A stretch of DNA of 64,000 nt. Source: Candidatus Omnitrophota bacterium. Its GTDB lineage: Bacteria > Omnitrophota > Gorgyraeia > Velamenicoccales > Velamenicoccaceae. Under the pieces are notes generated by a model, which was not told the origin of the DNA, searched no databases, and saw only the letters and a list, made by a program, of their open reading frames with translations. The stretch covers positions 62,001 to 126,000 of the forward strand of contig JACRLT010000003.1 of assembly GCA_016235185.1 (NCBI GenBank). Reading direction: 5' to 3'. Made by a program: the position numbers and the translations under genes. Positions 1 through 64,000 of the stretch are shown piece after piece (within the stretch, counting starts at the first letter, position 1; each line of letters opens with the position of its first letter).

Positions 1-594
1 CTGCCGGGCACCATTGACAATGATTTGAACGGTACGGATAGGACGATCGGTTCGGATACTGCCTTAGAGACAGCGCTCGACGCCATTGATAAGATAAAAG
101 ATACGGTAAATTCCATGGAGAGGATATTTATCGTAGAGGTCATGGGACGCAATTGCGGCTACTTGGCATTAAAAGCTGCTGTGGCAGGGGGTGCCGAACA
201 GGTGCTCATCCCGGAAGTGCCGTATGAGCTTCCTGACATATGTCAGGAGATAACAGAGGGCTATATACGCGGCAAGGCTAGCTGGATAATAATCGTTGCC
301 GAGGGCGCTGGTTCGGCAGTTGATCTGGCCAAAAAGATAACTGATATTACGGATCTCGAGACCAGGGTTGTGGTCTTAGGCCATATCCAGCGAGGCGGCG
401 ATCCTACTGCAGAAGACCGTATCCTTGGAAGCCGACTGGGTGTTGCGGCGGTTGACTTACTTGTCAAGGGCGAGAGCGGCAAGGCTGTAGGCATTGTCTG
501 CGACAAGGTCAATTTGGTTTCTTTGGAGGCCGCATGCAGTCCATATAAATTAGACACAAGTTCAGATCTGAAACTTATCAGGATACTAACATAG
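1..594 (+). CDS. pfkA: 6-phosphofructokinase, C-terminal part (5' end outside window)
   Basis: This is the C-terminal ~197 residues of a phosphofructokinase, which phosphorylates fructose 6-phosphate in glycolysis. The frame is open from base 1. The first residues hold the catalytic PGTIDND motif, followed by the GTDRTIGSDTA stretch, the EVMGRNCGYLA substrate-binding segment and the GHIQRGGDP motif. The Gly of PGTIDND (rather than Lys, as in PKTIDND) is the usual sign of an ATP-dependent rather than pyrophosphate-dependent enzyme; that is family knowledge, not proof. The next gene encodes a class II aldolase, the following glycolytic step, so the two probably form one unit. The stop codon overlaps the edge of hairpin repeat A1. 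Confidence 0.93.
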   Translation: MPGTIDNDLNGTDRTIGSDTALETALDAIDKIKDTVNSMERIFIVEVMGRNCGYLALKAAVAGGAEQVLIPEVPYELPDICQEITEGYIRGKASWIIIVAEGAGSAVDLAKKITDITDLETRVVVLGHIQRGGDPTAEDRILGSRLGVAAVDLLVKGESGKAVGIVCDKVNLVSLEAACSPYKLDTSSDLKLIRILT

Positions 595-639
595 ACCCTT
601 CCCTTATAAGGAATTGGGAAGGTCTACCCATTCTGGGTT
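593..639 (-). repeat. Hairpin repeat family A, copy 1 (inverted orientation)
   Basis: Read on the minus strand this is a small hairpin (ACCC, 5-nt loop, GGGT) followed by a longer one (AGACCTTCCC paired with GGGAAGGGTCT). The same two-hairpin unit recurs on the plus strand at 13164, 30438 and 41999. It overlaps the pfkA stop codon and ends just before the Shine-Dalgarno sequence of the aldolase gene. It has no poly-T tail on either side, so it is not a typical terminator. Confidence 0.75.
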
Positions 640-658
640 AGCGGAGGAAAAAGAAGAA

Positions 659-1972
659 ATGGATAAGAATAAAATCGACAATCTGGTAATGGATTTTGTC
701 GTCGGATCTGACGTCAAAAAAAAGGAAGATGCTATTAATGCGATTTGGAGCCAGGCTAATGCCCAGGGCGTTTACCCGGCATCTATCCATGATCTATATA
801 AGGCGCGCGGTGAAGGTAAGTTCGGAGGCTTCACCGTACCTGCAATGAACTTGCGTTCTTTGACGTATCATCTGGCTCGCGCCATTTTCCGCGAGGCCCT
901 AAAGATCAACGCCGGCGCTTTTATTTTTGAGATCGCGCGTTCCGAGATGGGTTATACCGACCAGAAACCATTGGAATATACTACTGTGATCCTGGCTGCT
1001 GCGTTAGCCGAAGGGTACAGAGGGCCTGTATTTATACAGGGCGATCATTTCCAGGTCAATGCCAAGAGTTATAAGGAGGATCCAAAGGCCGAGGTGGAAG
1101 GTTTAAAGAAACTTATCAAGGAATCTATCGAGGCTGGTTTTTATAATATTGATATCGACAGCTCTACGGTTGTCGATATATCCAAAGAGGACCTGTTGGC
1201 CCAGCAGAAACTTAATTCCGAACTTTGCGCAGAGCTGACCGCTTATATCCGTAGTATCCAGCCAAAAGGCATAAATATTTCAGTGGGCGGAGAGATAGGA
1301 GAGGTGGGCACTAAGAATTCTACCACAGATGACCTGCGCGCTTTTATGCAGCTTTATCTAAAGAATTTACCCAAAGGTATTGAAGGGATCTCCAAGATCA
1401 GCGTCCAGACAGGGACCAGCCACGGCGGGACAGTGCTTGCGGACGGATCCATCGCTAAGGTGAACCTTGATTTCAATGTTTTAAAGAGCATATCAGAAGC
1501 CTGTAAAAAAGAGTACAAGATGGCCGGCTCTGTACAGCACGGGGCATCGACCCTGCCGGAATCGGAATTCCATAAATTCCCTGGTTTTGACGCTGCAGAA
1601 GTCCATTTGGCAACGCAGTTCCAGAATATGGTATTTGACAGCAAGTATTTTGCCGCTGATCTTAAAAAGAAGATATATGACTGGCTAAAGGTAGAGGCAA
1701 AAAATGAGTTTAAGCCAGGAATGACAGACGAGCAATTCTTCTATAAGTCAAGAAAGAAAGCCCTTGGTCCTTTTAAGAAGGATATTATGACTATGCGCGA
1801 CCGCGAGAAGATCGCCGTAGAAGTAGAGAAGACATTCGCATTTTTATTCGACCAATTAAAGATCAAGGATACTGCCAAGCTCGTTAAGCAATACATAAAA
1901 GATCAGAATATGAAACGTCATTTTGAGCTTTTGCACGACAAAAAGGCCGAGAGCTTCGAAGGCGACGACTAA
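659..1972 (+). CDS. Class II fructose-bisphosphate aldolase-like enzyme
   Basis: A 437-residue enzyme of the zinc-dependent class II aldolase superfamily, expected to cleave fructose 1,6-bisphosphate. Family motifs are QGDHFQ (residues ~127-132, zinc His), GGEIGEVG (~209), TGTSHGG (~255, phosphate site) and VQHGAST (~292-298, second zinc His). It is longer than the ~300-360-residue E. coli-type enzymes, the excess being a charged C-terminal helical region after ~340. I chose the ATG at 659 because GGAGG at 643-647 lies before it; an upstream in-frame start at 614 would run through repeat A1. It follows pfkA directly. A tagatose-bisphosphate or related sugar-phosphate aldolase cannot be excluded. 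Confidence 0.85.
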
Positions 1973-1985
1973 AAAAGAGGTATCT

Positions 1986-3647
1986 ATGAATTTGAGATCC
2001 GATGCGATCAAGAAAGGCGTAGAGCGCGTTCCGCACAGGGCGCTTCTGCATGCAACCGGCATTTCGCGAAGAGACATGTCCAAACCTTTCATCGCGGTTG
2101 CTACGAGCTTCAATGATATCATTCCAGGCCATATAGGCATGCGGGACCTGGAGCGTTTTATTGAGCGCGGGGTAGCTGCGGGAGGCGGTGTGCCGTTTTT
2201 CTTCGGTATACCAGGCATCTGCGACGGTATTGCCATGGGGCATCCTGGCATGCGCTATCCTTTGGCTTTGCGTGAGCTCATAGCGGATTCTATAGAATGT
2301 TTTGTAAACGCCCACAGCTTGGATGGCCTGGTGTGCCTGACGAATTGTGACAAGATCACGCCCGGAATGCTTATGGCGGCAGCGCGCCTCGATATCCCGG
2401 CTATTGTAGTTACAGCCGGGCCCATGCTTTCAGGGCGTTTTAAGAAAAAAAGGCTGTCTCTGGTTGGCGACGCATTTGAGGTCGTAGGAAAATTCAAGAG
2501 AGGCGAGATCAGCGAGGCGGATCTGGGGTGTTTTGAAACTGAAGCATGCCCCGGCGCCGGAGCTTGCCAGGGGTTATATACGGCGAACACGATGGCTTGT
2601 ATTACCGAGGCCATGGGAATGTCTTTGCCGGGCTGTGCCACCGCGCTTGCGGTTTCAGCCAGAAAGCGCCGCATTGCCGAGGAGTCCGGAGAGAAGATCG
2701 TAGAGCTTGTAAAAAAGAACGTGGCCAGTTTAAAGATAATGACACGCCCGGCATTTGAGAACGGCATTAAGGTAGATATGGCTTTAGGCGGTTCCTCTAA
2801 CACAGTATTACATCTATTGGCCATTGCGCGTGAAGCCGGTGTGGACCTGACTTTAAAGGATTTTGACAAGATAAGCCGCGATACGCCGCATATAGCCAGT
2901 TTATTGCCCGGCGGTGAGCACTTTATGGAAGACTTGGATTATGCCGGAGGTATCCCGGCAGTTTTAAAGAGCTTGAAATCTAAAATTCATAACGTGCCTA
3001 CGACGAGCGGGTTGACAACGCAGCAAATAGCCGGCCGCGCTGTGATCAGCGACGATGATGTGATCAGAATGCCGGAGAATGCGTATCATGAAGAAGGCGG
3101 CATAGCAGTGCTTTTTGGCAATCTGGCGCCTCGAGGCGCTGTGGTCAAGCAGTCTGCGGTAAGCGAAAAGATGATGCGCTTTAGCGGCCGCGCGCGTGTC
3201 TTTGAATGTGAAGAGGATGCCCAAAAAGCCATTCTCGGCGGACAGATAAAAGACGGTGATTGCGTGGTGATCCGTTACGAAGGCCCGAAGGGCGGGCCGG
3301 GTATGCGCGAGATGCTTGCGCCTACAGCCGCTATTGTAGGGATGGGGCTGGCGGATTCTGTTGCGTTGATCACAGACGGCCGCTTCTCCGGAGGGACACG
3401 CGGCTGTTGCATAGGCCATATTGCTCCTGAAGCTTATGCAGGCGGGCCTATAGCTGCTGTCAAAGAAGGCGACCTTATTTTGATCGACCTTCCCCGACGT
3501 AAATTAGAGTTGAAGGTCTCTGCCAAAGATTTAAGCTCAAGGCTTAAAAAAGTGAAAGTGCCTGAACCGAAAGTCCGCAGCGGTTATCTGGTAAGATATG
3601 CTAAAATGGTGTCTTCTGCGGACGAAGGCGCAGTATTGAAAACTTAA
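1986..3647 (+). CDS. ilvD: Dihydroxy-acid dehydratase
   Basis: A 553-residue iron-sulfur dehydratase converting 2,3-dihydroxy-isovalerate and its methylvalerate homologue to the 2-keto acids of valine and isoleucine synthesis. Recognisable motifs are NCDKITPGM (Cys ~121), [10 protein letters not shown] (~186-195) and [10 protein letters not shown] (~464). The first cysteine position of the [2Fe-2S] type is Gly here (IIPGH), as in E. coli IlvD. The start at 1986 has AAGAGG upstream and keeps the gene out of the preceding aldolase; a longer in-frame start at 1923 would overlap it. First gene of an ilvD-B-N-C-leuA block. Confidence 0.95.
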
Positions 3648-3653
3648 AAGATG

Positions 3654-3728
3654 TCGATAGTCAATAGTCGATAGTCCATAGAACAAAATAAAGTTTTTAC
3701 TATGGACCATGGACTGTGGACTATGGAC
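3654..3728 (+). repeat. 7-bp tandem repeat array forming an inverted repeat (H1)
   Basis: Four units (TCGATAG, TCAATAG, TCGATAG, TCCATAG) are followed after a 19-nt A/T-rich spacer by four units of the complementary type (TATGGAC, CATGGAC, TGTGGAC, TATGGAC). The array begins six bases after the ilvD stop and runs to just before the ilvB ribosome-binding site. A near twin, H6, lies between tig and clpP. Confidence 0.85.
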
Positions 3729-3743
3729 CGTAAGGGATTATTT

Positions 3744-5417
3744 ATGGCGATAATGACAGGTGCGCAAATATTAATAGAATGTTTGAAACGCGAAGGCGTG
3801 GAAGTGATGTTCGGCTATCCCGGCGGGGTGGTCTTGCCTATTTTTGATGTCCTTTATGACGCCAAGCTTAAATTTATTTTAACGCGCCACGAGCAGGGCG
3901 CTGCGCATGCCGCCGACGGATATGCCAGAGCCACGGGCAAAGTTGGAGTGTGCCTTTCTACGTCGGGGCCCGGGGCTACGAATCTTGTGACCGGCATTGC
4001 TAATGCCTACATGGATTCTATTCCAATGGTGGCTATCACCGGCCAGGTCAAGACGTTCTTGATCGGTAATGATGCGTTCCAGGAGTCTGATGTGACCGGC
4101 ATCACGCGCCCCATCACTAAACATAATTATCTGGTTAAAGACGTTAAAGATCTGGCGCGGACCATACGCGAAGCCTTTTATATCGCATCAACAGGCAGGC
4201 CGGGCCCAGTTGTAATAGATCTGCCGGTGGATGTGCAGACTTCCAAGACGGAGTTTATCTGGCCTGAAGAGATCAGGATACGTTCTTACCAACCGACCAT
4301 GGAAGGCCATCCCGGACAGATCAAAAAGGCTGCCAAGATGATTGAAAAGGCAAAGAAGCCTATTCTTTATGTCGGCGGCGGAGTGATCTCCTCTGGTGCG
4401 AGTGAACAATTGAAGGCCCTTGCCGAAAAAAACCAACTGCCGGTTACAACGACTTTTATGGGTATAGGTGCTTTTCCCGGAGAGCATACTTTATGCCTTG
4501 GTATGCTCGGTATGCATGGGACAGCATATGCGAACCACGCCATAATGGACTCTGACCTGATCGTAGCTATCGGCGCGCGTTTTGATGACCGCGTGACTGG
4601 CCGTATCGATGCCTTTGCTCCAGGTGCAAAAATCATCCATATCGATATAGATCCTACGTCTATCAGCAAGAATATCCGTGTGGACGTGCCGATCGTAGGA
4701 GATGCCAAAGAGGTGCTGCGCGACCTGATCGGATATATCAAAAAGAGCCCTGACATAAAAATGTGGCTTGGCCAGATCGAGAAGTGGCGCAAAGAATTTC
4801 CGCTAACCTACAAGCACGATGATAAGCTTAGGCCCCAATTCGTTATTGAGAAGATCAGGGAGCTAACCGGCGGTGATGCCATTATCGCAACAGAAGTTGG
4901 CCAGAACCAGATGTGGTCATGCCTGTTTTATCAGCATAACCAGCCGCGCACGTGGATATCTTCGGGAGGGTTGGGGACAATGGGGTTCGGCCTGCCGGCG
5001 GCAATAGGCGCCCAGATCGGCCGTCCTGAAAAAGTGGTTTTCGATATTGCAGGCGACGGGTCAATACAGATGAATATCCAGGAGTTAGCTACAGCGGTTT
5101 TCAACAAGCTGCCTGTCAAGATAGCCATTTTAAATAATGGTTACCTGGGGATGGTGCGACAGTGGCAGGAACTTTTCTATAATAAGAGGTATTCCTCAAC
5201 ACCGCTTAAGAACCCTGATTTTGTCAAGCTCGCCGAGGCATATGGAGCCAAGGGCCTGCGCGTTACACGTAAAGATGAGGTGGCTCCGGCTATAAAGGAA
5301 GCTTTGGCTACTGATAATGTCGTTATGATAGATTTTGTGGTGGAACCAGAGGAAAATGTTTTTCCCATGGTGCCTGCCGGTGAGGCATTGAACCGCATGC
5401 TCGGGGGGATGGCATGA
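3744..5417 (+). CDS. ilvB: Acetolactate synthase, large (catalytic) subunit
   Basis: A 557-residue thiamine-diphosphate enzyme condensing pyruvate with pyruvate or 2-ketobutyrate, the first committed step to Val/Leu/Ile. The N-terminal GYPGG and the catalytic glutamate in [15 protein letters not shown] (~49) are present, as is the ThDP/Mg site [12 protein letters not shown]...[12 protein letters not shown] (~435-470). I start at 3744: an upstream in-frame ATG at 3702 would translate the heptamer array H1, and TAAGGG lies ahead of 3744. Overlaps ilvN by four bases (ATGA), indicating translational coupling. Confidence 0.95.
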
Positions 5418-5887
5418 AACATACGATCTCTATATTGGTTGAAAACAAGTTCGGAGTGTTGGCGCGCGTTGCTGGGTTATTCAGCGCGCGCGGCTATAAC
5501 ATAGATTCCCTGACTGTTTCCGAGACCCAGGATTCAGCTATCTCGCGCATGACGGTAGTAGTCAATGCTTCGGATGAACAGGTTTTGGAGCAGATAAAAA
5601 AACAACTTAATAAACTTATTGATGTCATTACGATAATCGATTTTACCAAAAAAGATTACATAGAGCGCGAATTGGTCTTTGTCAAGATTTCCGTCGATAA
5701 GAAAGATTTTGTGCGGCTTAAAAAAGTCATCGGGCGCGCCAAGGCAAGCGTTTTGGTAAGAAAAGAGGATTTCTGTATCGTAGAGCTTGTGGCTGACCAG
5801 GAACACCTAAATAATTTTTTAGGCCAGTTAAAGGATTTTAAACTTGTTGAATTAGTCAGGTCCGGAAGGATCGCTATAGCAAAATAA
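5414..5887 (+). CDS. ilvN: Acetolactate synthase, small (regulatory) subunit
   Basis: A 157-residue regulatory subunit. An N-terminal ACT domain ([29 protein letters not shown] region, residues 4-75) binds the feedback inhibitor in this family, and a second ACT-like half (~80-157) completes the usual length. It overlaps the end of ilvB by four bases, so the two subunits are almost certainly co-translated. Its stop codon is followed directly by the structured leader element D1 of ilvC. Confidence 0.94.
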
Positions 5888-6000
5888 ATTGACTCCTTGT
5901 CTAAGCGCTTGTCCGCCATTGATTCAGTGGCGGACTGCGCAGACTGCGGAGTTAACTTTGTAAGGAACAAGCCTAAAATAGGCAAAGTTAAGGAGAAGAG
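5888..6000 (+). promoter_or_regulatory. Structured leader element D, copy 1, ahead of ilvC
   Basis: A 113 bp intergenic element nearly repeated at 29966. Stem 1 pairs ACTCC (5892-5896) with GGAGT (5948-5952) and encloses GTCT/AGAC, GCGC/GCGC and GTCCGCCA/TGGCGGAC helices. Stem 2 pairs TTAACTTTG (5952-5960) with CAAAGTTAA (5983-5991) and abuts the ribosome-binding site AAGGAG (5990-5995), five bases from the ilvC ATG. CTCCTT (5893-5898) can pair either in stem 1 or with AAGGAG, so two mutually exclusive folds are possible. The structure was read by eye; function is inferred. Confidence 0.6.
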
Positions 6001-6993
6001 ATGAAAATTTATTATGATCAGGATGCGGATTTGAAATACCTGCAAGGCAAAAAAATAGCCATAATCGGCTACGGCATACAGGGCCGCGGCCAATCCTTGT
6101 GCCTTAGGGATAGCGGTTTAGACGTGATCGTCTCCGAGGTGGAGGGTACGCCTAATTACGATCTGGCTAAAAAAGACGGTTTTAATCCTGTTGCAGCTGC
6201 AGAGGCTGCGGCAAAAGCAGACGTTATCCAGGTATTGACCCAGGACCACGTACAGGCAAAAGTTTACAACGAGGCGATCAAGCCTAACTTGAAGAAAGGC
6301 AAAGTCCTTGTTTTTTCTCACGGGTTTAATATCCGTTTTAAACAGATCAAGCCGTCTAAAAATATAGATGTCATCATGATAGCGCCTAAAGGCCCGGGGG
6401 CCCTGGTTCGCAGGATGTATGAAGAGGGCAAGGGCGTGCCGTGTCTATTGGCTATACACCAGGATGCTTCTGGCAACGCTAAAAATATCGCCTTAGCCTA
6501 TGCAAAGGGTATCAAGGGCACGACAGCCGGTGTTATAGAAACGACTTTTTCCGAGGAGACCGAAACAGACCTGTTCGGTGAGCAGGCTGTTCTCTGCGGA
6601 GGTGTTACTGAATTGATCAAAGCAGGATTTGATACTTTGGTCGAGGCCGGTTATCAGCCGGAGATCGCTTATTTTGAGGTGTTGCATGAATTGAAGTTGA
6701 TCACCGACCTGATACAGGAGCGCGGTATTTCCGGCATGAGGCGTGGTGTTTCCAACACAGCCTGTTATGGAGATTTAACGCGCGGGCCAAGGATCATCAA
6801 TCAGAAGACCCGTAAAGAGATGAAGAAGATATTGAAAGAAATAGTCAAAGGCAAATTTGCAAAAGAGTGGATAGCTGAAAACGAAACAGGCCGCAAGAAC
6901 TTCGACCGCCTGATCAAAGAAGGCGACGAGCACCAAATAGAGAAGGTGGGCAAGCAATTGCGCGATATGATGCCCTGGATGAAGAAGGCGTAA
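6001..6993 (+). CDS. ilvC: Ketol-acid reductoisomerase (class I)
   Basis: A 330-residue class I enzyme that isomerises and reduces acetolactate or acetohydroxybutyrate. Seen: the dinucleotide fold GYGIQGRG (~24-31), [28 protein letters not shown] (metal-binding Asp and Glu), [10 protein letters not shown] and SNTACYG. The cofactor loop after the second beta strand reads [10 protein letters not shown] instead of the more usual LYEGSKSWK type: the Ser and Lys that often hold the NADPH phosphate are replaced and a Glu is added, so NADH preference is possible (inference). Preceded by leader element D1 and followed five bases later by leuA. Confidence 0.95.
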
Positions 6994-6998
6994 AAGAT

Positions 6999-8534
6999 AT
7001 GGATAAGTTGATCATTTTTGATACAACGCTTCGCGACGGAGAACAGGCGCCGGGCGCCACACTGAATGAGCGCGAGAAGATCGAGATCGCGCGCGAGCTT
7101 GTGGCTTTAGGTGTTGATGTAATCGAGGCCGGCTTCCCTATTTCTTCGAAGGGTGATTTTGCCGCCGTTAAGGCCATAGCATCGAGTGTTAAGGGGGCTA
7201 TCATCTGCGGCTTGGCTCGGGCTGTCACCAAAGATATTGATGCGGCGTATCAGGCGACAAAATCCGCTAAAGGAGGAGCGCGTATCCATGTGTTTTTGGC
7301 TACATCCAAGATACACATGCAGTACAAGCTTAAAAAAGCGGAAGATGAGATATTAAGGCTTGCGGCAGAGAGCGTGCGTTATGCGAAAAAATACACTTCC
7401 GATATCGAGTTTTCTCCGGAGGATGCCTCGCGCACGGAGCCGGATTTCCTTTTTAAAGTCGTTGAAAGCGTGATCGCTGCCGGTGCCAAAACGGTCAATA
7501 TTCCCGATACCGTAGGCTACGCTTACCCACAACAGTACGGAGATCTTATCCGTGCCATAAAAGAGAATGTCCCAAATATTGACCGCGCCGTTATCTCTGT
7601 CCATTGCCATAATGACCTGGGCCTGGCGGTTGCAAATTCCCTGGCCGCAGTAAGAAACGGCGCGCGCCAGGTAGAGTGCACCATTAACGGTATCGGAGAG
7701 CGCGCAGGCAATGCATCTTTGGAAGAAATAGTCATGTCAGTCAAGACGCGGCGCGATATTTATCCCGGCGTCCAGACCTCCATTGCTACAAGAGAACTTT
7801 ATAAAGCGTCACGCCTGGTCTCGAAGCTTACCGGTTTTGTCGTCGCGCCCAATAAAGCCATAGTGGGCGCCAATGCATTCCGCCATGAATCAGGTATACA
7901 TCAGGACGGCGTTATTAAAAAAAGACAGACCTATGAGATCATAGCGCCCGAAGACGTTGGTTTCACCGGCACTGGCCTTGTTTTAGGCAAACATTCCGGA
8001 AAGCACGCATTCATAAAAAGATTGGAAGAGTTGGGCATAAAGCTGTCTGATGCGGAATTGAGCCGCTCTTTTGAAAAATTCAAGGACCTCGCTGATAAGA
8101 AAAAAACGGTTTATGAAGAAGACATTGTGTCTTTGATAGAAGATGAAATAAATAAACCGGCACAGATCTGGCAGCTTGATTCTATAGCTTATTCAAGCGG
8201 CACGAATGTCACGCCCCAGGCTACTGTGCGCCTTAAATATAAGGGCAAGATAACCGAATCAACTTCTGCGGGTGACGGCCCGGTGGATGCGTGCTATAAA
8301 GCCATAGAAAAGCTCACTAAAGTAAAGTCAAAGCTTCTTGATTACAGGATCGAAGCAGTCACTTCCGGCAAGGATGCCTTAGGCGAGGTCAGTGTCAGAG
8401 TGGCAGCCGACAAAAGGGTCGCTACAGGCCGCGGTTCTTCAACCGACATCATTGAGGCTTCAGCCAAAGCATTTTTGAATGCCGTTAATAAGCTCTCCGT
8501 ACGGCCGTCAAAATCCGAAATACTCCACCTCTAA
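6999..8534 (+). CDS. leuA: 2-isopropylmalate synthase
   Basis: A 511-residue DRE-TIM metallolyase condensing 2-ketoisovalerate with acetyl-CoA, the entry to leucine synthesis. [12 protein letters not shown] (7-18) provides the metal Asp and catalytic Arg, HCHNDLG (~204) the metal His pair, and [14 protein letters not shown] follows. The C-terminal ~130 residues (about 380-511) form the allosteric LeuA dimer domain, which distinguishes it from the shorter homologue at 43852. The gene follows ilvC by five bases. leuB and leuCD are not in the window. The stop is followed by repeat B1. Confidence 0.94.
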
Positions 8535-8537
8535 ATG

Positions 8538-8618
8538 AGACCCAGACTTACGGAACGATTAGTGAACGTAAGTCTGCTGGTCGAATTTATCCCGTGGCTG
8601 TTTTTTAGCCATCGGGAT
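8538..8618 (+). repeat. Double-hairpin repeat family B, copy 1
   Basis: Hairpin 1 pairs GACC plus CAGACTTACG with CGTAAGTCTG plus GGTC around a GGAAC...GTGAA loop. After GAATTT comes hairpin 2, ATCCCG-TGGCT (8589-8599) with AGCCA-TCGGGAT (8607-8618), followed by CTATTTTAAGTTTTT. The second hairpin with its T-rich tail could terminate the ilv-leu operon. Related copies lie at 11365 (inverted), 29614 and 35927. Confidence 0.7.
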
Positions 8619-8644
8619 CTATTTTAAGTTTTTACATTAAAAAT

Positions 8645-9508
8645 ATGACTACGACCAGCGGAAAAGAGCTCTATGGTTTAATAGGGTATCCTGTTAGCCA
8701 TAGCTATTCTGCGTTTATGCATAATGCGGCATTCGCGCATTACGGAATGAACGCCGAGTATCAATTGTTTGAAGTGCCTCCGGAAGGCCTAGACGATTTT
8801 TTTAAAAAGACCATCTTTGAAAAACACTTGAAAGGTTTTAATGTCACCGTGCCTTATAAGGAGCGCGCGATCGCACATCTGAATGCAAGCATTTCCCCGG
8901 TCGTAAACATGAACAAGGCGGTAAATACTGTCCGCGTGGAGACTGACGGGACTTTGAGCGGTTCTAACACCGACGGCCTTGGTTTTTTAAGGGATTTGAC
9001 AGAGCGCGGCGTGAAAATCGGGGGCAAGATTGTTTTTATGATAGGAGCTGGCGGTGGCGCAAAGGCTGTTGCCACGGCTATTGCTTCAAGCGGCCCAGCT
9101 AAGCTTCTGATTTTTGATATCGATCCTGCAAAAACAGATGGTTTGTACCAGCGTATCAAAAAGTTTTTCCCGAATATAGTTGTTGAGGCCGCAGGGTCGT
9201 TGGAGTCACTCGGCGCCATGCATCCTGATATCCTGATCAATGCAACGCCTGTGGGCATGAAAGAGTCCGACCCCGTGCTTATAAAAAAAGAGTGGTTGCG
9301 ACCGGGACTTTTTGTTTATGACTTGATTTATAATCCGGCGCAGACTAGACTATTGAAAATGGCTAAAGAGGCCGGTTGCCGATCAGCCAACGGGCTGGGC
9401 ATGCTTTTGTATCAAGGCGCATTGGCTTTTGAATATTGGACAGGCAAAAGTGCTCCGGTGGATGTGATGCGCCGGGCTTTAGAAGAGAAGATGGGAGAGG
9501 GAAGGTAA
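8645..9508 (+). CDS. aroE: Shikimate dehydrogenase (NADP+)
   Basis: A 287-residue enzyme reducing 3-dehydroshikimate in the aromatic pathway. The N-terminal substrate domain holds GYPVSHSYSAFMHNAAF, the catalytic lysine in NVTVPYKE (~66-73) and NTDGLGF (~102). The Rossmann domain begins with GAGGGAKAV (~133). The C-terminal NGLGMLLYQGALAFEYWTG is typical. Length matches the family (~270-290). It starts the run aroE, prepilin peptidase, aroC, aroK. Confidence 0.94.
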   Translation: MTTTSGKELYGLIGYPVSHSYSAFMHNAAFAHYGMNAEYQLFEVPPEGLDDFFKKTIFEKHLKGFNVTVPYKERAIAHLNASISPVVNMNKAVNTVRVETDGTLSGSNTDGLGFLRDLTERGVKIGGKIVFMIGAGGGAKAVATAIASSGPAKLLIFDIDPAKTDGLYQRIKKFFPNIVVEAAGSLESLGAMHPDILINATPVGMKESDPVLIKKEWLRPGLFVYDLIYNPAQTRLLKMAKEAGCRSANGLGMLLYQGALAFEYWTGKSAPVDVMRRALEEKMGEGR

Positions 9509-9524
9509 AAGATGAAAGGGGCAT

Positions 9525-10307
9525 ATGCTTGAGATGATCGTAGGGGTTTTCGTCTTTTTATTCGGTATATGCATCGGTAGTTTCTTAAACGTCTGCATTT
9601 ATCGGATGGGCCGCGAGCAGTCTGTCGTGAAGCCTGCTTCTCATTGCCCTCATTGCAAGAACCCAATAAGGCCTAAGGATAATATCCCTTTGGTGAGCTA
9701 TATCTTGTTGCGCGGGCATTGCCGCGATTGCGGCCAAAAAATCTCACCGCGCTATTTTTTCGTAGAACTGCTGACGAGCCTGTTTTTTTTGGCGCTTTAC
9801 TACAGGTTTGGCTTTAGCGTCCAGGGTTTTGCTTATTGCGTGTTTATTTGCGGCCTTATTGTCGCGACCTTCGTAGATTTTGACTTTCGTATCATACCCG
9901 ATGAGATCAGCGTCGGGGGTATTATCGTTGGGTTGATTTTAAGTTTTATTTTTCCTTCGCTGCAGCATGCCACTAACCACTTCTGGGGTTTGTTGCAGTC
10001 TCTTTTGGGCGTTATTGTCGGCGGCGGAGTCTTGTGGCTCTTGGGTTGTTTCGGAGATTTTATTTTCAAGAAGGAGTCTATGGGCGGAGGCGACGTAAAG
10101 CTTCTGGCAATGATCGGAGCTTTTCTTGGATGGCAGATAGCCCTTTTGAGCCTGCCTTTGGGCTCGCTTGCAGGGGCAGTTGTAGGCGTGATCATTAAAC
10201 TTAGGACAAAAGAAAGTACGATCGCCTTCGGTCCGTATCTGGCCTTGGGCGCGGTCGCAAGCATTTTCTGGGCTCCAAAGATCATTGATATTTTCTTTCA
10301 TATTTAG
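9525..10307 (+). CDS. pilD: Prepilin peptidase / N-methyltransferase (type IV leader peptidase)
   Basis: A 260-residue polytopic membrane aspartyl protease that cleaves and usually methylates type IV prepilin-like proteins. The zinc-binding cytoplasmic loop CPHC...CRDC (~42-70) is intact, which goes with the methyltransferase activity. The catalytic aspartates lie in VDFDFRIIPDEIS (~120) and GGGDVKLLA (~189). About seven hydrophobic segments follow. It probably serves the pilus or secretion system implied by the two CpaF ATPases at 55368 and 58107. It sits inside the aro run, overlapping none of its neighbours. Confidence 0.92.
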   Translation: MLEMIVGVFVFLFGICIGSFLNVCIYRMGREQSVVKPASHCPHCKNPIRPKDNIPLVSYILLRGHCRDCGQKISPRYFFVELLTSLFFLALYYRFGFSVQGFAYCVFICGLIVATFVDFDFRIIPDEISVGGIIVGLILSFIFPSLQHATNHFWGLLQSLLGVIVGGGVLWLLGCFGDFIFKKESMGGGDVKLLAMIGAFLGWQIALLSLPLGSLAGAVVGVIIKLRTKESTIAFGPYLALGAVASIFWAPKIIDIFFHI

Positions 10308-10317
10308 GGAGGGTCGT

Positions 10318-11361
10318 ATGCTTAGATTCCTAACAGCGGGTGAGTCGCACGGACGGTGCATGATCGCGATCTTAGAGGGTATGCCGGCCGGGTTAAAGAT
10401 CGACTTAAAAGAGATGAATATCGAGTTAAAAAGGCGGCAGCTGGGTTATGGCCGCGGCGACCGCATGAAGATAGAGGGGGACAACGTTGATATCCTCTGC
10501 GGGGTAAAGAACGGCATGACTCTGGGGAGCCCCATCGGCCTTTATGTAAAAAACAGTGATTTCCGGATCGATGACCTTATCACTTTGACAAATCCCAGGC
10601 CGGGCCATGCGGACCTGGTTGGGTGTTTGAAATATGGCCATGAGGATATACGGAATGTTTTGGAGCGCGCTTCTGCGCGCGAAACTGTTTCGCGCGTGGC
10701 CGTAGGCGCCGTCTGTAAACTCTTCTTAGAAGAGTTCGGTATATCTGTTTTAAGCGAAGTCCTGGCGATAGGCGGCGAAAAGAACAAAGAAAAGATGAAC
10801 AAGAAAATAGACCAGGCAAGAAAGAACCTCGATACCGTCGGGGGGATCTTCAGCCTGACCGCTGTCGGCGTGCCCCCGGGATTGGGCAGTTATGTGGCTG
10901 CGGACAGGCGCTTGAATGCCCGGCTTGCCGGAGTACTGTCCTCCATTCCTGCTATTAAAGCAGTTGAGTTCGGATTGGGCACAGGATATGCCTCTGCTTT
11001 CGGACGGGCAGTCCATGACGCAATATACTATTCCAAGGATAAGGGTTTTTATAGAAAGACTAATAATGCGGGCGGCATCGAAGGTGGAATGTCGAACGGA
11101 GAGCCCATTGTAGTGCGCTGCACTATGAAGCCAATAGCTACCGTAGGTAAGCCTTTGGATTCCGTGGATATAGTGACAAAAAAGTCGACAAAGGCTGCTG
11201 TGGAAAGGTATGATACTTGCGCTGTGGCTGCGGCCGGTGTTGTTGCCGAGTCTGTAATGGCTTTTGAGCTATCAAATGCTATGGTAGAGAAGTTCGGCGG
11301 CGACAGCATGAATGAGGTAAAAAGGAATTATAAGGCGTACGTAAAAGGAATAAAAACCTAA
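10318..11361 (+). CDS. aroC: Chorismate synthase
   Basis: A 347-residue FMN-dependent enzyme that converts EPSP to chorismate. It begins MLRFLTAGESHG with the GESHG signature, followed by RRQLGYGRGDRMKIE and, near the middle, ERASARETVSRVAVGAV. NNAGGIEGGMSNGEPI (~247) is the third signature. I use the ATG at 10318, preceded by GGGAGGG at 10307-10313; an in-frame ATG at 10285 would overlap the peptidase gene. Followed by inverted repeat B2 and a rho-independent terminator. Confidence 0.95.
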   Translation: MLRFLTAGESHGRCMIAILEGMPAGLKIDLKEMNIELKRRQLGYGRGDRMKIEGDNVDILCGVKNGMTLGSPIGLYVKNSDFRIDDLITLTNPRPGHADLVGCLKYGHEDIRNVLERASARETVSRVAVGAVCKLFLEEFGISVLSEVLAIGGEKNKEKMNKKIDQARKNLDTVGGIFSLTAVGVPPGLGSYVAADRRLNARLAGVLSSIPAIKAVEFGLGTGYASAFGRAVHDAIYYSKDKGFYRKTNNAGGIEGGMSNGEPIVVRCTMKPIATVGKPLDSVDIVTKKSTKAAVERYDTCAVAAAGVVAESVMAFELSNAMVEKFGGDSMNEVKRNYKAYVKGIKT

Positions 11362-11364
11362 AAT

Positions 11365-11442
11365 AGATCCTGATCAGCCTCCGGCTGACAGGATAAATTC
11401 GGTCAGATAACTTATGTTCACGGTGTTCCATAAGTTATGACC
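11365..11442 (-). repeat. Double-hairpin repeat family B, copy 2 (inverted)
   Basis: On the minus strand: GGTCATAACTTATG paired with CATAAGTTATCTGACC around GGAACACCGTGAA, then GAATTT and a second hairpin ATCCT...AGCC / GGCT...AGGAT. This is the same order and spacing as copies B1, B3 and B4. It lies just after aroC. Confidence 0.7.
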
Positions 11443-11482
11443 TTATTTAGGAGCCTTTAGTCCTTATTATAAAATAAGTTAG

Positions 11483-11516
11483 AGCTCTGGCTTGAGTTAC
11501 CAGCCAGGGCTTTTTT
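11483..11516 (+). terminator. Rho-independent terminator after aroC
   Basis: AGCTCTGGCT (11483-11492) pairs with AGCCAGGGCT (11502-11511) across a 9-nt loop and is followed by six T residues. It ends the aroE-pilD-aroC transcription unit. Confidence 0.85.
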
Positions 11517-11529
11517 ATTGAGGAATTGT

Positions 11530-11559
11530 TTGACCGTCCTTACCTTAATATGCTAAAAT
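11530..11559 (+). promoter_or_regulatory. Sigma70-type promoter for aroK-dprA
   Basis: TTGACC (11530-11535) and TAAAAT (11554-11559) are separated by 18 bases. Initiation would fall near 11566, only a few bases before the aroK start at 11568, so the message would be leaderless or nearly so. It directly follows the aroC terminator. Confidence 0.6.
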
Positions 11560-11567
11560 CTCTTCCA

Positions 11568-12074
11568 ATGTCGAATATCTATCTTGTTGGATTTATGGGC
11601 ACCGGCAAAACAGAGACCGCAAAGCTCCTGGCAAAGCGGTTGAATAGGGCTTTTATTGATATGGACGGCCTGATCGAAGCCAAGGAAAAGAAGCCTATCC
11701 CGGAGATATTTGAGGCTAAAGGCGAGCCGTATTTTAGGAAGATAGAAAAAGAAGTTGTAGCGGACCTGGCAAAAAAAGATGGCCTGGTAGTTGCCTGCGG
11801 CGGGGGTGTTTTTGTTGATCCGGATAATATCAGGGTATTGAGATCAAGCGGCACAGTTGTGTGCCTGACTTCATCACCCGAGGTCATTCTGGAGCGGACA
11901 AGCCGCTTTACGCACAGGCCCCTTCTTAATGTAGATAACCCGCTGGAAAAAATAAAAGAATTATTGGCCAAGCGCATGCCTTCTTATTCTCAAGCGCATT
12001 TTATTGTAGATTGCGATAAGTTCAGTGTTGAGGATACAGCGCGAGAGGTGGTAAGGTGTCTAAACTTGAAATGA
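11568..12074 (+). CDS. aroK: Shikimate kinase
   Basis: A 168-residue P-loop kinase phosphorylating shikimate. It shows the Walker A GFMGTGKT (7-14), the shikimate-binding FIDMDGLIE with acidic pair (~32), FR near residue 56 in GEPYFRKIE, the GGG of ACGGGVF and the lid arginine in RTSRFTHRPLL. I start at MSNIYLVGF (11568); in-frame starts at 11526 or 11550 lack a Shine-Dalgarno and would overlap the promoter elements. It overlaps dprA by 19 bases. Confidence 0.9.
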   Translation: MSNIYLVGFMGTGKTETAKLLAKRLNRAFIDMDGLIEAKEKKPIPEIFEAKGEPYFRKIEKEVVADLAKKDGLVVACGGGVFVDPDNIRVLRSSGTVVCLTSSPEVILERTSRFTHRPLLNVDNPLEKIKELLAKRMPSYSQAHFIVDCDKFSVEDTAREVVRCLNLK

Positions 12075-13165
12075 ATGATTTCAGAGCGCTGATTTTGCTC
12101 AATGCCGTTGATGCTATCGGCAGTGTGCGGATAAAAAAACTCCTGGAAGCCTTTGGAAAGCCGCAAGAGGTTTTTAAGGCTACGCCCCACGAATGGGCGA
12201 AAGCTGCAGGTCTGTCGCCTGTCATGGCAAGGCGCATGCTTGAAACCGAAAAGAGTTTCGATGTAGATGCCGAGATCAAAGAGGCTGGCCGCAACGGCAT
12301 AAAGATCCTGACGGTATACGACGACGGTTATCCCACTCTTTTAAAAGAGGTCTATGACCCGCCGGTTGTCTTATATGTCAAAGGTTGTTTTGAGCCTTGC
12401 GATCAGAATGCGATTGGTGTTGTCGGTTCGCGTGGGGCTTCTTTTTACGGCCTTTCTTGCGCTAAAGAGTTTTCAAATTTTTTGGCCCGAGCCGGCCTGA
12501 CGATCGTATCCGGCATGGCCCGTGGCATTGATACCGCTGCACACAGGGCGGCACTTGATGCCGGCGGCCGTACAATTGCAGTCCTTGGCAGCGGACTTTT
12601 GGATATATATCCTCCCGAAAATGAATTATTGTTCGGTCAGATATCCGAAAAAGGCGCGGTGGTCTCGGAATTCCCCCTGCATACTCCGCCGTTTGCAAAA
12701 AATTTCCCTGTGCGTAACCGTATTATCAGCGGTTTAAGCCGCGGCGTGCTGGTTGTGGAGGCTTCAGCCAAAAGCGGGGCGTTGATAACAGCGCGTTTCG
12801 CGCTTGAACAAGGCAGGGAGGTTTTTGCTGTTCCTGGCAAGGTCTCCTCCGATACATCTTCAGGGGCAAATGAGCTTATCAAGCAGGGCGCCAAAATGGC
12901 CACAGTCCCGCAGGAGATCTTAGAAGACCTGCGTTTTAATTTTATCATGCCGGCTCCTTCTGATGCGGTATCGGCTCTTGACCGCAGTTTAAATCACAAG
13001 GAGATGAAAGTCGTGGATATCTTAAGCGATGAGCCGCTCGCGCTTGATGATATTTCTTGCCAGACAGGATTAAAGGTCCCTGATCTGTTATCTATCCTGA
13101 CGCATCTGGAATTAAAAAAAGCCGTTAAACAGCTTCCGGGGAAGACCTTCGTTAAGAGCATCTAA
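12056..13165 (+). CDS. dprA: DNA-processing protein DprA
   Basis: A 369-residue single-strand DNA-binding protein that loads RecA during natural transformation. An N-terminal helical SAM/HhH-like region (~1-75) precedes the extended Rossmann DprA domain with GVVGSRGASFYG, SGMARGIDTAAHRAAL, GSGLLDIYPPEN, NRIISGLS and SGALITARFALEQGREVFAVPG. The C-terminal ~65 residues are the winged helix of long DprA proteins. The start is GTG at 12056 with GAGAGG upstream, inside the aroK end; ATG at 12071 is the alternative. Its stop codon is the first base triplet of repeat A2. Confidence 0.92.
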   Translation: MSKLEMNDFRALILLNAVDAIGSVRIKKLLEAFGKPQEVFKATPHEWAKAAGLSPVMARRMLETEKSFDVDAEIKEAGRNGIKILTVYDDGYPTLLKEVYDPPVVLYVKGCFEPCDQNAIGVVGSRGASFYGLSCAKEFSNFLARAGLTIVSGMARGIDTAAHRAALDAGGRTIAVLGSGLLDIYPPENELLFGQISEKGAVVSEFPLHTPPFAKNFPVRNRIISGLSRGVLVVEASAKSGALITARFALEQGREVFAVPGKVSSDTSSGANELIKQGAKMATVPQEILEDLRFNFIMPAPSDAVSALDRSLNHKEMKVVDILSDEPLALDDISCQTGLKVPDLLSILTHLELKKAVKQLPGKTFVKSI

Positions 13166-13209
13166 CCCAGAAAGGGTAGACCTTCCTGATACCACATAAA
13201 GGAAGGGTC
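13164..13209 (+). repeat. Hairpin repeat family A, copy 2
   Basis: ACCC-AGAAA-GGGT small hairpin, then AGACCTTCC paired with GGAAGGGTC. The unit begins inside the dprA stop codon (TAACCC) and ends 16 bases before the topA start. A run of A follows, so on the minus strand it could look like a terminator, but no minus-strand gene is present. Confidence 0.75.
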
Positions 13210-13225
13210 AAAAAAAGGATTTTTT

Positions 13226-15304
13226 ATGCCAGCAAAATCTCTTGTTATCGTGGAATCGCCGGCGAAAGCCAGGACGATCTCTAAATTTCTGGGGAAAAAT
13301 TTTTGTGTTGTTTCTTCCATGGGCCATATAGTTGACCTACCCGCAAAGAAATTAGGCATTGAGGTCGAGAACAATTACAAAGCGGACCTCGTGGTCATCC
13401 CGGGTAAAAAGAAATTATTGGCTGAATTGCGCAAACAAGCTAAAGAGGCGTCTTCTATTTATTTCGCAACAGACCCAGACCGTGAAGGTGAGGCCATAGG
13501 ATGGAACCTGAAGGAGTGGATGAAGTTGAAGGACCAGGCGGTGTACCGCGTGGAGTTCCACGAAATAACCAAAGGCGCGATAGAGGCCGCTTTTAAGGCC
13601 CCTCGCCAGTTTGACGAAGACAAGATAAAGGCCCAGCAGGCCCGCCGTATCTTAGACAGGCTTGTGGGGTATTTTTTGAGCCCGCTTCTATGGCGCAAGG
13701 TCACGCGGGGCTTATCTGCAGGACGCGTCCAATCCGTGGCTCTCCGCCTTGTCGTTGACAGGGAAAAAGATATCCAGGGCTTTGTGCCATGCGAATACTG
13801 GAGTATCGAAGCTGAATTAAAGAAAAAGGGCGGAGCCTCCAAAGAAGACAAGAAGATATTTACGGCTATTTTGGAAAGAATAGGCAATGAAAAGGTTGAG
13901 ATAGCCAGCAAGGAATCTGCTTCAAAAATTATTGCCGAACTTTCAGGCAGGGAATTTACAGTCACGGGCGTTGACAAAAATGTACGCAACAAAAATCCTC
14001 AAGCGCCATTCATCACCAGTTCTTTGCAGCAGGAATCTTTTAATAAATTGCGTTTCAGCCCGACAAAGACGATGTTCATAGCCCAACAGCTCTATGAAGG
14101 CATTGAATTGGGACAGGAAGGGCCTGTGGGCCTCATCACATACATGAGGACAGATTCTACCAATGTGGCACAAAGCGCCACAACTACAGTCAGGTCTTTT
14201 ATTGACAAGGAATTCGGCAAGGAGTATTTGCCTGAAAGCCCGCGGGTGTATAAATCCAAAAAGCTGGCGCAGGAGGCGCATGAAGCCATACGTCCGACGC
14301 AGGTCGAACGCTCGCCTCAAGAATTAGCGAAATTTTTGACGGCTGAACAGGCCAAGCTTTATGAGCTTATATGGAAGAGGTTTGTCGCCAGCCAGATGAA
14401 TTCCGCGCAGATAGAAGTGACAAGCGTAACGATCGCCAGCGGCGAGCATCTCTTCAAGGCCACGGGCTCAAGCGTTGTTTTTCCAGGTTTTACTACCCTT
14501 TATAAAATTGAGGATGAAGCCGAGGAAGAGGAAGCAAAAAAGAATATGTTGCCGCCTTTGGTCAAAGGCGAGCCCCTGGAACTTTTAAGATTTTTGCCCG
14601 AACAACACTTTACCAAGCCGCCGGCGAGGTTCTCGGAAGCCTCTCTTATCAAGGCGCTTGAAGAGGACGGTATCGGACGGCCTAGCACCTACGCGCCTAC
14701 CATTTCTACTATTGTCAGCCGTGATTACGTGCGCCGTGAAAAAGGGTATTTGGCGCCTACGGAATTAGGGGTTAAGGTCAGCGAACTCCTGGTGGAATAT
14801 TTTCCGCAGGTCATGGATATAACTTTTACCGCCCATATGGAAGAGGAATTGGATCTTGTCGAAGAGGCCAAGGTTAACTGGGTAAATATCCTGCAGGAGT
14901 TCTACGCGCCGTTCAAAGAAAAATTGGATTATGCCTCGGCAACGATCAAGAAAGAAGTGATCTATTCAGAAGAGATCTGTTCGCTTTGCGGAAAGCCCAT
15001 GGTCGTCAAGTGGGGCCGCAAGGGAAAGTTCTTGAGCTGTTCGGATTATCCTACTTGCAAAAACGCCAAATCTATCTCAAGCGGGGTAAAGTGCCCTGCG
15101 CCTGGATGCGGCGGAGATTTCATCCTGCGGCGTTCCTATCGCGGCCGGTCTTTCTACGGGTGCAGCAATTACCCTAAATGCACATTCACGTCTCGCGAAT
15201 TGCCTACGGAAACATCAGAAAACAGAGAACAGATGACAGAGGACAGAAAACAAGAAGACAAGGGCCGAGAAGAGCCAAAGGGCGAACCAAAAATCGAGCC
15301 ATAA
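13226..15304 (+). CDS. topA: DNA topoisomerase I
   Basis: A 692-residue type IA topoisomerase that relaxes negative supercoils. The Toprim domain opens with VESPAKARTISKFLG and contains DPDREGEAI. The active-site tyrosine is in TYMRTDSTN (~306), with RPSTYAPTISTI downstream. Two C-terminal zinc ribbons follow: CSLCGKPM...CSDYPTC and CPAPGCGGDF...CSNYPKC. The final ~30 residues after the second ribbon are highly charged and translated from a 7-bp tandem repeat (15216-15257), so this tail is probably a recent addition rather than a folded part. Confidence 0.95.
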   Translation: MPAKSLVIVESPAKARTISKFLGKNFCVVSSMGHIVDLPAKKLGIEVENNYKADLVVIPGKKKLLAELRKQAKEASSIYFATDPDREGEAIGWNLKEWMKLKDQAVYRVEFHEITKGAIEAAFKAPRQFDEDKIKAQQARRILDRLVGYFLSPLLWRKVTRGLSAGRVQSVALRLVVDREKDIQGFVPCEYWSIEAELKKKGGASKEDKKIFTAILERIGNEKVEIASKESASKIIAELSGREFTVTGVDKNVRNKNPQAPFITSSLQQESFNKLRFSPTKTMFIAQQLYEGIELGQEGPVGLITYMRTDSTNVAQSATTTVRSFIDKEFGKEYLPESPRVYKSKKLAQEAHEAIRPTQVERSPQELAKFLTAEQAKLYELIWKRFVASQMNSAQIEVTSVTIASGEHLFKATGSSVVFPGFTTLYKIEDEAEEEEAKKNMLPPLVKGEPLELLRFLPEQHFTKPPARFSEASLIKALEEDGIGRPSTYAPTISTIVSRDYVRREKGYLAPTELGVKVSELLVEYFPQVMDITFTAHMEEELDLVEEAKVNWVNILQEFYAPFKEKLDYASATIKKEVIYSEEICSLCGKPMVVKWGRKGKFLSCSDYPTCKNAKSISSGVKCPAPGCGGDFILRRSYRGRSFYGCSNYPKCTFTSRELPTETSENREQMTEDRKQEDKGREEPKGEPKIEP
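15216..15257 (+). repeat. 7-bp tandem repeat array inside the topA 3' end (H2)
   Basis: Five perfect-phase units (CAGAAAA, CAGAGAA, CAGATGA, CAGAGGA, CAGAAAA) followed by a decayed CAAGAAG lie in the last codons of topA and encode a polar, charged tail. Unlike H1, H3 and H6, no complementary array follows. Confidence 0.8.
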
Positions 15305-15669
15305 GTTTTTTGTTCTTTCGCAATGCAACGTCCATGTTTTGCCGACAAAATTTTTTGTCCCGTGGAATTCAAAGAATTCCCGGGATAAAATCCCCGCAAT
15401 CCTCTGGATTGCAGGGGACCGTTGGCTTCGGTTTACGTCTCGTTCGTAACGCGAACATTCCCTCGCAAGGAAATAAAAGACCTGTATTGTTCTTCGGTCA
15501 GGTTCGCAACGAACGATACGTAACCCCTCGCCAACCGAAGCGTAGCGAAGTGCCAAAAAATTTTTAATGTCGGCTTAAACACGGACATTGCATTGCTCAA
15601 CAGTAAGGGGATGTAGTATTTCCGATGCGGGTTTGGAAAAATTTTAGAACAGATGGAAAATAAAGTGTC
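15305..15669. other. Non-coding stretch between topA and the DUF3800 gene
   Basis: No convincing gene. The stretch is almost wholly occupied by the long hairpin element E1 (15320-15596). Open frames crossing it on both strands are low-complexity translations of the repeat and lack ribosome-binding sites. The remaining ~70 bases before the DUF3800 start are plain AT-rich sequence. Confidence 0.8.
15320..15596 (+). repeat. Long hairpin element family E, copy 1
   Basis: Imperfect terminal inverted arms of ~40 nt (15320-15358 and 15553-15596, beginning GCAATGCAA and ending in the complement) enclose extra small hairpins (GGAATTC/GAATTCC; CCCC-GCAATCC/GGATTGC-GGGG) and a ~115 bp core (15426-15540). 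In the core CTTCGGTT/AACCGAAG, CGTTCGT/ACGAACG and GCGAAC/GTTCGC pair around an ACCTG...CAGGT hairpin. The core recurs in element E2. A GTTCTTTCGCAA sequence lies at the left edge of both copies. Confidence 0.75.
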
Positions 15670-16347
15670 ATGAATGACAATAATCAAAAGGAAGCGCTTT
15701 ATATATTCTTAGACGAAGGCGGGAATTTAGATTTTTCGGACACAGGCACTAAATATTTTACTTTGACAGCTCTTTCTAAAATTAGGCCCTTTGAGGCGTA
15801 TAAGCATCTTAATGAATTAAAATATAATTTGGTTGAACAAGGCATAGAGATTGAGTATTTTCGCGCATCGGAAGATAGGCAATCTGTTCGCGATTCCGTT
15901 TTTAATATCATAGATAGACATCTTGATCAGACACGAATAGACAGTCTAATTGTTGAGAAAAGAAAAACAGGACCATCCTTGCGAGGAGAAGAAAGATTTT
16001 ATCCTGATATGTTGGGATATTTACTTCTTTATGTTATCAATGGATATGATTTGAGGCTTTTTGAAAAAATAATTGTTTTTACTGACAGCATACCCATTCT
16101 ACGTAAAAGAAAGGCAATAGAGAAGACTATCAAAAAAGTTCTTGCTCATAAGTTGCCGGCAGGCCGCGTTTACTATATTTTCCATCACGCGTCAAAATCA
16201 AATTATGACCTGCAAATCGTTGATTACTGCAATTGGGCTGTTTATAGAAAATGGGAGAGGCAGGACTTGAGGTCTTATGAAACTATTGAAAGAGTTGTTG
16301 AAAGTGAATTTGATATTTTTAAAAATGGGAGCCGCTATTATTACTGA
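15670..16347 (+). CDS. DUF3800 domain-containing protein
   Basis: A 225-residue protein of the DUF3800 family. Seen: the N-terminal acidic motif FLDEGGNLDFS, matching the xDESG-type start of the family, a conserved middle region, and the C-terminal LQIVDYCNWAVYRKWERQDLRSY signature. The family is thought to have an RNase H-like fold and recurs in mobile and defence contexts; its biochemical role is unknown. The gene is visibly AT-richer than its neighbours and lies alone between element E1 and a cluster of GC-rich hairpins, which suggests acquisition by transfer. The ribosome-binding site is weak. The start could also be the second ATG a few codons in. Confidence 0.8.
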   Translation: MNDNNQKEALYIFLDEGGNLDFSDTGTKYFTLTALSKIRPFEAYKHLNELKYNLVEQGIEIEYFRASEDRQSVRDSVFNIIDRHLDQTRIDSLIVEKRKTGPSLRGEERFYPDMLGYLLLYVINGYDLRLFEKIIVFTDSIPILRKRKAIEKTIKKVLAHKLPAGRVYYIFHHASKSNYDLQIVDYCNWAVYRKWERQDLRSYETIERVVESEFDIFKNGSRYYY

Positions 16348-16356
16348 AAATAACGA

Positions 16357-16466
16357 CCGCCTCGACTACTCTTTCGAGAGGGCCCCATGGGCCCTTGTTA
16401 TCGAGGCGGAACCTTTGAGATATTTTTTAAGAGGCATTCCGCGGGACGAGCCCTTTGGATAGCCTC
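16357..16466 (+). repeat. Pair of GC-rich hairpins after the DUF3800 gene
   Basis: Hairpin 1 pairs CCGCCTCGA (16357-16365) with TCGAGGCGG (16401-16409), with an inner AGGGCCC/GGGCCCT helix (16379-16395). Hairpin 2 pairs AGAGGC...TCC...GGG with CCC...GGA...GCCTCT (about 16430-16466). Neither has a T tract. They start ten bases after the DUF3800 stop codon. Upstream of xerC, a further hairpin CCCCTCGCCT/AGGCTCGGGG lies at about 16537-16562. Confidence 0.6.
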
Positions 16467-16596
16467 TCATCGTGATACAGTAAAAATATAACTTATTTAT
16501 CTGGGTCTGTCAAGGGTTTAAATTTATATATAAGACCCCTCGCCTAAATTAGGCTCGGGGTGATTTGTAGACAAAAGGAATTTTAGCAGGCAAATC

Positions 16597-17457
16597 ATGG
16601 AAAGACATATAGAGAAGTTTTTGAGATATCTGGAGATCGAGAGGAATGCGTCGGAGCACACGATCTTAAACTATAGGCTCGACTTGGAAGAGTTTATGGG
16701 TTTCGCCAAAGACACCGAGATCGAAAAAGTAGATTACCTTTTTGTGCGCAAATATCTGGCGCACTTAAAAGAGAGGGACCTTACAGTCCGCACTGTTTCA
16801 AGAAAGCTGTCCTCCCTAAGAAGCTTTTTTAAATTTCTGATAAAGGATGGTTTCATCAAGATCAACCCGACGGATGCTATCGTCTCGCCTAAGCAGGAGA
16901 AACATCTTCCGAAATTCCTGACAGAAGAAGACGCGGCAAGGCTCGTGGAAGCGCCTGACACAGGCACTTTGAAAGGCCTGCGCGACAGGGCTATATTGGA
17001 GACCCTGTATTCGACAGGCATGCGTGTATCGGAACTTGTTGCCATGAGAGAAGAAGATGTGGATTTCATCAGCGGTACGGTCAAGGCGTTCGGCAAGGGC
17101 AAGAAAGAGAGGATGTTGCCTATAGGTGATCGTGCCCTGCGCGCAATACGTAATTATCTGGAGAAAAGGAAGATCGAGGCGCGTGAGATCTTTTTAAATA
17201 AAAACAAAAAGAAGCTGGGTGTGCGCGGGTTGCGTAAGATGTTGGATGTCTACATCGCCAAGATAAGCCTAAAAGAACATATCTCGCCGCATACGCTGCG
17301 GCACTCTTTTGCTACGCATCTGTTGAACCGCGGGGCGGACCTGCGCAGCGTCCAGGAGCTTCTTGGCCACGCGAATCTTTCCACTACGCAGATCTATACT
17401 CACTTGACGACCGAAAAACTAAAATCTGTTTACGATAAGGCACATCCGCGAGCGTGA
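16597..17457 (+). CDS. xerC: Tyrosine recombinase XerC/XerD
   Basis: A 286-residue site-specific recombinase. The SAM-like N-terminal domain (~1-90) binds the core site. The catalytic domain shows Arg in STGMRVSEL (~148), Lys in GKGKKERMLPI (~170), HTLRHSFATHLL (~231), LGHANLSTTQIY with the nucleophilic Tyr near 267. Length and a complete catalytic set agree with a chromosome-dimer resolvase; C versus D cannot be decided by eye. Although it adjoins the DUF3800 island, its sequence composition is like that of the housekeeping genes. I saw no att-like direct repeats. Confidence 0.9.
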   Translation: MERHIEKFLRYLEIERNASEHTILNYRLDLEEFMGFAKDTEIEKVDYLFVRKYLAHLKERDLTVRTVSRKLSSLRSFFKFLIKDGFIKINPTDAIVSPKQEKHLPKFLTEEDAARLVEAPDTGTLKGLRDRAILETLYSTGMRVSELVAMREEDVDFISGTVKAFGKGKKERMLPIGDRALRAIRNYLEKRKIEAREIFLNKNKKKLGVRGLRKMLDVYIAKISLKEHISPHTLRHSFATHLLNRGADLRSVQELLGHANLSTTQIYTHLTTEKLKSVYDKAHPRA

Positions 17458-17461
17458 TAGT

Positions 17462-17530
17462 GCATAGGGCGTAGGGCAAAGGGCATAGAGTTGATGTTCT
17501 TACCCTAAGCCATAAGCTCTAAGCCCTTAG
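17462..17530 (+). repeat. 7-bp tandem repeat array forming an inverted repeat (H3)
   Basis: GCATAGG, GCGTAGG, GCAAAGG, GCATAGA, then after ~13 bases CCCTAAG, CCATAAG, CTCTAAG, CCCTTAG. It begins four bases after the xerC stop and ends eight bases before the waaA start, so waaA has no obvious independent ribosome-binding site. Confidence 0.85.
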
Positions 17531-17537
17531 CAAAAAT

Positions 17538-18812
17538 ATGATTTATTTTTTGTACGACATATTGTTATTTTTCGCCTATCTGGCCTATCTGCCGATCTAT
17601 GCATTTCGCGGCCGTCTCCATGCGGATATCCTGACACGCCTGGGATTTATAAAAAAAGGCACATTTGATACCATAAAGGGGCGCGATGTTGTCTGGATCC
17701 ACGCGGTAAGCGTAGGTGAGGCTCGCGCCGCAGAGTCCCTGGTGCGTCTTATACGCTCCACCTGGCCACAGAAGCGTATTGTGGTCTCGACAGTCACACC
17801 CACCGGCCATGCTATTGCCAAAAAGATCTTAATGGAAAATGAGGTGGTTTTTTATGCGCCTCTGGATATTTCTTTTGCGGTCGAAAACTATCTGTGCGCC
17901 ATTAACCCGAGTCTACTTATTATTATGGAAACCGAGATCTGGCCGAATCTTATCCGGTTGAGCCAAAGGCGCGGTACTCGCGTAGTAATAGTCAATGGAC
18001 GCATATCTGACCGCTCCTTTAAAAGATATGGCCGCATAAAAGGATTCTTAAAAGAGACGCTTGAGAAGATAAGCCTGTTTTGCATGCAGACAAAAGAGGC
18101 TGCCGACAGGGTCATCGCTTTAGGCGCGAAAGTTAATAAGGTGAGGATCACTGGCAATATCAAATTCGATATATCCGCCGACCTTAGGGAGCCTGCATCA
18201 TTGCACCAGTTAAAAGATCTATTAAAGGGTTCTCAACTTTTGATCGCCGGCAGCACGCATGAGAACGAGGAAGAATCTATCGTCGAGATATACAAATCCC
18301 TGCGCAAGGATTTTCCTTCTTTAAGATTGCTTATAGCGCCCAGACATTTAGAACGCATTGATAAGATCAGGCGCATGGTAAAGTTGCAGGGCATGGATGC
18401 AGTAAATATTTCACATCTGTCAGCTGTCAGCGCAATTTCTTCGGCGCATGTGCTTATCCTGGATTCCATAGGGGACTTAAATGCATTTTACCGTATATGT
18501 GATGTTGTTTATGTAGGAGGGAGCCTTGTGCCTCGCGGGGGCCATAATCCTATAGAGCCTGCGCTTTTCGGAAAAGCAATATTGTTCGGCAAATACATGG
18601 ATAATTTCAGGGAGATAAGGGATGTTTTTATCAGCGAAGTCGCTGCAATAGAAGTCCAGAGTTTCCAGGCGTTAGAATATGAGCTAAGAAAACTTCTGGC
18701 GAGCCCTTCTGAAAGAAACGAATTGGGGCGCCGTGCGCAGGGCCTGATAGACCGCAACCGCGGGGCCGCGTTGCGTACCTTTGATGTTATCCGGGGAGAG
18801 GCAAAAGAATGA
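17538..18812 (+). CDS. waaA: 3-deoxy-D-manno-octulosonic acid (Kdo) transferase
   Basis: A 424-residue inner-membrane GT30 enzyme adding Kdo from CMP-Kdo to lipid IVA. One hydrophobic N-terminal anchor (1-25) precedes the GT-B fold. The conserved WIHAVSVGEARAAESLVR carries the catalytic glutamate (~60), METEIWPNL and VNGRISDRS follow, and the C-terminal half has GSTHENEEE and the sugar-nucleotide motif GGSLVPRGGHNPIEPALFGK. Overlaps lpxK by four bases. Heads the lipid A/core cluster; its CMP-Kdo donor is made by the kds genes at 32486-35841. Confidence 0.94.
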   Translation: MIYFLYDILLFFAYLAYLPIYAFRGRLHADILTRLGFIKKGTFDTIKGRDVVWIHAVSVGEARAAESLVRLIRSTWPQKRIVVSTVTPTGHAIAKKILMENEVVFYAPLDISFAVENYLCAINPSLLIIMETEIWPNLIRLSQRRGTRVVIVNGRISDRSFKRYGRIKGFLKETLEKISLFCMQTKEAADRVIALGAKVNKVRITGNIKFDISADLREPASLHQLKDLLKGSQLLIAGSTHENEEESIVEIYKSLRKDFPSLRLLIAPRHLERIDKIRRMVKLQGMDAVNISHLSAVSAISSAHVLILDSIGDLNAFYRICDVVYVGGSLVPRGGHNPIEPALFGKAILFGKYMDNFREIRDVFISEVAAIEVQSFQALEYELRKLLASPSERNELGRRAQGLIDRNRGAALRTFDVIRGEAKE

Positions 18813-19897
18813 AGGGGTTGAAAACTTTCTATACCCACAACCGCATGACGGCCACATATTTTATTTTGTGGCCAATTCTTTTGGCCTTGAGTTTTTTCTA
18901 TCTGTTGACGGCCTATCTTATCAGGTTCCTCTATGAAAAAAACATCTTAAGATCCTATCGCTCGGCGGCAAAAGTCATCAGTGTGGGGAATATCACATTG
19001 GGCGGCAGCGGGAAGACGCCTATGGCCGAATATTTGGCTTTGCAACTATGCCCAAGAGGCCATCGTGCGGCGATACTACTGCGAGGTTATAAAAAGCCAA
19101 AAAAGGATAACGGGCTGGGCTTGCCTGATTATTATATTTTGGGCGATGAGGCAAGCATGCTCAAAGGTTCTTTAAAAGAAAATGCCGTTGTTATAAGTGA
19201 TAAGAACCGCGTGGAGGCAGCCAGGCAGATCGATGAAGATGGGCGCATAGACACGATCATCTTGGACGATGGATTCCAGCATTGGCGTTTAAAAAGGGAC
19301 CTGGATATCGTCGTCATCGATAGTACAAACCCGTTCGCTAATGGGTGTGTGTTGCCATTGGGGCCTTTGCGCGAAGGCCCGGCGAGCTTAGCGCGCGCGC
19401 ATATCATTTGCCTATCCAGGGTCAATGAGGTTCCTATTGCTTCTGTGCGCCAGCTTGAAAGCCGCTTAAGGAAGTTCAATCACGCGGCGCTCCTTATTAA
19501 GGCTGTGCACGAGCCGGAATTTCTTTATAGTGTTGTTTCGGGTTCCAAGGTAGAGCTGGACAATTTAAGAGGAAAAAAGGCAGGTTTGTTATGTGCCATT
19601 GCAAACCCGGCTTCTTTTTTGGCGGCCGTGAAATTCTGCGGGGCCGAAGTAGTGTCTGAAAACTTCTTTGACGACCACCATGAATATTCGGCGCAAGATC
19701 TGGAAGGCGTTATACGCAAGTCTCTTGATGCCGGTGCCCAGGCTATTGTCACAACTCAAAAAGATGTTGTGAGGTTCGCCAATTGGCTGCGGCAAGAGAA
19801 GCCGGGCATTGACATTTTTGTCTTAAAGGTCTCTTTAAAGATCGTCGAAGGAGAATCTGCTTTTTATGAGCGACTACATTCTTTATATCGCGCTTAA
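18809..19897 (+). CDS. lpxK: Tetraacyldisaccharide 4'-kinase
   Basis: A 362-residue membrane-associated P-loop kinase that phosphorylates the 4' position of the lipid A disaccharide. An N-terminal transmembrane helix (~15-38) is followed by the Walker A region GNITLGGSGKTP (~60-71), GDEASML and LDDGFQHWRLKRDLDIVVID, all standard for LpxK. It overlaps waaA (4 bases) and the following acyltransferase fusion gene (32 bases), showing a compact operon. The other lipid A genes (lpxA-D, lpxB) lie elsewhere. Confidence 0.93.
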   Translation: MKGLKTFYTHNRMTATYFILWPILLALSFFYLLTAYLIRFLYEKNILRSYRSAAKVISVGNITLGGSGKTPMAEYLALQLCPRGHRAAILLRGYKKPKKDNGLGLPDYYILGDEASMLKGSLKENAVVISDKNRVEAARQIDEDGRIDTIILDDGFQHWRLKRDLDIVVIDSTNPFANGCVLPLGPLREGPASLARAHIICLSRVNEVPIASVRQLESRLRKFNHAALLIKAVHEPEFLYSVVSGSKVELDNLRGKKAGLLCAIANPASFLAAVKFCGAEVVSENFFDDHHEYSAQDLEGVIRKSLDAGAQAIVTTQKDVVRFANWLRQEKPGIDIFVLKVSLKIVEGESAFYERLHSLYRA

Positions 19898-21809
19898 ATG
19901 CGCTCTTGTTTTCATGAGGCTGGCTCCTGTGCAAGCCTGGCTATTTTTAGCAAGGCCTATGGGCTGGTTATATTATTATTTTGCCGCAAAAAAGAACAAA
20001 AAAGCCTATCTGAATTTGAAGATCGCCTTCAGCAATATTTCTGAATTTGAGCGTAAGCGCATCATTAAAGCGATGTATATCCGGTTTGCCCAGAACCTGG
20101 TAGAGGCGATGTATCTGCCATTGATGGATGGGGCCTATATACGTAAACATGTACAGATCACGGATATGAAAGTGATCGAGGACGCTAAAAAGGACCATAC
20201 GAGTGTTATCTTTTTGGGATGTCACGCCGGCAGCTGGGAGCTTTCCAATGCTGCCTGCGCCGGCCTCTTCTCAAAAGGCAGTTATGCGATGCTGGCGCAG
20301 CCGCAAACAAAGCACAGAAAAATAGACAGCTATCTTAACCGATTAAGGCAGGACAAAGGTATACGTGTTATCCGCGTTGATGAGCTTAAGACCCTGATGC
20401 AGCACCTTGGCGCAGGCAATCCGATAGGCACTATCGCTGACCATGGCGGCCAGGATGGTATCCCTGTTGAATTTTTTGGGAAACTTGCTATGACCCCGGT
20501 AGGCAGCGTGCGGCTGGCTAAAAAAATGGGATCGCAGATAATTCTGGCTTTTATGCGCCGGCTACATGGGCCCTATCACGAGCTGCTTTTAAAACCCTAT
20601 GAGCTGGTTTCGACCGCAAGCCCTGCGGATGACGTGAAAGTGAACCTGGCAAATATAAACAAAGTTTTCCAGGATTGGGTCACTAAATACCCGCAAGAGT
20701 ACCTGTGGTTTTATAAACGCTGGAAGTATTCGCCCCAGAAAGATGTGTTGATACTGAACGACGGCAAGCTCGGCCACCTTAAGCAATCCTTGGCCCTGGT
20801 AGACTGTTTGCAAGACTTAGGTTTTACGGTCAAGAGCCGGTTGGCAGAGATCAAATTCAAGAGCGCCATATCGGCTAAATTTTTTGCTTTGGCAAGTTAT
20901 CTTTTTGGGCCGCGCTTTGCCGGCTTGATCCTGCCATTTTACTTAAAATCGCCCGGGATCCGGGAAGCCGCCGGCCATGCTTATGATATGGTGGTTTCCG
21001 CCGGTTCGTCTTTAGCTGCAGTAAATTGTTCAATAGCCTTTGAGGATAATGCAAGGTCTGTTTCGATCATGAAGCCGGGTATCGAGCCTTTTTCGCGGTT
21101 TGACCTGGTCATTATACCCCAGCATGACCGGCCGCCGCAGAGGAAGAATATTTTATCACTGTTGGGTTCTTTGAACGCGGTCAGCCCTGTTTCGATAAAG
21201 AATGATTTTCAAAAACTTCTCGAAGACAGGCCGGAACTAAAAAGTCTTGAAAGTTTTGACAAACCACGGATCGGGTTATTGGTAGGTGGAGATTCGAAGC
21301 ATTATACGTTAACAGCCGAAATGGCGGATTTTTTATGTTCGCAGATCAAAAGGTTCCTGGAAGAAAGGCAGGGGGTGATTTTCCTGACGACTTCCCGCCG
21401 TACTCCGGCAAGTGTTGTCAAGGTGCTCCGGGCACATTTTGAGGGCTACCCGGCCTGCAGGCTTTTTGTGGTTGCCTCTGAAGCCAATCCTCGCGGGGCC
21501 GTGGGCGCAATATTTTATTTGAGCGACTGTGTTATTGTCAGCGGTGAAAGTATCTCTATGGTTTCCGAGGCGGCGGCCAGCGGAAGGCACGTGGTAGTAT
21601 TTGAACCCAGCCGCCTGTCTTTGGGCCCCGGCAAAGAAAATAATAAGGTACAAAGATTCTTGAATGCGATGGCAAAAGAAGGCTTTATTTATCTCGTTAA
21701 ATTAAACGCAATTTATGATAAGCTGTTGTTGCTTGTCGACCGAAAGCCGGAAATTAAACCGCTGGAAACTCGAAAAGTCGTCCTGGAAGGGTTAAAAAAG
21801 ATATTATGA
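19866..21809 (+). CDS. Fusion: LpxL/HtrB-type lipid A acyltransferase + ELM1-family domain
   Basis: A 647-residue two-domain protein. Residues 1-~290 form a lysophospholipid/lauroyl acyltransferase with the catalytic HAGSWE motif (H120-E125) and a membrane-associating N-terminus, expected to add a secondary acyl chain to Kdo-lipid A. Residues ~292-647 match the ELM1 (mitochondrial fission ELM1) family: LNDGKLGHLKQSLAL at the start, GGDSKHY, and SGESISMVSEAAASGRHVVVF near the end, a glycosyltransferase-B-like layout. ELM1-like genes are normally separate neighbours of lipid A genes in Gram-negative bacteria. There is no stop or frameshift at the junction. The function of the ELM1 half is not known. 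Confidence 0.85.
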   Translation: MSDYILYIALKCALVFMRLAPVQAWLFLARPMGWLYYYFAAKKNKKAYLNLKIAFSNISEFERKRIIKAMYIRFAQNLVEAMYLPLMDGAYIRKHVQITDMKVIEDAKKDHTSVIFLGCHAGSWELSNAACAGLFSKGSYAMLAQPQTKHRKIDSYLNRLRQDKGIRVIRVDELKTLMQHLGAGNPIGTIADHGGQDGIPVEFFGKLAMTPVGSVRLAKKMGSQIILAFMRRLHGPYHELLLKPYELVSTASPADDVKVNLANINKVFQDWVTKYPQEYLWFYKRWKYSPQKDVLILNDGKLGHLKQSLALVDCLQDLGFTVKSRLAEIKFKSAISAKFFALASYLFGPRFAGLILPFYLKSPGIREAAGHAYDMVVSAGSSLAAVNCSIAFEDNARSVSIMKPGIEPFSRFDLVIIPQHDRPPQRKNILSLLGSLNAVSPVSIKNDFQKLLEDRPELKSLESFDKPRIGLLVGGDSKHYTLTAEMADFLCSQIKRFLEERQGVIFLTTSRRTPASVVKVLRAHFEGYPACRLFVVASEANPRGAVGAIFYLSDCVIVSGESISMVSEAAASGRHVVVFEPSRLSLGPGKENNKVQRFLNAMAKEGFIYLVKLNAIYDKLLLLVDRKPEIKPLETRKVVLEGLKKIL

Positions 21810-23896
21810 ATATATTGCAAATTCTCCCGCAGTTGAATGTCGGCGGGGTAGAGACAGGCACAATAGACTTGGCTAAATATCTGGTGAAAAATGGCCACAA
21901 TTGCGTGGTTGTTTCGGCAGGCGGCGAACTCGTAAGGGAATTGGAGTCTTGCGGGATAAAACACTATATACTTCCGGTCGATAACAAGGCTTTCTGGGTG
22001 ATGTTGAAAGCTGCGCGCACGTTGGCCGGTATTATTAAAAAAGAGCGGATTGATATAGTCCATGCCCGTTCCCGCGTGCCTGCCTGGATAGGTTTTATGG
22101 GCACGCTTCGGACCAGCGCAGTCCTTTTGACTACAGCCCACGGCGCTTACAGCAAACATATCTTTAGCTATATGATGGGATGGGGCAAGTATACTATTGT
22201 GCCGAGTTCTGTCATTGGCCGACGGATGGTCGAAGGTTTCGGCGTACCTTTTGAGAACATCAGGCTTATCCCGCGCAGCGTTGACCTGGCAAAGTATTCT
22301 TTTCGTGATACTTTGCGCCAGGCGTCCCGGAAAGAGTTTCTGATCGGAGTGGTAGGCCGCATTACGCCTATCAAGGGACAGTTATATTTTTTAAAAGCCA
22401 TGGCCAAGGTGCTGCGTTCGCTTCCAGGCGTAAAGGCGTGGATCGTAGGCGGCATCTCGCCAGGCAAAGATAATTATATGGAGGAGCTTGAAGTCTGGAC
22501 ACGGCGCCTGGGGTTGTCCGAGGCTGTAAAATTTTTAGGGTTAAGGCATGATATCCCCGAGTTATTATCCCAGATGGACTGCCTTGTCATGCCGTCTATC
22601 GCAGAGGAGTCCTTCGGCCGTGTTGTCGTAGAAGCACAGGCCATCGGCGTGCCGGTAGTTGCAACTCGCGTCGGCGGCGTGGTCGAGATCATAGAGGACA
22701 AGTTAGACGGCATCCTGGTCCATCCTAAAGACCCGGATGGTTTAGCAGAAGCTATTTTGAGTATCTTGAAAGATCAGGATTTTGCCTCCGGATTGGCCAG
22801 GGCCGGCCGTAAAAAAGTAGAGGAAAAGTTCTCTTTAGAGAAGATGGCGCAAGATACCATTAAGGTTTACCGTGAGGCCTTGGATATTGCGCGTATACTT
22901 GTGATCAAGATCAGCGCAATAGGGGATTGCGTGCTTGCAACCGCCTCATTAGCTGCGCTCAAGAAAAAGTTTCCGTCTTCAAAGATCGTATGTCTTGTAG
23001 GACGCCAGGCCAAAGATATTTTAGAGAGGTGTCCTTATATTGATGAACTTATCGTTTGCGACTTCAAAGGCAGGGATAAAGGGATAAAAGGGTTGTGGGC
23101 CTTGGCCAGGAAGCTCGCGCGCAGGCGTTTTGATATGTCGATCGATCTCCAGAATAACAAGAAAAGCCACATCTTGAGTTTTGCAACATGTTGCGGCCGG
23201 CGTTACGGCTATGATAACGGTAAGTTCGGTTTTCTTTTGAATAAGAAGATAAAAGATACGCCGGAGGCCATAGGCCCTGTAGCGCACCAGTTCCGAGTAT
23301 TAGAGATGTTGGATATCGATTATTCGGGAGAGAGGCTCGAGCTCTGGCCTTCGGAAGATGATAAGAGATTTGCAGAAAAATTCCTGGCAGAACAAGGCCA
23401 AATGCCGCGCCATCTTATAGGCATTAATATAGGAGCCAGCCCGCGATGGCAGAGTAAGCGCTGGGTAGCAAAGAAATTTGCGCAGGTCTGCGATTCATTG
23501 GATCAAAAAGGATATCGCGTCTTGTTGACAGGCAGCGCGGACGACGCGTCATTCGCCAAAAAGATATTAAAAGACGTACGATCAAGGCCCATCTGTAGTG
23601 TGGCACAGACGAGCATTCTGGAGCTGGCTGCATTGGTCGCCAAATGCAGAGTTTTTATTACCAGCGACTCGGCGCCTTTGCATGTAGCAGCTGCTATGCG
23701 CACGCCATTTGTCGCGTTTTTTGGCCCTACAGACCCTGCGAGGCACTTGCCGCCGGCGGAGCGTTTTGTAGTCCTTCGACAAAAAGGCTGCCCGCCATGT
23801 TATAAGGACACGTGTATTAAAGGCACTAATGCCTGCATGGCGAATATAGAAGTCAAGGATGTCCTGGCCGCGGTTGATTCGCTTTTGGAAAAATAG
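21806..23896 (+). CDS. Fusion: GT4 glycosyltransferase + GT9 (heptosyltransferase-like) glycosyltransferase
   Basis: A 696-residue protein with two GT-B glycosyltransferases in series. Residues 1-~360 are GT4: LNVGGVETGTIDLAKYL at the start, GVVGRITPIKGQ, and the EESFGRVVVEAQAIGVPVVAT donor-site motif. Residues ~363-696 are GT9: RILVIKISAIGDCVLATASL, NIGASPRWQSKRW, TSDSAPLHVAAAM, FGPTDPARH and the C-terminal Cys-containing CPPCYKDTC...CM. It overlaps the acyltransferase fusion by four bases. The likely role is two consecutive additions to the LPS core or another surface glycan; the acceptors are unknown. Confidence 0.87.
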   Translation: MNILQILPQLNVGGVETGTIDLAKYLVKNGHNCVVVSAGGELVRELESCGIKHYILPVDNKAFWVMLKAARTLAGIIKKERIDIVHARSRVPAWIGFMGTLRTSAVLLTTAHGAYSKHIFSYMMGWGKYTIVPSSVIGRRMVEGFGVPFENIRLIPRSVDLAKYSFRDTLRQASRKEFLIGVVGRITPIKGQLYFLKAMAKVLRSLPGVKAWIVGGISPGKDNYMEELEVWTRRLGLSEAVKFLGLRHDIPELLSQMDCLVMPSIAEESFGRVVVEAQAIGVPVVATRVGGVVEIIEDKLDGILVHPKDPDGLAEAILSILKDQDFASGLARAGRKKVEEKFSLEKMAQDTIKVYREALDIARILVIKISAIGDCVLATASLAALKKKFPSSKIVCLVGRQAKDILERCPYIDELIVCDFKGRDKGIKGLWALARKLARRRFDMSIDLQNNKKSHILSFATCCGRRYGYDNGKFGFLLNKKIKDTPEAIGPVAHQFRVLEMLDIDYSGERLELWPSEDDKRFAEKFLAEQGQMPRHLIGINIGASPRWQSKRWVAKKFAQVCDSLDQKGYRVLLTGSADDASFAKKILKDVRSRPICSVAQTSILELAALVAKCRVFITSDSAPLHVAAAMRTPFVAFFGPTDPARHLPPAERFVVLRQKGCPPCYKDTCIKGTNACMANIEVKDVLAAVDSLLEK

Positions 23897-23944
23897 CAAT
23901 ATCGTTCTTTCGCAACATAAGATTTTGTTTGGATGTTTAGGGTC

Positions 23945-24146
23945 GCAATCCAAGCCCCTATACGCAAACTGAAATTTTTTTCCGTTGACTTCGGTTTACG
24001 CCTCGTCCGTATCGCGAACATTCCCTCGAATGGAAAAGAAAACCTGTATTGTTCTTCGGTCAGGTTCGCAACGGACTCGAGCGTAACTCCTAGTCAACCT
24101 TTGGAAAAAAATTTCTGATCGTTTGCTTTATAGGGTCTTGGATTGC
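23945..24146 (+). repeat. Long hairpin element family E, copy 2
   Basis: Terminal inverted arms (23945-23990 with 24092-24146) share long matched blocks: GCAATCCAAG, CCCTATA, GCAAAC, GAAATTTTTTTCC and GTTGACT with their complements. The core is about 80% identical to that of E1, but the outer arms differ in sequence while staying self-complementary. In the core, GTCCGT/ACGGAC replaces the GTTCGT/ACGAAC of E1, a compensatory pair. Confidence 0.78.
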
Positions 24147-24240
24147 TACCTCATATCTTGACAATACATTTGTATGAGCAGTGGGGTTCATGTTACGCAG
24201 ACAAATATAGGTGGGGGTGGTTTGGCTTGTTTGTCCGAAG

Positions 24241-24471
24241 GGCCTGTTTTTGGCCGAAAGCGCCCGCCACTAGAACATTGGCGAGGCGTCTCGCCTACGA
24301 TTTGATGGCGGACGGGCATGGATCACCCTATACTTTAAATCTGTGAGAGCGGGGCCAAAAACCGGAGCGCAGTTTTGACTCGCAGGGGCAAAACAAGCGT
24401 CCCTGAGGAAAACAAGTCAAACCAGGACCCCGTTACAATAATATTGTCTGCGTTGCAGGAGGCCGCAATGC
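24241..24471 (+). ncRNA. Candidate structured RNA or element of unknown type
   Basis: Successive hairpins read by eye: GGCC/GGCC (24241-24254); GCCCGCCA (24262-24269) with TGGCGG-A-CGGGC (24306-24317), enclosing a perfect GGCGAG/CTCGCC (24280-24295); CGGGGCC (24350-24356) with GGACCCCG (24425-24432), enclosing GTTTTGACT/AGTCAAAC and CAGGG/CCCTG; and GCGTTGC/GCAATGC (24450-24471). It does not match RNase P, tmRNA, SRP or 6S RNA signatures that I know. A weak TATACT precedes the second domain. It could be DNA structure rather than RNA. Confidence 0.3.
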
Positions 24472-24613
24472 GAATGATAAACCTGAAGCGACAAAAACGG
24501 TAAAAGCAAAGATATAAATAGCCTGCGTGCAGAAAACCGTGGTGTTGATGCGAATGTTTGATCTGATGTGAGAACTGTATCGGATGCAACGTAGAGAAGA
24601 GGAAGCCGAGCGT

Positions 24614-25714
24614 ATGAAAGTTTTGCTTTTAGCCAATCACGTTAATTACGGCGGGATAACCGCTTATCTTTTGAATTTATGCACCGGCCTGCACGGACAG
24701 GGAGGCTTTGAATATGTCGTCGCCTCCCGCGGCGGAGAGTTGGAAGAAGAGTTTGCCAAAAAAGGCGTGCCGCATATACGCGTCCCTCTATCGACAAAAT
24801 GCGAGATCAGCCCCAAGGTTTTCGCATCTTTTATGCGATTGATGCCGGTTTTGAAGGAATACAAAATAGATTGTATACATGCCAATACCCGGGTCACCCA
24901 GGTACTGGCATCTTTTTTAAGAGCGGCATCAAAGAAACCATTTGTGTCGACCTGTCACGGTTATTTTAAGCCTCGTCTTAGCCGCAGGCTCTGGCCTTGC
25001 TGGGGACAAAAGGTAATTGCCATAAGCGATCAGGTGCGCACACACCTGATCAATGATTTTCACATCAGCTCTGACAGTATCGCATTGATCTATAACGGAG
25101 TGGATACAACTAAATTCCGTTCTTTTGGAAAAGAAGAGATCGAGGCCGAAAAAAGGCGCTTGGGCCTTGCTACATCAAAGATGATCATAGGCCACATTGG
25201 CCGTCTTTCGAGTGTAAAGGGCCAGAAGTATCTGGTGGATGCCGCCGGTATCTTATCCCACAGTAGGAACGATATGCAGTTTTTGATCATAGGCGACGGA
25301 GAACAAGAAGATGAATTAAGGAGGCTTATACGCGCCAAAAGCCTTGAGTCCGTTGTCTTCCTGCGTTCTTCGGTCAAAGACATCTCTCTGGCTTTAAGCT
25401 TGATGGATGTTTTTGTCATGCCGTCTCTTCAGGAAGGATTGGGGCTTTCACTTTTGGAGGCGCAAGCCGCGGGTGTCCCTGTTGTTGCCACGCGCGTAGG
25501 AGGCATACCTACATCTGTGCAGGACCGTGTGACGGGCTTGCTGTGTCCGCCGGCAGATGTTGATGCGTTGGCCTGCGCAATAAACGAACTTTTGGATAAT
25601 AGAATATTGAGAGAAGAGCTTGCCGCAAATGCCAAAAAGCAGATAGAAGAGAAGTTTTCGCTTTTTGGCATGGCACAAAAGACCCTTGAGGTCTACGAAA
25701 AAACCTATGCCTAA
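24614..25714 (+). CDS. GT4-family glycosyltransferase
   Basis: A 366-residue GT-B glycosyltransferase. The start MKVLLLANHVNYGGITAYLLNLC is typical of GT4, GHIGRLSSVKGQKYLVDAA opens the C-terminal domain and LQEGLGLSLLEAQAAGVPVVAT is the donor-binding EX7E-type motif. I choose the ATG at 24614 with GAGGAAG upstream; an in-frame ATG at 24584 adds ten charged residues. It resembles the GT4 half of the 21806 fusion and may act on the same glycan. It overlaps the deacetylase gene by eight bases. Confidence 0.88.
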   Translation: MKVLLLANHVNYGGITAYLLNLCTGLHGQGGFEYVVASRGGELEEEFAKKGVPHIRVPLSTKCEISPKVFASFMRLMPVLKEYKIDCIHANTRVTQVLASFLRAASKKPFVSTCHGYFKPRLSRRLWPCWGQKVIAISDQVRTHLINDFHISSDSIALIYNGVDTTKFRSFGKEEIEAEKRRLGLATSKMIIGHIGRLSSVKGQKYLVDAAGILSHSRNDMQFLIIGDGEQEDELRRLIRAKSLESVVFLRSSVKDISLALSLMDVFVMPSLQEGLGLSLLEAQAAGVPVVATRVGGIPTSVQDRVTGLLCPPADVDALACAINELLDNRILREELAANAKKQIEEKFSLFGMAQKTLEVYEKTYA

Positions 25715-26525
25715 AGTCTTAAAAAAGATCATTTTTTATCTCTTCATTTTTTACCTGGCAAGCCTTGCTATTTTTGCGGGTTATATTTTTAGCTGTGGCC
25801 GTGATGCGGCAATTCTCATGTATCACAGCATAGGCGAGCCTTTGGAAGAGGAAAGTCTTCTTAATATTCCGGAAGAAATTTTTGAGAAACAGATAAAGTT
25901 TTTATACGACCATCATTACTGCGTGATCTCCTTAGAAGAACTAGCAGGACGACTTTTGGCCAGAAAACCTATTTTGCCCAAGACGGTCGTTTTGACCTTT
26001 GACGACGGTTATGAAAATAATTATACAAAACTTTTTCCGATCTTAAAAAAATATAATTTTCCGGCTACGATATTTATTATCGTAAATTATTTGGGAAAAG
26101 AAAAAAAGATGGACGGCCAGCATTTTAAATTCATGACGCCGCAGATGGCCAAAGAGATGTCTGATTCGGGACTGGTTACCATTGGCGCCCATACCTTGGA
26201 TCATTTGTTTCTGCCTAAAATTGAGGACCAGCGTGAGTTAAAAAGGCAGATCTTTGGTTCCAAGGCTGCCTTGGAGAAAATGCTCGGGGTGCCTGTAAAT
26301 GCTTTTTGTTACCCTGTGGGCGGCTATAACGCCGGTATTGAGAAATTAGTCCGGCATGCAGGCTATGAGGTCGCGGTTACTACGCTGCCCGAACAAGGCT
26401 ACGCACACGATGATATATATGCGCTCAAAAGGATCAAGGGTGCGAGCAGATCCTGGGACGTGTTTACTTTTTTTATCAAGACAAGCGGTTATTATCTGCG
26501 GATGAAAGAGATGAATAAAAAATGA
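25707..26525 (+). CDS. Polysaccharide deacetylase (NodB homology), membrane-anchored
   Basis: A 272-residue carbohydrate esterase family 4 protein. A hydrophobic segment at residues ~8-28 anchors it or acts as a signal. The NodB domain shows LMYHSIGEP, the metal/catalytic Asp pair in LTFDDGYENN (~96-105), the HTLDH zinc motif (~161) and CYPVGGYN. It probably removes acetyl groups from N-acetyl-hexosamines in a surface glycan made by the surrounding glycosyltransferases. The start at 25707 lies within the end of the GT4 gene; the longer in-frame start (25665) lies deeper in it and is less likely. Confidence 0.88.
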   Translation: MPKVLKKIIFYLFIFYLASLAIFAGYIFSCGRDAAILMYHSIGEPLEEESLLNIPEEIFEKQIKFLYDHHYCVISLEELAGRLLARKPILPKTVVLTFDDGYENNYTKLFPILKKYNFPATIFIIVNYLGKEKKMDGQHFKFMTPQMAKEMSDSGLVTIGAHTLDHLFLPKIEDQRELKRQIFGSKAALEKMLGVPVNAFCYPVGGYNAGIEKLVRHAGYEVAVTTLPEQGYAHDDIYALKRIKGASRSWDVFTFFIKTSGYYLRMKEMNKK

Positions 26526-27586
26526 GTTACGGCGTCAAGTTATCAGATTTTTCAGCCAAAGAACGGATCCTTGTTGTTGAGGTAAATTGGCTTGGAGATG
26601 TCCTGTTCTCGACTGCTGCCATCCGCGCAATACGCAAGAAATACCCCGGCGCCTATATCGCGGCGCTCGTCGTGCCCCGTTGCAAAGCGATACTTTTGGG
26701 GAATAATTACTTAGATGAGGTAATGGGGTTGGATGAAGAAGGCCGGCATAAGGGATTTCTGGGCAAGTTGAGGCTTGTCATGGAATTAAGAAGCCGTCAT
26801 TTCAGCGCCGCTTATTTTTTTAAGACCTCACTTACCCGTATATTCTGTGCCTTTTTGGCTGGTATACGGCGGCGTATCGGTTTTGCAATAAAGATGAATG
26901 GTTTGTTTTTGACCGAAAAGGTATGCTTGCCGAAAGAAATCTTCCATCGCGCCGACACATATTATTACTTGGTTACACGCACGAGGATCCCGGATGGCGA
27001 GCGTTATTACGATTTTTTCGTGAGCAAAGAAGACAAGAGCTTTGTGGATGATCTTTTAAAAAAACATGGTGTGGCCGAAGGCAAGAAGATCGTTGTCTTG
27101 CATGTGGGAGGCAACTGGGGCCTGAAGCGATGGCCCAAGGAGAGTTTTGCAAAGTTCATCGACGTCCTCTTTGAGAGCTACGGAGAAGAGGTTATTATTT
27201 CGGGATCTTTCTTGGACCAACCTCTAGCCGCGGATATAGCTGGTATGAGCCGTCACAAGCCTTTTATCGCCTGCGGCCTTACTACGCTCAAACAATTGGG
27301 TGCCCTGTTTAGTAAAAGCGACGTGGTTATCTCCGCTGATTCCGGCCCAATGCACATCGCTTTGGCCATGGAAGCCAGGACGATCGCCCTTTTCGGGCCT
27401 ACCGCCCCAGAGGTGACAGGGCCGCTGGGAAGAGGGGAGTTTTCTGTTTTAAGAAAAAAAGACTTAAGTTGCGTGATTCCCTGTTATAATCTGAAATGCG
27501 CGGACAATACATGTATGAGCGCGATCAAGATCGAAGATATCTGTAAAGAGGCAGAGAAGCGCGGATGGCTCAAACCCCTGAAATAA
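26522..27586 (+). CDS. GT9-family glycosyltransferase (heptosyltransferase-like)
   Basis: A 354-residue GT9 protein like WaaF/WaaC, which transfer heptose to the LPS inner core. The N-terminal ILVVEVNWLGDVLFSTAAIRAI, central HVGGNWGLKRWPKE, SADSGPMHIALAM and FGPTAPEVTGP are characteristic. The C-terminal PCYNLKC...CMSAI cysteine cluster is shared with the GT9 parts of the neighbouring fusions, so these genes look like paralogues. It overlaps the deacetylase by four bases and the next gene by 22 bases. Confidence 0.88.
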   Translation: MSYGVKLSDFSAKERILVVEVNWLGDVLFSTAAIRAIRKKYPGAYIAALVVPRCKAILLGNNYLDEVMGLDEEGRHKGFLGKLRLVMELRSRHFSAAYFFKTSLTRIFCAFLAGIRRRIGFAIKMNGLFLTEKVCLPKEIFHRADTYYYLVTRTRIPDGERYYDFFVSKEDKSFVDDLLKKHGVAEGKKIVVLHVGGNWGLKRWPKESFAKFIDVLFESYGEEVIISGSFLDQPLAADIAGMSRHKPFIACGLTTLKQLGALFSKSDVVISADSGPMHIALAMEARTIALFGPTAPEVTGPLGRGEFSVLRKKDLSCVIPCYNLKCADNTCMSAIKIEDICKEAEKRGWLKPLK

Positions 27587-29637
27587 AAAAGATCCTTTAC
27601 ATAACCTTAAGCAATCTCGGCGATGCTATGATGGCATTGCCCGCTTTTGACTTTTTGAGGCGCGAGTGCCCGCAAAGCCAGATCACTGTCGTTGCCGGCC
27701 CGCGCACACGGTGTGTCTTTGAAAATCACCCGGATGTCGGAGAGCTTATCGTCTTTGACAAGCATGCTCCTTTAAAAGACAAGATCAGGCTTTTCCTTCG
27801 GCTCAAACGCGCAAAGTTCGATTGTATCATCGACTTAAAAAATACGTTTTACAGATGGGGGCTTAGAGCGGCATATAAGAATCCGGCCTGGATCAAATAC
27901 CCGCATTGGTGCCAACACTCCAGCCAAAAGCATCTTTATAAGGCTATTGTGGCATTAAGGGGCCAGGCAATAGACGAAGAACATTTCGAAGAATTAAATA
28001 CCCGCAGGAACCCTTCTTTTATCCTAAACCAGGATTTTGAGGCCGTCAGCGATCTTTTAGCCGGCTATGGGATCTTGGAAGGGCAGGAATTTGCCTTGAT
28101 CGTTCCCGGAGCCCTAAGCAGTCTCAAGCGGTGGGCCAAAGACGGCTTCATCGAAGTCGGCCGGGAGATCATCAGAAAATATGGTTTTAAAGTCGTTGTT
28201 GCAGGTATCGCCGAGGAACGCGGCCTAGTTGATACCGTAGTCGCCGGCATAGGCGAAGGCGCAATAGGCCTTTGCGGCCGTACAACTTTCGGCCAGTTGG
28301 CTGCTGTAGTCCTATCCGCCAAGCTTGTAATTTGTAATGACAGCGGCGTGCTTCATACGGCCAGCTACCTTGATAAGCTCGTTATAGGTATATACGGCCC
28401 GTCGGATTATAAAGAGTATGGGCCATGGTCTAAGCGCGGATTGGCAGTGCGCAAAAATGTGATCTGCGCTCCTTGCGGTAAAGCGCACTGTGTGCAAAAC
28501 CGCGAGTGTATTGAAACGATCACGAGCTTTGACGTAATGCTCGGAGTCAGGCTTATTTTAGAAGGAGACGAGGCGCGTCTAAAAGAGAGCCGATATAGGC
28601 GCATCCTTGTGGCGCGCACAGACCGTATCGGCGACGTTCTGCTGTCGACACCGGTCCTCAAGGCCCTAAGAGAGCACTACCCTATGAGTTATATCGCAAT
28701 TATGGTAGCCCCGGCCACAAAAGATATAGTCGAGGGCAATCCCTATATAGACAAGGTCATTGTTTTTGATAAAGATAAGTCGCGCGGATTATTTTCAACT
28801 ATAAATTTTGCAAAAAGGCTAAAAAAAGACGGGTTTGACATTGCGGTAATCCTTCACCCCACTGTGCGCGTCCATCTTTTGGCTTTTCTTGCCGGGATAA
28901 AAGAGCGCATAGGTTATGACCGCAAAGGGCCTTATTTTTTGACGCGCACTATAGCCCACCGTAAACAGGAAGGTATCAAACACGAGTCGGAATACAACTT
29001 CGATCTTTTGGAACCGCTTGGCATCTTTAATGTTCAGCAGGAGTTATATATGCCGATACGATCAAGTTCCCAGCGGGTTGTTGAAGAGCTCCTGGAACAG
29101 GCCGGGATTACTCCTCAAGAGACACTTGTCGCTATTAATCCGGCTTCGAGCTGTATTTCCAGGCGGTGGCCGCTTTCAAAATTTGCGCAGGTGATAGACG
29201 GTCTTGCAGCACGACAGGGTGTTAAAGTCCTGATCATAGCAGATACTCAACATCGCAATATTTCTGAAGAGCTCTTGAGCCTGACGCAGAGCATGCCGTT
29301 GGATTTTTCCGGAAGGTTCGATCTAAGCGGCTTAGCCAGCCTGTTTAAAAGATGCCGCCTTGTCATTTCCAATGATTCAGGCCCGGTGCACATGGCGGTT
29401 GCGGTTAAAACACCGGTGATTTCGATTTTTGGCAGGAATCAGCCGGGTTTAAGCCCCAGGCGATGGGGGCCGCTAGGCCCAGCGGATGTTTTTTTACACA
29501 AAAAAACCGAATGCGAGCCTTGCCTTGCTCATGCATGCATAAGTAGTTTTAAATGCCTTGAAGCCATTTCAGTTGAGGAGGTCTTGGCGCACGCCGAGCG
29601 AATATTAAATGACGGCATACTTTACGGAACAAAGTGA
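27565..29637 (+). CDS. Tandem GT9 fusion: two heptosyltransferase-like domains
   Basis: A 690-residue protein with two full GT9 domains. Domain 1 (about 5-340) starts ILYITLSNLGDAMMALPAFDFL and has CNDSGVLHTASYL and APCGKAHC. Domain 2 (about 346-690) starts ILVARTDRIGDVLLSTPVLKAL and has NPASSCISRRWP, SNDSGPVHMAVAV and PCLAHACISSFKCLEAI. Both keep the Asp of the GD motif (NLGDA, RIGDV) expected for catalysis. The last eight codons and the stop are inside hairpin repeat B3, so the repeat has shaped the C-terminus. With the genes before it, four GT9 domains occur in about 8 kb. Confidence 0.87.
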   Translation: MAQTPEIKKILYITLSNLGDAMMALPAFDFLRRECPQSQITVVAGPRTRCVFENHPDVGELIVFDKHAPLKDKIRLFLRLKRAKFDCIIDLKNTFYRWGLRAAYKNPAWIKYPHWCQHSSQKHLYKAIVALRGQAIDEEHFEELNTRRNPSFILNQDFEAVSDLLAGYGILEGQEFALIVPGALSSLKRWAKDGFIEVGREIIRKYGFKVVVAGIAEERGLVDTVVAGIGEGAIGLCGRTTFGQLAAVVLSAKLVICNDSGVLHTASYLDKLVIGIYGPSDYKEYGPWSKRGLAVRKNVICAPCGKAHCVQNRECIETITSFDVMLGVRLILEGDEARLKESRYRRILVARTDRIGDVLLSTPVLKALREHYPMSYIAIMVAPATKDIVEGNPYIDKVIVFDKDKSRGLFSTINFAKRLKKDGFDIAVILHPTVRVHLLAFLAGIKERIGYDRKGPYFLTRTIAHRKQEGIKHESEYNFDLLEPLGIFNVQQELYMPIRSSSQRVVEELLEQAGITPQETLVAINPASSCISRRWPLSKFAQVIDGLAARQGVKVLIIADTQHRNISEELLSLTQSMPLDFSGRFDLSGLASLFKRCRLVISNDSGPVHMAVAVKTPVISIFGRNQPGLSPRRWGPLGPADVFLHKKTECEPCLAHACISSFKCLEAISVEEVLAHAERILNDGILYGTK

Positions 29638-29680
29638 ACGTAAAGTATATGCCGGAATTTATCCGCCTCCGGCGGATAAA
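29614..29680 (+). repeat. Double-hairpin repeat family B, copy 3
   Basis: GGCATACTTTACG (29614-29626) pairs with CGTAAAGTATATGCC (29639-29653) around GGAACAAAGTGAA, then GGAATT and TTTATCCGCC/GGCGGATAAA (29658-29680) with CTGTTTTTT after it. The first hairpin contains the stop codon of the tandem GT9 gene. The second hairpin with its T run may be a terminator. Confidence 0.72.
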
Positions 29681-29744
29681 CTGTTTTTTAACAATAGGGC
29701 GGCCCGGAGCTAAGTTAGGCGCCCCAAAAAAAGGAGGAGGCAAG

Positions 29745-29960
29745 ATGAAGGAGACAAAGGTAAGCGCGATTGTTGGGTTGTCGGTCACTTTACTTGCGGT
29801 TGTTGTGGCTATTAGTTTTAGTTTCGCAACAATGGCCTACCAGAGAGAGGTCGGTAAGTTAAAAAAAATAAATGCGGAGTATAAAACGACTGTTGAAGAA
29901 TATAAGGCTGTCTTGGAGGGGATAAAGTCCCAGATCTCGCAAGTCGAGGTGAAACAGTAA
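29745..29960 (+). CDS. Small single-pass membrane protein with coiled coil
   Basis: A 71-residue protein not recognised as a named family. Residues ~7-28 are a hydrophobic helix and the rest is a charged helix with coiled-coil spacing (Y..EV..LKK.NAEY...VEEYK). I start at 29745 behind a strong AAAGGAGGAGG; the frame is open upstream but runs into repeat B3. The next gene at 30087 has the same length and layout and an alignable helix, so the two look like tandem paralogues. Confidence 0.7.
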   Translation: MKETKVSAIVGLSVTLLAVVVAISFSFATMAYQREVGKLKKINAEYKTTVEEYKAVLEGIKSQISQVEVKQ

Positions 29961-29965
29961 TCGTT

Positions 29966-30086
29966 GATTGACTCCTTGCTTGAGCGCTCGTCCGCCACTG
30001 AATCAATGGCGGACTTCGCAAGCTTCGGAGTTAACTTTGTAAGGAATAAGCTCTAAATCAAGGCAAAGTTAAGGAGAAAAAAGGAA
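29966..30086 (+). promoter_or_regulatory. Structured leader element D, copy 2
   Basis: Near repeat of the element ahead of ilvC. CTCCTT (29972-29977), the GTCCGCCA/TGGCGGAC helix, GGAGTTAACTTTG (30027-30039), CAAAGTTAA (30064-30072) and AAGGAG (30071-30076) keep the same order. GCTT/AAGC replaces GTCT/AGAC of D1, a compensatory change. The ATG is 11 bases after AAGGAG here, against 5 in D1, and an extra AAAAAAGGAA is present. Confidence 0.6.
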
Positions 30087-30308
30087 ATGAAAATTAAAAC
30101 AACAGGACTATCATTGTTGGTTTTAGCGCTATTGGTTTTAACGGTTCTTGCGACGGAAAAAGTCGTATCCGCCAGATATGATTCCCAGATCGTGCGGCTA
30201 AAAGGTGAGGCGGCCATATATCAGGCAGAGGCGGAGAATTACGCTAAAACACTGCGGTCTATCCGTGAGACAGCAGCAACCGTTGCGCCGATAGAAAAGG
30301 CACAGTAG
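30087..30308 (+). CDS. Small exported or membrane coiled-coil protein
   Basis: A 73-residue protein of unknown function. Residues 1-23 are a signal-like or transmembrane segment (two Lys, then Leu/Val-rich), followed by a helix with Y..QIVRLKGEA..YQAEAENY heptad-like spacing and an Ala/Thr-rich end. It aligns with the protein at 29745. The start is supported by AAGGAG and AAGGAA just upstream, at the end of leader element D2. Confidence 0.7.
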   Translation: MKIKTTGLSLLVLALLVLTVLATEKVVSARYDSQIVRLKGEAAIYQAEAENYAKTLRSIRETAATVAPIEKAQ

Positions 30309-30338
30309 GTTCGAAGTTTGTTACCAGAGAGGTATGCT

Positions 30339-30401
30339 ATGAAAATTACGCTAATGGCCGTATTTTCGTTTTTTGTGCCAGAAATTGATTTGACGCTCTA
30401 A
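30339..30401 (+). CDS. Possible 20-residue leader peptide
   Basis: A very short open frame (ATG 30339, stop TAA 30399-30401) with GAGAGG upstream, encoding a hydrophobic 20-mer that begins MKITLMAVFSFF. It stands ahead of the promoter of the next gene, so it is not an attenuator for it. It could be a decayed third copy of the small membrane protein genes before it, or chance. Confidence 0.2.
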   Translation: MKITLMAVFSFFVPEIDLTL

Positions 30402-30418
30402 AGCAGGGTTGATATAAT
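30390..30418 (+). promoter_or_regulatory. Sigma70-type promoter for the 30491 gene
   Basis: TTGACG (30390-30395) and a perfect TATAAT (30413-30418) with a 17-base spacer. Transcription should start near 30425, placing repeat A3 in the 5' untranslated region. Confidence 0.75.
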
Positions 30419-30437
30419 ATCCCGTTGATAAAACTAT

Positions 30438-30484
30438 AACACAGAAAGTGTAGACCTTGCCCATTCCTTATAAGGCAAGGGTCT
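30438..30484 (+). repeat. Hairpin repeat family A, copy 3, in a 5' untranslated region
   Basis: ACAC-AGAAA-GTGT, then AGACCTTGCC paired with GGCAAGGGTCT. The small stem differs from the ACCC/GGGT of copies 1 and 2 on both strands, so pairing is kept. The only Shine-Dalgarno candidate of the next gene, AAGGG (30477-30481), lies in the 3' arm, so the hairpin would mask it. Confidence 0.75.
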
Positions 30485-30490
30485 TAAATA

Positions 30491-31417
30491 ATGGATTTTT
30501 CTAAGATAAAAACATATTCCATAGCCAAGAGAAAGAGCAAGGTGGATCAAACCTTGTTCGCTAAAGCCTTAAAGCGGGGTGTTTCCTTTAAAACATTCCT
30601 GGAGTCCCTTCCTAATATTCTGAAAGCCAAAGAGTTAAAAGAAGTGGCAGGTGCAATTGTAGCCGCCAGGCGCAAGGGTAAGCCCGTGATGTTGTTGATG
30701 GGGGCCCATGTCATAAAGTGCGGGCTTTCGCCCATTGTAATAGACCTGATCGAAAAAGGTATCTTGACATCAGTAGCATTTAACGGTGCCGGCATCATAC
30801 ATGATTTTGAGATCAGCTATTGCGGCTCGACATCGGAAGATGTCGCACAAGCTTTACAAAGCGGAAGCTTTGGCATGGTCCGAGAAACCGCCGAGTACTT
30901 AAATGCCGCTATCGCCGAAGGCGTTCAGGAAGGCCGGGGCTTGGGTGAGTCTGTAGGCCTATTGATAGAACGCCGTAACCTTAAGTTCAAAAAATTGAGC
31001 ATAGCTTATGCGTGCTTGAAAAAGAGGATCCCGTTGACGGTCCATGTTGCCATAGGTACGGACATAATCCACCAGCATCCGTCGGCCAGCGGTGCCGATA
31101 CCGGCGAGGCTACTATGAGGGATTTTAGGAAATTCTGTGAAGAAGTTGCCGGTTTGGGAAACGGAGGAGTAGTGCTTAATTTCGGTTCTGCCGTCATATT
31201 GCCGGAGGTGTTTTTGAAGGCTCTAAGCGTGGCAAGGAATCTGACCAAGGGCGTTACGCATTTTACGACCGCGAATTTTGACATGCTATTCCATTACAGG
31301 CCTATGCAGAATATCGTTTCTCGTCCCGTCGAGGGGGCGGGCCGTGGGTATAATATTGTCGGGCATCATGAGATCATGCTGCCCTTGTTGGCCCAGGCCA
31401 TTAAGGAAAATCTGTGA
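30491..31417 (+). CDS. Deoxyhypusine synthase-like protein
   Basis: A 308-residue Rossmann-like protein that I place, with limited confidence, in the deoxyhypusine synthase-like group. It has no signal peptide. Notable conserved-looking segments are MGAHVIKCGLSP, FNGAGIIHDFEIS, GTDIIHQHPSASGADTGEA, GGVVLNFGSAVILPEVF and YNIVGHHEIMLPLL. Bacteria lack the eIF5A substrate, and bacterial homologues have been linked to homospermidine or other polyamine chemistry. Its position ahead of the heptose kinase gene suggests, but does not show, an envelope link. Own promoter at 30390; translation may be controlled by repeat A3. Confidence 0.4.
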   Translation: MDFSKIKTYSIAKRKSKVDQTLFAKALKRGVSFKTFLESLPNILKAKELKEVAGAIVAARRKGKPVMLLMGAHVIKCGLSPIVIDLIEKGILTSVAFNGAGIIHDFEISYCGSTSEDVAQALQSGSFGMVRETAEYLNAAIAEGVQEGRGLGESVGLLIERRNLKFKKLSIAYACLKKRIPLTVHVAIGTDIIHQHPSASGADTGEATMRDFRKFCEEVAGLGNGGVVLNFGSAVILPEVFLKALSVARNLTKGVTHFTTANFDMLFHYRPMQNIVSRPVEGAGRGYNIVGHHEIMLPLLAQAIKENL

Positions 31418-31466
31418 TCCGCCGGAGGCGGATTTCACTGAAAATAAGGATCAGCGGTGTTCAATG
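31414..31466 (+). repeat. Hairpin repeat family C, copy 1, at the heptose kinase start
   Basis: ATCCGCC/GGCGGAT hairpin followed by TTTCACTG...ATAAGGA and GCGGTGTTCAATG, the last three bases being the start codon of the next gene. TGATCC near the 5' end can also pair with GGATCA. Copy 2 has the same layout before kdsD. GGTG serves as the only Shine-Dalgarno match. Confidence 0.6.
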
Positions 31467-32486
31467 AGATTACATAAAGAATCAGTTAAAAAGATATTAA
31501 ACCGTTTTGATTCGGCCCGCATCCTGGTTATCGGCGACCTGATTTTAGATGAGTTTATCTGGGGGAAGGCTGAACGTATTTCTCCTGAAGCGCCTGTTCC
31601 TGTTGTCTGGGCGCAGTCGCAATCCTATATGCCAGGCGGGGCATCCAATGTCGCCAATAACGTGGCCTCCTTGGGCGCCAAAGTGCTTCTTTTCGGCGTC
31701 ATCGGCGACGATAAGAACGGCAGCATCTTGATCGAAAAGCTGCGCAAAAAAAACGTCAATTGCGACGGTATATTGGTTGACCCGATAAGGCCTACGACGG
31801 TTAAGACGCGCATCATTGCCAGCCATCAGCAGATGGTCCGCGTGGACTGGGAGAATGTCGAGCACCTAGCCGAGGACAAGACCAAGCAGATGACAGATGC
31901 TATCAAATCCCAAATAGACAATATTGATGCGCTTATCATCGAAGATTACGGGAAGGGAGTTATTACCCCTGCCCTTTTGAAAAATATTATTTCTTTAGCC
32001 AGGCGTTATAATAAGATCATAACCGTAGACCCCAAGGTAGAGCATTTTTCATACTACAAGGGCGTGACTGCCATGACGCCGAATGAAAAAGAGGCTTCTG
32101 CCGGTTCCGGAGTAAAGATCTTAAGCGATAAAGATGTGGATGCCGCCGGCTGGAAGCTTTTAAAAGAACTTAAGTGCGAGGGCGTGCTTATCACTCTTGG
32201 AGAGAACGGGATGAAATTATTCTCTGCAAAAGGCAGGGCTGCATCCGGAGGCAAGGGTTCGGTTGTCCATATCCCAACGGTAGCGCAGGAAGTTTTTGAT
32301 GTTTCCGGCGCAGGTGATACGGTTATTTCTGTCTTTACGCTGGCGCTTTCCTGCGGCGTGAAGATGGAAGAGGCAGCTGCTTTGGCTAACGTTGCCGCAG
32401 GCGTGGTCGTGGGGAAGATCGGCGTTGCAGTTGTTTCCAAAGAAGAGATCTTGGAGGCGTTGGTGCTCCTGAAAGGCAGGTCCTAG
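31464..32486 (+). CDS. hldA: D-glycero-beta-D-manno-heptose-7-phosphate kinase
   Basis: A 340-residue PfkB-family kinase making heptose 1,7-bisphosphate for LPS inner-core heptose. It shows RILVIGDLILDEFIWGKAERISPEAPVPV, the PGGASNVANNVASLGA motif, EDYGKGV, DPK and the C-terminal GAGDTVISVF active-site motif. It is the kinase half only: the cytidylyl/adenylyl-transferase half of HldE is absent, so a separate HldC/HldE2 is expected elsewhere. The ATG at 31464 ends repeat C1. Overlaps kdsB by one base. Confidence 0.93.
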   Translation: MRLHKESVKKILNRFDSARILVIGDLILDEFIWGKAERISPEAPVPVVWAQSQSYMPGGASNVANNVASLGAKVLLFGVIGDDKNGSILIEKLRKKNVNCDGILVDPIRPTTVKTRIIASHQQMVRVDWENVEHLAEDKTKQMTDAIKSQIDNIDALIIEDYGKGVITPALLKNIISLARRYNKIITVDPKVEHFSYYKGVTAMTPNEKEASAGSGVKILSDKDVDAAGWKLLKELKCEGVLITLGENGMKLFSAKGRAASGGKGSVVHIPTVAQEVFDVSGAGDTVISVFTLALSCGVKMEEAAALANVAAGVVVGKIGVAVVSKEEILEALVLLKGRS

Positions 32487-33226
32487 TGGATGTTATCGGG
32501 GTTATCCCGGCGCGTTTCGCTTCGGTGCGTTTTGAAGGCAAGCTCCTTGCGGATCTTTTGGGAAAGCCCGTTATTCAGCACGTATGGGAAAATGCCAAAA
32601 GGGCCAAGACTTTAAATGACCTTGTCGTAGCCTGTGATGACGAAAGGATCTATAATGCGGTTTTAGGGTTTGGCGGCCGCGCGATCATGACAGCCAAGGA
32701 GCATACCAGCGGCACCGAAAGAATAGCAGAAGTGGTCGCTGACCTGGACGTGAAAGTTGTCGTAAATATCCAGGGCGATGAGCCGCTCGTCCATCCGTCA
32801 ATGATCGACGATGTGGCTTATTCTCTTTTGAATAATACGGAAATGGTGATGGCGACTATCAGTAAGCGCATCGAACACGAAGAAGAGATCCCGGACGCCA
32901 ATGTAGTAAAGGTCGTAGTTGATAAAAAGGGATATGCCCTTTATTTTTCCCGTTGGCCCATCCCGTTTGTGCGCGACGAAGAACCGGGCATGCGTATCCA
33001 TTACAAACATATCGGGCTTTATGCTTACACAAAGGATTTTTTGTTTACCTACAAAAATTTGCCGGAGTCAAAACTCGAGAAGTTCGAAAAATTGGAGCAG
33101 CTTAGGGTTTTAGAGAACGGTTATCCCATTAAAGTGATCGAGACAAAATTCGAGACAATAGGCGTTGATACGCGTGAAGACTTAGAGAAGGTCAGGCAAT
33201 ATTTGAATATGAAGTCAAAGATGTGA
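32486..33226 (+). CDS. kdsB: 3-deoxy-manno-octulosonate cytidylyltransferase (CMP-Kdo synthetase)
   Basis: A 246-residue nucleotidyltransferase activating Kdo with CTP. PARFASVRFEGKLLADLLGKP is the N-terminal nucleotide site, followed by VACDDERI, TSGTERIAEV, VNIQGDEPLV and HIGLYAY. The start codon is GTG at 32486, overlapping the heptose kinase stop by one base, with GGCAGG upstream. It begins the contiguous Kdo gene set. Confidence 0.94.
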   Translation: MDVIGVIPARFASVRFEGKLLADLLGKPVIQHVWENAKRAKTLNDLVVACDDERIYNAVLGFGGRAIMTAKEHTSGTERIAEVVADLDVKVVVNIQGDEPLVHPSMIDDVAYSLLNNTEMVMATISKRIEHEEEIPDANVVKVVVDKKGYALYFSRWPIPFVRDEEPGMRIHYKHIGLYAYTKDFLFTYKNLPESKLEKFEKLEQLRVLENGYPIKVIETKFETIGVDTREDLEKVRQYLNMKSKM

Positions 33227-33239
33227 ATATAAAGTTTAT

Positions 33240-33310
33240 CCAGTTAACCGGTTGCCTGTTTGCTTGTTAATAATTTAACCGGCTAACCAACAACAGGCCA
33301 GCTGGCTAAC
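33240..33310 (+). repeat. 7-bp tandem repeat array with inverted partner (H4)
   Basis: Roughly 7-phased units CCAGTTA, ACCGGTT, GCCTGTT, TGCTTGT, then after TAATAATTT the complementary AACCGGC, TAACCAA, CAACAGG, CCAGCTGG, CTAAC. One unit is eight bases. It fills the kdsB-kdsA gap and ends just before the kdsA ribosome-binding site. Confidence 0.75.
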
Positions 33311-33322
33311 GAAAGGTGCTTT

Positions 33323-34159
33323 TTGAAGGTTCATCAGGTAAAGATCGGTGATGTTGTAGTGGGCGCAGGCTCGCCGTTTGTGTTGATCGCAGGCCCTTGT
33401 GTCATCGAGACGGAAAAGAGCGTCCTTGCCCACGCAGAGAAACTTAAAAAAATTGCCGAGAGCTTTAACATCCCCCTGATCTTTAAGTCAAGTTATGATA
33501 AGGCAAACCGCACGTCTTTAAGATCCTTCCGCGGCCCGGGCCTTCACGCGGGTCTAAAGATCTTAGCAAAAGTCAAAAAAGAATTTGGGTTGCCGATCTT
33601 GAGCGATGTGCATAATGCCGTGGAGGCTAAGGCCGCAGGCCGTGTTTTGGATTGCCTGCAGATACCGGCTTTTTTGTGCCGCCAGACAGATCTTCTGGTC
33701 GCAGCGGCCCGGACAGGCAAACCCGTTAATGTCAAAAAGGGCCAGTTTCTGTCGCCATGGAACATGCAGGAGGCTGTCAAAAAAATCGAGTCTCAAGCTA
33801 ATCATCGGATACTTTTGACGGAAAGAGGTTCAAGTTTTGGGTATAACAATCTAGTCGTTGATTTCAGGGGCCTGGGCGTAATGAGAGCTTTAGGCTACCC
33901 TGTTGTTTTCGATGCAACGCATAGCGTCCAGCTGCCTGGTTTGTTGGGTAATGTTAGCGGCGGAGAAAGGCAGCATGTGGCAGCCCTTAGCCGCGCTGCA
34001 GTGGCTTTTGGGTGTGATGCCTTATTTTTAGAATGTCACGAGAGCCCGGATAAGGCCCCGTGTGACGGCCCTAACATGATCTCTTTGGGCGCCCTTAGAG
34101 ACTTATTAGCTATTGTGCAGGATATCGACTCGGTTGTTTTGAAAAACCGCATAAGGTGA
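33323..34159 (+). CDS. kdsA: 3-deoxy-D-manno-octulosonate 8-phosphate synthase
   Basis: A 278-residue class I aldolase-fold enzyme condensing phosphoenolpyruvate with arabinose 5-phosphate. Seen: LIAGPCVIE, FKSSYDKANRTS, RGPGL, SDVHN, DCLQIPAFLCRQTDLL, VKKGQFLSPW, TERGSSFGYNNLVVDFRGL, FDATHSVQLPG and ECHESPDKAPCDGPNM. The FLCRQTD cysteine is the position used as a metal ligand in metal-dependent KDO8PS. The start is TTG at 33323 with AAAGGTG upstream. Confidence 0.95.
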   Translation: MKVHQVKIGDVVVGAGSPFVLIAGPCVIETEKSVLAHAEKLKKIAESFNIPLIFKSSYDKANRTSLRSFRGPGLHAGLKILAKVKKEFGLPILSDVHNAVEAKAAGRVLDCLQIPAFLCRQTDLLVAAARTGKPVNVKKGQFLSPWNMQEAVKKIESQANHRILLTERGSSFGYNNLVVDFRGLGVMRALGYPVVFDATHSVQLPGLLGNVSGGERQHVAALSRAAVAFGCDALFLECHESPDKAPCDGPNMISLGALRDLLAIVQDIDSVVLKNRIR

Positions 34160-34215
34160 GAGTTCTATCCGCCGAAGGCGGATTTCGCTAGATAAGTTCA
34201 TTTAGGTGCTCAATG
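34157..34215 (+). repeat. Hairpin repeat family C, copy 2, at the kdsD start
   Basis: ATCCGCC-GA-AGGCGGAT hairpin, TTTCGCT, ATAAG, TTCA, then TAGGTGCTCAATG whose last three bases are the kdsD start. It matches copy C1 through the whole 50 bases. AGGTG is the ribosome-binding site. Confidence 0.6.
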
Positions 34216-35172
34216 CATATTGAACAGGCTAAAAAAGTATTGAAGATAGAAGCGCAAGCCATCCAGAACCTTTCGAAAAGGTTGGGGGGTGAATTCAACC
34301 GTGCGATCGAGCTTCTTGCAAAATGTCCCGGCCGGGTCATAGTCACCGGCATGGGCAAAGGCGGCATAATAGGCCAAAAGATATCCGCTACCCTTTCATC
34401 CACCGGGACACCGAGCCTTTTTCTGCATTCGGCCGAGGCCATACATGGGGACCTGGGCCGTGTCACCAAGGAAGATGTGGTGTTGGCCATTTCTAACAGC
34501 GGCGAGACAGAAGAGGTCATCCGCCTGCTTCCGCTGATCAAAAAAATAGGGGCCAAGCTTATCGCGCTGACGGGGAATGTCGGATCTAACTTAGCTAAGT
34601 ACAGCGATGTTGTACTTGATGTTTCGGTGAAGCGGGAGGCCTGCCCATTAGGCCTTGCGCCTACGGCGAGCACGACAGCCACTCTTGCAATGGGCGATTG
34701 CCTGGCTGTCTGCCTGTTAAAGAAGAAGGGATTTAAGGAAGAAAATTTTGCTTTTTACCATCCGGGCGGAGCATTGGGCAAACGGTTGCTTTTAAAAGTC
34801 GAAGATATAATGCGTAAGGGCGATGCGAACCCGCTTGTCGGCGAAAATATGCTTGTGCGCGATGTGCTTTTCGAGATCACTGAAGCGCGGGCCGGCGCAG
34901 CCAGTGTCATTGATAAGGCTGGAAAACTCTCGGGGCTATTTACGGATGGAGACCTGCGTCGTCATTTAAAAAGTGATTCAAACCTAGCTTCGAGGCTGGT
35001 CAAGGATGTAATGACAAAAAAGCCCATAACAATCTCTAAGGATTGCCTGGCTTCAGAGGCCCTAAGGATCTTGAAAGAAAAACGCATTGACGAAATTCCT
35101 GTCGTGGATAGCAAACGTAAGCCTATAGGTATGCTTGATGTCCAGGATTTGCTAAAGACAGGGATAGTGTAA
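34213..35172 (+). CDS. kdsD: Arabinose-5-phosphate isomerase (SIS + two CBS domains)
   Basis: A 319-residue isomerase converting ribulose 5-phosphate to arabinose 5-phosphate for Kdo synthesis (KpsF/GutQ family). The SIS domain (~30-190) has VTGMGKGGIIGQKISATLSSTGTPS, ISNSGETEEVI and LGLAPTASTTATLAMGD. Two CBS repeats follow (~200-319), with FTDGDLRRHL between them and a final DEIPVVDSKRKPIGMLDVQDLL. Placed between kdsA and kdsC, which supports the Kdo role over gutQ. Confidence 0.93.
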   Translation: MHIEQAKKVLKIEAQAIQNLSKRLGGEFNRAIELLAKCPGRVIVTGMGKGGIIGQKISATLSSTGTPSLFLHSAEAIHGDLGRVTKEDVVLAISNSGETEEVIRLLPLIKKIGAKLIALTGNVGSNLAKYSDVVLDVSVKREACPLGLAPTASTTATLAMGDCLAVCLLKKKGFKEENFAFYHPGGALGKRLLLKVEDIMRKGDANPLVGENMLVRDVLFEITEARAGAASVIDKAGKLSGLFTDGDLRRHLKSDSNLASRLVKDVMTKKPITISKDCLASEALRILKEKRIDEIPVVDSKRKPIGMLDVQDLLKTGIV

Positions 35173-35177
35173 GCGAT

Positions 35178-35308
35178 AATGACAAATGCCAAAATTCAAA
35201 TGACAAATGAATGACTGAAATCCCAATGAGTACTCTTTGAAGATTTTTATTGGAAATTTATCATTGAAAATTAATTTGTTATTTGACATTTGGGCTTTGT
35301 CATTGAAG
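35178..35308 (+). repeat. 7-bp tandem repeat array with inverted partner (H5)
   Basis: AATGACA, AATGCCA, AAATTCA, AATGACA, AATGAAT, GACTGAA and so on for about nine units, then a complementary T-rich set with TTGTCAT and TTGACAT units. It fills the kdsD-kdsC gap, begins five bases after the kdsD stop and is the longest array in the window. Confidence 0.8.
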
Positions 35309-35313
35309 TTATT

Positions 35314-35841
35314 ATGATTGCCAAAATACTCAAAGACAGGTTTAAAAAAGTAAAATTCCTCCTTTTAGACGTGGACGGAGTTTTGACAGACGGCCGTATT
35401 GTTTACGACTCCAATGGCAATGATTCCAAATTTTTTGACGTACATGACGGTTTAGGGGTTCATCTATTGGGCCGCATGGGCATCAAAACCATTCTGATCA
35501 CGGCAAAGGGTTCTGGGTCTATTAAGCCGCGCGCAAAGGACATGCGGGTTGAGGCGGTTTATGAAAATATCTTGCCTAAGACCAAGGTGTATGACAAGGT
35601 CTGCAAAAAATACGGTTTGAAAGATAGCGAGATATGTTTTGTGGGCGACGATCTTGTGGATCTTTGTGTTTTAAAAAAAGCCGGTGTGCCGGTTGCGACG
35701 CATAACGCGGCCCGCGAGATAAAGCAGGCCGCGCTTTACGTGACAAAAAGAGACGGCGGCCGTGGCGCTGTCCGTGAAGTAGCGGAACTTATTTTGAGAT
35801 CAAAGGGATTGTGGCAGAAGGCGCTTGAGATTTATGCGTAA
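35314..35841 (+). CDS. kdsC: 3-deoxy-manno-octulosonate-8-phosphatase
   Basis: A 175-residue cap-less HAD phosphatase removing the phosphate of Kdo-8-P. LLLDVDGVLTDGRI carries the nucleophile and acid Asp (DVDG), FDVHDGLGVHLLGRMGI is the KdsC signature, TAKGS is motif II, and CFVGDDLVDLCVL is motif IV. I use ATG 35314; an in-frame ATG at 35290 lies in the heptamer array H5. The ribosome-binding site is weak (TTGAAG). Confidence 0.93.
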   Translation: MIAKILKDRFKKVKFLLLDVDGVLTDGRIVYDSNGNDSKFFDVHDGLGVHLLGRMGIKTILITAKGSGSIKPRAKDMRVEAVYENILPKTKVYDKVCKKYGLKDSEICFVGDDLVDLCVLKKAGVPVATHNAAREIKQAALYVTKRDGGRGAVREVAELILRSKGLWQKALEIYA

Positions 35842-35883
35842 GTCTTGCCCGTCATTGACCCAAGTGGATGGCGATAAGATTTC

Positions 35884-35912
35884 TTGACAAGCCTGTCCTA
35901 ATCGAGAATAAT
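35884..35912 (+). promoter_or_regulatory. Sigma70-type promoter for lptCA-lptB
   Basis: TTGACA (35884-35889) and AATAAT (35907-35912) with a 17-base spacer; initiation near 35919. The transcript would begin just before repeat B4. Confidence 0.6.
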
Positions 35913-35926
35913 ATAACTCCTTAAAT

Positions 35927-36022
35927 GACGACATAACTTACGGAGCTTTTTGCGACGTAAGTTATTTGTCGGAATTAATCCTTGACGTTTACCTATAAAT
36001 ATATGTCGGTAAGTGTCAAGGA
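35927..36022 (+). repeat. Double-hairpin repeat family B, copy 4
   Basis: GACGACATAACTTACG pairs with CGTAAGTTATTTGTC (35927-35970), then GGAATT and a second hairpin ATCCTTGAC..TTACC / GGTAA..GTCAAGGAT (about 35977-36022). The loop GGAGCTTTTTGCGA is diverged from the GGAAC...GTGAA of copies 1-3. It lies in the probable leader of the lptC-lptA gene. Confidence 0.65.
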
Positions 36023-36051
36023 TCTATGCAGGTAATTTTCCTCTATAATCC

Positions 36052-36936
36052 ATGGTTAAAAAACTGATTTCTATCTTTTTTGTGCTCTTATTTTCTGCCT
36101 TCGCGCCATTTTGCGCCTTGGCAGCTATGGCTTCCGGCGTACCGGCGTCAACGTCCGAGCCACAGGAAATGCATGATTTCAGTATTTCCGGTTACGGAGC
36201 AAGAGGGGAAAAGACGTGGGAGGTCGAAGGCGTCTCCATGAACATGGCCGGTAAGGATGTTGATATCTCCGATATCACCGCGCACCTTTACGGTGAAGAA
36301 GAGAACATGGTGCTTACGGCGGATGAGGGCCGTTTCGACAGAGATACGGGTGTTGTTCACCTGACTAAGAATGTCCGCGCTGTTACGGATCAGGGCGCGG
36401 AACTAAAGACCGATTCGCTGGATTGGTCCCAAAAAGAACAGGTTGTCTCAACGGCCGATAAGGTCGATATCACCAAAGGGAATATGAATGCTACAGGCCA
36501 GGGGATCCTGGCTCACCCTGATTTCAAGGTCGCAAAGTTAGAAAAAGACGTCAAGTTGACGGTGGACCAAGAAAAGAAACAAGATGCAGATGCTGCGCAG
36601 GCTCCCGGTCAAAAGGGCCGCATGATCATTACCTGTGACGGGCCTATGGAGCTGGATTACGAGAAACACTACGCGACTTTTGAGAAAAATGTAAAGGTTG
36701 AAGGCGATGCCGAGCAGGGTACGATGATCGCAGACAAGATGACTATAACATTCAGCCCTGCCACAAAACAGGTGGATAAGATGGAGGCTGCGGGACACGT
36801 CAGGATCATCAAGGGGGACAATGTTTCGGAAAGCGAAGGCGCTATTTTTACGGCGCAGGACAAGAAACTTTTACTGACCGGGCGGCCCAAGCTTGTATTT
36901 TATACGGAAGAAGGTATACCAAATGTATCTCCTTGA
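36052..36936 (+). CDS. LptC-LptA fusion-like periplasmic LPS transport protein
   Basis: A 294-residue protein with a signal peptide (1-25, cleavage near ALAA). Residues ~40-172 resemble LptC: YGARGEKTWEVEG, LTADEGRFDRDTGVVHL, GAELKTDSLDWSQ and a repeated GILAHPDFK-type strand pattern. A charged, Gln/Ala-rich linker (~173-190) leads to an OstA/LptA-like domain (~191-290) with CDGPMELDYEKHYATFEKNV and AEQGTMIADKMTITF. Together these would form part of the beta-jellyroll bridge carrying LPS from the inner membrane to LptD. The N-terminus looks cleavable rather than a membrane anchor as in classical LptC. lptB follows, overlapping by 14 bases. Confidence 0.75.
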   Translation: MVKKLISIFFVLLFSAFAPFCALAAMASGVPASTSEPQEMHDFSISGYGARGEKTWEVEGVSMNMAGKDVDISDITAHLYGEEENMVLTADEGRFDRDTGVVHLTKNVRAVTDQGAELKTDSLDWSQKEQVVSTADKVDITKGNMNATGQGILAHPDFKVAKLEKDVKLTVDQEKKQDADAAQAPGQKGRMIITCDGPMELDYEKHYATFEKNVKVEGDAEQGTMIADKMTITFSPATKQVDKMEAAGHVRIIKGDNVSESEGAIFTAQDKKLLLTGRPKLVFYTEEGIPNVSP

Positions 36937-37645
36937 GACAAAAGGATTGGTAAAGAGTTACCATAATCGCCGGGTCGTAGACGGTGTAGACTTGGAGGTT
37001 AAGCGCGGGGAGATCGTGGGTTTATTGGGGCCTAATGGCGCCGGAAAGACCACTACCTTCTATATGATCGTTGGGATCATAGCGCCCGAACAGGGAAAGA
37101 TCACATTTGACAATAATGATATTACGCGCCTGCCCATACATCAGCGGTCGCACTTCGGCATAGGCTATCTTGCGCAGGAGAGTTCTGTTTTTAGAAAGCT
37201 TACCGTAGAACAGAATATCATGTCGATCTTAGAGACCTTGCCGATATCGCTGCGCGAGAGAAAAAAAAGGCTTAATAATCTTTTGGAGGAGTTAAAGATA
37301 GCGCACCTGCGTAAACATAAGGCATATACGCTTTCCGGCGGAGAGCGTAGGCGCCTGGAGATCACGCGCGCACTGGTGACCAATCCGTCTTTCATACTTT
37401 TGGATGAGCCGTTTTCAGGTATCGACCCTATTGTCGTGGCTGATGCCCAAGCAATTATACGTGATCTGAAAGAAAAAGGGCTCGGCGTGCTTTTGACTGA
37501 CCACAATGTGCGCGAGACACTATCTATTACGGACAGGGCGTATTTAATAGCTCAAGGCAAGATATTGATCTCCGGCAGCGCCCAAGACCTGATCAACGAC
37601 GCAAAAACGCGCGAGCTTTATTTAGGCGAAAAATTCAGGATGTAA
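36923..37645 (+). CDS. lptB: LPS export ABC transporter ATP-binding protein
   Basis: A 240-residue cytoplasmic ATPase powering LPS extraction with LptF and LptG. Walker A GPNGAGKTTTFY (~36-47), the Q-loop LAQESSVF, signature LSGGERRRLEI, Walker B FILLDEPFSGIDPI and the switch His DHNVRET are all present and of LptB type. The start ATG is at 36923, inside the preceding lpt gene; a longer in-frame start at 36893 is less likely. Confidence 0.95.
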   Translation: MYLLETKGLVKSYHNRRVVDGVDLEVKRGEIVGLLGPNGAGKTTTFYMIVGIIAPEQGKITFDNNDITRLPIHQRSHFGIGYLAQESSVFRKLTVEQNIMSILETLPISLRERKKRLNNLLEELKIAHLRKHKAYTLSGGERRRLEITRALVTNPSFILLDEPFSGIDPIVVADAQAIIRDLKEKGLGVLLTDHNVRETLSITDRAYLIAQGKILISGSAQDLINDAKTRELYLGEKFRM

Positions 37646-37665
37646 AAAAGGGAGGTTTTAAGTTA

Positions 37666-38535
37666 ATGAAAGTCACAACCAAAAAATCCAAAGAAAACAA
37701 AGTGACCATCGACATCGAGGTCCCGCAGGATGTCGTAAAGAAGAAATTCGACGAGGTCTACGAGCAGATAAACAAAGAAGCCAAGATCCCGGGTTTCCGC
37801 GCCGGCAAGGTGCCGCGGCCTGTGCTGGAGCAGCATCACGCCAAGCTCGCCCGTGAAGAAGTCTTGAAAAGCCTGATCCCGGAGACTTACGAAGAGAGTG
37901 TAAAGAACGAAAATATAGATGTCATAGATATGCCCGAGATCTCCGAGGTAAAATTAGAGTCGGACGTTCTTTCCTATAAAGCCGAGGTCGAGATCAAGCC
38001 GCAGATAAATATCAAGCAATACAAAGGTTTGAAGATAAAGAAAAACGAGATAAAGGTTGAGCCATCCGATGTGGAAGATTACTTAAAGCAGGTCAAGCAG
38101 GGCCGCAGCCCTGATGTCTGCGACGAAAAACTTGCCAGGAGCTTGGGTTATAAGACAAAAGAGGAATTTATGGATTGTCTGACCAAGCAGTTATTCCTGA
38201 AAAAAGAGAACGAGGAGCGCGCCCGCTTAGAGAAAGAATTGATCAATCAGCTTTTGAGCAATGCTTCTTTTGCCGTGCCTAAGGTCTTGGTCGATAAAAG
38301 GATCCATGAGCTGGAGCACCAGGCTGCGCACCAGATGGAGAATTACGGGATCCCCGAAGACAAGATAAAGGAGCGCCTGCAGGAATTTAAGCCTAAGTTC
38401 AAGACCGAAGCCGAAGAACAGGTAAAAATATTTCTTATCTTAGAAGAAGTCGGAAAGCTTGAAAAGATAAAAGCCGACGATCAATTGATAAACCATACGA
38501 TAGAACTTGTTTTTGCCGAAGCGGAGTGGGCGTAA
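37666..38535 (+). CDS. tig: Trigger factor lacking the PPIase domain
   Basis: A 289-residue ribosome-associated chaperone; typical trigger factors have about 430. The N-terminal ribosome-binding domain (1-~115) contains the signature GFRAGKVPRP (43-52). After VEIKPQINIKQYKGLKI the sequence passes directly to the C-terminal helical arms (DEKLARSLGYKTKEEF to the end), so the FKBP-like prolyl isomerase domain normally inserted here is missing cleanly. The frame is intact. GGGAGG precedes the start. It is followed by clpP, the usual tig-clpP order; clpX is not in the window. Confidence 0.88.
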   Translation: MKVTTKKSKENKVTIDIEVPQDVVKKKFDEVYEQINKEAKIPGFRAGKVPRPVLEQHHAKLAREEVLKSLIPETYEESVKNENIDVIDMPEISEVKLESDVLSYKAEVEIKPQINIKQYKGLKIKKNEIKVEPSDVEDYLKQVKQGRSPDVCDEKLARSLGYKTKEEFMDCLTKQLFLKKENEERARLEKELINQLLSNASFAVPKVLVDKRIHELEHQAAHQMENYGIPEDKIKERLQEFKPKFKTEAEEQVKIFLILEEVGKLEKIKADDQLINHTIELVFAEAEWA

Positions 38536-38542
38536 TAAAACC

Positions 38543-38614
38543 GTCGACAGTCGATGGTCCATGGACCATGGTTAAAATCTTTTTACCGTGGACTATGGAC
38601 TGTGGACTGTGGAC
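38543..38614 (+). repeat. 7-bp tandem repeat array forming an inverted repeat (H6)
   Basis: GTCGACA, GTCGATG, GTCCATG, GACCATG, then after ~16 bases CGTGGAC, TATGGAC, TGTGGAC, TGTGGAC. It has the same sequence family and arm order as H1, 35 kb away, and again occupies the whole gap up to the next ribosome-binding site (GGAGG). Confidence 0.85.
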
Positions 38615-38631
38615 TAATTCGGAGGATTAAA

Positions 38632-39240
38632 ATGTCACAATCACAGGTATTAGTTCCGATGGTTATAGAACAAACGGGCAGGGTAGAACGGGCCTACGAT
38701 ATTTATTCACGACTGTTAAAAGACAGGATCATCTTTGTAGGCACACCGATCGACGATAATGTAGCAAATATCGTCATTGCCCAGCTTCTTTTTTTACAGA
38801 TGGAAGACGTCAATAAGGATATAAGCCTTTATATAAATACGCCGGGCGGTTCGGTGACGAGCGGTCTGGCCATATATGATACTATGCAATTTGTCAAATG
38901 TGATGTTGCCACATATTGTGTGGGCCAGGCGACAAGCATGGGCGCTTTGTTGCTGGCTGCGGGGAATAAAGGGAAACGATATGGTTTGCCGAATTCCCGT
39001 ATCATGATCCATCAGCCGTGGGGCGGCGTGCAGGGCGCGGCATCTGATATTTCTATCCAGGCCAAGGAGATATTGAGGCTGCGTGAAATGCTCGAACAAG
39101 TCCTAGTGAGGCATACAGGACAGCCGTTGGAAAAGATCAAGAAAGATTCTGACAGGGATTATTTCATGTCGGCCAGCGAAGCCAAGGATTACGGCATTCT
39201 CGACGAGGTTATTCCGGCAAAAGAGATAAAAAAGAGTTAA
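38632..39240 (+). CDS. clpP: ATP-dependent Clp protease proteolytic subunit
   Basis: A 202-residue serine peptidase subunit that forms the ClpP barrel. Catalytic Ser in [14 protein letters not shown] (~102), His in MIHQPWGG (~127) and Asp in the DSDRDYFMS region (~176) are present, and [19 protein letters not shown] is the substrate-strand motif. The start ATG at 38632 has GGAGG upstream; an in-frame start at 38554 would translate array H6. Confidence 0.96.
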
Positions 39241-39254
39241 ATTTCGGAGGGATC

Positions 39255-40391
39255 ATGAAAAAGAATTTTCTATTGACGCCTGGGCCGACACCGTTACCGC
39301 CTGAAATTTGTGAGGCGTTATCACGGCCTATCATCCACCATCGCACGCCGCAGTTCCAGGCTATTTTAAAAGAAGCCGAAGAGGGCTTAAAGGCTGTTTT
39401 TCAGACGAAAAATGACGTTTTTATACTGACCTCTTCCGGGACAGGCGCCATGGAGGCTGCGGTCGTAAATCTCCTTTCATGGGGAGACAAGGCCCTGGTG
39501 ATCCAGGGTGGAAAATTCGGTGAGCGCTGGACCGAGCTATGCGAAGCTTACGGCATTAAGCCGCTTGTTTTGAACGTTGAGTGGGGCAAAGCGCTTGACC
39601 CGGATGTCCTAAAGGGATATTTGAACAAGGAAAAAGCGATCAAGGTTGTTTTTTCAACACTATGCGAAACTTCTACAGGCGTCACCTTTGATATAAAAGC
39701 TATTTCCCAAGTGGTAGGCGAGACCGATTCGGTCTTGGTCGTAGATGCGATCAGCGGTTTAGGCGCTGTGGATCTATGCATGGATGACTGGGGCGTAGAT
39801 GTTGTTGTATGCGGTTCTCAAAAGGGGCTTATGCTGCCTCCGGGTTTGGGTTTTATAGCTGTCAGCAAAAAAGCCTGGCAACTTGTGGAAGAATCCAAGT
39901 GCCCTAAATATTATTTTGATCTCAAAGAGGCCAAGAAGGCCATAGATAAGACAGATACGCCTTTTACCCCTGCCATAGGCCTTATCGTAGCATTGAATGA
40001 AGCGCTCAAGATCATGCGCGCCGAAGGCCTGGAAAATATATTCAAGCGGCATAAAAAATTAGCGGAGGCAACGCGTGCGGCAATGATCGCTTTGGGATTG
40101 GAGCTTTTCAGTCCTACAGCGGCATCGGATGCCGTGACAGCGGCTAAAGTGCCTCATGGTATAGACGGAGAGAAGCTCGTCAAACTCATGCGCGACGAAT
40201 ACGGTGTCACTATCGCCGGCGGCCAGGGCGAGATGAAAGGTAAGCTTGTCAGGATCGCACATATGGGCTATATCAGCGAGTTCGATATCATCCTGGGTAT
40301 TTCGTGCCTGGAAAAAGCATTGAAAAAAATGGGTTATAATTTTGAATTAGGCGCTGGTGTGAGGGCGGCGCAGGAAGTGTTGTTGAAGTAG
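39255..40391 (+). CDS. Class V aminotransferase (alanine-glyoxylate / phosphoserine type)
   Basis: A 378-residue PLP enzyme of the alanine-glyoxylate/serine-pyruvate aminotransferase group. TPGPTPLPPE is the N-terminal signature, TSSGTGAMEAA binds phosphate, DAISGLGAVDL holds the PLP Asp, and GSQKGLMLPPG the Schiff-base lysine (~190). Its position directly before serA suggests that it serves as phosphoserine aminotransferase in serine synthesis, which is an inference. GGAGGG lies upstream. Confidence 0.88.
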   Translation: MKKNFLLTPGPTPLPPEICEALSRPIIHHRTPQFQAILKEAEEGLKAVFQTKNDVFILTSSGTGAMEAAVVNLLSWGDKALVIQGGKFGERWTELCEAYGIKPLVLNVEWGKALDPDVLKGYLNKEKAIKVVFSTLCETSTGVTFDIKAISQVVGETDSVLVVDAISGLGAVDLCMDDWGVDVVVCGSQKGLMLPPGLGFIAVSKKAWQLVEESKCPKYYFDLKEAKKAIDKTDTPFTPAIGLIVALNEALKIMRAEGLENIFKRHKKLAEATRAAMIALGLELFSPTAASDAVTAAKVPHGIDGEKLVKLMRDEYGVTIAGGQGEMKGKLVRIAHMGYISEFDIILGISCLEKALKKMGYNFELGAGVRAAQEVLLK

Positions 40392-40416
40392 CCACAAATA
40401 CAAGCGGAGACAGAAA

Positions 40417-42000
40417 ATGTTCAAAATACTTGTGAGCGATTCTTTATCGGACGAAGGGCTTAATATTTTAAAAAACTCAAAGGAGTTTTTAGTCGATGTC
40501 AAAATAGGCCTTAAAGCCGCAGAGCTAAAAGGTATTATCGGTGATTATGACGCACTCGTTGTCCGTAGCGCGACTAAAGTAACGCAGGAGATAATTGACG
40601 CCGGATCCAAGTTAAAGATCATCGGCCGCGCTGGAGTAGGCCTGGATAATGTGGACCTAAAAGCCGCGACAGCCAAAGGTATTATCGTCATGAATACGCC
40701 TGCGGGAAATACTATTTCTACTGCAGAGCATACGATGACTATGATCCTTTCCTTGTCGCGCAATATCCCATTGGCCGACCTGTCGATGAAAAAAGGCGAA
40801 TGGAAACGAAAAGATTTTATGGGCGTGGAACTTTATAACAAGACCATAGGCATAATAGGCCTGGGCCGCATCGGCATGGAGGTCGCAAAAAGGTGTTTGA
40901 GCTTCGGGATGAGGGTCAAGGCGTACGATCCATTTTTATCCAAGGAAGTAGCAGACCAGGCCGGTGTTGAATTGGTCCGTCTGGAAGATATTTACAGGAA
41001 TGCGGATTATATAACGGTACATGTGCCTCTAACAGAAGAGACTACAGGTATGATATCCGATAAACAATTCGAGATGATGAAACCCGGTGTGCGCGTTGTC
41101 AATTGCGCGCGCGGCGGCATTATTGACGAAGCAGCCCTTGAGCGCGCTCTCGAAAAAGGTAATGTCGCCGGAGCTGCTTTGGATGTTTATGTAGCGGAGC
41201 CGCCAAAGGACCTGAAATTAGCCAAGTTTGCCAATATTGTTTTGACGCCGCACCTGGGCGCATCCACTGAAGAAGCCCAGGTAAATGTTGCGATAGAAAT
41301 AGCGCATCAGATCAGCGATGCGTTATCCGGCAAAGGTATCCGCAATGCGGCTAACTATCCTTCTGTGGACCCGGAGACATACCGTGTGATCCAGCCGTAT
41401 ATCAATCTCTGCGAAAAAATGGGCAGTTTTACCAGCCAGATTTCGGAAGGCGCTATCAATGAGGTAGCAATAGTATATAGCGGAGAAATCTCAAGGCTCG
41501 ATACGGCGCCCTTGACCATGGCCTTGATGAAAGGATTGCTGTCTCCTATATTACAGGACACGGTGAATTTCATAAACTCTATGGCCCTGGCAAAAGAGCG
41601 CGGCATACGTGTTATGGAATCAAAGTCTCAAACTGCCGAGGAGTTTGTAACGCTTATTTCGTTAGAGGTCAAGACGCATAAGGAGACTCATCGTATTGCA
41701 GGGACGCTTTTTACCAAAACCGAGCCCAGGATAGTCAAGGTCGATGAATTTTACGTCGAGGCTATCCCTGCAGGATGCATGATGATCATGCATAACTGGG
41801 ATAAGCCCGGCATTATCGGCAACCTCGGGTCTTTGTTGGGCGAATATAATATCAATATTGCTGCAATGTCTTTTGGCCGCGAAAAACAGGGAGGAAGGGC
41901 CATGACGGTATTAAATGTGGATAGTTGCGTTACTCCGGAGATCTTGGACAGGGTGAAGTCACTTCCGCATATTCTTTCGGCAAAGGCGCTCCAGCTATAA
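40417..42000 (+). CDS. serA: D-3-phosphoglycerate dehydrogenase
   Basis: A 527-residue NAD-dependent enzyme opening serine synthesis. The catalytic and Rossmann regions show RSATKVTQEIIDAG, GRAGVGLDNVDL, IGLGRIGMEVAKR, NCARGGIIDEAAL and the catalytic His in LTPHLGASTEEAQ. The C-terminal part (~315-527) has the intervening ASB domain and an ACT domain (HNWDKPGIIGNLGSLLGEYNINIAAM), the long form that is often serine-regulated. The stop codon begins hairpin repeat A4. Confidence 0.95.
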   Translation: MFKILVSDSLSDEGLNILKNSKEFLVDVKIGLKAAELKGIIGDYDALVVRSATKVTQEIIDAGSKLKIIGRAGVGLDNVDLKAATAKGIIVMNTPAGNTISTAEHTMTMILSLSRNIPLADLSMKKGEWKRKDFMGVELYNKTIGIIGLGRIGMEVAKRCLSFGMRVKAYDPFLSKEVADQAGVELVRLEDIYRNADYITVHVPLTEETTGMISDKQFEMMKPGVRVVNCARGGIIDEAALERALEKGNVAGAALDVYVAEPPKDLKLAKFANIVLTPHLGASTEEAQVNVAIEIAHQISDALSGKGIRNAANYPSVDPETYRVIQPYINLCEKMGSFTSQISEGAINEVAIVYSGEISRLDTAPLTMALMKGLLSPILQDTVNFINSMALAKERGIRVMESKSQTAEEFVTLISLEVKTHKETHRIAGTLFTKTEPRIVKVDEFYVEAIPAGCMMIMHNWDKPGIIGNLGSLLGEYNINIAAMSFGREKQGGRAMTVLNVDSCVTPEILDRVKSLPHILSAKALQL

Positions 42001-42045
42001 CCCAAAAAGGGCAGACCTTACCTATTCCTTATAAGGGAAGGGTCT
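41999..42045 (+). repeat. Hairpin repeat family A, copy 4
   Basis: ACCC-AAAAA-GGGC then AGACCTTACC paired with GGGAAGGGTCT. It starts inside the serA stop codon and ends 11 bases before the next start. As in copy 3, GGGAAGGG is the best ribosome-binding site and is part of the hairpin. Confidence 0.75.
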
Positions 42046-42056
42046 AATATGATCTT

Positions 42057-43851
42057 ATGAGAAAGTATACAGAGAAGATAATTTTGTTAGTTTTATTGGC
42101 AGGCCTGTTTTTGTCAAATACAGAGGCCTCTGCCTTGGCTAAAGAGGTAAAGATCGCTTTTACAGGCCAGGCATACTCTATGCTTTATCCCTGTTCTTGC
42201 CCTCATGAGCCGGATGGCGGTGTTGCAAGACGGGAAGCTTTGTTTAAAAAATTGCGCGCCGACTCACAGGATATTATTTTTGTCGAGACAGGTTCCAGTT
42301 TTGCCTCCGGGCCGCAAGATCAGTATGCTAAAGATCAGGAGACCGATAGCCGCCGAACCGAGATCTATCTTTCTGCTCTTGGGCTTATGGGTTACGACGC
42401 GCTTTTGGCCGGCAACCAGGAATATGTTTTCGGCCAGGAATTCCTGGAACGGTATCGCGACCTTCCGTTTATTTCTTCAAATATAGAGGGTTTCTCCAGG
42501 GCCTATGTGATGAAGGATCTTGGGTGGATAAAGGTCGGCATATTGGGCCTGACGGACAACCTGACTCTTCCAAAAGGCGTATCAGCCCTGGCACCTTCAT
42601 CCGTTCTTTTGGCCCAAAGAGTTGCGGAGTTAAAAAAGCGCGGAGCAGGCCTGGTGGTCCTTTTGAGTAATCTGGATCTGCAAGCAGACCAGAATATCGT
42701 CAAAAATGTCAGGGGTATAGATGTTATTATCAACGGCACCCCGTCATTTGGGACAGTTAATATGTCAGAAATTCAAGGAGTGATACATTTGACAACATGG
42801 TGGGAGGCCAGGCGCGTCGGGGTATTAACTCTGGAAATTTCACGAGGGGCTATCGTTGGAAAAAATCTGGAAAGCATCCGCTTGAGTTCGGACATACCGG
42901 GTGACGAGGCGGTCAGCCGTATCCTGCCACAGTGTTTTGTCGATGGCGATTGCAAAAAGATGCCGGGCCTTTTGGCAAGGTGTGAAAATGCGACTAAGCA
43001 AGAGGCGCGTTGTGTTTATATAAATCCGGGCAAGGTCAGCCTGACGGTTATAATTCCGCGGATATGCCGCACATGCCGCGTTGAAGAAGTCTTGAAAAGT
43101 ATGCAGAGCGGTTTTGGCGAGATGTCTGTGCGCTATCTTTTTGAAGATGAATCTCAAGCGCAGGCCATTATCAAGGAGTTCGGTTTAACGATGTTGCCGG
43201 CCTATCTGTTCCCTGTTGATTTTGAGAAGTCGGAGTATTTTACTCATTTTAAATCGATCCTTAAGAAAGGCTCGGAATTCTATCTGGCCAATTCGGAAAA
43301 AACAGGCGTTTCTTATCTTCTGCGCAATATAAGGGCGACTAAGAGATTAGATGTTGTTTTTGGTTTTGACAAGGCCGCATCCCCGGAGCTGTTCAAGATG
43401 CTGAAAGTTTTTTGCGAAAAACACAAGGATATAGATGTCCGCATCCATCTTTTAGCCATTCCTGACAAAGACAAAAAAGGGAATTTTTTGGCCAGGGGGG
43501 CAGATGCGTCAGAGTTGGAAGAATTGAATCGCATTGCCTGTATTGATTCGGCTTATCCCGGGAAGACATTTGACTATCTTGTATGCCGCTCCCAGAGTAA
43601 AGTTGGCCGGTGGGATGAGTGTTTACCGGGGCTAAAAATAGATCGTTCGAAGATAAAAAATTGTGCTGTCAGCCAAAAGGCCATGGCAAAGTATACGAAA
43701 TTGACCCAGGAGCTTAAAATAGCCTCGGGCCCAACATTCATCATAGATAACAAGGAAATTTTTAGCATCATTAACATTCCGTCGCTGGAAGAATTTGAAA
43801 GTTTTGTCTTTGGGAAAGAAAAAAGTAATAACGGAATAAAGCGAGGTCGCG

Positions 43852-43868
<17 letters not shown>
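42057..43868 (+). CDS. Exported protein: degenerate metallophosphatase-like region + thioredoxin-like region
   Basis: A 603-residue exported protein (signal peptide ~1-28). Residues ~30-300 follow the 5'-nucleotidase/metallophosphatase layout, including CSCPHEPDGGVARRE, typical of a subgroup of that family. The expected metal ligands appear lost: the first strand has FTGQAYS instead of DxH, VETGSS instead of GD, GNQE (~119) instead of GNHE, and NGTPSFG instead of GHTH. Residues ~320-603 include a CRTC pair (~340) and strand patterns like thioredoxin/DsbA folds (LDVVFGFDKAASPELFKMLK, GPTFIIDNKEIF). Function unknown; probably a periplasmic redox or binding protein. Confidence 0.6.
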
Positions 43869-46361
<2,493 letters not shown>

Positions 46362-46383
46362 GAATACGAAATATCTATTTAAC

Positions 46384-46412
46384 TTGACGAAGAATTGCTG
46401 CTGTGTTATTGT
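46384..46412 (+). promoter_or_regulatory. Sigma70-type promoter for the OmpA lipoprotein gene
   Basis: TTGACG (46384-46389) and TATTGT (46407-46412) with a 17-base spacer lie in the only gap between purA and the next gene. A TAGGAGG ribosome-binding site follows at about 46432. Confidence 0.6.
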
Positions 46413-46446
46413 TAAAAAGCTTAGGTAAAAATAGGAGGATAAGAGG

Positions 46447-47100
46447 ATGTTCAGGAAAAATACTTTAACTTTCGGGATGTTTTTTTTAGCAGGCATTGTT
46501 TTGATAAATATGCTCGGCTGCACTATCATTTTCCAAAAAGGCCGAAAGTCCGATGTGGAAAAGATACAGTCGTTAGAACAAGAGGTTGACCGCTTGAGCC
46601 AGATAAAAGCCGAATTGGAACAGAAGCTTAAAGGCATGGAAGGCGTGAGTTTAAGCATGGAAGAGCGTGGCTTGGTCATAACATTTTTGGATGAGATATT
46701 ATTTGATTCCGGCAAGGCCAAAATAAGGCCCGAGGCCTTTTCTGCATTGGATAAAGTGGCTTCTGTTATAACGGACAAGGCCGCTGATCTGAATGTGGGT
46801 GTTGAAGGCCATACGGATAACGAGCCTATAAAATATTCAAGCTGGAAATCTAATTGGGAATTATCCGCTGCACGGGCTACCAGCGTCCTACATTATCTTA
46901 TTGAAAAAGGGGTCGCGCCGGGTAAATTGGCTGCCACAGGTTACGGCGAATTCAGGCCGGTTGGCTCCAATGATACGTCAGAGGGGCGCCGCAAAAACCG
47001 CAGGGTTGAAGTGGTCATATTGCCGGAGTTGAAAAAAGTCGCGCCCGCAGAAAAGAAGCAGTCTACGGGGATGATAGAACCCGCGGAGAATTTAAAGTAA
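46447..47100 (+). CDS. OmpA-family peptidoglycan-associated lipoprotein
   Basis: A 217-residue exported protein. The N-terminal signal ends in NMLGC with Cys25 as the likely lipidation site (the -3 residue is Met, slightly off consensus). Residues ~36-65 form a short coiled coil. The OmpA/MotB domain spans ~75-195, with GHTDNEPI, NWELSAARATSVLHYL, ATGYGEFRPV and GRRKNRRVEVVI, which bind peptidoglycan in this family. It should tether the outer membrane to the wall, or belong to a Pal-like system. Transcribed from its own promoter. Confidence 0.88.
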   Translation: MFRKNTLTFGMFFLAGIVLINMLGCTIIFQKGRKSDVEKIQSLEQEVDRLSQIKAELEQKLKGMEGVSLSMEERGLVITFLDEILFDSGKAKIRPEAFSALDKVASVITDKAADLNVGVEGHTDNEPIKYSSWKSNWELSAARATSVLHYLIEKGVAPGKLAATGYGEFRPVGSNDTSEGRRKNRRVEVVILPELKKVAPAEKKQSTGMIEPAENLK

Positions 47101-47125
47101 GATGCTTGCAAGGGTTTGATGCGCC

Positions 47126-47467
47126 ATGGATACGCCAATACGGCAGAGGATACTGATCTCAAGTGTAATTATCACCATTTTGGTCTTGGCGTCCCTGGTG
47201 AGCGCCTCGATGAATGTCAGTAAGTTCAGGAAGGGTTTCCGGGATGAGATGGCGCAGCGCCTAGATTTGGAAGAAAAAATATCCAAGATGGAGAAAGAGC
47301 GCCAGGCCACCATAAGTGAATTAGAAACACTTAAAAATCAGGTTTTAAAAGATAAAGACGAAGCTACGGAGCTGCGGGAGAAACTTAGCAAAGAGCAGAA
47401 AGATGCGGCGTCTCTACGGGAAGCTTTAGAAAAAGCCGAATCTTTGCTCAAGGGTATCATGCAATAA
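47126..47467 (+). CDS. Single-pass membrane protein with long coiled coil
   Basis: A 113-residue protein not assigned to a family. A transmembrane helix (~9-29) is followed by a continuous, strongly charged heptad helix to the C-terminus (EEKISKMEKERQ, LREKLSKEQKD). It probably lies in the periplasm. It is co-transcribed with the OmpA lipoprotein 25 bases upstream and ends before a terminator, so the two may act together. Layout resembles the small proteins at 29745 and 30087, though it is longer. Confidence 0.75.
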   Translation: MDTPIRQRILISSVIITILVLASLVSASMNVSKFRKGFRDEMAQRLDLEEKISKMEKERQATISELETLKNQVLKDKDEATELREKLSKEQKDAASLREALEKAESLLKGIMQ

Positions 47468-47506
47468 GAATTGGAGATGCAAGTTAATATTATGAGACAA
47501 ATATGA

Positions 47507-47534
47507 GGGGATGAGGTTAGAAATCCCCTTTTTT
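47507..47534 (+). terminator. Rho-independent terminator
   Basis: GGGGAT (47507-47512) pairs with ATCCCC (47523-47528) across a 10-nt loop and is followed by six T residues. It ends the OmpA/coiled-coil operon. Confidence 0.85.
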
Positions 47535-47586
47535 GTTGAAGATACTAAATAAGTTTTTTTCAAAAGAAGTTTGATGGGGGGTGCCT

Positions 47587-48660
47587 ATGAAGAAAAAGGC
47601 CGTGAAACAAAATACCAAAGGATCAAAAGCTAAGGTTCCTAAGTTGGCAGCTTTAAAGAAAAAGTTGGCCGCAAAGATCGCTGTACGCAAGAAAGCGGCT
47701 GTGTCAAAACCCGGCAAGAAGCCGGTCTTAAAAGCGAAAAAGGCCGCTGTGGCATCTCATGCCGAGATCCCTCTGCGGGAGATGAAAGTGGAGGAGTCCA
47801 AATTTTATACCGGCGCGGTTTCGGCGCCGGCGTTCCAAAAATCTACCGTTGCAGAACTTAGTACCAGGGAACTCCCTGCGCGTTATGAAGATGATGTGAT
47901 CGTCCTTCAAATACGAGACCCATGGTGGGCGCACGCATATTGGGATGTGCGTTGTGATACTGTGGGGCGCTTACGGAAAGAATATGGCGCAGATTTTGAC
48001 AGGGCCCGTTGGGTCCTGCGTTCATACGACGTGAGCTTTGTAAATTTTGACGGCACTAACGCCCACCGTTTTTTTGACACGGGTATTGATATGGAAGCCA
48101 GGAATTGGTATCTGAATTTCGGCTCTCCTGGAACGACCTGGTGCGCGGACCTGGGTTTTATCTTGCCGGACAGCCGCTTTATCACGGTGGCGCGCTCAAA
48201 TGTCATCTCTCTGCCTTTAGACGGCCCGTCATGGATCACGGACGAGGAGTGGATGATACCGGATGACGAGTTCAGGCGGCTTTATGGGTTGTCAGTTGGT
48301 TTGGGGCCGAATGTCTCAAGCCCTGTAGGGAAATTGTGGCAGGAGAGGTTAAAGAAGGATGTTTCTTCACGCGGCATAGCATCGATGGGAGTCAGTTCCC
48401 CTGTCAAGAAGCCGCTGGAGAAAGGCGCTTTTTGGCTTGTCGTGGATGCAGAGTTGATAGTTTATGGAGCGACTGAACCCGATGCTTCTGTCACAGTTCA
48501 GGGCAGGCCTATAAAATTAAGAAAAGATGGGACGTTTACGCTGCGTTTTGCGCTTCCGGACGGCAAACAGGATATACCGGTTGTGGCAAAGTCTGCCCAT
48601 ATTAATGAGACGCGTACGATCACGCCAATAGTCAGCCGCAAGACTACGTGTAATCCATAA
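47587..48660 (+). CDS. DUF4912 domain-containing protein with lysine-rich tail
   Basis: A 357-residue protein. Residues 1-~58 are Lys/Ala/Pro-rich, like a histone H1-type basic tail. The DUF4912 domain follows (~95-240), with LQIRDPWWAHAYWDV, RSYDVSFVNFDG, NWYLNFGSPGTTWCADLGF and a Trp/Pro motif near PSWITDEEWMIPDDEF. The last ~70 residues (IVYGATEPDASVTVQG to VVAKSA) form a beta-rich Ig-like module. DUF4912 proteins commonly neighbour GH57 genes, as here. No signal peptide, so likely cytoplasmic; role unknown, perhaps glycogen-associated. Start at 47587 after GGGGGG; GTG 47581 is possible. Confidence 0.82.
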   Translation: MKKKAVKQNTKGSKAKVPKLAALKKKLAAKIAVRKKAAVSKPGKKPVLKAKKAAVASHAEIPLREMKVEESKFYTGAVSAPAFQKSTVAELSTRELPARYEDDVIVLQIRDPWWAHAYWDVRCDTVGRLRKEYGADFDRARWVLRSYDVSFVNFDGTNAHRFFDTGIDMEARNWYLNFGSPGTTWCADLGFILPDSRFITVARSNVISLPLDGPSWITDEEWMIPDDEFRRLYGLSVGLGPNVSSPVGKLWQERLKKDVSSRGIASMGVSSPVKKPLEKGAFWLVVDAELIVYGATEPDASVTVQGRPIKLRKDGTFTLRFALPDGKQDIPVVAKSAHINETRTITPIVSRKTTCNP

Positions 48661-48701
48661 AAATTCCCTGCAAAAGGATCACTCTAAGGAAGGGTTTTAG
48701 A

Positions 48702-50279
48702 ATGCATAAAGGATATTTGTGTATAGTGTTGCATGGGCACTTGCCTTATGTGCGCCACCCCGAGCATGAAGATTTCCTGGAAGAAGATTGGCTTTATGAA
48801 GCCATAACAGAGACCTACATTCCGCTTATCATGATGTTCGAACGCCTGGTGCAGGACCGCATAAACTTTAAGATGACGATGTCCGTGACTCCGACCCTGG
48901 CTTCTATGTTGACGGATGAACTTCTGCAACAGCGTTATCTAAAGCACATCAATAAGCTTATTGAGCTGGCGCATAAGGAAGTTGAGCGTACGCGCTGGCT
49001 GGGTGAATTCCAGCGGCTTGCTGTGATGTATTTGAATTTATTCACCGGAGCCCGGGATCTTTTTGAAAGATATCATCATAACCTGGTTTCGGCATTCAGG
49101 CGTTTTCAGGATTCAGGTAACCTTGAGATAATAACGTGCGGCGCGACCCACGGATATTTCCCTTTAATGGACGTGGCAAAGGCCTCGGTGAAAGCGCAGG
49201 TCAGGGTTGCCGTCACAAATTATGAAAAGAATTTTGGCCGTAAGCCGCGCGGGATATGGCTGCCGGAGTGCGGCTATCAGCCCGGCGACGACGAAATATT
49301 GAAAGAGAGCGGCATAAAATACTTTTTTACTGATTCACACGGCATCCTTCATGGCACTCCTCGGCCCAAGTACGGGGTTTTTGCGCCTGTCTATTGTAAA
49401 TCCGGGGTAGCTGTTTTTAGCAGGGACATGGAATCTTCCAAGCAGGTCTGGTCCAGCGTGGAAGGTTATCCCGGCGATTACCATTACCGCGAGTTTTACC
49501 GCGACGTGGGCTTTGACTTAGACTACGAGTACATAAAACCCTATATTTTGCCCGACGGAGTAAGGATAAACACAGGCATTAAATATTACAGGATAACAGG
49601 GCCGGATGCACAAAAGCAGCCTTATGACCCGGAGTGCGCGCGCCAAAAAGCAGCGGATCACGCCGGTAATTTTATGTTCAACCGTGAAAAGCAGGTCGAG
49701 TATCTCTATCAAGCATTGGGCCGAAAGCCTGTCATAGTTTCGCCTTACGATGCGGAGCTATACGGCCACTGGTGGTTCGAGGGGCCGATGTGGCTTGAGT
49801 TCCTGATCCGCAAAATAAACTTTGACCAGAAGGTCATAAAAATGACCACCCCGTCGGAATACCTTGCAGAAAACCCCAGGAACCAGGTCATAACTCCGTC
49901 TTTGTCGAGCTGGGGATGGAAAGGTTACTCCGAGGTCTGGATACAGGGCACAAACGATTGGGTTTACCGCCACCTCCACAAGGCCTCATGGGTCATGACA
50001 TCGCTGGCCAAAGACAACCCGCATACGAACGGATTGAAAAAACGGGCCCTCAACCAGGCATTGCGCGAATTGCTCCTGGCGCAGAGCTCTGATTGGGCTT
50101 TTATCATGGCTACCGGCACCCACGTAAGCTATGCCCAGCGCAGGACCAAAGACCATCTCTTGCGGTTCTTTAAATTATCAGACGATATACGCGCAGAGAA
50201 TATCGATGAGAATTTCTTGAAAGAGCTGGAATACAAAGATAACATTTTCCCCGAGATAGATTACCGCGTTCACCAATAG
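48702..50279 (+). CDS. GH57 1,4-alpha-glucan branching enzyme
   Basis: A 525-residue glycoside hydrolase family 57 enzyme. The start has LHGHLPYVRHPEHEDFLEEDWL, the nucleophile Glu is in WLPECGY (~186-192), the acid Asp in SPYDAELYGHWWFEGP (~346-361), and the C-terminal helical (DUF1957-like) domain includes SSDWAFIMATGT. This set and length fit branching enzymes, which make alpha-1,6 links in glycogen, rather than GH57 amylases. It is cytoplasmic (no signal). Paired with the DUF4912 gene 41 bases upstream and closed by a terminator. Confidence 0.88.
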   Translation: MHKGYLCIVLHGHLPYVRHPEHEDFLEEDWLYEAITETYIPLIMMFERLVQDRINFKMTMSVTPTLASMLTDELLQQRYLKHINKLIELAHKEVERTRWLGEFQRLAVMYLNLFTGARDLFERYHHNLVSAFRRFQDSGNLEIITCGATHGYFPLMDVAKASVKAQVRVAVTNYEKNFGRKPRGIWLPECGYQPGDDEILKESGIKYFFTDSHGILHGTPRPKYGVFAPVYCKSGVAVFSRDMESSKQVWSSVEGYPGDYHYREFYRDVGFDLDYEYIKPYILPDGVRINTGIKYYRITGPDAQKQPYDPECARQKAADHAGNFMFNREKQVEYLYQALGRKPVIVSPYDAELYGHWWFEGPMWLEFLIRKINFDQKVIKMTTPSEYLAENPRNQVITPSLSSWGWKGYSEVWIQGTNDWVYRHLHKASWVMTSLAKDNPHTNGLKKRALNQALRELLLAQSSDWAFIMATGTHVSYAQRRTKDHLLRFFKLSDDIRAENIDENFLKELEYKDNIFPEIDYRVHQ

Positions 50280-50293
50280 AAATTTTGATGACG

Positions 50294-50341
50294 ACAGAAG
50301 CCGGCAGGCGGAAGTGAAGAGCGGCTTCTGTTTGTGTTTTT
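50294..50341 (+). terminator. Rho-independent terminator after the GH57 gene
   Basis: ACAGAAGCCG (50294-50303) pairs perfectly with CGGCTTCTGT (50322-50331) over an 18-nt loop, followed by a T-rich run TTGTGTTTTTTT. Confidence 0.8.
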
Positions 50342-50365
50342 TTAGGCGATTGGCAGGCGAGAAGC

Positions 50366-51079
50366 GTGAAAAAAAATATTGTTCCAAGGCATGTGGCGTT
50401 TATCATGGACGGTAATGGCAGGTGGGCCAAGCGCCGTGGCTTGGCACGCATAGAAGGCCACGCCAAAGGCCTGCGCCGTATAAAGGAGACTATAAAGACA
50501 GCTTCGGATATCGGTATAAAATACCTGACATTTTTTGCTTTTTCGACTGAAAATTGGAAAAGGCCTGCGCATGAGGTGGATTTTCTAATGAGGGCATGTG
50601 AGAATTTTATCAAGGACGAGCTGGCGGGCTTGGTCAAAGGTGACATAGCTTTAAGGCATATAGGAAAACTGCAGGAGTTGCCTGAATCGTTAGGGCGTTG
50701 CATTGACCGCGCTTGTGAACTTACGAAAAATAACCGTAAGCTAACTGTAGCCCTCGCTTTTAACTACGGTTCCAGGCAGGAGATCGTTGAGGCTGCAAAG
50801 AAGATCGCGTCGGAAGTATTTACCGGAGCATTCTCCTGTGATTCGATAGATGAAGAGATGTTCAGCCGTTACCTTTATACTACTGGCATACCCGACCCGG
50901 ACTTACTGATACGTACGAGCGGAGAGATGCGCATAAGTAATTTTCTGTTATGGCAGCTTTGTTATGCGGAGTTTTATGTTACACAGAAGTGTTGGCCTGA
51001 TTTTGACAAGCGGCAATTTTTAAAAGCTATTAGTGAGTTCCAAAAACGCTCGAGGCGTTTTGGAGGGTTGGATGGTTAA
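50366..51079 (+). CDS. uppS: Isoprenyl transferase (undecaprenyl diphosphate synthase)
   Basis: A 237-residue cis-prenyltransferase making the C55 carrier for peptidoglycan and surface glycans. HVAFIMDGNGRWAKRRG has the catalytic Asp and pyrophosphate-binding Arg, GHAKGLRRIKE and FAFSTENWKRP follow, and the C-terminal DLLIRTSGEMRISNFLLWQLCYAEFY is diagnostic. The start is GTG at 50366. First of the uppS-cdsA-dxr-rseP-ispG cluster, an order common in bacteria. Overlaps cdsA by eight bases. Confidence 0.95.
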   Translation: MKKNIVPRHVAFIMDGNGRWAKRRGLARIEGHAKGLRRIKETIKTASDIGIKYLTFFAFSTENWKRPAHEVDFLMRACENFIKDELAGLVKGDIALRHIGKLQELPESLGRCIDRACELTKNNRKLTVALAFNYGSRQEIVEAAKKIASEVFTGAFSCDSIDEEMFSRYLYTTGIPDPDLLIRTSGEMRISNFLLWQLCYAEFYVTQKCWPDFDKRQFLKAISEFQKRSRRFGGLDG

Positions 51080-51905
51080 CCGCAGGGTCGTGACAGCTAC
51101 GCTTTTGGGCATATTTTCCGTTGCTACGCTTTTCATCGAATGGCTCTATGTTCTAACTATCGTGGCATTTATTTCATTGGGATTATACGAGTTCTTTTCG
51201 CTGATAGAGAAGAAGGGTATACCGATGTACAAATACTTCGGAACTGCCATTGGCGTAGTCATTCCGCTCTCTATTTACGGCCGTTTTGAATTGACCAAAG
51301 GATGGGAGCTTTTGTTTATTGCGCTGGCGCTTCTTACGCTGTTTATCCTGCAGTTTTCGCGCCGTGAGACGACCAATGCCGTTGTGGGCATATCGACTAC
51401 TATGTTCGGGCTTTTGTATATCGCATGGTTTTTTTCTTTCATGATAAAGATAAAGCTTTTGCCGGCCGGCACATCACTTGTCGCCTGCCTCTTGTTGGTT
51501 ACTAAGGGCGCCGATATCGGGGCTTTCCTGGTGGGTATGTGGCGGGGGCGCCACTCGCTTATCCCGCGCATCAGCCCCAAGAAGACCATTGAAGGTACGT
51601 TGGGCGGTATGGCGTTCGGTGTTGTTGGGGCGCTGATCAGCAAGTCATTTCTGCCGGATTTTTCTATTTTCACATGGCCGAATATGATCATCTTGGGAGT
51701 TGTTTTGAGCGGCCTCGGGCTGTTGGGTGATCTATCGGAGTCTTTGATCAAGCGCGATTGCAGTACTAAAGATTCCAATACACTTTTCCCAGGCATGGGC
51801 GGGGTCCTGGACGTCATAGACAGCCTTCTTTTTACGGCTCCGGCTTTTTATTTTTCGATCAATTATTATTTGAGTAAGGCCTTTGTCGCAGGGACAGGAT
51901 TCTAA
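51072..51905 (+). CDS. cdsA: Phosphatidate cytidylyltransferase
   Basis: A 277-residue polytopic membrane enzyme making CDP-diacylglycerol for phospholipid synthesis. Hydrophobic helices run from residue ~7, with the CdsA-type segments KGADIGAFLVGMWRGRHSLIPRISPKKTIEGTLGG and the C-terminal signature SLIKRDCSTKDSNTLFPGMGGVLDVIDSLL. I start at ATG 51072, within the end of uppS; a longer in-frame start at 51033 has no ribosome-binding site. Confidence 0.94.
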   Translation: MVNRRVVTATLLGIFSVATLFIEWLYVLTIVAFISLGLYEFFSLIEKKGIPMYKYFGTAIGVVIPLSIYGRFELTKGWELLFIALALLTLFILQFSRRETTNAVVGISTTMFGLLYIAWFFSFMIKIKLLPAGTSLVACLLLVTKGADIGAFLVGMWRGRHSLIPRISPKKTIEGTLGGMAFGVVGALISKSFLPDFSIFTWPNMIILGVVLSGLGLLGDLSESLIKRDCSTKDSNTLFPGMGGVLDVIDSLLFTAPAFYFSINYYLSKAFVAGTGF

Positions 51906-51911
51906 GAGGTT

Positions 51912-53084
51912 ATGAAAAAAAAGAATATCGTAATTCTTGGCTCAAGCGGTTCCGTAGGCGAAAGCGCTTTGGACGTAGTGCGGCAGTATAAGGACAGGTT
52001 TAATGTTGTCGGTCTGTCTGTTAATTCAAACATTGAAAGGTTGAAAGAGCAAATAAAGGAATTTAAGCCGGTTTCTGTTGCTGTGGGAGATGCGGATCAG
52101 GCCTGCGTGTTGGCCAAGAGCTTAAAGAAAGGCCCTGAAGTCCTGGTTTCGCGCGAAGGCATTTGTGAGTTGGCCCGCTTCAAGGATGCGGATTTAGTTT
52201 TGGTAGCAATTGTGGGTGCGGAGGCTATTTTTCCTCTTTTAGCTGCAATAAGTGCCAAAAAGACAATTGCATTGGCTAACAAGGAATCCGTTGTCGTAGC
52301 AGGTTCTCTTGTGCGGCGTGAGGCGTTAAAGCATAATGTACGGATCATACCCGTTGACAGCGAGCAGAACGCGATTTTTCAATGCCTGGAGGGCTATGAT
52401 ATTAATATGGTGGAACGCTTGTATTTGACAGCATCCGGCGGCCCGTTGGTCGACTATTCCAAGCAGCGGCTTGGGAGCGTCTCTTTGAAAAAAGTTTTAG
52501 CGCATCCGCGCTGGAAGATGGGCAAGAAGATCACCGTTGATTCTGCCACTTTGATGAATAAGGGTTTAGAGGTGATCGAGGCCAGAGAGCTTTTCGGCCT
52601 GTCGCTCGACAAGATCAAGGTTTTGATCCATCGTAAGGCTCTTGTGCATTCGATGGTAGAATTTTGCGATGGTTCGATCCTGGCGCAGTTAGCCGTCACA
52701 GACATGCGCCTGCCCATTCAGGTCGCCTTGACGTACCCAGAGCGTTGGCCGAACCGGAGGTTGAGGCTGGATCCTATCAGGATGGGGGACCTGTCTTTTC
52801 AGCCGCCTGACGTGAAACTTTTCCCTTGCCTGGCCTTAGCTTACGAGGCAGGGCGTCGGGGCGGGACATTGCCATGTGCCTTGAATGCGGCAAACGAAGT
52901 GGCGGTTAGCGCCTTTTTGGCAGGACGCCTGTCTTTTGACCGTATACCGCATGTCATAGAGCACGTCATTACAAAAAACAGATTTTCAAAAGATAACCTG
53001 TCACTCGAATCTATTTTTGAAACGGATTGGCAGGCGCGGCAGAGCGCAAGGAGCCGCGTAAAAGTTTATAAAACGAAAGGATAG
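51912..53084 (+). CDS. dxr: 1-deoxy-D-xylulose 5-phosphate reductoisomerase
   Basis: A 390-residue NADPH enzyme, the committed step of the MEP isoprenoid pathway. LGSSGSVGESALDVV is the dinucleotide site, ALANKESVVVAG and PVDSEQNAIFQCLEG contain metal-site residues, TASGGPLVDY and HPRWKMGKKITVDSATLMNKGLEVIEA are the flexible-loop and active-site signatures. Full length. Supplies precursors used by uppS two genes upstream. Confidence 0.96.
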   Translation: MKKKNIVILGSSGSVGESALDVVRQYKDRFNVVGLSVNSNIERLKEQIKEFKPVSVAVGDADQACVLAKSLKKGPEVLVSREGICELARFKDADLVLVAIVGAEAIFPLLAAISAKKTIALANKESVVVAGSLVRREALKHNVRIIPVDSEQNAIFQCLEGYDINMVERLYLTASGGPLVDYSKQRLGSVSLKKVLAHPRWKMGKKITVDSATLMNKGLEVIEARELFGLSLDKIKVLIHRKALVHSMVEFCDGSILAQLAVTDMRLPIQVALTYPERWPNRRLRLDPIRMGDLSFQPPDVKLFPCLALAYEAGRRGGTLPCALNAANEVAVSAFLAGRLSFDRIPHVIEHVITKNRFSKDNLSLESIFETDWQARQSARSRVKVYKTKG

Positions 53085-53092
53085 GACGCTGG

Positions 53093-54166
53093 ATGGCTAC
53101 GTTTATTTTAATTTTGAGCATATTGATCCTGGTGCATGAGTTGGGGCATTTTATTGCAGCCAAACAACTGAAGATCAAGGTGGAAAAATTTTCTTTAGGG
53201 TTTGGGCCCAGGTTGCTATCGAAAAAAATAGGAGAAACGGAATATATGCTTTGCGCTATTCCTTTCGGAGGGTTTATTAAGATGGCTGGCGATTCTTCCG
53301 AAGAGTTCAAGGGTGCGCCGGATGAATTTCTTTCCCGCAAGCCCGGACAGCGCGCTCGTGTAATTTTCGCAGGGCCGTTTTTTAACTATATCCTGGCTTT
53401 TTTGTGCCTGTGGATGGTTTTTTATCTAGGATATCCCAGAAATTCTACAAAAATAGGAGAATTAGTCTCCGGGCTTCCGGCACAAACAGCGGGTTTAAAA
53501 CCCGGTGACAAGGTCCTTGAAGTCGACGGTGAATCAGTAATATTCTGGGAAGATGTTTCTAAAAAGATCCATGTCAAAAAAGGCGAGGTCATCCGTATCA
53601 AAGTATTGAGAGACGCGAGGGAGCTCAATTTTGAGATGACCCCGCAGGCAAAGGAGGTTGATACGATCTGGGGCAAGAAAGTAGAGGTAGGCCTTGTCGG
53701 CATTAAGCCTTCGCAAGAGTTGATAAAAGTCCGTTATGGCTTCTGGGAGTCTTTGGTCAAAGGCGCGCAAAATCTTGTCTCAATGACCGCCATGACCGTT
53801 GTGGCTATTTTTAGCATTATTTCAGGTACTATGTCGTTTAAAGAGTCCGTGACAGGCCCGCTTGGAATATTTTTTATCGCTTCAGGAGCAGCCAAGCTGG
53901 GGATATCGGCAGTTTTGCATGTCATAGGCATATTGTCCATGAGTTTGTCTATTTTTAATCTTTTACCTTTGCCTATCTTGGACGGCGGCCATATTTTTTT
54001 GGCAGGCTTAGAGAAGATAAGGAACAGGCCGCTTGCCGAAAAAACAGAAGGCATCATAAATAATATCGGTATGAGTTTTTTGATCATCCTGGCTGTTTTC
54101 GTATTTGCCAATGATATCATCCGTTATGGTTATTGGGACAAATTTTTGGCACTATTCGGGAAATAG
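53093..54166 (+). CDS. rseP: RIP metalloprotease RseP (site-2 protease)
   Basis: A 357-residue intramembrane zinc protease of the sigma-E type signalling pathway. LVHELGHFIAA supplies the HExxH motif near residue 16-20, GFGPRLLSKK and PFGGFIKMAGD follow, one PDZ domain lies at about 115-200 (the E. coli enzyme has two), and LLPLPILDGGHIF carries the third ligand Asp. The C-terminal helix ends just before the stop. Followed directly by the heptamer repeat H7. Confidence 0.93.
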   Translation: MATFILILSILILVHELGHFIAAKQLKIKVEKFSLGFGPRLLSKKIGETEYMLCAIPFGGFIKMAGDSSEEFKGAPDEFLSRKPGQRARVIFAGPFFNYILAFLCLWMVFYLGYPRNSTKIGELVSGLPAQTAGLKPGDKVLEVDGESVIFWEDVSKKIHVKKGEVIRIKVLRDARELNFEMTPQAKEVDTIWGKKVEVGLVGIKPSQELIKVRYGFWESLVKGAQNLVSMTAMTVVAIFSIISGTMSFKESVTGPLGIFFIASGAAKLGISAVLHVIGILSMSLSIFNLLPLPILDGGHIFLAGLEKIRNRPLAEKTEGIINNIGMSFLIILAVFVFANDIIRYGYWDKFLALFGK

Positions 54167-54187
54167 TCGGTTATCGGTGCTCGGTTC
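54167..54187 (+). repeat. Short 7-bp repeat array (H7)
   Basis: TCGGTTA, TCGGTGC, TCGGTTC: three units starting at the first base after the rseP stop codon. No inverted partner. The shortest member of the array family. Confidence 0.5.
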
Positions 54188-54210
54188 TTGCGAAAACCTA
54201 AATAGCTATT

Positions 54211-55293
54211 ATGTTCAAAATTAAGCGTCGTAAAACAAGAACAGTAAAGATCGGCAACATCAAGATCGGCTCCGGACATCCTGTTGCCATTCAGTCCATG
54301 GTGAAGGTGAGGGCCTCTGATGTCGAAGCCTCTGTAGTTCAGATCAACGATCTACAGCGTGCAGGCTGTGAGATCGTCCGGATCGCAGTTGAAGATTTGA
54401 AGGATGCTTCTGCTATTGCGGCTATAAAGCGCAAGACAAGGCTCCCTCTGGTAGCTGATATCCATTTTGATCACCGTCTGGCTTTGGCATCCATTGAATC
54501 AGGTGTTGATAAGATCAGGCTTAATCCCGGGAATATTTATAAAGAAAGTCATGTTAGGTCTGTTATTGACGCTGCAAAACAGGCGCATATCCCGATCCGT
54601 ATAGGTGCCAATTCAGGGTCTTTGAGAACAAGATCAAGTGACACAGCAGGGGCGCTTGTCAAAAGCGTGCAGGAATACTTAAAAGTTTTTAAAAGAATGA
54701 AGTTTCATGACATTGTCATCTCGCTGAAAGGCTCTGGTATTCTGGAAACAATATATGCTTACAAAAAGATGGCCCGGGTTTGTGATTATTCGTTTCACTT
54801 AGGGGTGACCGCAACCGGCCTTCCTTTGGATGGCGTTGTCAAGTCCAGCGCCGGCATGGGGGTGTTGTTATTTGCCGGCATTGGTGATACAATAAGGGTG
54901 TCTTTGCTCGAGCAGCCAAGTGAGGAAGTCCGAGTGGCACAGTTACTGTTGGCTAGCTTGGGGTTACGTACATTTGGGCCGCAGTTGGTATGTTGCCCGA
55001 CTTGTGGCCGTTGCGAAGTGGACTTGAGCGCAAAAGCCCATAGATTTGAGGCTCTTTTGTCACAATTGTCAAATAGCGAAAAAGAGCTTCTAAAAAATAC
55101 AAAGATAGCGCTTATGGGTTGCGTGGTCAATGGCCCGGGCGAAGCCCGGGATGCAGAGGCCGGTATAGCTTTTTCCAGGCATAAAGGCATTTTGTTCGAA
55201 AAGGGCCAGATCGTTAAAACCGTGGGTCTGGCTTCGGGTGAAAAAGAGCTTTTTAACCAACTTAAGAAGGTCATCAAAAAAAACAGGAGATAG
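54211..55293 (+). CDS. ispG: 4-hydroxy-3-methylbut-2-en-1-yl diphosphate synthase
   Basis: A 360-residue [4Fe-4S] enzyme of the MEP pathway. VKIGNIKIGSGHPVAIQSM opens the TIM barrel, DIHFDHRLAL and KIRLNPGNI follow, and the C-terminal cluster-binding motifs CPTCGRCEVDL and ALMGCVVNGPGEARDAEAGIAF carry the three cysteines and Glu. Length matches the bacterial short type without the insert domain. No Shine-Dalgarno is evident before the ATG at 54211. An inverted repeat (GTTTCG/CGAAAC nested in CCTC...GAGG) follows the stop. Confidence 0.95.
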   Translation: MFKIKRRKTRTVKIGNIKIGSGHPVAIQSMVKVRASDVEASVVQINDLQRAGCEIVRIAVEDLKDASAIAAIKRKTRLPLVADIHFDHRLALASIESGVDKIRLNPGNIYKESHVRSVIDAAKQAHIPIRIGANSGSLRTRSSDTAGALVKSVQEYLKVFKRMKFHDIVISLKGSGILETIYAYKKMARVCDYSFHLGVTATGLPLDGVVKSSAGMGVLLFAGIGDTIRVSLLEQPSEEVRVAQLLLASLGLRTFGPQLVCCPTCGRCEVDLSAKAHRFEALLSQLSNSEKELLKNTKIALMGCVVNGPGEARDAEAGIAFSRHKGILFEKGQIVKTVGLASGEKELFNQLKKVIKKNRR

Positions 55294-55367
55294 CCTCCGC
55301 CTGTTTCGCTACGCGAAACAAAACGGCCGAGGTAATTTACCGGTCGAATGATCATGAGGGTAAATTT

Positions 55368-56642
55368 ATGAAAGGCATTAAGGAAAAAGTCCGTCACTTA
55401 TTGATCTCCGGAGATTATTTTTTCGGCAAGAAGGATAAAGAGGCTGTCGATAAAGAAAAGCTCAAAAGGGACGTGCATAAGGCTATTGACCATATAGCAA
55501 CCATCGATAGGATCACTTTGGCCGCTGATGAGAAAGAGCGCATAGTGGTTGAGTTGATGGACGAGGTGCTGGGGTTTGGCCCTTTGAGCCCGCTTTTAAA
55601 TGATCCCTTGGTGACGGAAGTCATGGTCAATGGCCCGGATACGGTCTATGCAGAAAAAGGCGGCGTAATGCAGCTCACGGACATCAAATTTGAAAATAAC
55701 CGCCACCTGATGCAGACCATCGAAAAGATAATGAGCCCGACGCAGAGGCGGGTTGATGAGTCTTCGCCTTTCGTGGATGCATCGCTTCCGGACGGTTCGC
55801 GCGTCAATATCATCCTTCCCCCGTTATCTTTGATAGGGCCGGTGATAACTATAAGAAAATTTTTGCGCGAGCTCTCTGTGATAGATGACCTGATCAAGCG
55901 CGAAACATTGACCGAAAGCATGGCGCAATTTCTCATTGCCGCCATAAAAGCTAAGTTGAACATTATCTTTGCTGGTTCTACTGGTGTTGGTAAAACAACG
56001 ACCCTCAATGTACTTTCCAGCTATATATCCGAGGATGAGCGCATAGTTACGATAGAAGATACCAATGAGTTGCGGCTTAAACAGAAGCACGTAGTGCCTT
56101 TGGAAGCCAGGCAGTCTAACATAGAAGGCAGGGGCGAGGTTAGTATCAGGGAGTTGTTTAAGAACTCGCTGCGCATGAGGCCGGACAGGATCATCTTGGG
56201 TGAGATAAGAGGAGGCGAGGCCCTGGATATGCTTCAGGCGATCTCGAGCGGCCATGAAGGGGCTTTGGTGGTTTTGCATGCGAGTTCTCCCGCAGACGTC
56301 ATTTCGCGTATTGAGACAATGATAATCACGTCGAATTCCGCGATCCCGCTTTGGGCGATAAGGCGCCAGATAGCAGATGCTATCGATATCATCGTGCTTC
56401 AGGAGCAGTTATCAGACGGCAAGCGTAAGATAACGCATATCGCGGAAGTCTGCGGCATGGAAAATGACGAAGTGGTTCTAAAAGATCTTTTTTCGTATGA
56501 TATTGTAGGTATATCCGAGGATACCAAACATGTGCTTGGACGCTGGAAGACAGGGGGAGTCGTGCCTAGCTTTTATCAGCGTTTTAGATTGCGCGGCATT
56601 GATCTGCCCGAAACTATTTTTACAATACAACCAGAGATTTGA
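55368..56642 (+). CDS. CpaF/TadA-type secretion ATPase (copy 1)
   Basis: A 424-residue type II/IV secretion superfamily ATPase of the CpaF group, which powers Tad/Flp pilus assembly or related secretion. An N-terminal helical domain (~1-110) with VMVNGPDTVYAEKGG precedes the RecA-like core: DGSRVNIILPP, Walker A GSTGVGKTTTLN (~204), VTIEDTNELRL, Walker B region RPDRIILGEIRGGEALDMLQAISSGHEGALVVLHA. The pilin and other tad genes are not in the window. It ends three bases before proS. A paralogue lies at 58107. Confidence 0.9.
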   Translation: MKGIKEKVRHLLISGDYFFGKKDKEAVDKEKLKRDVHKAIDHIATIDRITLAADEKERIVVELMDEVLGFGPLSPLLNDPLVTEVMVNGPDTVYAEKGGVMQLTDIKFENNRHLMQTIEKIMSPTQRRVDESSPFVDASLPDGSRVNIILPPLSLIGPVITIRKFLRELSVIDDLIKRETLTESMAQFLIAAIKAKLNIIFAGSTGVGKTTTLNVLSSYISEDERIVTIEDTNELRLKQKHVVPLEARQSNIEGRGEVSIRELFKNSLRMRPDRIILGEIRGGEALDMLQAISSGHEGALVVLHASSPADVISRIETMIITSNSAIPLWAIRRQIADAIDIIVLQEQLSDGKRKITHIAEVCGMENDEVVLKDLFSYDIVGISEDTKHVLGRWKTGGVVPSFYQRFRLRGIDLPETIFTIQPEI

Positions 56643-56645
56643 GCA

Positions 56646-57890
56646 ATGTTCTGGACAAAATCATTTATTGCTACTTCAAAAGATGTGCCGGAGGGCGCCG
56701 AGAGCGTAAGCCACAGGCTGATGTTGCGCACCAACATGGTCCGCATGCTGGTGGCGGGTGTTTATTCTTATCTGCCGTTAGGGTTTAAAGTCCTTTCTAA
56801 TATCGAAGGAATAATCCGGGATGAGATGAATAAGACCGGTGCGCTGGAATTGCTCTTGCCTGGTTTGCAGCCATTGGAATTGTGGCAGCGCACAGGCCGC
56901 GACGAGTTGATGGGCGAGACGATGTTTCGTTTTAACGACCGTCGGGGACGCAAACTCTGCCTAGGGCCGACCCATGAAGAGGCCGTGACAGACCTTGCGG
57001 CCGGTTTTGTCAAATCCTATCGGGATGTTCCGTTCACGCTTTATCAGATCCAGACAAAATACAGAGATGAGTTGCGGCCCAGATTCGGTATAGTGCGCAG
57101 CTGTGAATTCATCATGAAAGATGCCTACAGCTTTGACCGTGACCAGAAAGGCCTGGATATAATTTATGATAAGATGCGCGCAGCCTATGAGAATATTTTG
57201 AAAAGGTGCGGCCTGAATTTTGTTTCTGTGAAGGCCGATTCCGGTTTTATCGGCGGCGATGTTTCGCATGAGTTTTTGGTGCCGGCGGAAAGCGGTGAAG
57301 ACACACTTTATAAATGCCAGGTTTGTAATGAGTTTAAAAGTGTTAAGGAGGTAGAGATTGAGAATTGTCCTCATTGTAAAGCCGATATGGAAAAGATCAA
57401 TGCGCTGGAAGTGGGGCACATTTTTAAATTAGGGGAGAAGTATTCTAAGGCGCTGGGAGTGAAATTTTTAGACGAAGAGGGCAAACAGCAGATCGCACAG
57501 ATGGGGTGTTATGGCATCGGCGTCAGCCGCCTTATCGCTGCGGTTATCGAGCAAAACTATGATGCCGATGGCATAATCTGGCCTAAAGAGGTGGCCCCTT
57601 TTGACTGCCTTATATTGCCTGTGAACATCTCCGATAAAGATGTCTGGCAGAAGGCCGCCAGCCTTCATGACGAGCTTGAAAAAGAGAATTTAAAGGTTTT
57701 GATAGACGACAGGGATGAGCGTGCCGGTGTAAAGTTCAAAGACGCAGACCTATTGGGCATCCCTGCGCGCATAACGATTGGCAATAAATGGGTCAAGGGT
57801 AAGTTGCTCGAAGTAAAACATAGAAGGTCCAAAGAGATGAAAGATCTCGGCGCCGATCAGGTATTGGCTGAACTCCGGCGTAATTCGTAA
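56646..57890 (+). CDS. proS: Prolyl-tRNA synthetase, short form without editing domain
   Basis: A 414-residue class II synthetase. Motif 1 region, GPTHEEAVTDL, RDELRPRFGIVRSCEFIMKDAYSFD (motif 2) and GCYGIGVSRLIAAVIEQ (motif 3) are present, then the anticodon-binding domain (~315-414). Typical bacterial enzymes have about 570 residues with a ~180-residue INS editing domain between motifs 2 and 3. Here only ~45 residues remain, carrying a CQVC...CPHC zinc-ribbon-like element (~222-245). Loss of INS implies no cis editing of Ala-tRNA(Pro). Confidence 0.9.
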   Translation: MFWTKSFIATSKDVPEGAESVSHRLMLRTNMVRMLVAGVYSYLPLGFKVLSNIEGIIRDEMNKTGALELLLPGLQPLELWQRTGRDELMGETMFRFNDRRGRKLCLGPTHEEAVTDLAAGFVKSYRDVPFTLYQIQTKYRDELRPRFGIVRSCEFIMKDAYSFDRDQKGLDIIYDKMRAAYENILKRCGLNFVSVKADSGFIGGDVSHEFLVPAESGEDTLYKCQVCNEFKSVKEVEIENCPHCKADMEKINALEVGHIFKLGEKYSKALGVKFLDEEGKQQIAQMGCYGIGVSRLIAAVIEQNYDADGIIWPKEVAPFDCLILPVNISDKDVWQKAASLHDELEKENLKVLIDDRDERAGVKFKDADLLGIPARITIGNKWVKGKLLEVKHRRSKEMKDLGADQVLAELRRNS

Positions 57891-57892
57891 GG

Positions 57893-58103
57893 TTAGAGTA
57901 GGGAGCAAATTAGGGAATTAAAATCTATCCCGTTTTTGCAAGCGAAAAGAGAGCAAAAGCCGGGATGATTTGCATATTTAGAGTAGGGAGCAAATTAGGG
58001 AATTAAAATCTATCCCGTTTTTGCAAGCGAAAAGAGAGCAAAAGCCGGGATGATTTGCATATTTAGAGTAGGGAGCAAATTAGGGATTAGAGTAGGGAGC
58101 AAA
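57893..58103 (+). repeat. 85-bp tandem repeat array
   Basis: Two complete 85 bp units (starting 57893 and 57978) are followed by two truncated starts (58063 and 58087). Each unit opens TTAGAGTAGGGAGCAAATTA and contains a stem of ATCCCG-TTTTTGC with GCAAAAG-CCGGGAT. The last truncated unit supplies the GGGAG ribosome-binding site of the following cpaF gene. Confidence 0.9.
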
Positions 58104-58106
58104 TCT

Positions 58107-59369
58107 ATGGATAAACTGGAGAAGATCCAGCAGATCAAAGAAGACGTTCGCAATAAGGTCATGGCGAGGGTGAAAAAGACCTCGTTGAATTATGAGGCTG
58201 ACGAGTCACAGGTCCGCCGTCAGATCGAAGCTGCTCTTGAGACTGTTGTGCAGCAGAAGATGGAAGGTCACATAGAAGATGCTGTGCGACGGTTCATTGT
58301 CGAAGAGATCATCAATGGAATATTCGGATTGGGCCCTATTGACCGCCTGGTAAATGATCCCGGCGTCTGGGAGATTATGGTCAACGGCCCCAAAGAAGTA
58401 TATGTTGAGCGCGAAGGTAAACTCCAGAAGACGGATGTTGTCTTTGAAGACGAGGGGCAGCTCCATTTTTATATCGAGAGGATACTTTCGCCATCGGGCC
58501 GCCGCGTAACGGAATTTGAGCCGTATATCGATGCGCGCCTGCCTGACGGCTCGCGTCTTAATGTTGTGCGTGCGCCGATAGCGCCCTCCGGCCCCGTGTT
58601 GACCATTCGTAAGGCGCGGCACAAAGTTTTAGAGATGCAGGATCTGATCAATAAGCGTTCGATCGACGAAAAGACCGCGCATTTTTTAAAGGCCTGCGTG
58701 CGTAATCACCTAAACATAGCGATCGTAGGCGGCCCGGGCGCAGGCAAGACTACAATTTTGAATATACTGGCCAGCTTTATCCCGGATGTCGAGCGCGTTA
58801 TCACGATCGAGGATACGCTTGAATTGCGAATGGAGAACAAGCACCGTGTTGCCCTCGAAACCAGGCCATCGAACATCGAGGGTAAGGGAGAGATCACTAT
58901 CCGAGATCTGGTGCGCAATGCCCTTCATATGCGGCCGGACAGGATCATTATCGGCGAAGTGCGGGGCGGGGAAACGCTTGATATGTTACAGTGTATGAAT
59001 ATAGGCAGGGTAGGCTCAATGACGACCATGCATGCAAATTCCGCGTTGGATGCGCTGCTGCGCCTGGAAACTATGGCTATGATGGGTTCTGTCAACGTGT
59101 CGCCGGAATTGATTAAACGCCAGATCGTTTCAGCCATTGACTTGATCATAGTGGTTGACAGGCTATTGGACGGTACGCGCCGCGTTATTTCCATAACCGA
59201 AGTGTTGAAAAACAATGCAATGGAGTATGAGCTTAAAGATATTTATGCCCTTGCTCGTAAAGATGAAGGCGGCGCCGTTACATTTGAGCTTAAAGGCACA
59301 GGGTATATCCCGGCTTTCATAGAAAAATTCAGGGAAGTCGAACATCTTCCTGCGGAATTCAGGAGATAG
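58107..59369 (+). CDS. CpaF/TadA-type secretion ATPase (copy 2)
   Basis: A 420-residue paralogue of the ATPase at 55368. IMVNGPKEVYVEREGKLQ, SPSGRRVTEFEPYIDARLPDGSRLNVV, Walker A GGPGAGKTTILN (~208), ITIEDTLELRM and RPDRIIIGEVRGGETLDMLQCMNIGRVGSMTTMHA are intact. It resembles the Caulobacter CpaF pattern more closely than copy 1 (MHANSA). The start ATG 58107 follows GGGAG from the tandem repeat; the in-frame start at 58050 would translate repeat sequence. Three bases separate it from rimP. Confidence 0.9.
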   Translation: MDKLEKIQQIKEDVRNKVMARVKKTSLNYEADESQVRRQIEAALETVVQQKMEGHIEDAVRRFIVEEIINGIFGLGPIDRLVNDPGVWEIMVNGPKEVYVEREGKLQKTDVVFEDEGQLHFYIERILSPSGRRVTEFEPYIDARLPDGSRLNVVRAPIAPSGPVLTIRKARHKVLEMQDLINKRSIDEKTAHFLKACVRNHLNIAIVGGPGAGKTTILNILASFIPDVERVITIEDTLELRMENKHRVALETRPSNIEGKGEITIRDLVRNALHMRPDRIIIGEVRGGETLDMLQCMNIGRVGSMTTMHANSALDALLRLETMAMMGSVNVSPELIKRQIVSAIDLIIVVDRLLDGTRRVISITEVLKNNAMEYELKDIYALARKDEGGAVTFELKGTGYIPAFIEKFREVEHLPAEFRR

Positions 59370-59372
59370 TCC

Positions 59373-59837
59373 ATGTATCGCCAAGAATCATTGCTTGGGA
59401 TAAAGCCGTTATTGGAAAAGCATCTGGAAAACTTGGGTTTTGTGCTTGTGGACCTAAGGTTTTACAAAGACGGGCAGAATCAGATCGTGCTTGAGGTCTT
59501 GGCGGATAGGACTGAAGGCGGTATCACATTAGATGAGTGTGTACGGCTAAACAGAGAGTTGGGCGATATAGTGGATAATAGCGGCCTGGCCGGGCAAGGT
59601 TATATACTGGACGTTTCTTCTCCCGGGATGGACAGGCCTTTGGCTACAGAGGCGGATTTCAGGCGTAACATCAGCCGCAGAGTCAGGGTTTTTTTAAAAG
59701 AGGCATGGGAGGGCAGGATAGAGTATTGCGGCGAGATCGTCGCAGTAGATGAAACAGGGGTTGTGCTAAACGCAGAAAAAAAAACAGTCCGGATACCACT
59801 GGACATAATTAACAAGGCAAAACAGGTGATCATATGA
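59373..59837 (+). CDS. rimP: Ribosome maturation factor RimP
   Basis: A 154-residue protein for 30S subunit maturation. The N-terminal domain includes LENLGFVLVDLRFYK and GGITLDECVRLNRELGDIVD; the conserved YILDVSSPGMDRPL follows, then an SH3-like C-terminal domain (~90-154). It opens the classic rimP-nusA-infB operon and overlaps nusA by four bases. Confidence 0.93.
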   Translation: MYRQESLLGIKPLLEKHLENLGFVLVDLRFYKDGQNQIVLEVLADRTEGGITLDECVRLNRELGDIVDNSGLAGQGYILDVSSPGMDRPLATEADFRRNISRRVRVFLKEAWEGRIEYCGEIVAVDETGVVLNAEKKTVRIPLDIINKAKQVII

Positions 59838-61003
59838 GCAGTGAATTATTAGCTATCTTAGACCATATTGAGCGCGAACGCGGCATCAGTAAGGACGTTT
59901 TGATACAGGCTGTAGAGGCAGCTATGGTCAGCGCGGTCAAGAAGGTCGTGGGAGTAAAGACAGTCGAGAATATCCGTGTCACTATTGATAGGACCGACGG
60001 CAAGATCCATGCATATATGGATGATGAGGAGATAAAAAGCGTTGATTTCGGCCGGATAGCGGCACAGACAGCCAAGCAAGTAATAATACAAAAGATCCGC
60101 GAGGCGGAAAAAGACGTTATTTTTAACGAATTTTCAGCTAAGGTCGGAGACATTGTAAGCGGTACGGTCTATCGTTTTGAGAAAGGCAATATCATTGTGG
60201 ACCTTTTAGGTAAAGCCGAAGGCCTTATGCCTAAAAGAGAACAATCGCCGCGCGATGATTTCAGGCAGGGGCAGAGGATCCGCGCCTATATCCTTGAGGT
60301 CAAAAGAGAGGCCAAGGGGCCGCAGATAATCCTGTCGCGCACCAGCCCGCTGTTCGTAAAAAAACTCTTTGAGCTCGAAGTACCGGAGATCTTCGAAGGG
60401 ATAGTAGAGATAAAATCCATTTCACGCGAGGCCGGGGAGCGTACGAAGATCGCCGTCTGGTCAAAGGACGAAAAAGTCGATTGTGTCGGCGCCTGTGTCG
60501 GCATGCGCGGTTCCCGCGTCAAGGATATTGTCACTGAACTCCAAGGAGAAAAGATCGATATCATCCGCTGGAGCGATGACCTTCGCGAGTATATAACGGC
60601 CGCACTATCGCCTGCCAAAATAACCGAGATCCGCCTGGACAAGAATAATCAGAAGGCGCAGGTGATCGTGGCCGAAGACCAGCTGTCGCTTTCTATCGGC
60701 AAGCATGGGCAGAATGTCCGCCTTGCCTCGAGGCTTATCGGTTGGGATCTGGATATTCGTACGCGCGAAGAGATCGTTCAGGAAAAGGAAGTCGCCAAAA
60801 AGGCGAGGCAAGAGATGATGCTCGAGGGCATAGGGGAAAAGATCTCCAACTCCCTGATCGAAGCGGGCTTCGATTCCTTAGAGAAGATCAAGGACGCAAA
60901 GCCAGAGCAGCTGACAAATATCAAAGGCATCGGAGCCAAAAAGGCGGAAAAGATCATAGCTAGCGCTAAAGAAAGGTTGTCTAAACAAGATGAGAGTGCA
61001 TGA
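59834..61003 (+). CDS. nusA: Transcription termination/antitermination protein NusA
   Basis: A 389-residue RNA polymerase-binding factor. The N-terminal domain (1-~125) is followed by S1 (GDIVSGTVYRFEKGNIIVDL, ~130-200), KH1 (~210-270, VGACVGMRGSRVKDIVTEL) and KH2 (~285-345, VAEDQLSLSIGKHGQNVRLASRL). A single helix-hairpin-helix unit at the end (IKGIGAKKAEKII) replaces the acidic repeats of E. coli. The end overlaps infB by 14 bases. Confidence 0.95.
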   Translation: MSSELLAILDHIERERGISKDVLIQAVEAAMVSAVKKVVGVKTVENIRVTIDRTDGKIHAYMDDEEIKSVDFGRIAAQTAKQVIIQKIREAEKDVIFNEFSAKVGDIVSGTVYRFEKGNIIVDLLGKAEGLMPKREQSPRDDFRQGQRIRAYILEVKREAKGPQIILSRTSPLFVKKLFELEVPEIFEGIVEIKSISREAGERTKIAVWSKDEKVDCVGACVGMRGSRVKDIVTELQGEKIDIIRWSDDLREYITAALSPAKITEIRLDKNNQKAQVIVAEDQLSLSIGKHGQNVRLASRLIGWDLDIRTREEIVQEKEVAKKARQEMMLEGIGEKISNSLIEAGFDSLEKIKDAKPEQLTNIKGIGAKKAEKIIASAKERLSKQDESA

Positions 61004-63089
61004 ATTAGCCAAAGAGCTGGGGATAGCAAGTAAGGATCTCCTTTTAAAATTAAAAGAGCGTCATATCGAGGCAAAGAACCACATGGCCAGCCTCGACGAA
61101 GACGTGGTTAAATTGTTCTTGGAAGAAAAGGCCGCGGCCAGGGGACAGTCGCCTGTCAGGTTGTCTTTGAAAGAAAAGAGGGGGCCGGAAAAGAAAGAGA
61201 GGGCTTCGGTTGCCAAGAAGATAGATGCGCCTCAATCAGCTGTTGCACCTGTGCTTGCCGAGAAAAAAGAGGAAAAGGTAACAGAGGCTAAAGAGGCAGA
61301 GCAGCAAGCAGTTCCTGCTAAGGTTTTAAAGCCGCTTGAAGTGATCGTGCCCATAACCATCAAGGACCTGGCAATAAAGCTGCAGGTTAAATCAAGCGAC
61401 CTGATCAAATACCTGATCATAAAATTCAAGCTCTTTGCCAATATCAACCAGAGTCTAAGCGAAGATATAGTGCAGGAGATATTAAAGGAATACGGCTTTG
61501 AGTTTATCAGTCCGCCGTCTTTGGAAGAGGTTAGTGTTAAATCCCGCGAAAAGATCCCGGAAGGAAAACTCTCCGCCCGCTCTCCAATCGTGACTTTTAT
61601 GGGCCATGTTGACCATGGAAAGACATCGCTTTTGGACGCTATACGGCGCACCAAGGTTGTGGAGTCCGAACACGGCGGTATTACGCAGCATATAGGCGCC
61701 TATGAAGTTAAGGTGCCTCGCGGCAGCATAACTTTCCTGGATACGCCTGGCCATGAAGCTTTTACGGCCATGCGGGCCCGTGGCGCAACTGTCACAGACA
61801 TTGTAGTGCTTGTAGTGGCCGCAGACGATGGCGTTATGCCCCAGACAATTGAAGCGCTCGACCATGCAAAGGCCGCGGGGGTGCCTATAATAGTTGCAAT
61901 GAACAAGATCGATAAGCCCCAGGCGGATTTGGATAAATTAAAGAGGCAGCTCAATGAACTTGGCCTGATACCGGAAGATTGGGGCGGCAAGACAATAACC
62001 GTAGGTGTTTCTGCCAAGACAGGCGCGGGTATAGATACCTTATTAGATATGATCTTGCTCGAAGCTGAAATGCTTGAACTTAAAAGCCCTTTTGACAAAG
62101 AGGCCCGTGGTGTTGTTGTCGAGGCAAAGCTTAGCAAGGGCCGCGGCCCAGTGGCCACAGTATTGATACAAACAGGTACGCTTAAACTCGGCGATCTAGT
62201 TATCGCCGGGTATCAGAGCGGGAAGATCCGCGCGATGACCAATGACCGCAAGCAGCCTGTGCAGCAGGCAGGGCCGTCTCAACCTGTTGAGATTACCGGG
62301 CTTTCCGGAGTGCCGCAAGCCGGAGAAAAATTTTATGTCGTGACAGATGAAAAGAAGGCGCGCGAGATCATCGAAAAGAAGCAGGAAGAACAAAGGCGCC
62401 AGCGCCTGGAACCTGGTTCCAAACGTACACACCTTCATTTAGAGGATCTATATAAGCAGATCAAAGAAGGCGGAGTCCGCGAACTGAATATTATTTTGAA
62501 GGCCGATGTCCAGGGGTCGCTTGAGGCTATTGAGGATTCCCTGCAGAAGATCGGCACCAGCGAAGTCAAGATCACTGTAATGCACAAGGGTGTCGGCCTT
62601 ATCAATACATCGGACGTTGTTTTAGCTACGGCATCAGACGCTATAATAATCGGTTTTCATGTCGAGCCCGATGATATGAGCCGCCAGATGGCCCAGAAAG
62701 AAGGCATTGATATACGCACCTATCGCGTTATTTACGAGATCGTAAACGATATGAAGGCGGCGTTGGAAGGCATGCTTGCGCCTAAGATCAAGCGAGTATT
62801 TATGGGCCGCGCGGAAGTGCGCAAGGTATTCAATCTATCCCGCTCCGGCATTGTCGCTGGTTCTATCGTTAAGAAAGGTAAGATCCTGCGCAGTTCCACT
62901 GTTGTCCTGGTGCGTAACGGCGAGCCGGTTTATGAGGGCAAGATAGCGGCGCTCAAAAGGTTTAAAGATGATGTGCGCGAGGTCGGCGAAGGGTTTGAAT
63001 GCGGTATCTCTTTGGCAGGATTTGACGACGTCAAGGAAGGCGATTTTATCGACGCATTTGAGCTGGAACAGATCGCAAGGAAATTATAA
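60990..63089 (+). CDS. infB: Translation initiation factor IF-2
   Basis: A 699-residue GTPase that places initiator tRNA on the ribosome. Two IF2_N-type domains (~1-55 and ~115-170) are separated by a charged, Ala/Glu/Lys-rich linker. The G domain has GHVDHGKTSLLDAI (~206), DTPGHEAF, NKIDKPQ and SAKTGAGI. Domains II-IV follow, with KADVQGSLEAI and the C-terminal GFECGISLAGFDDVKEGD. The start ATG lies in the nusA end. Confidence 0.96.
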   Translation: MRVHELAKELGIASKDLLLKLKERHIEAKNHMASLDEDVVKLFLEEKAAARGQSPVRLSLKEKRGPEKKERASVAKKIDAPQSAVAPVLAEKKEEKVTEAKEAEQQAVPAKVLKPLEVIVPITIKDLAIKLQVKSSDLIKYLIIKFKLFANINQSLSEDIVQEILKEYGFEFISPPSLEEVSVKSREKIPEGKLSARSPIVTFMGHVDHGKTSLLDAIRRTKVVESEHGGITQHIGAYEVKVPRGSITFLDTPGHEAFTAMRARGATVTDIVVLVVAADDGVMPQTIEALDHAKAAGVPIIVAMNKIDKPQADLDKLKRQLNELGLIPEDWGGKTITVGVSAKTGAGIDTLLDMILLEAEMLELKSPFDKEARGVVVEAKLSKGRGPVATVLIQTGTLKLGDLVIAGYQSGKIRAMTNDRKQPVQQAGPSQPVEITGLSGVPQAGEKFYVVTDEKKAREIIEKKQEEQRRQRLEPGSKRTHLHLEDLYKQIKEGGVRELNIILKADVQGSLEAIEDSLQKIGTSEVKITVMHKGVGLINTSDVVLATASDAIIIGFHVEPDDMSRQMAQKEGIDIRTYRVIYEIVNDMKAALEGMLAPKIKRVFMGRAEVRKVFNLSRSGIVAGSIVKKGKILRSSTVVLVRNGEPVYEGKIAALKRFKDDVREVGEGFECGISLAGFDDVKEGDFIDAFELEQIARKL

Positions 63090-63105
63090 TCCCTAGACCC
63101 TAAAC

Positions 63106-64000
63106 ATGGTTAATAAACGTATATTGAGCGGCATGCGGCCGACAGGAAGGCTCCACTTGGGCCATCTAGTCGGCGCTTTAAATAATTGGGTTGGTTTGCA
63201 GGGCGAATATGAATGTTTTTTCATGGTCGCAGACTGGCATGCCCTGATGAGCGAATATGAGAATTCAAAAGTTATACAAGAATCAATTTTTGATAATGTG
63301 GCTGACTGGTTGGCTTGCGGCATAGACACCGAAAAGTCCGTTGTCTTCATCCAGTCCCAGGTCCCGGAACATCTTGAGCTCTCCATGGTCTTTTCTGCGC
63401 TGACGCCTCTGGGGTGGCTCGAGCGTTGCCCGACATATAAAGAGCAGATGCGGGAATTAAAGGACAGGCATATAGCCACCTACGCGTTTTTAGGCTATCC
63501 TGTATTACAGGCCGCTGATATCTCCCTTTATAAAGCAGGGGTTGTACCGGTAGGCGAAGACCAACTGCCTCATCTTGAATTGACGCGCGAGATAGTGCGA
63601 AAGTTCAACAATATGTATGCGCAGGTATTTCCCGAGGCAGCTCCCTTGTTGACAAAAGTGCCAAGGCTATTGGGTTTAGACGGCCGCAAGATGAGCAAGA
63701 GCTATAATAATTTTATTGCGCTTTCCGATGAGCCAGAGATAATAGCAAAAAAAGTCCAGAGCATGTTCACTGACCCCAAGAGGATCCGTAAGAACGATCC
63801 GGGGCATCCGGATAAGTGCAATGTCCACCATTATTTTTCGGTTTTTATCCCGGAAATGAAGGATAAGGTAGATCACTGGTGCCGGCACGCCGAGGTGGGT
63901 TGTACCGATTGCAAGAAAATATTGGGAGAGCACCTTATGGGTTTCCTTAAGCCTATACAAGACAGGCGAAAGATATATACCGAGGATAAAAAGAAGATCG
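63106..64000 (+). CDS. trpS: Tryptophanyl-tRNA synthetase (3' end outside window)
   Basis: The first 298 residues of a class I synthetase. SGMRPTGRLHLGHLVGALNNW carries the HIGH-like HLGH, ADWHALMS follows, GYPVLQAADISLYKAGVVPVGEDQLPHLELTREI is the TrpRS core signature, and GRKMSKSYNNFI holds KMSKS. The frame is open to the window edge. The start at 63106 has no clear ribosome-binding site, only 16 bases after infB, so it may be co-translated by reinitiation. Confidence 0.95.
   Translation, partial: MVNKRILSGMRPTGRLHLGHLVGALNNWVGLQGEYECFFMVADWHALMSEYENSKVIQESIFDNVADWLACGIDTEKSVVFIQSQVPEHLELSMVFSALTPLGWLERCPTYKEQMRELKDRHIATYAFLGYPVLQAADISLYKAGVVPVGEDQLPHLELTREIVRKFNNMYAQVFPEAAPLLTKVPRLLGLDGRKMSKSYNNFIALSDEPEIIAKKVQSMFTDPKRIRKNDPGHPDKCNVHHYFSVFIPEMKDKVDHWCRHAEVGCTDCKKILGEHLMGFLKPIQDRRKIYTEDKKKI

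Follow-up and report, generated by a model that had tools for sequence, protein, structure and literature searches.

The E1 locus

A hairpin of 277 nt (E1, 15320-15596) lies behind topA in the window, the whole stretch of 64,000 nt that was analysed, and raises the question of what kind of element keeps a core constant while its arms vary and still pair. The topA stop codon lies 15 nt upstream of E1, and a DUF3800 gene and an xerC gene follow, all on the plus strand. E1 and the DUF3800 gene are the contents of the topA-xerC gap (15305-16596), which is only about 110 bp long in a genome of the same genus (G001) and contains neither of them there.

The end-to-end fold proposed in an earlier, sequence-only reading of this DNA is borne out by an energy of -124.9 kcal/mol (z = -11.3); 200 shuffled sequences averaged -70.1 kcal/mol and none reached the value of E1. 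The minus strand, rather than the strand as written in that reading, folds better. The core said to be common to E1 and a second element, E2, was located in E2 at 23982-24076, and the tip ACCTGTATTGTTCTTCGGTCAGGT is indeed unchanged, being identical at 15480 and 24042 where chance would give 0 such matches. The change of the core helix from GTTCGT/ACGAAC in E1 to GTCCGT/ACGGAC in E2 is present and compensatory. The outer arms of E1 and E2 had been called unrelated, but E2 has an inner segment (CGCAAACT-GAATTTTTT / CAAAAAATTC..TGTTTGC) in common with the majority of E1-like copies; what sets E1 apart is a 61-nt pair of side hairpins (15358-15418) that is absent from E2. The features of both elements, which belong to a family named D1, are as follows.

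15320-15596, minus strand (the better folding strand): E1, full rod-like hairpin of the D1 family
15320-15357, no strand assigned: left outer arms P1-P3 of E1, GCAATGCAACGTCC..TTTTGCCGACAAAATTTTTTG
15358-15385, no strand assigned: optional side hairpin hp1 of E1, TCCCGTGGAATTCAAAGAATTCCCGGGA, common to loci L002-L007, L009 and L011 and to other genera
15391-15418, no strand assigned: optional side hairpin hp2 of E1, TCCCCGCAATCCTCTGGATTGCAGGGGA
15419-15437, minus strand: conserved anchor of E1, CCGTTGGCTTCGGTTTACG, with P4 left (15421-15426, freely varying, paired), a TTC loop and P5 left
15438-15518, minus strand: type A core of E1, with the tip at 15480-15503 the same as in E2
15519-15535, minus strand: right anchor of E1, CGTAACCCCTCGCCAAC, with P5 right, a loop and P4 right (GCCAAC)
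15536-15596, no strand assigned: optional right side hairpin and right outer arms P3-P1 of E1 (..GCCAAAAAATTTTTAATGTCGGCTTAAACACGGACATTGCATTGC)
23949-24138, minus strand: E2, same family, without hp1 and hp2 (family model 86.5 bits, E = 1.3e-19)

Other repeats are also present in the window. A palindromic repeat of about 50-60 nt (AACCCAGAAAGGGTAGACCTT..AAGGTCTA) occurs in four copies that are 71-90% alike (592-640, 13160-13218, 30434-30492 and 41995-42053), and a tandem repeat with an 85 bp unit (81-91% alike) occupies 57875-58104. Apart from these repeats, a match to the FMN riboswitch just under threshold (61.4 bits, gathering 66.2) was found on the minus strand of locus L016 (126-281).

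Architecture and distribution of the D1 family

D1 comprises hairpin repeats scattered through genomes of one Omnitrophota class; no earlier description of such a family was found in the literature searched. A BLASTN search of E1 against its own genome, one of the checks that the sequence-only reading had proposed, returned 33 places with partial or complete matches, some along the whole of E1, some to hp1 and hp2 only (19-115) and some to the core only (100-217). The full span (1-277) aligned at five places including E1 itself, the other four with 81-85% identity. The arms had been described as locus-specific, which holds in that copies elsewhere vary and yet pair; on sequence comparison, however, E1-like arms are shared within sub-families.

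A D1 element starts on the outside with P1, a helix of variable sequence, which an internal loop separates from P2; next come a bulge, asymmetric and on the right strand, and P3 (AAATTTTTTG/CAAAAAATTT), with optional side hairpins on either side inside P3. These are followed by P4 (GTNNNC/GNNNAC, with any triplet), a three-base internal loop, and P5 (GGTTTACG/CGTAAWYCC), which encloses an exchangeable core. At locus L009 (about 1440-1600), part of hp2 and the core of a D1 copy are tandemly duplicated, as slippage at a hairpin would give.

Of the 292 genomes of this class, 33 had a match to a degenerate pattern (CCGTNNNCTKCGGTTTRC); a reversed control gave only a handful of hits. A GTDB-wide scan with the pattern gave 98 stretches; all but about eight of the 80 listed were from Omnitrophota, and these eight are without the right (second) anchor and look like chance matches. 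No match to the pattern was found in viral contigs. With a covariance model, 30 of the 145 genomes sampled proved to carry the family; every one of them belongs to this class, and some had been missed by the pattern. One genome (G083) carries 20 copies by this model. The presence of D1 is patchy within a genus. Its anchor motifs hardly vary and are conserved in many families of this class. The copies lie in intergenic gaps, often no more than about 20 nt from where a gene starts or ends, and their orientation to tandem genes varies (29 against 17).

Pairing and covariation of the arms

Pairing was examined at P4, where both triplets can be taken from the anchors independently of pairing. The triplets were fully paired in 104 of 115 copies, with at least 12 different pairs, whereas shuffled partners gave a mean of 38 and a maximum of 52. 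The arms nearly always pair, but they do not always differ, some being shared within sub-families. Whole arms folded with their own partner at -49 kcal/mol and with partners swapped from other copies at -26 kcal/mol, and the own partner was better than all ten swaps in 92 of 111 copies. In an alignment of 32 diverse copies (A1), 94% of cells were paired and 108 cells were compensated, against 30 after shuffling and at most 31 in slid controls. The 12 copies from G083 alone, which lay outside the model, had 73 compensated cells against 22 (slid controls up to 19), with two-sided changes in 14 of 15 P1 pairs. A constant core with variable but paired arms, put forward in the sequence-only reading as unlike an ordinary MITE, is therefore supported over more than 100 copies.

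Gain, loss and change at orthologous sites

Several orthologous gaps are occupied in some species and empty in others, so that D1 copies have been gained or lost. A block of D1 and a second repeat, D2 (about 430 nt), is present at locus L088 in G137 and absent in G092 and G290. Between plsY and dinG in genus g26 (genes named here from the proteins that flank the site), G083, G210 and G118 carry D1, G144, G028 and G192 are without it, and in G103 it is half deleted; the site between polA and coaE is empty in G201, G144 and G247. No clear target-site duplication was seen when the D1 loci examined were compared with empty sites, the flanks being only about 70-90% identical. The gap orthologous to L088 contains other hairpins in G267, G185 and G161. 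Unrelated hairpins in the same gaps of sister species were recorded at L088 (1135-1566), at sites in these three genomes and G281, and at L351 (G234).

The plsY-dinG arms are AAGGCTGACTGGGG/CCCCAGTCAGCC in G083, AAGGTTGACTGAGG/CCCCAGTCAACC in G210 and AAGGTTGGCTGGGG/CCCCAGCCAACC in G118. They differ between species by two two-sided changes (C-G to T-A and A-T to G-C) and one one-sided change; if the copies are taken as one inherited insertion, compensatory change also occurs after insertion. The core of these orthologues is more divergent than the arms, and core types switch among those of paralogues, which suggests conversion among copies.

A folded strand as the proposed unit of recognition

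These data suggest that what is recognised in D1, or copied, is the folded single strand and not the sequence. The reading favoured for E1, held tentatively and at a little under an even chance, is that it is a copy of a non-autonomous dispersed palindromic repeat that spreads between genes and is read as a folded strand while its arms drift by matched changes. The steps proposed build on what was observed directly (the family, the pairing, the conserved loops, gain or loss, and nesting). D1 would enter gaps between genes, where its gain or loss is seen, and would move through a factor that reads the folded strand, in E1 presumably the minus strand, as the polarity described below indicates. 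The core and the asymmetric internal loops would be held in sequence, and the helices between and outside them would need pairing only. These helices would drift via matched changes, kept paired by selection, by the use of one arm as a template for the other, or by both, and such arm copying may take place when the hairpin forms during DNA synthesis.

The strand that would be read is indicated by several observations. The minus strand (in the sense of E1) forms the more stable RNA of the two in 90 copies, as against 19 with the opposite result; counted by genome, it does so in 47 of 50. Mismatches in the arms are G.U on the minus strand in 42 cases and on the plus strand in 10 (50 and 17 in a looser context); these events are partly related by descent, and collapsing obvious repeats leaves about 24 to 10 by our estimate. 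Strand-specific cytosine deamination could also be a source of this bias. The polarity evidence is partly non-independent, owing to conserved purine-rich loops and repeated lineages, and in the core helices G.U is as scarce as A.C (0.6% and 0.9%); for these reasons action on one strand falls short of proof.

The same polarity bears on a structured non-coding RNA or mRNA 3'-end element, in which a minus-strand or read-through transcript would form a rod whose purine-rich loops bind protein in a regulatory or stabilising role. This alternative, which is rather unlikely, would account for asymmetric, purine-rich loops conserved between freely varying helices, for the more stable minus strand and the wobble bias of the arms, for copies in intergenic gaps, often within some 20 nt of where a gene ends or starts, and for the other hairpins in the same orthologous gaps of sister species. 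Two findings weaken it. G.U pairs are nearly absent from the core, whereas tRNA stems at the same loci contain 5.6% G.U and 0% A.C (only 11 tRNAs). Rfam 15 gave no match to the element at the gathering score, and none that was credible in the whole window, in the E1 region (E up to 10) or in six element loci (E up to 1). The unfixed orientation to tandem genes and the patchy presence within a genus also speak against it. Between the two, a transcript seems somewhat less likely than a recombinase that recognises structure and works on single-stranded DNA.

Possible templated copying and selection on the fold

Two-sided changes greatly exceed one-sided changes (108:4 in A1 and 73:14 in G083), which favours some templated copying. 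Template switching is described as creating, perfecting and maintaining hairpins in the cited parts of two papers (PMC8794818, PMC7202029). D1 may be a set of functionless selfish palindromes, an ordinary mobile repeat in which quasi-palindrome template switching holds the arms complementary while gene conversion between copies homogenises the cores. The excess of two-sided changes, the near-identical cores with different arms inside one genome, the orthologues with different core types, and the template switching documented at hairpins in those parts of the two papers all fit. However, template switching should remove asymmetric bulges, and 101 of 105 copies with alignable arms retain one; a further difficulty is that the anchor motifs are conserved in so many families of this class. 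This explanation is improbable, to much the same degree as a structured RNA.

A further, still less likely possibility is a class of mobile nucleic-acid element in which one arm serves as template for the other whenever the element moves or replicates; its identity would lie in the fold and the loops, its arms would be free and locus-specific, and such hairpins would stack at each other's tips. At locus L215, the right arm of a D1 copy is without the usual bulge and looks like a left arm, which may be a case of templated arm replacement. Hairpin-templated copying would make one-sided intermediates scarce, as they are, but by itself leaves the persistence of asymmetric loops unexplained. A process that only corrects arms would tend to erase such loops, and their retention favours selection on the fold, although an RNA function could also be the cause. 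Templated copying and selection on the fold can work together.

The D2 family and nesting

Among the flanks of 109 D1 copies, similarity was found on the right side in 47 and hardly at all on the left side. The shared right flank is a second rod-like repeat, D2 (AGCGGGTGGCTTGG..GAGCGGGCACGGTGTCC..GGACGAGCG..CCAAGACAGGACCCGCT), whose own outer arms and tip stem are likewise variable and paired.

L039 (1690-1900), L119, L173, L223, and loci L311-L338 of G083 and G103: D2 beside or around D1

In the own genome, as in G059 and G061, the D2 tip consists of a short hairpin, whereas in G083 and G103 it may carry a whole D1. G290 has several D2 loci but hardly any D1. A 92-nt repeat with GTCCGCCATTGATTCAGTGGCGGAC, in two copies (84%) at 5888-5979 and 29967-30058 of the window, resembles the D2 tip stem. 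If D1 is read as a folded strand, its ends need pairing only, so it may occupy a D2 tip and give nested stems with a locus-specific outer part; the nesting is observed, and this would be its origin.

Nesting of D1 at D2 tips in G083 and G103, together with D2 copies that have only a short hairpin, fits the idea that the outer arms are host hairpins such as terminators, with the element inserted in the loop and its locus-specific arms derived from the target, but this is highly improbable, as the empty sites disfavour pre-existing hairpins as the source of the arms outside D2, showing no palindrome that matches them (G092 and G290 at L088; G144 and G028 at plsY-dinG).

Comparison with known systems

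DUF3800-associated RNA motifs are a known class of RNAs, and E1 lies beside a DUF3800 gene. This identity was considered on account of the neighbouring gene and dropped, since DUF3800 was found in 4 of 32 D1 carriers and 7 of 48 non-carriers and D1 is thus not associated with it; the lack of an Rfam match is a second difference. Y1 transposases (Y1/RAYT) and integron integrases are likewise unsupported as partners of D1 in the carriers. Y1_Tnp was detected in 25 of 32 D1-positive and 44 of 48 D1-negative genomes, so that carriers are not enriched, and G061 and G284 gave no match. None of the 32 carrier genomes had an integron integrase above the cut-off. The neighbours of D1 are ordinary genes, belonging to 174 Pfam families with at most four members each and without enrichment.

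The attC sites of integrons have a variable sequence, a conserved fold and asymmetric unpaired features that give strand choice. D1 resembles them in keeping its fold over its sequence and in its asymmetric features, and differs in its ordinary gene neighbours and in carriers with no integrase above the cut-off. Mosaic or nested palindromes in intergenic DNA are also known as the intergenic mosaic elements of Neisseria and the double-hairpin and GC-cluster elements of mitochondria, which are likened to D1 as analogues only. Ordinary MITEs are short, non-autonomous and dispersed with self-complementary ends, as D1 is, but their constant terminal inverted repeats were not found in D1, whose ends vary, nor was a clear target-site duplication at the loci examined, where flanks were only about 70-90% identical; the sequence-only reading had named both as signs of an ordinary MITE. 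The REP, BIME and REPIN sequences are dispersed, intergenic, multi-copy palindromes, proposed in the cited parts of two papers (PMC2817692, PMC8266576) to be non-autonomous and moved by a transposase that acts on single strands (TnpA-REP, or RAYT). D1 shares with them the dispersed, intergenic, multi-copy palindromes as described there, whereas it is far longer (150-280 nt), its arms differ yet covary, and it is not associated with a Y1 transposase. By analogy, D1 may stand nearest to the REP/REPIN palindromes in kind and to attC sites in behaviour; the defining features compared were the transposase for REP and the integrase for attC, and D1 goes with neither.

Significance

Repeats are usually recognised and classed by conserved sequence, whereas D1, in one class of a phylum that has been little studied, keeps its fold and loops while its arms vary, and repeat finders based on sequence would catch only fragments of it. 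The family is a natural test of whether compensatory change arises from selection on a folded strand or from copying of one arm from the other, and it suits such a test because a single genome may contain as many as about 20 copies and orthologous ones are present in sister species. D1 may also point to a structure-specific recombinase.
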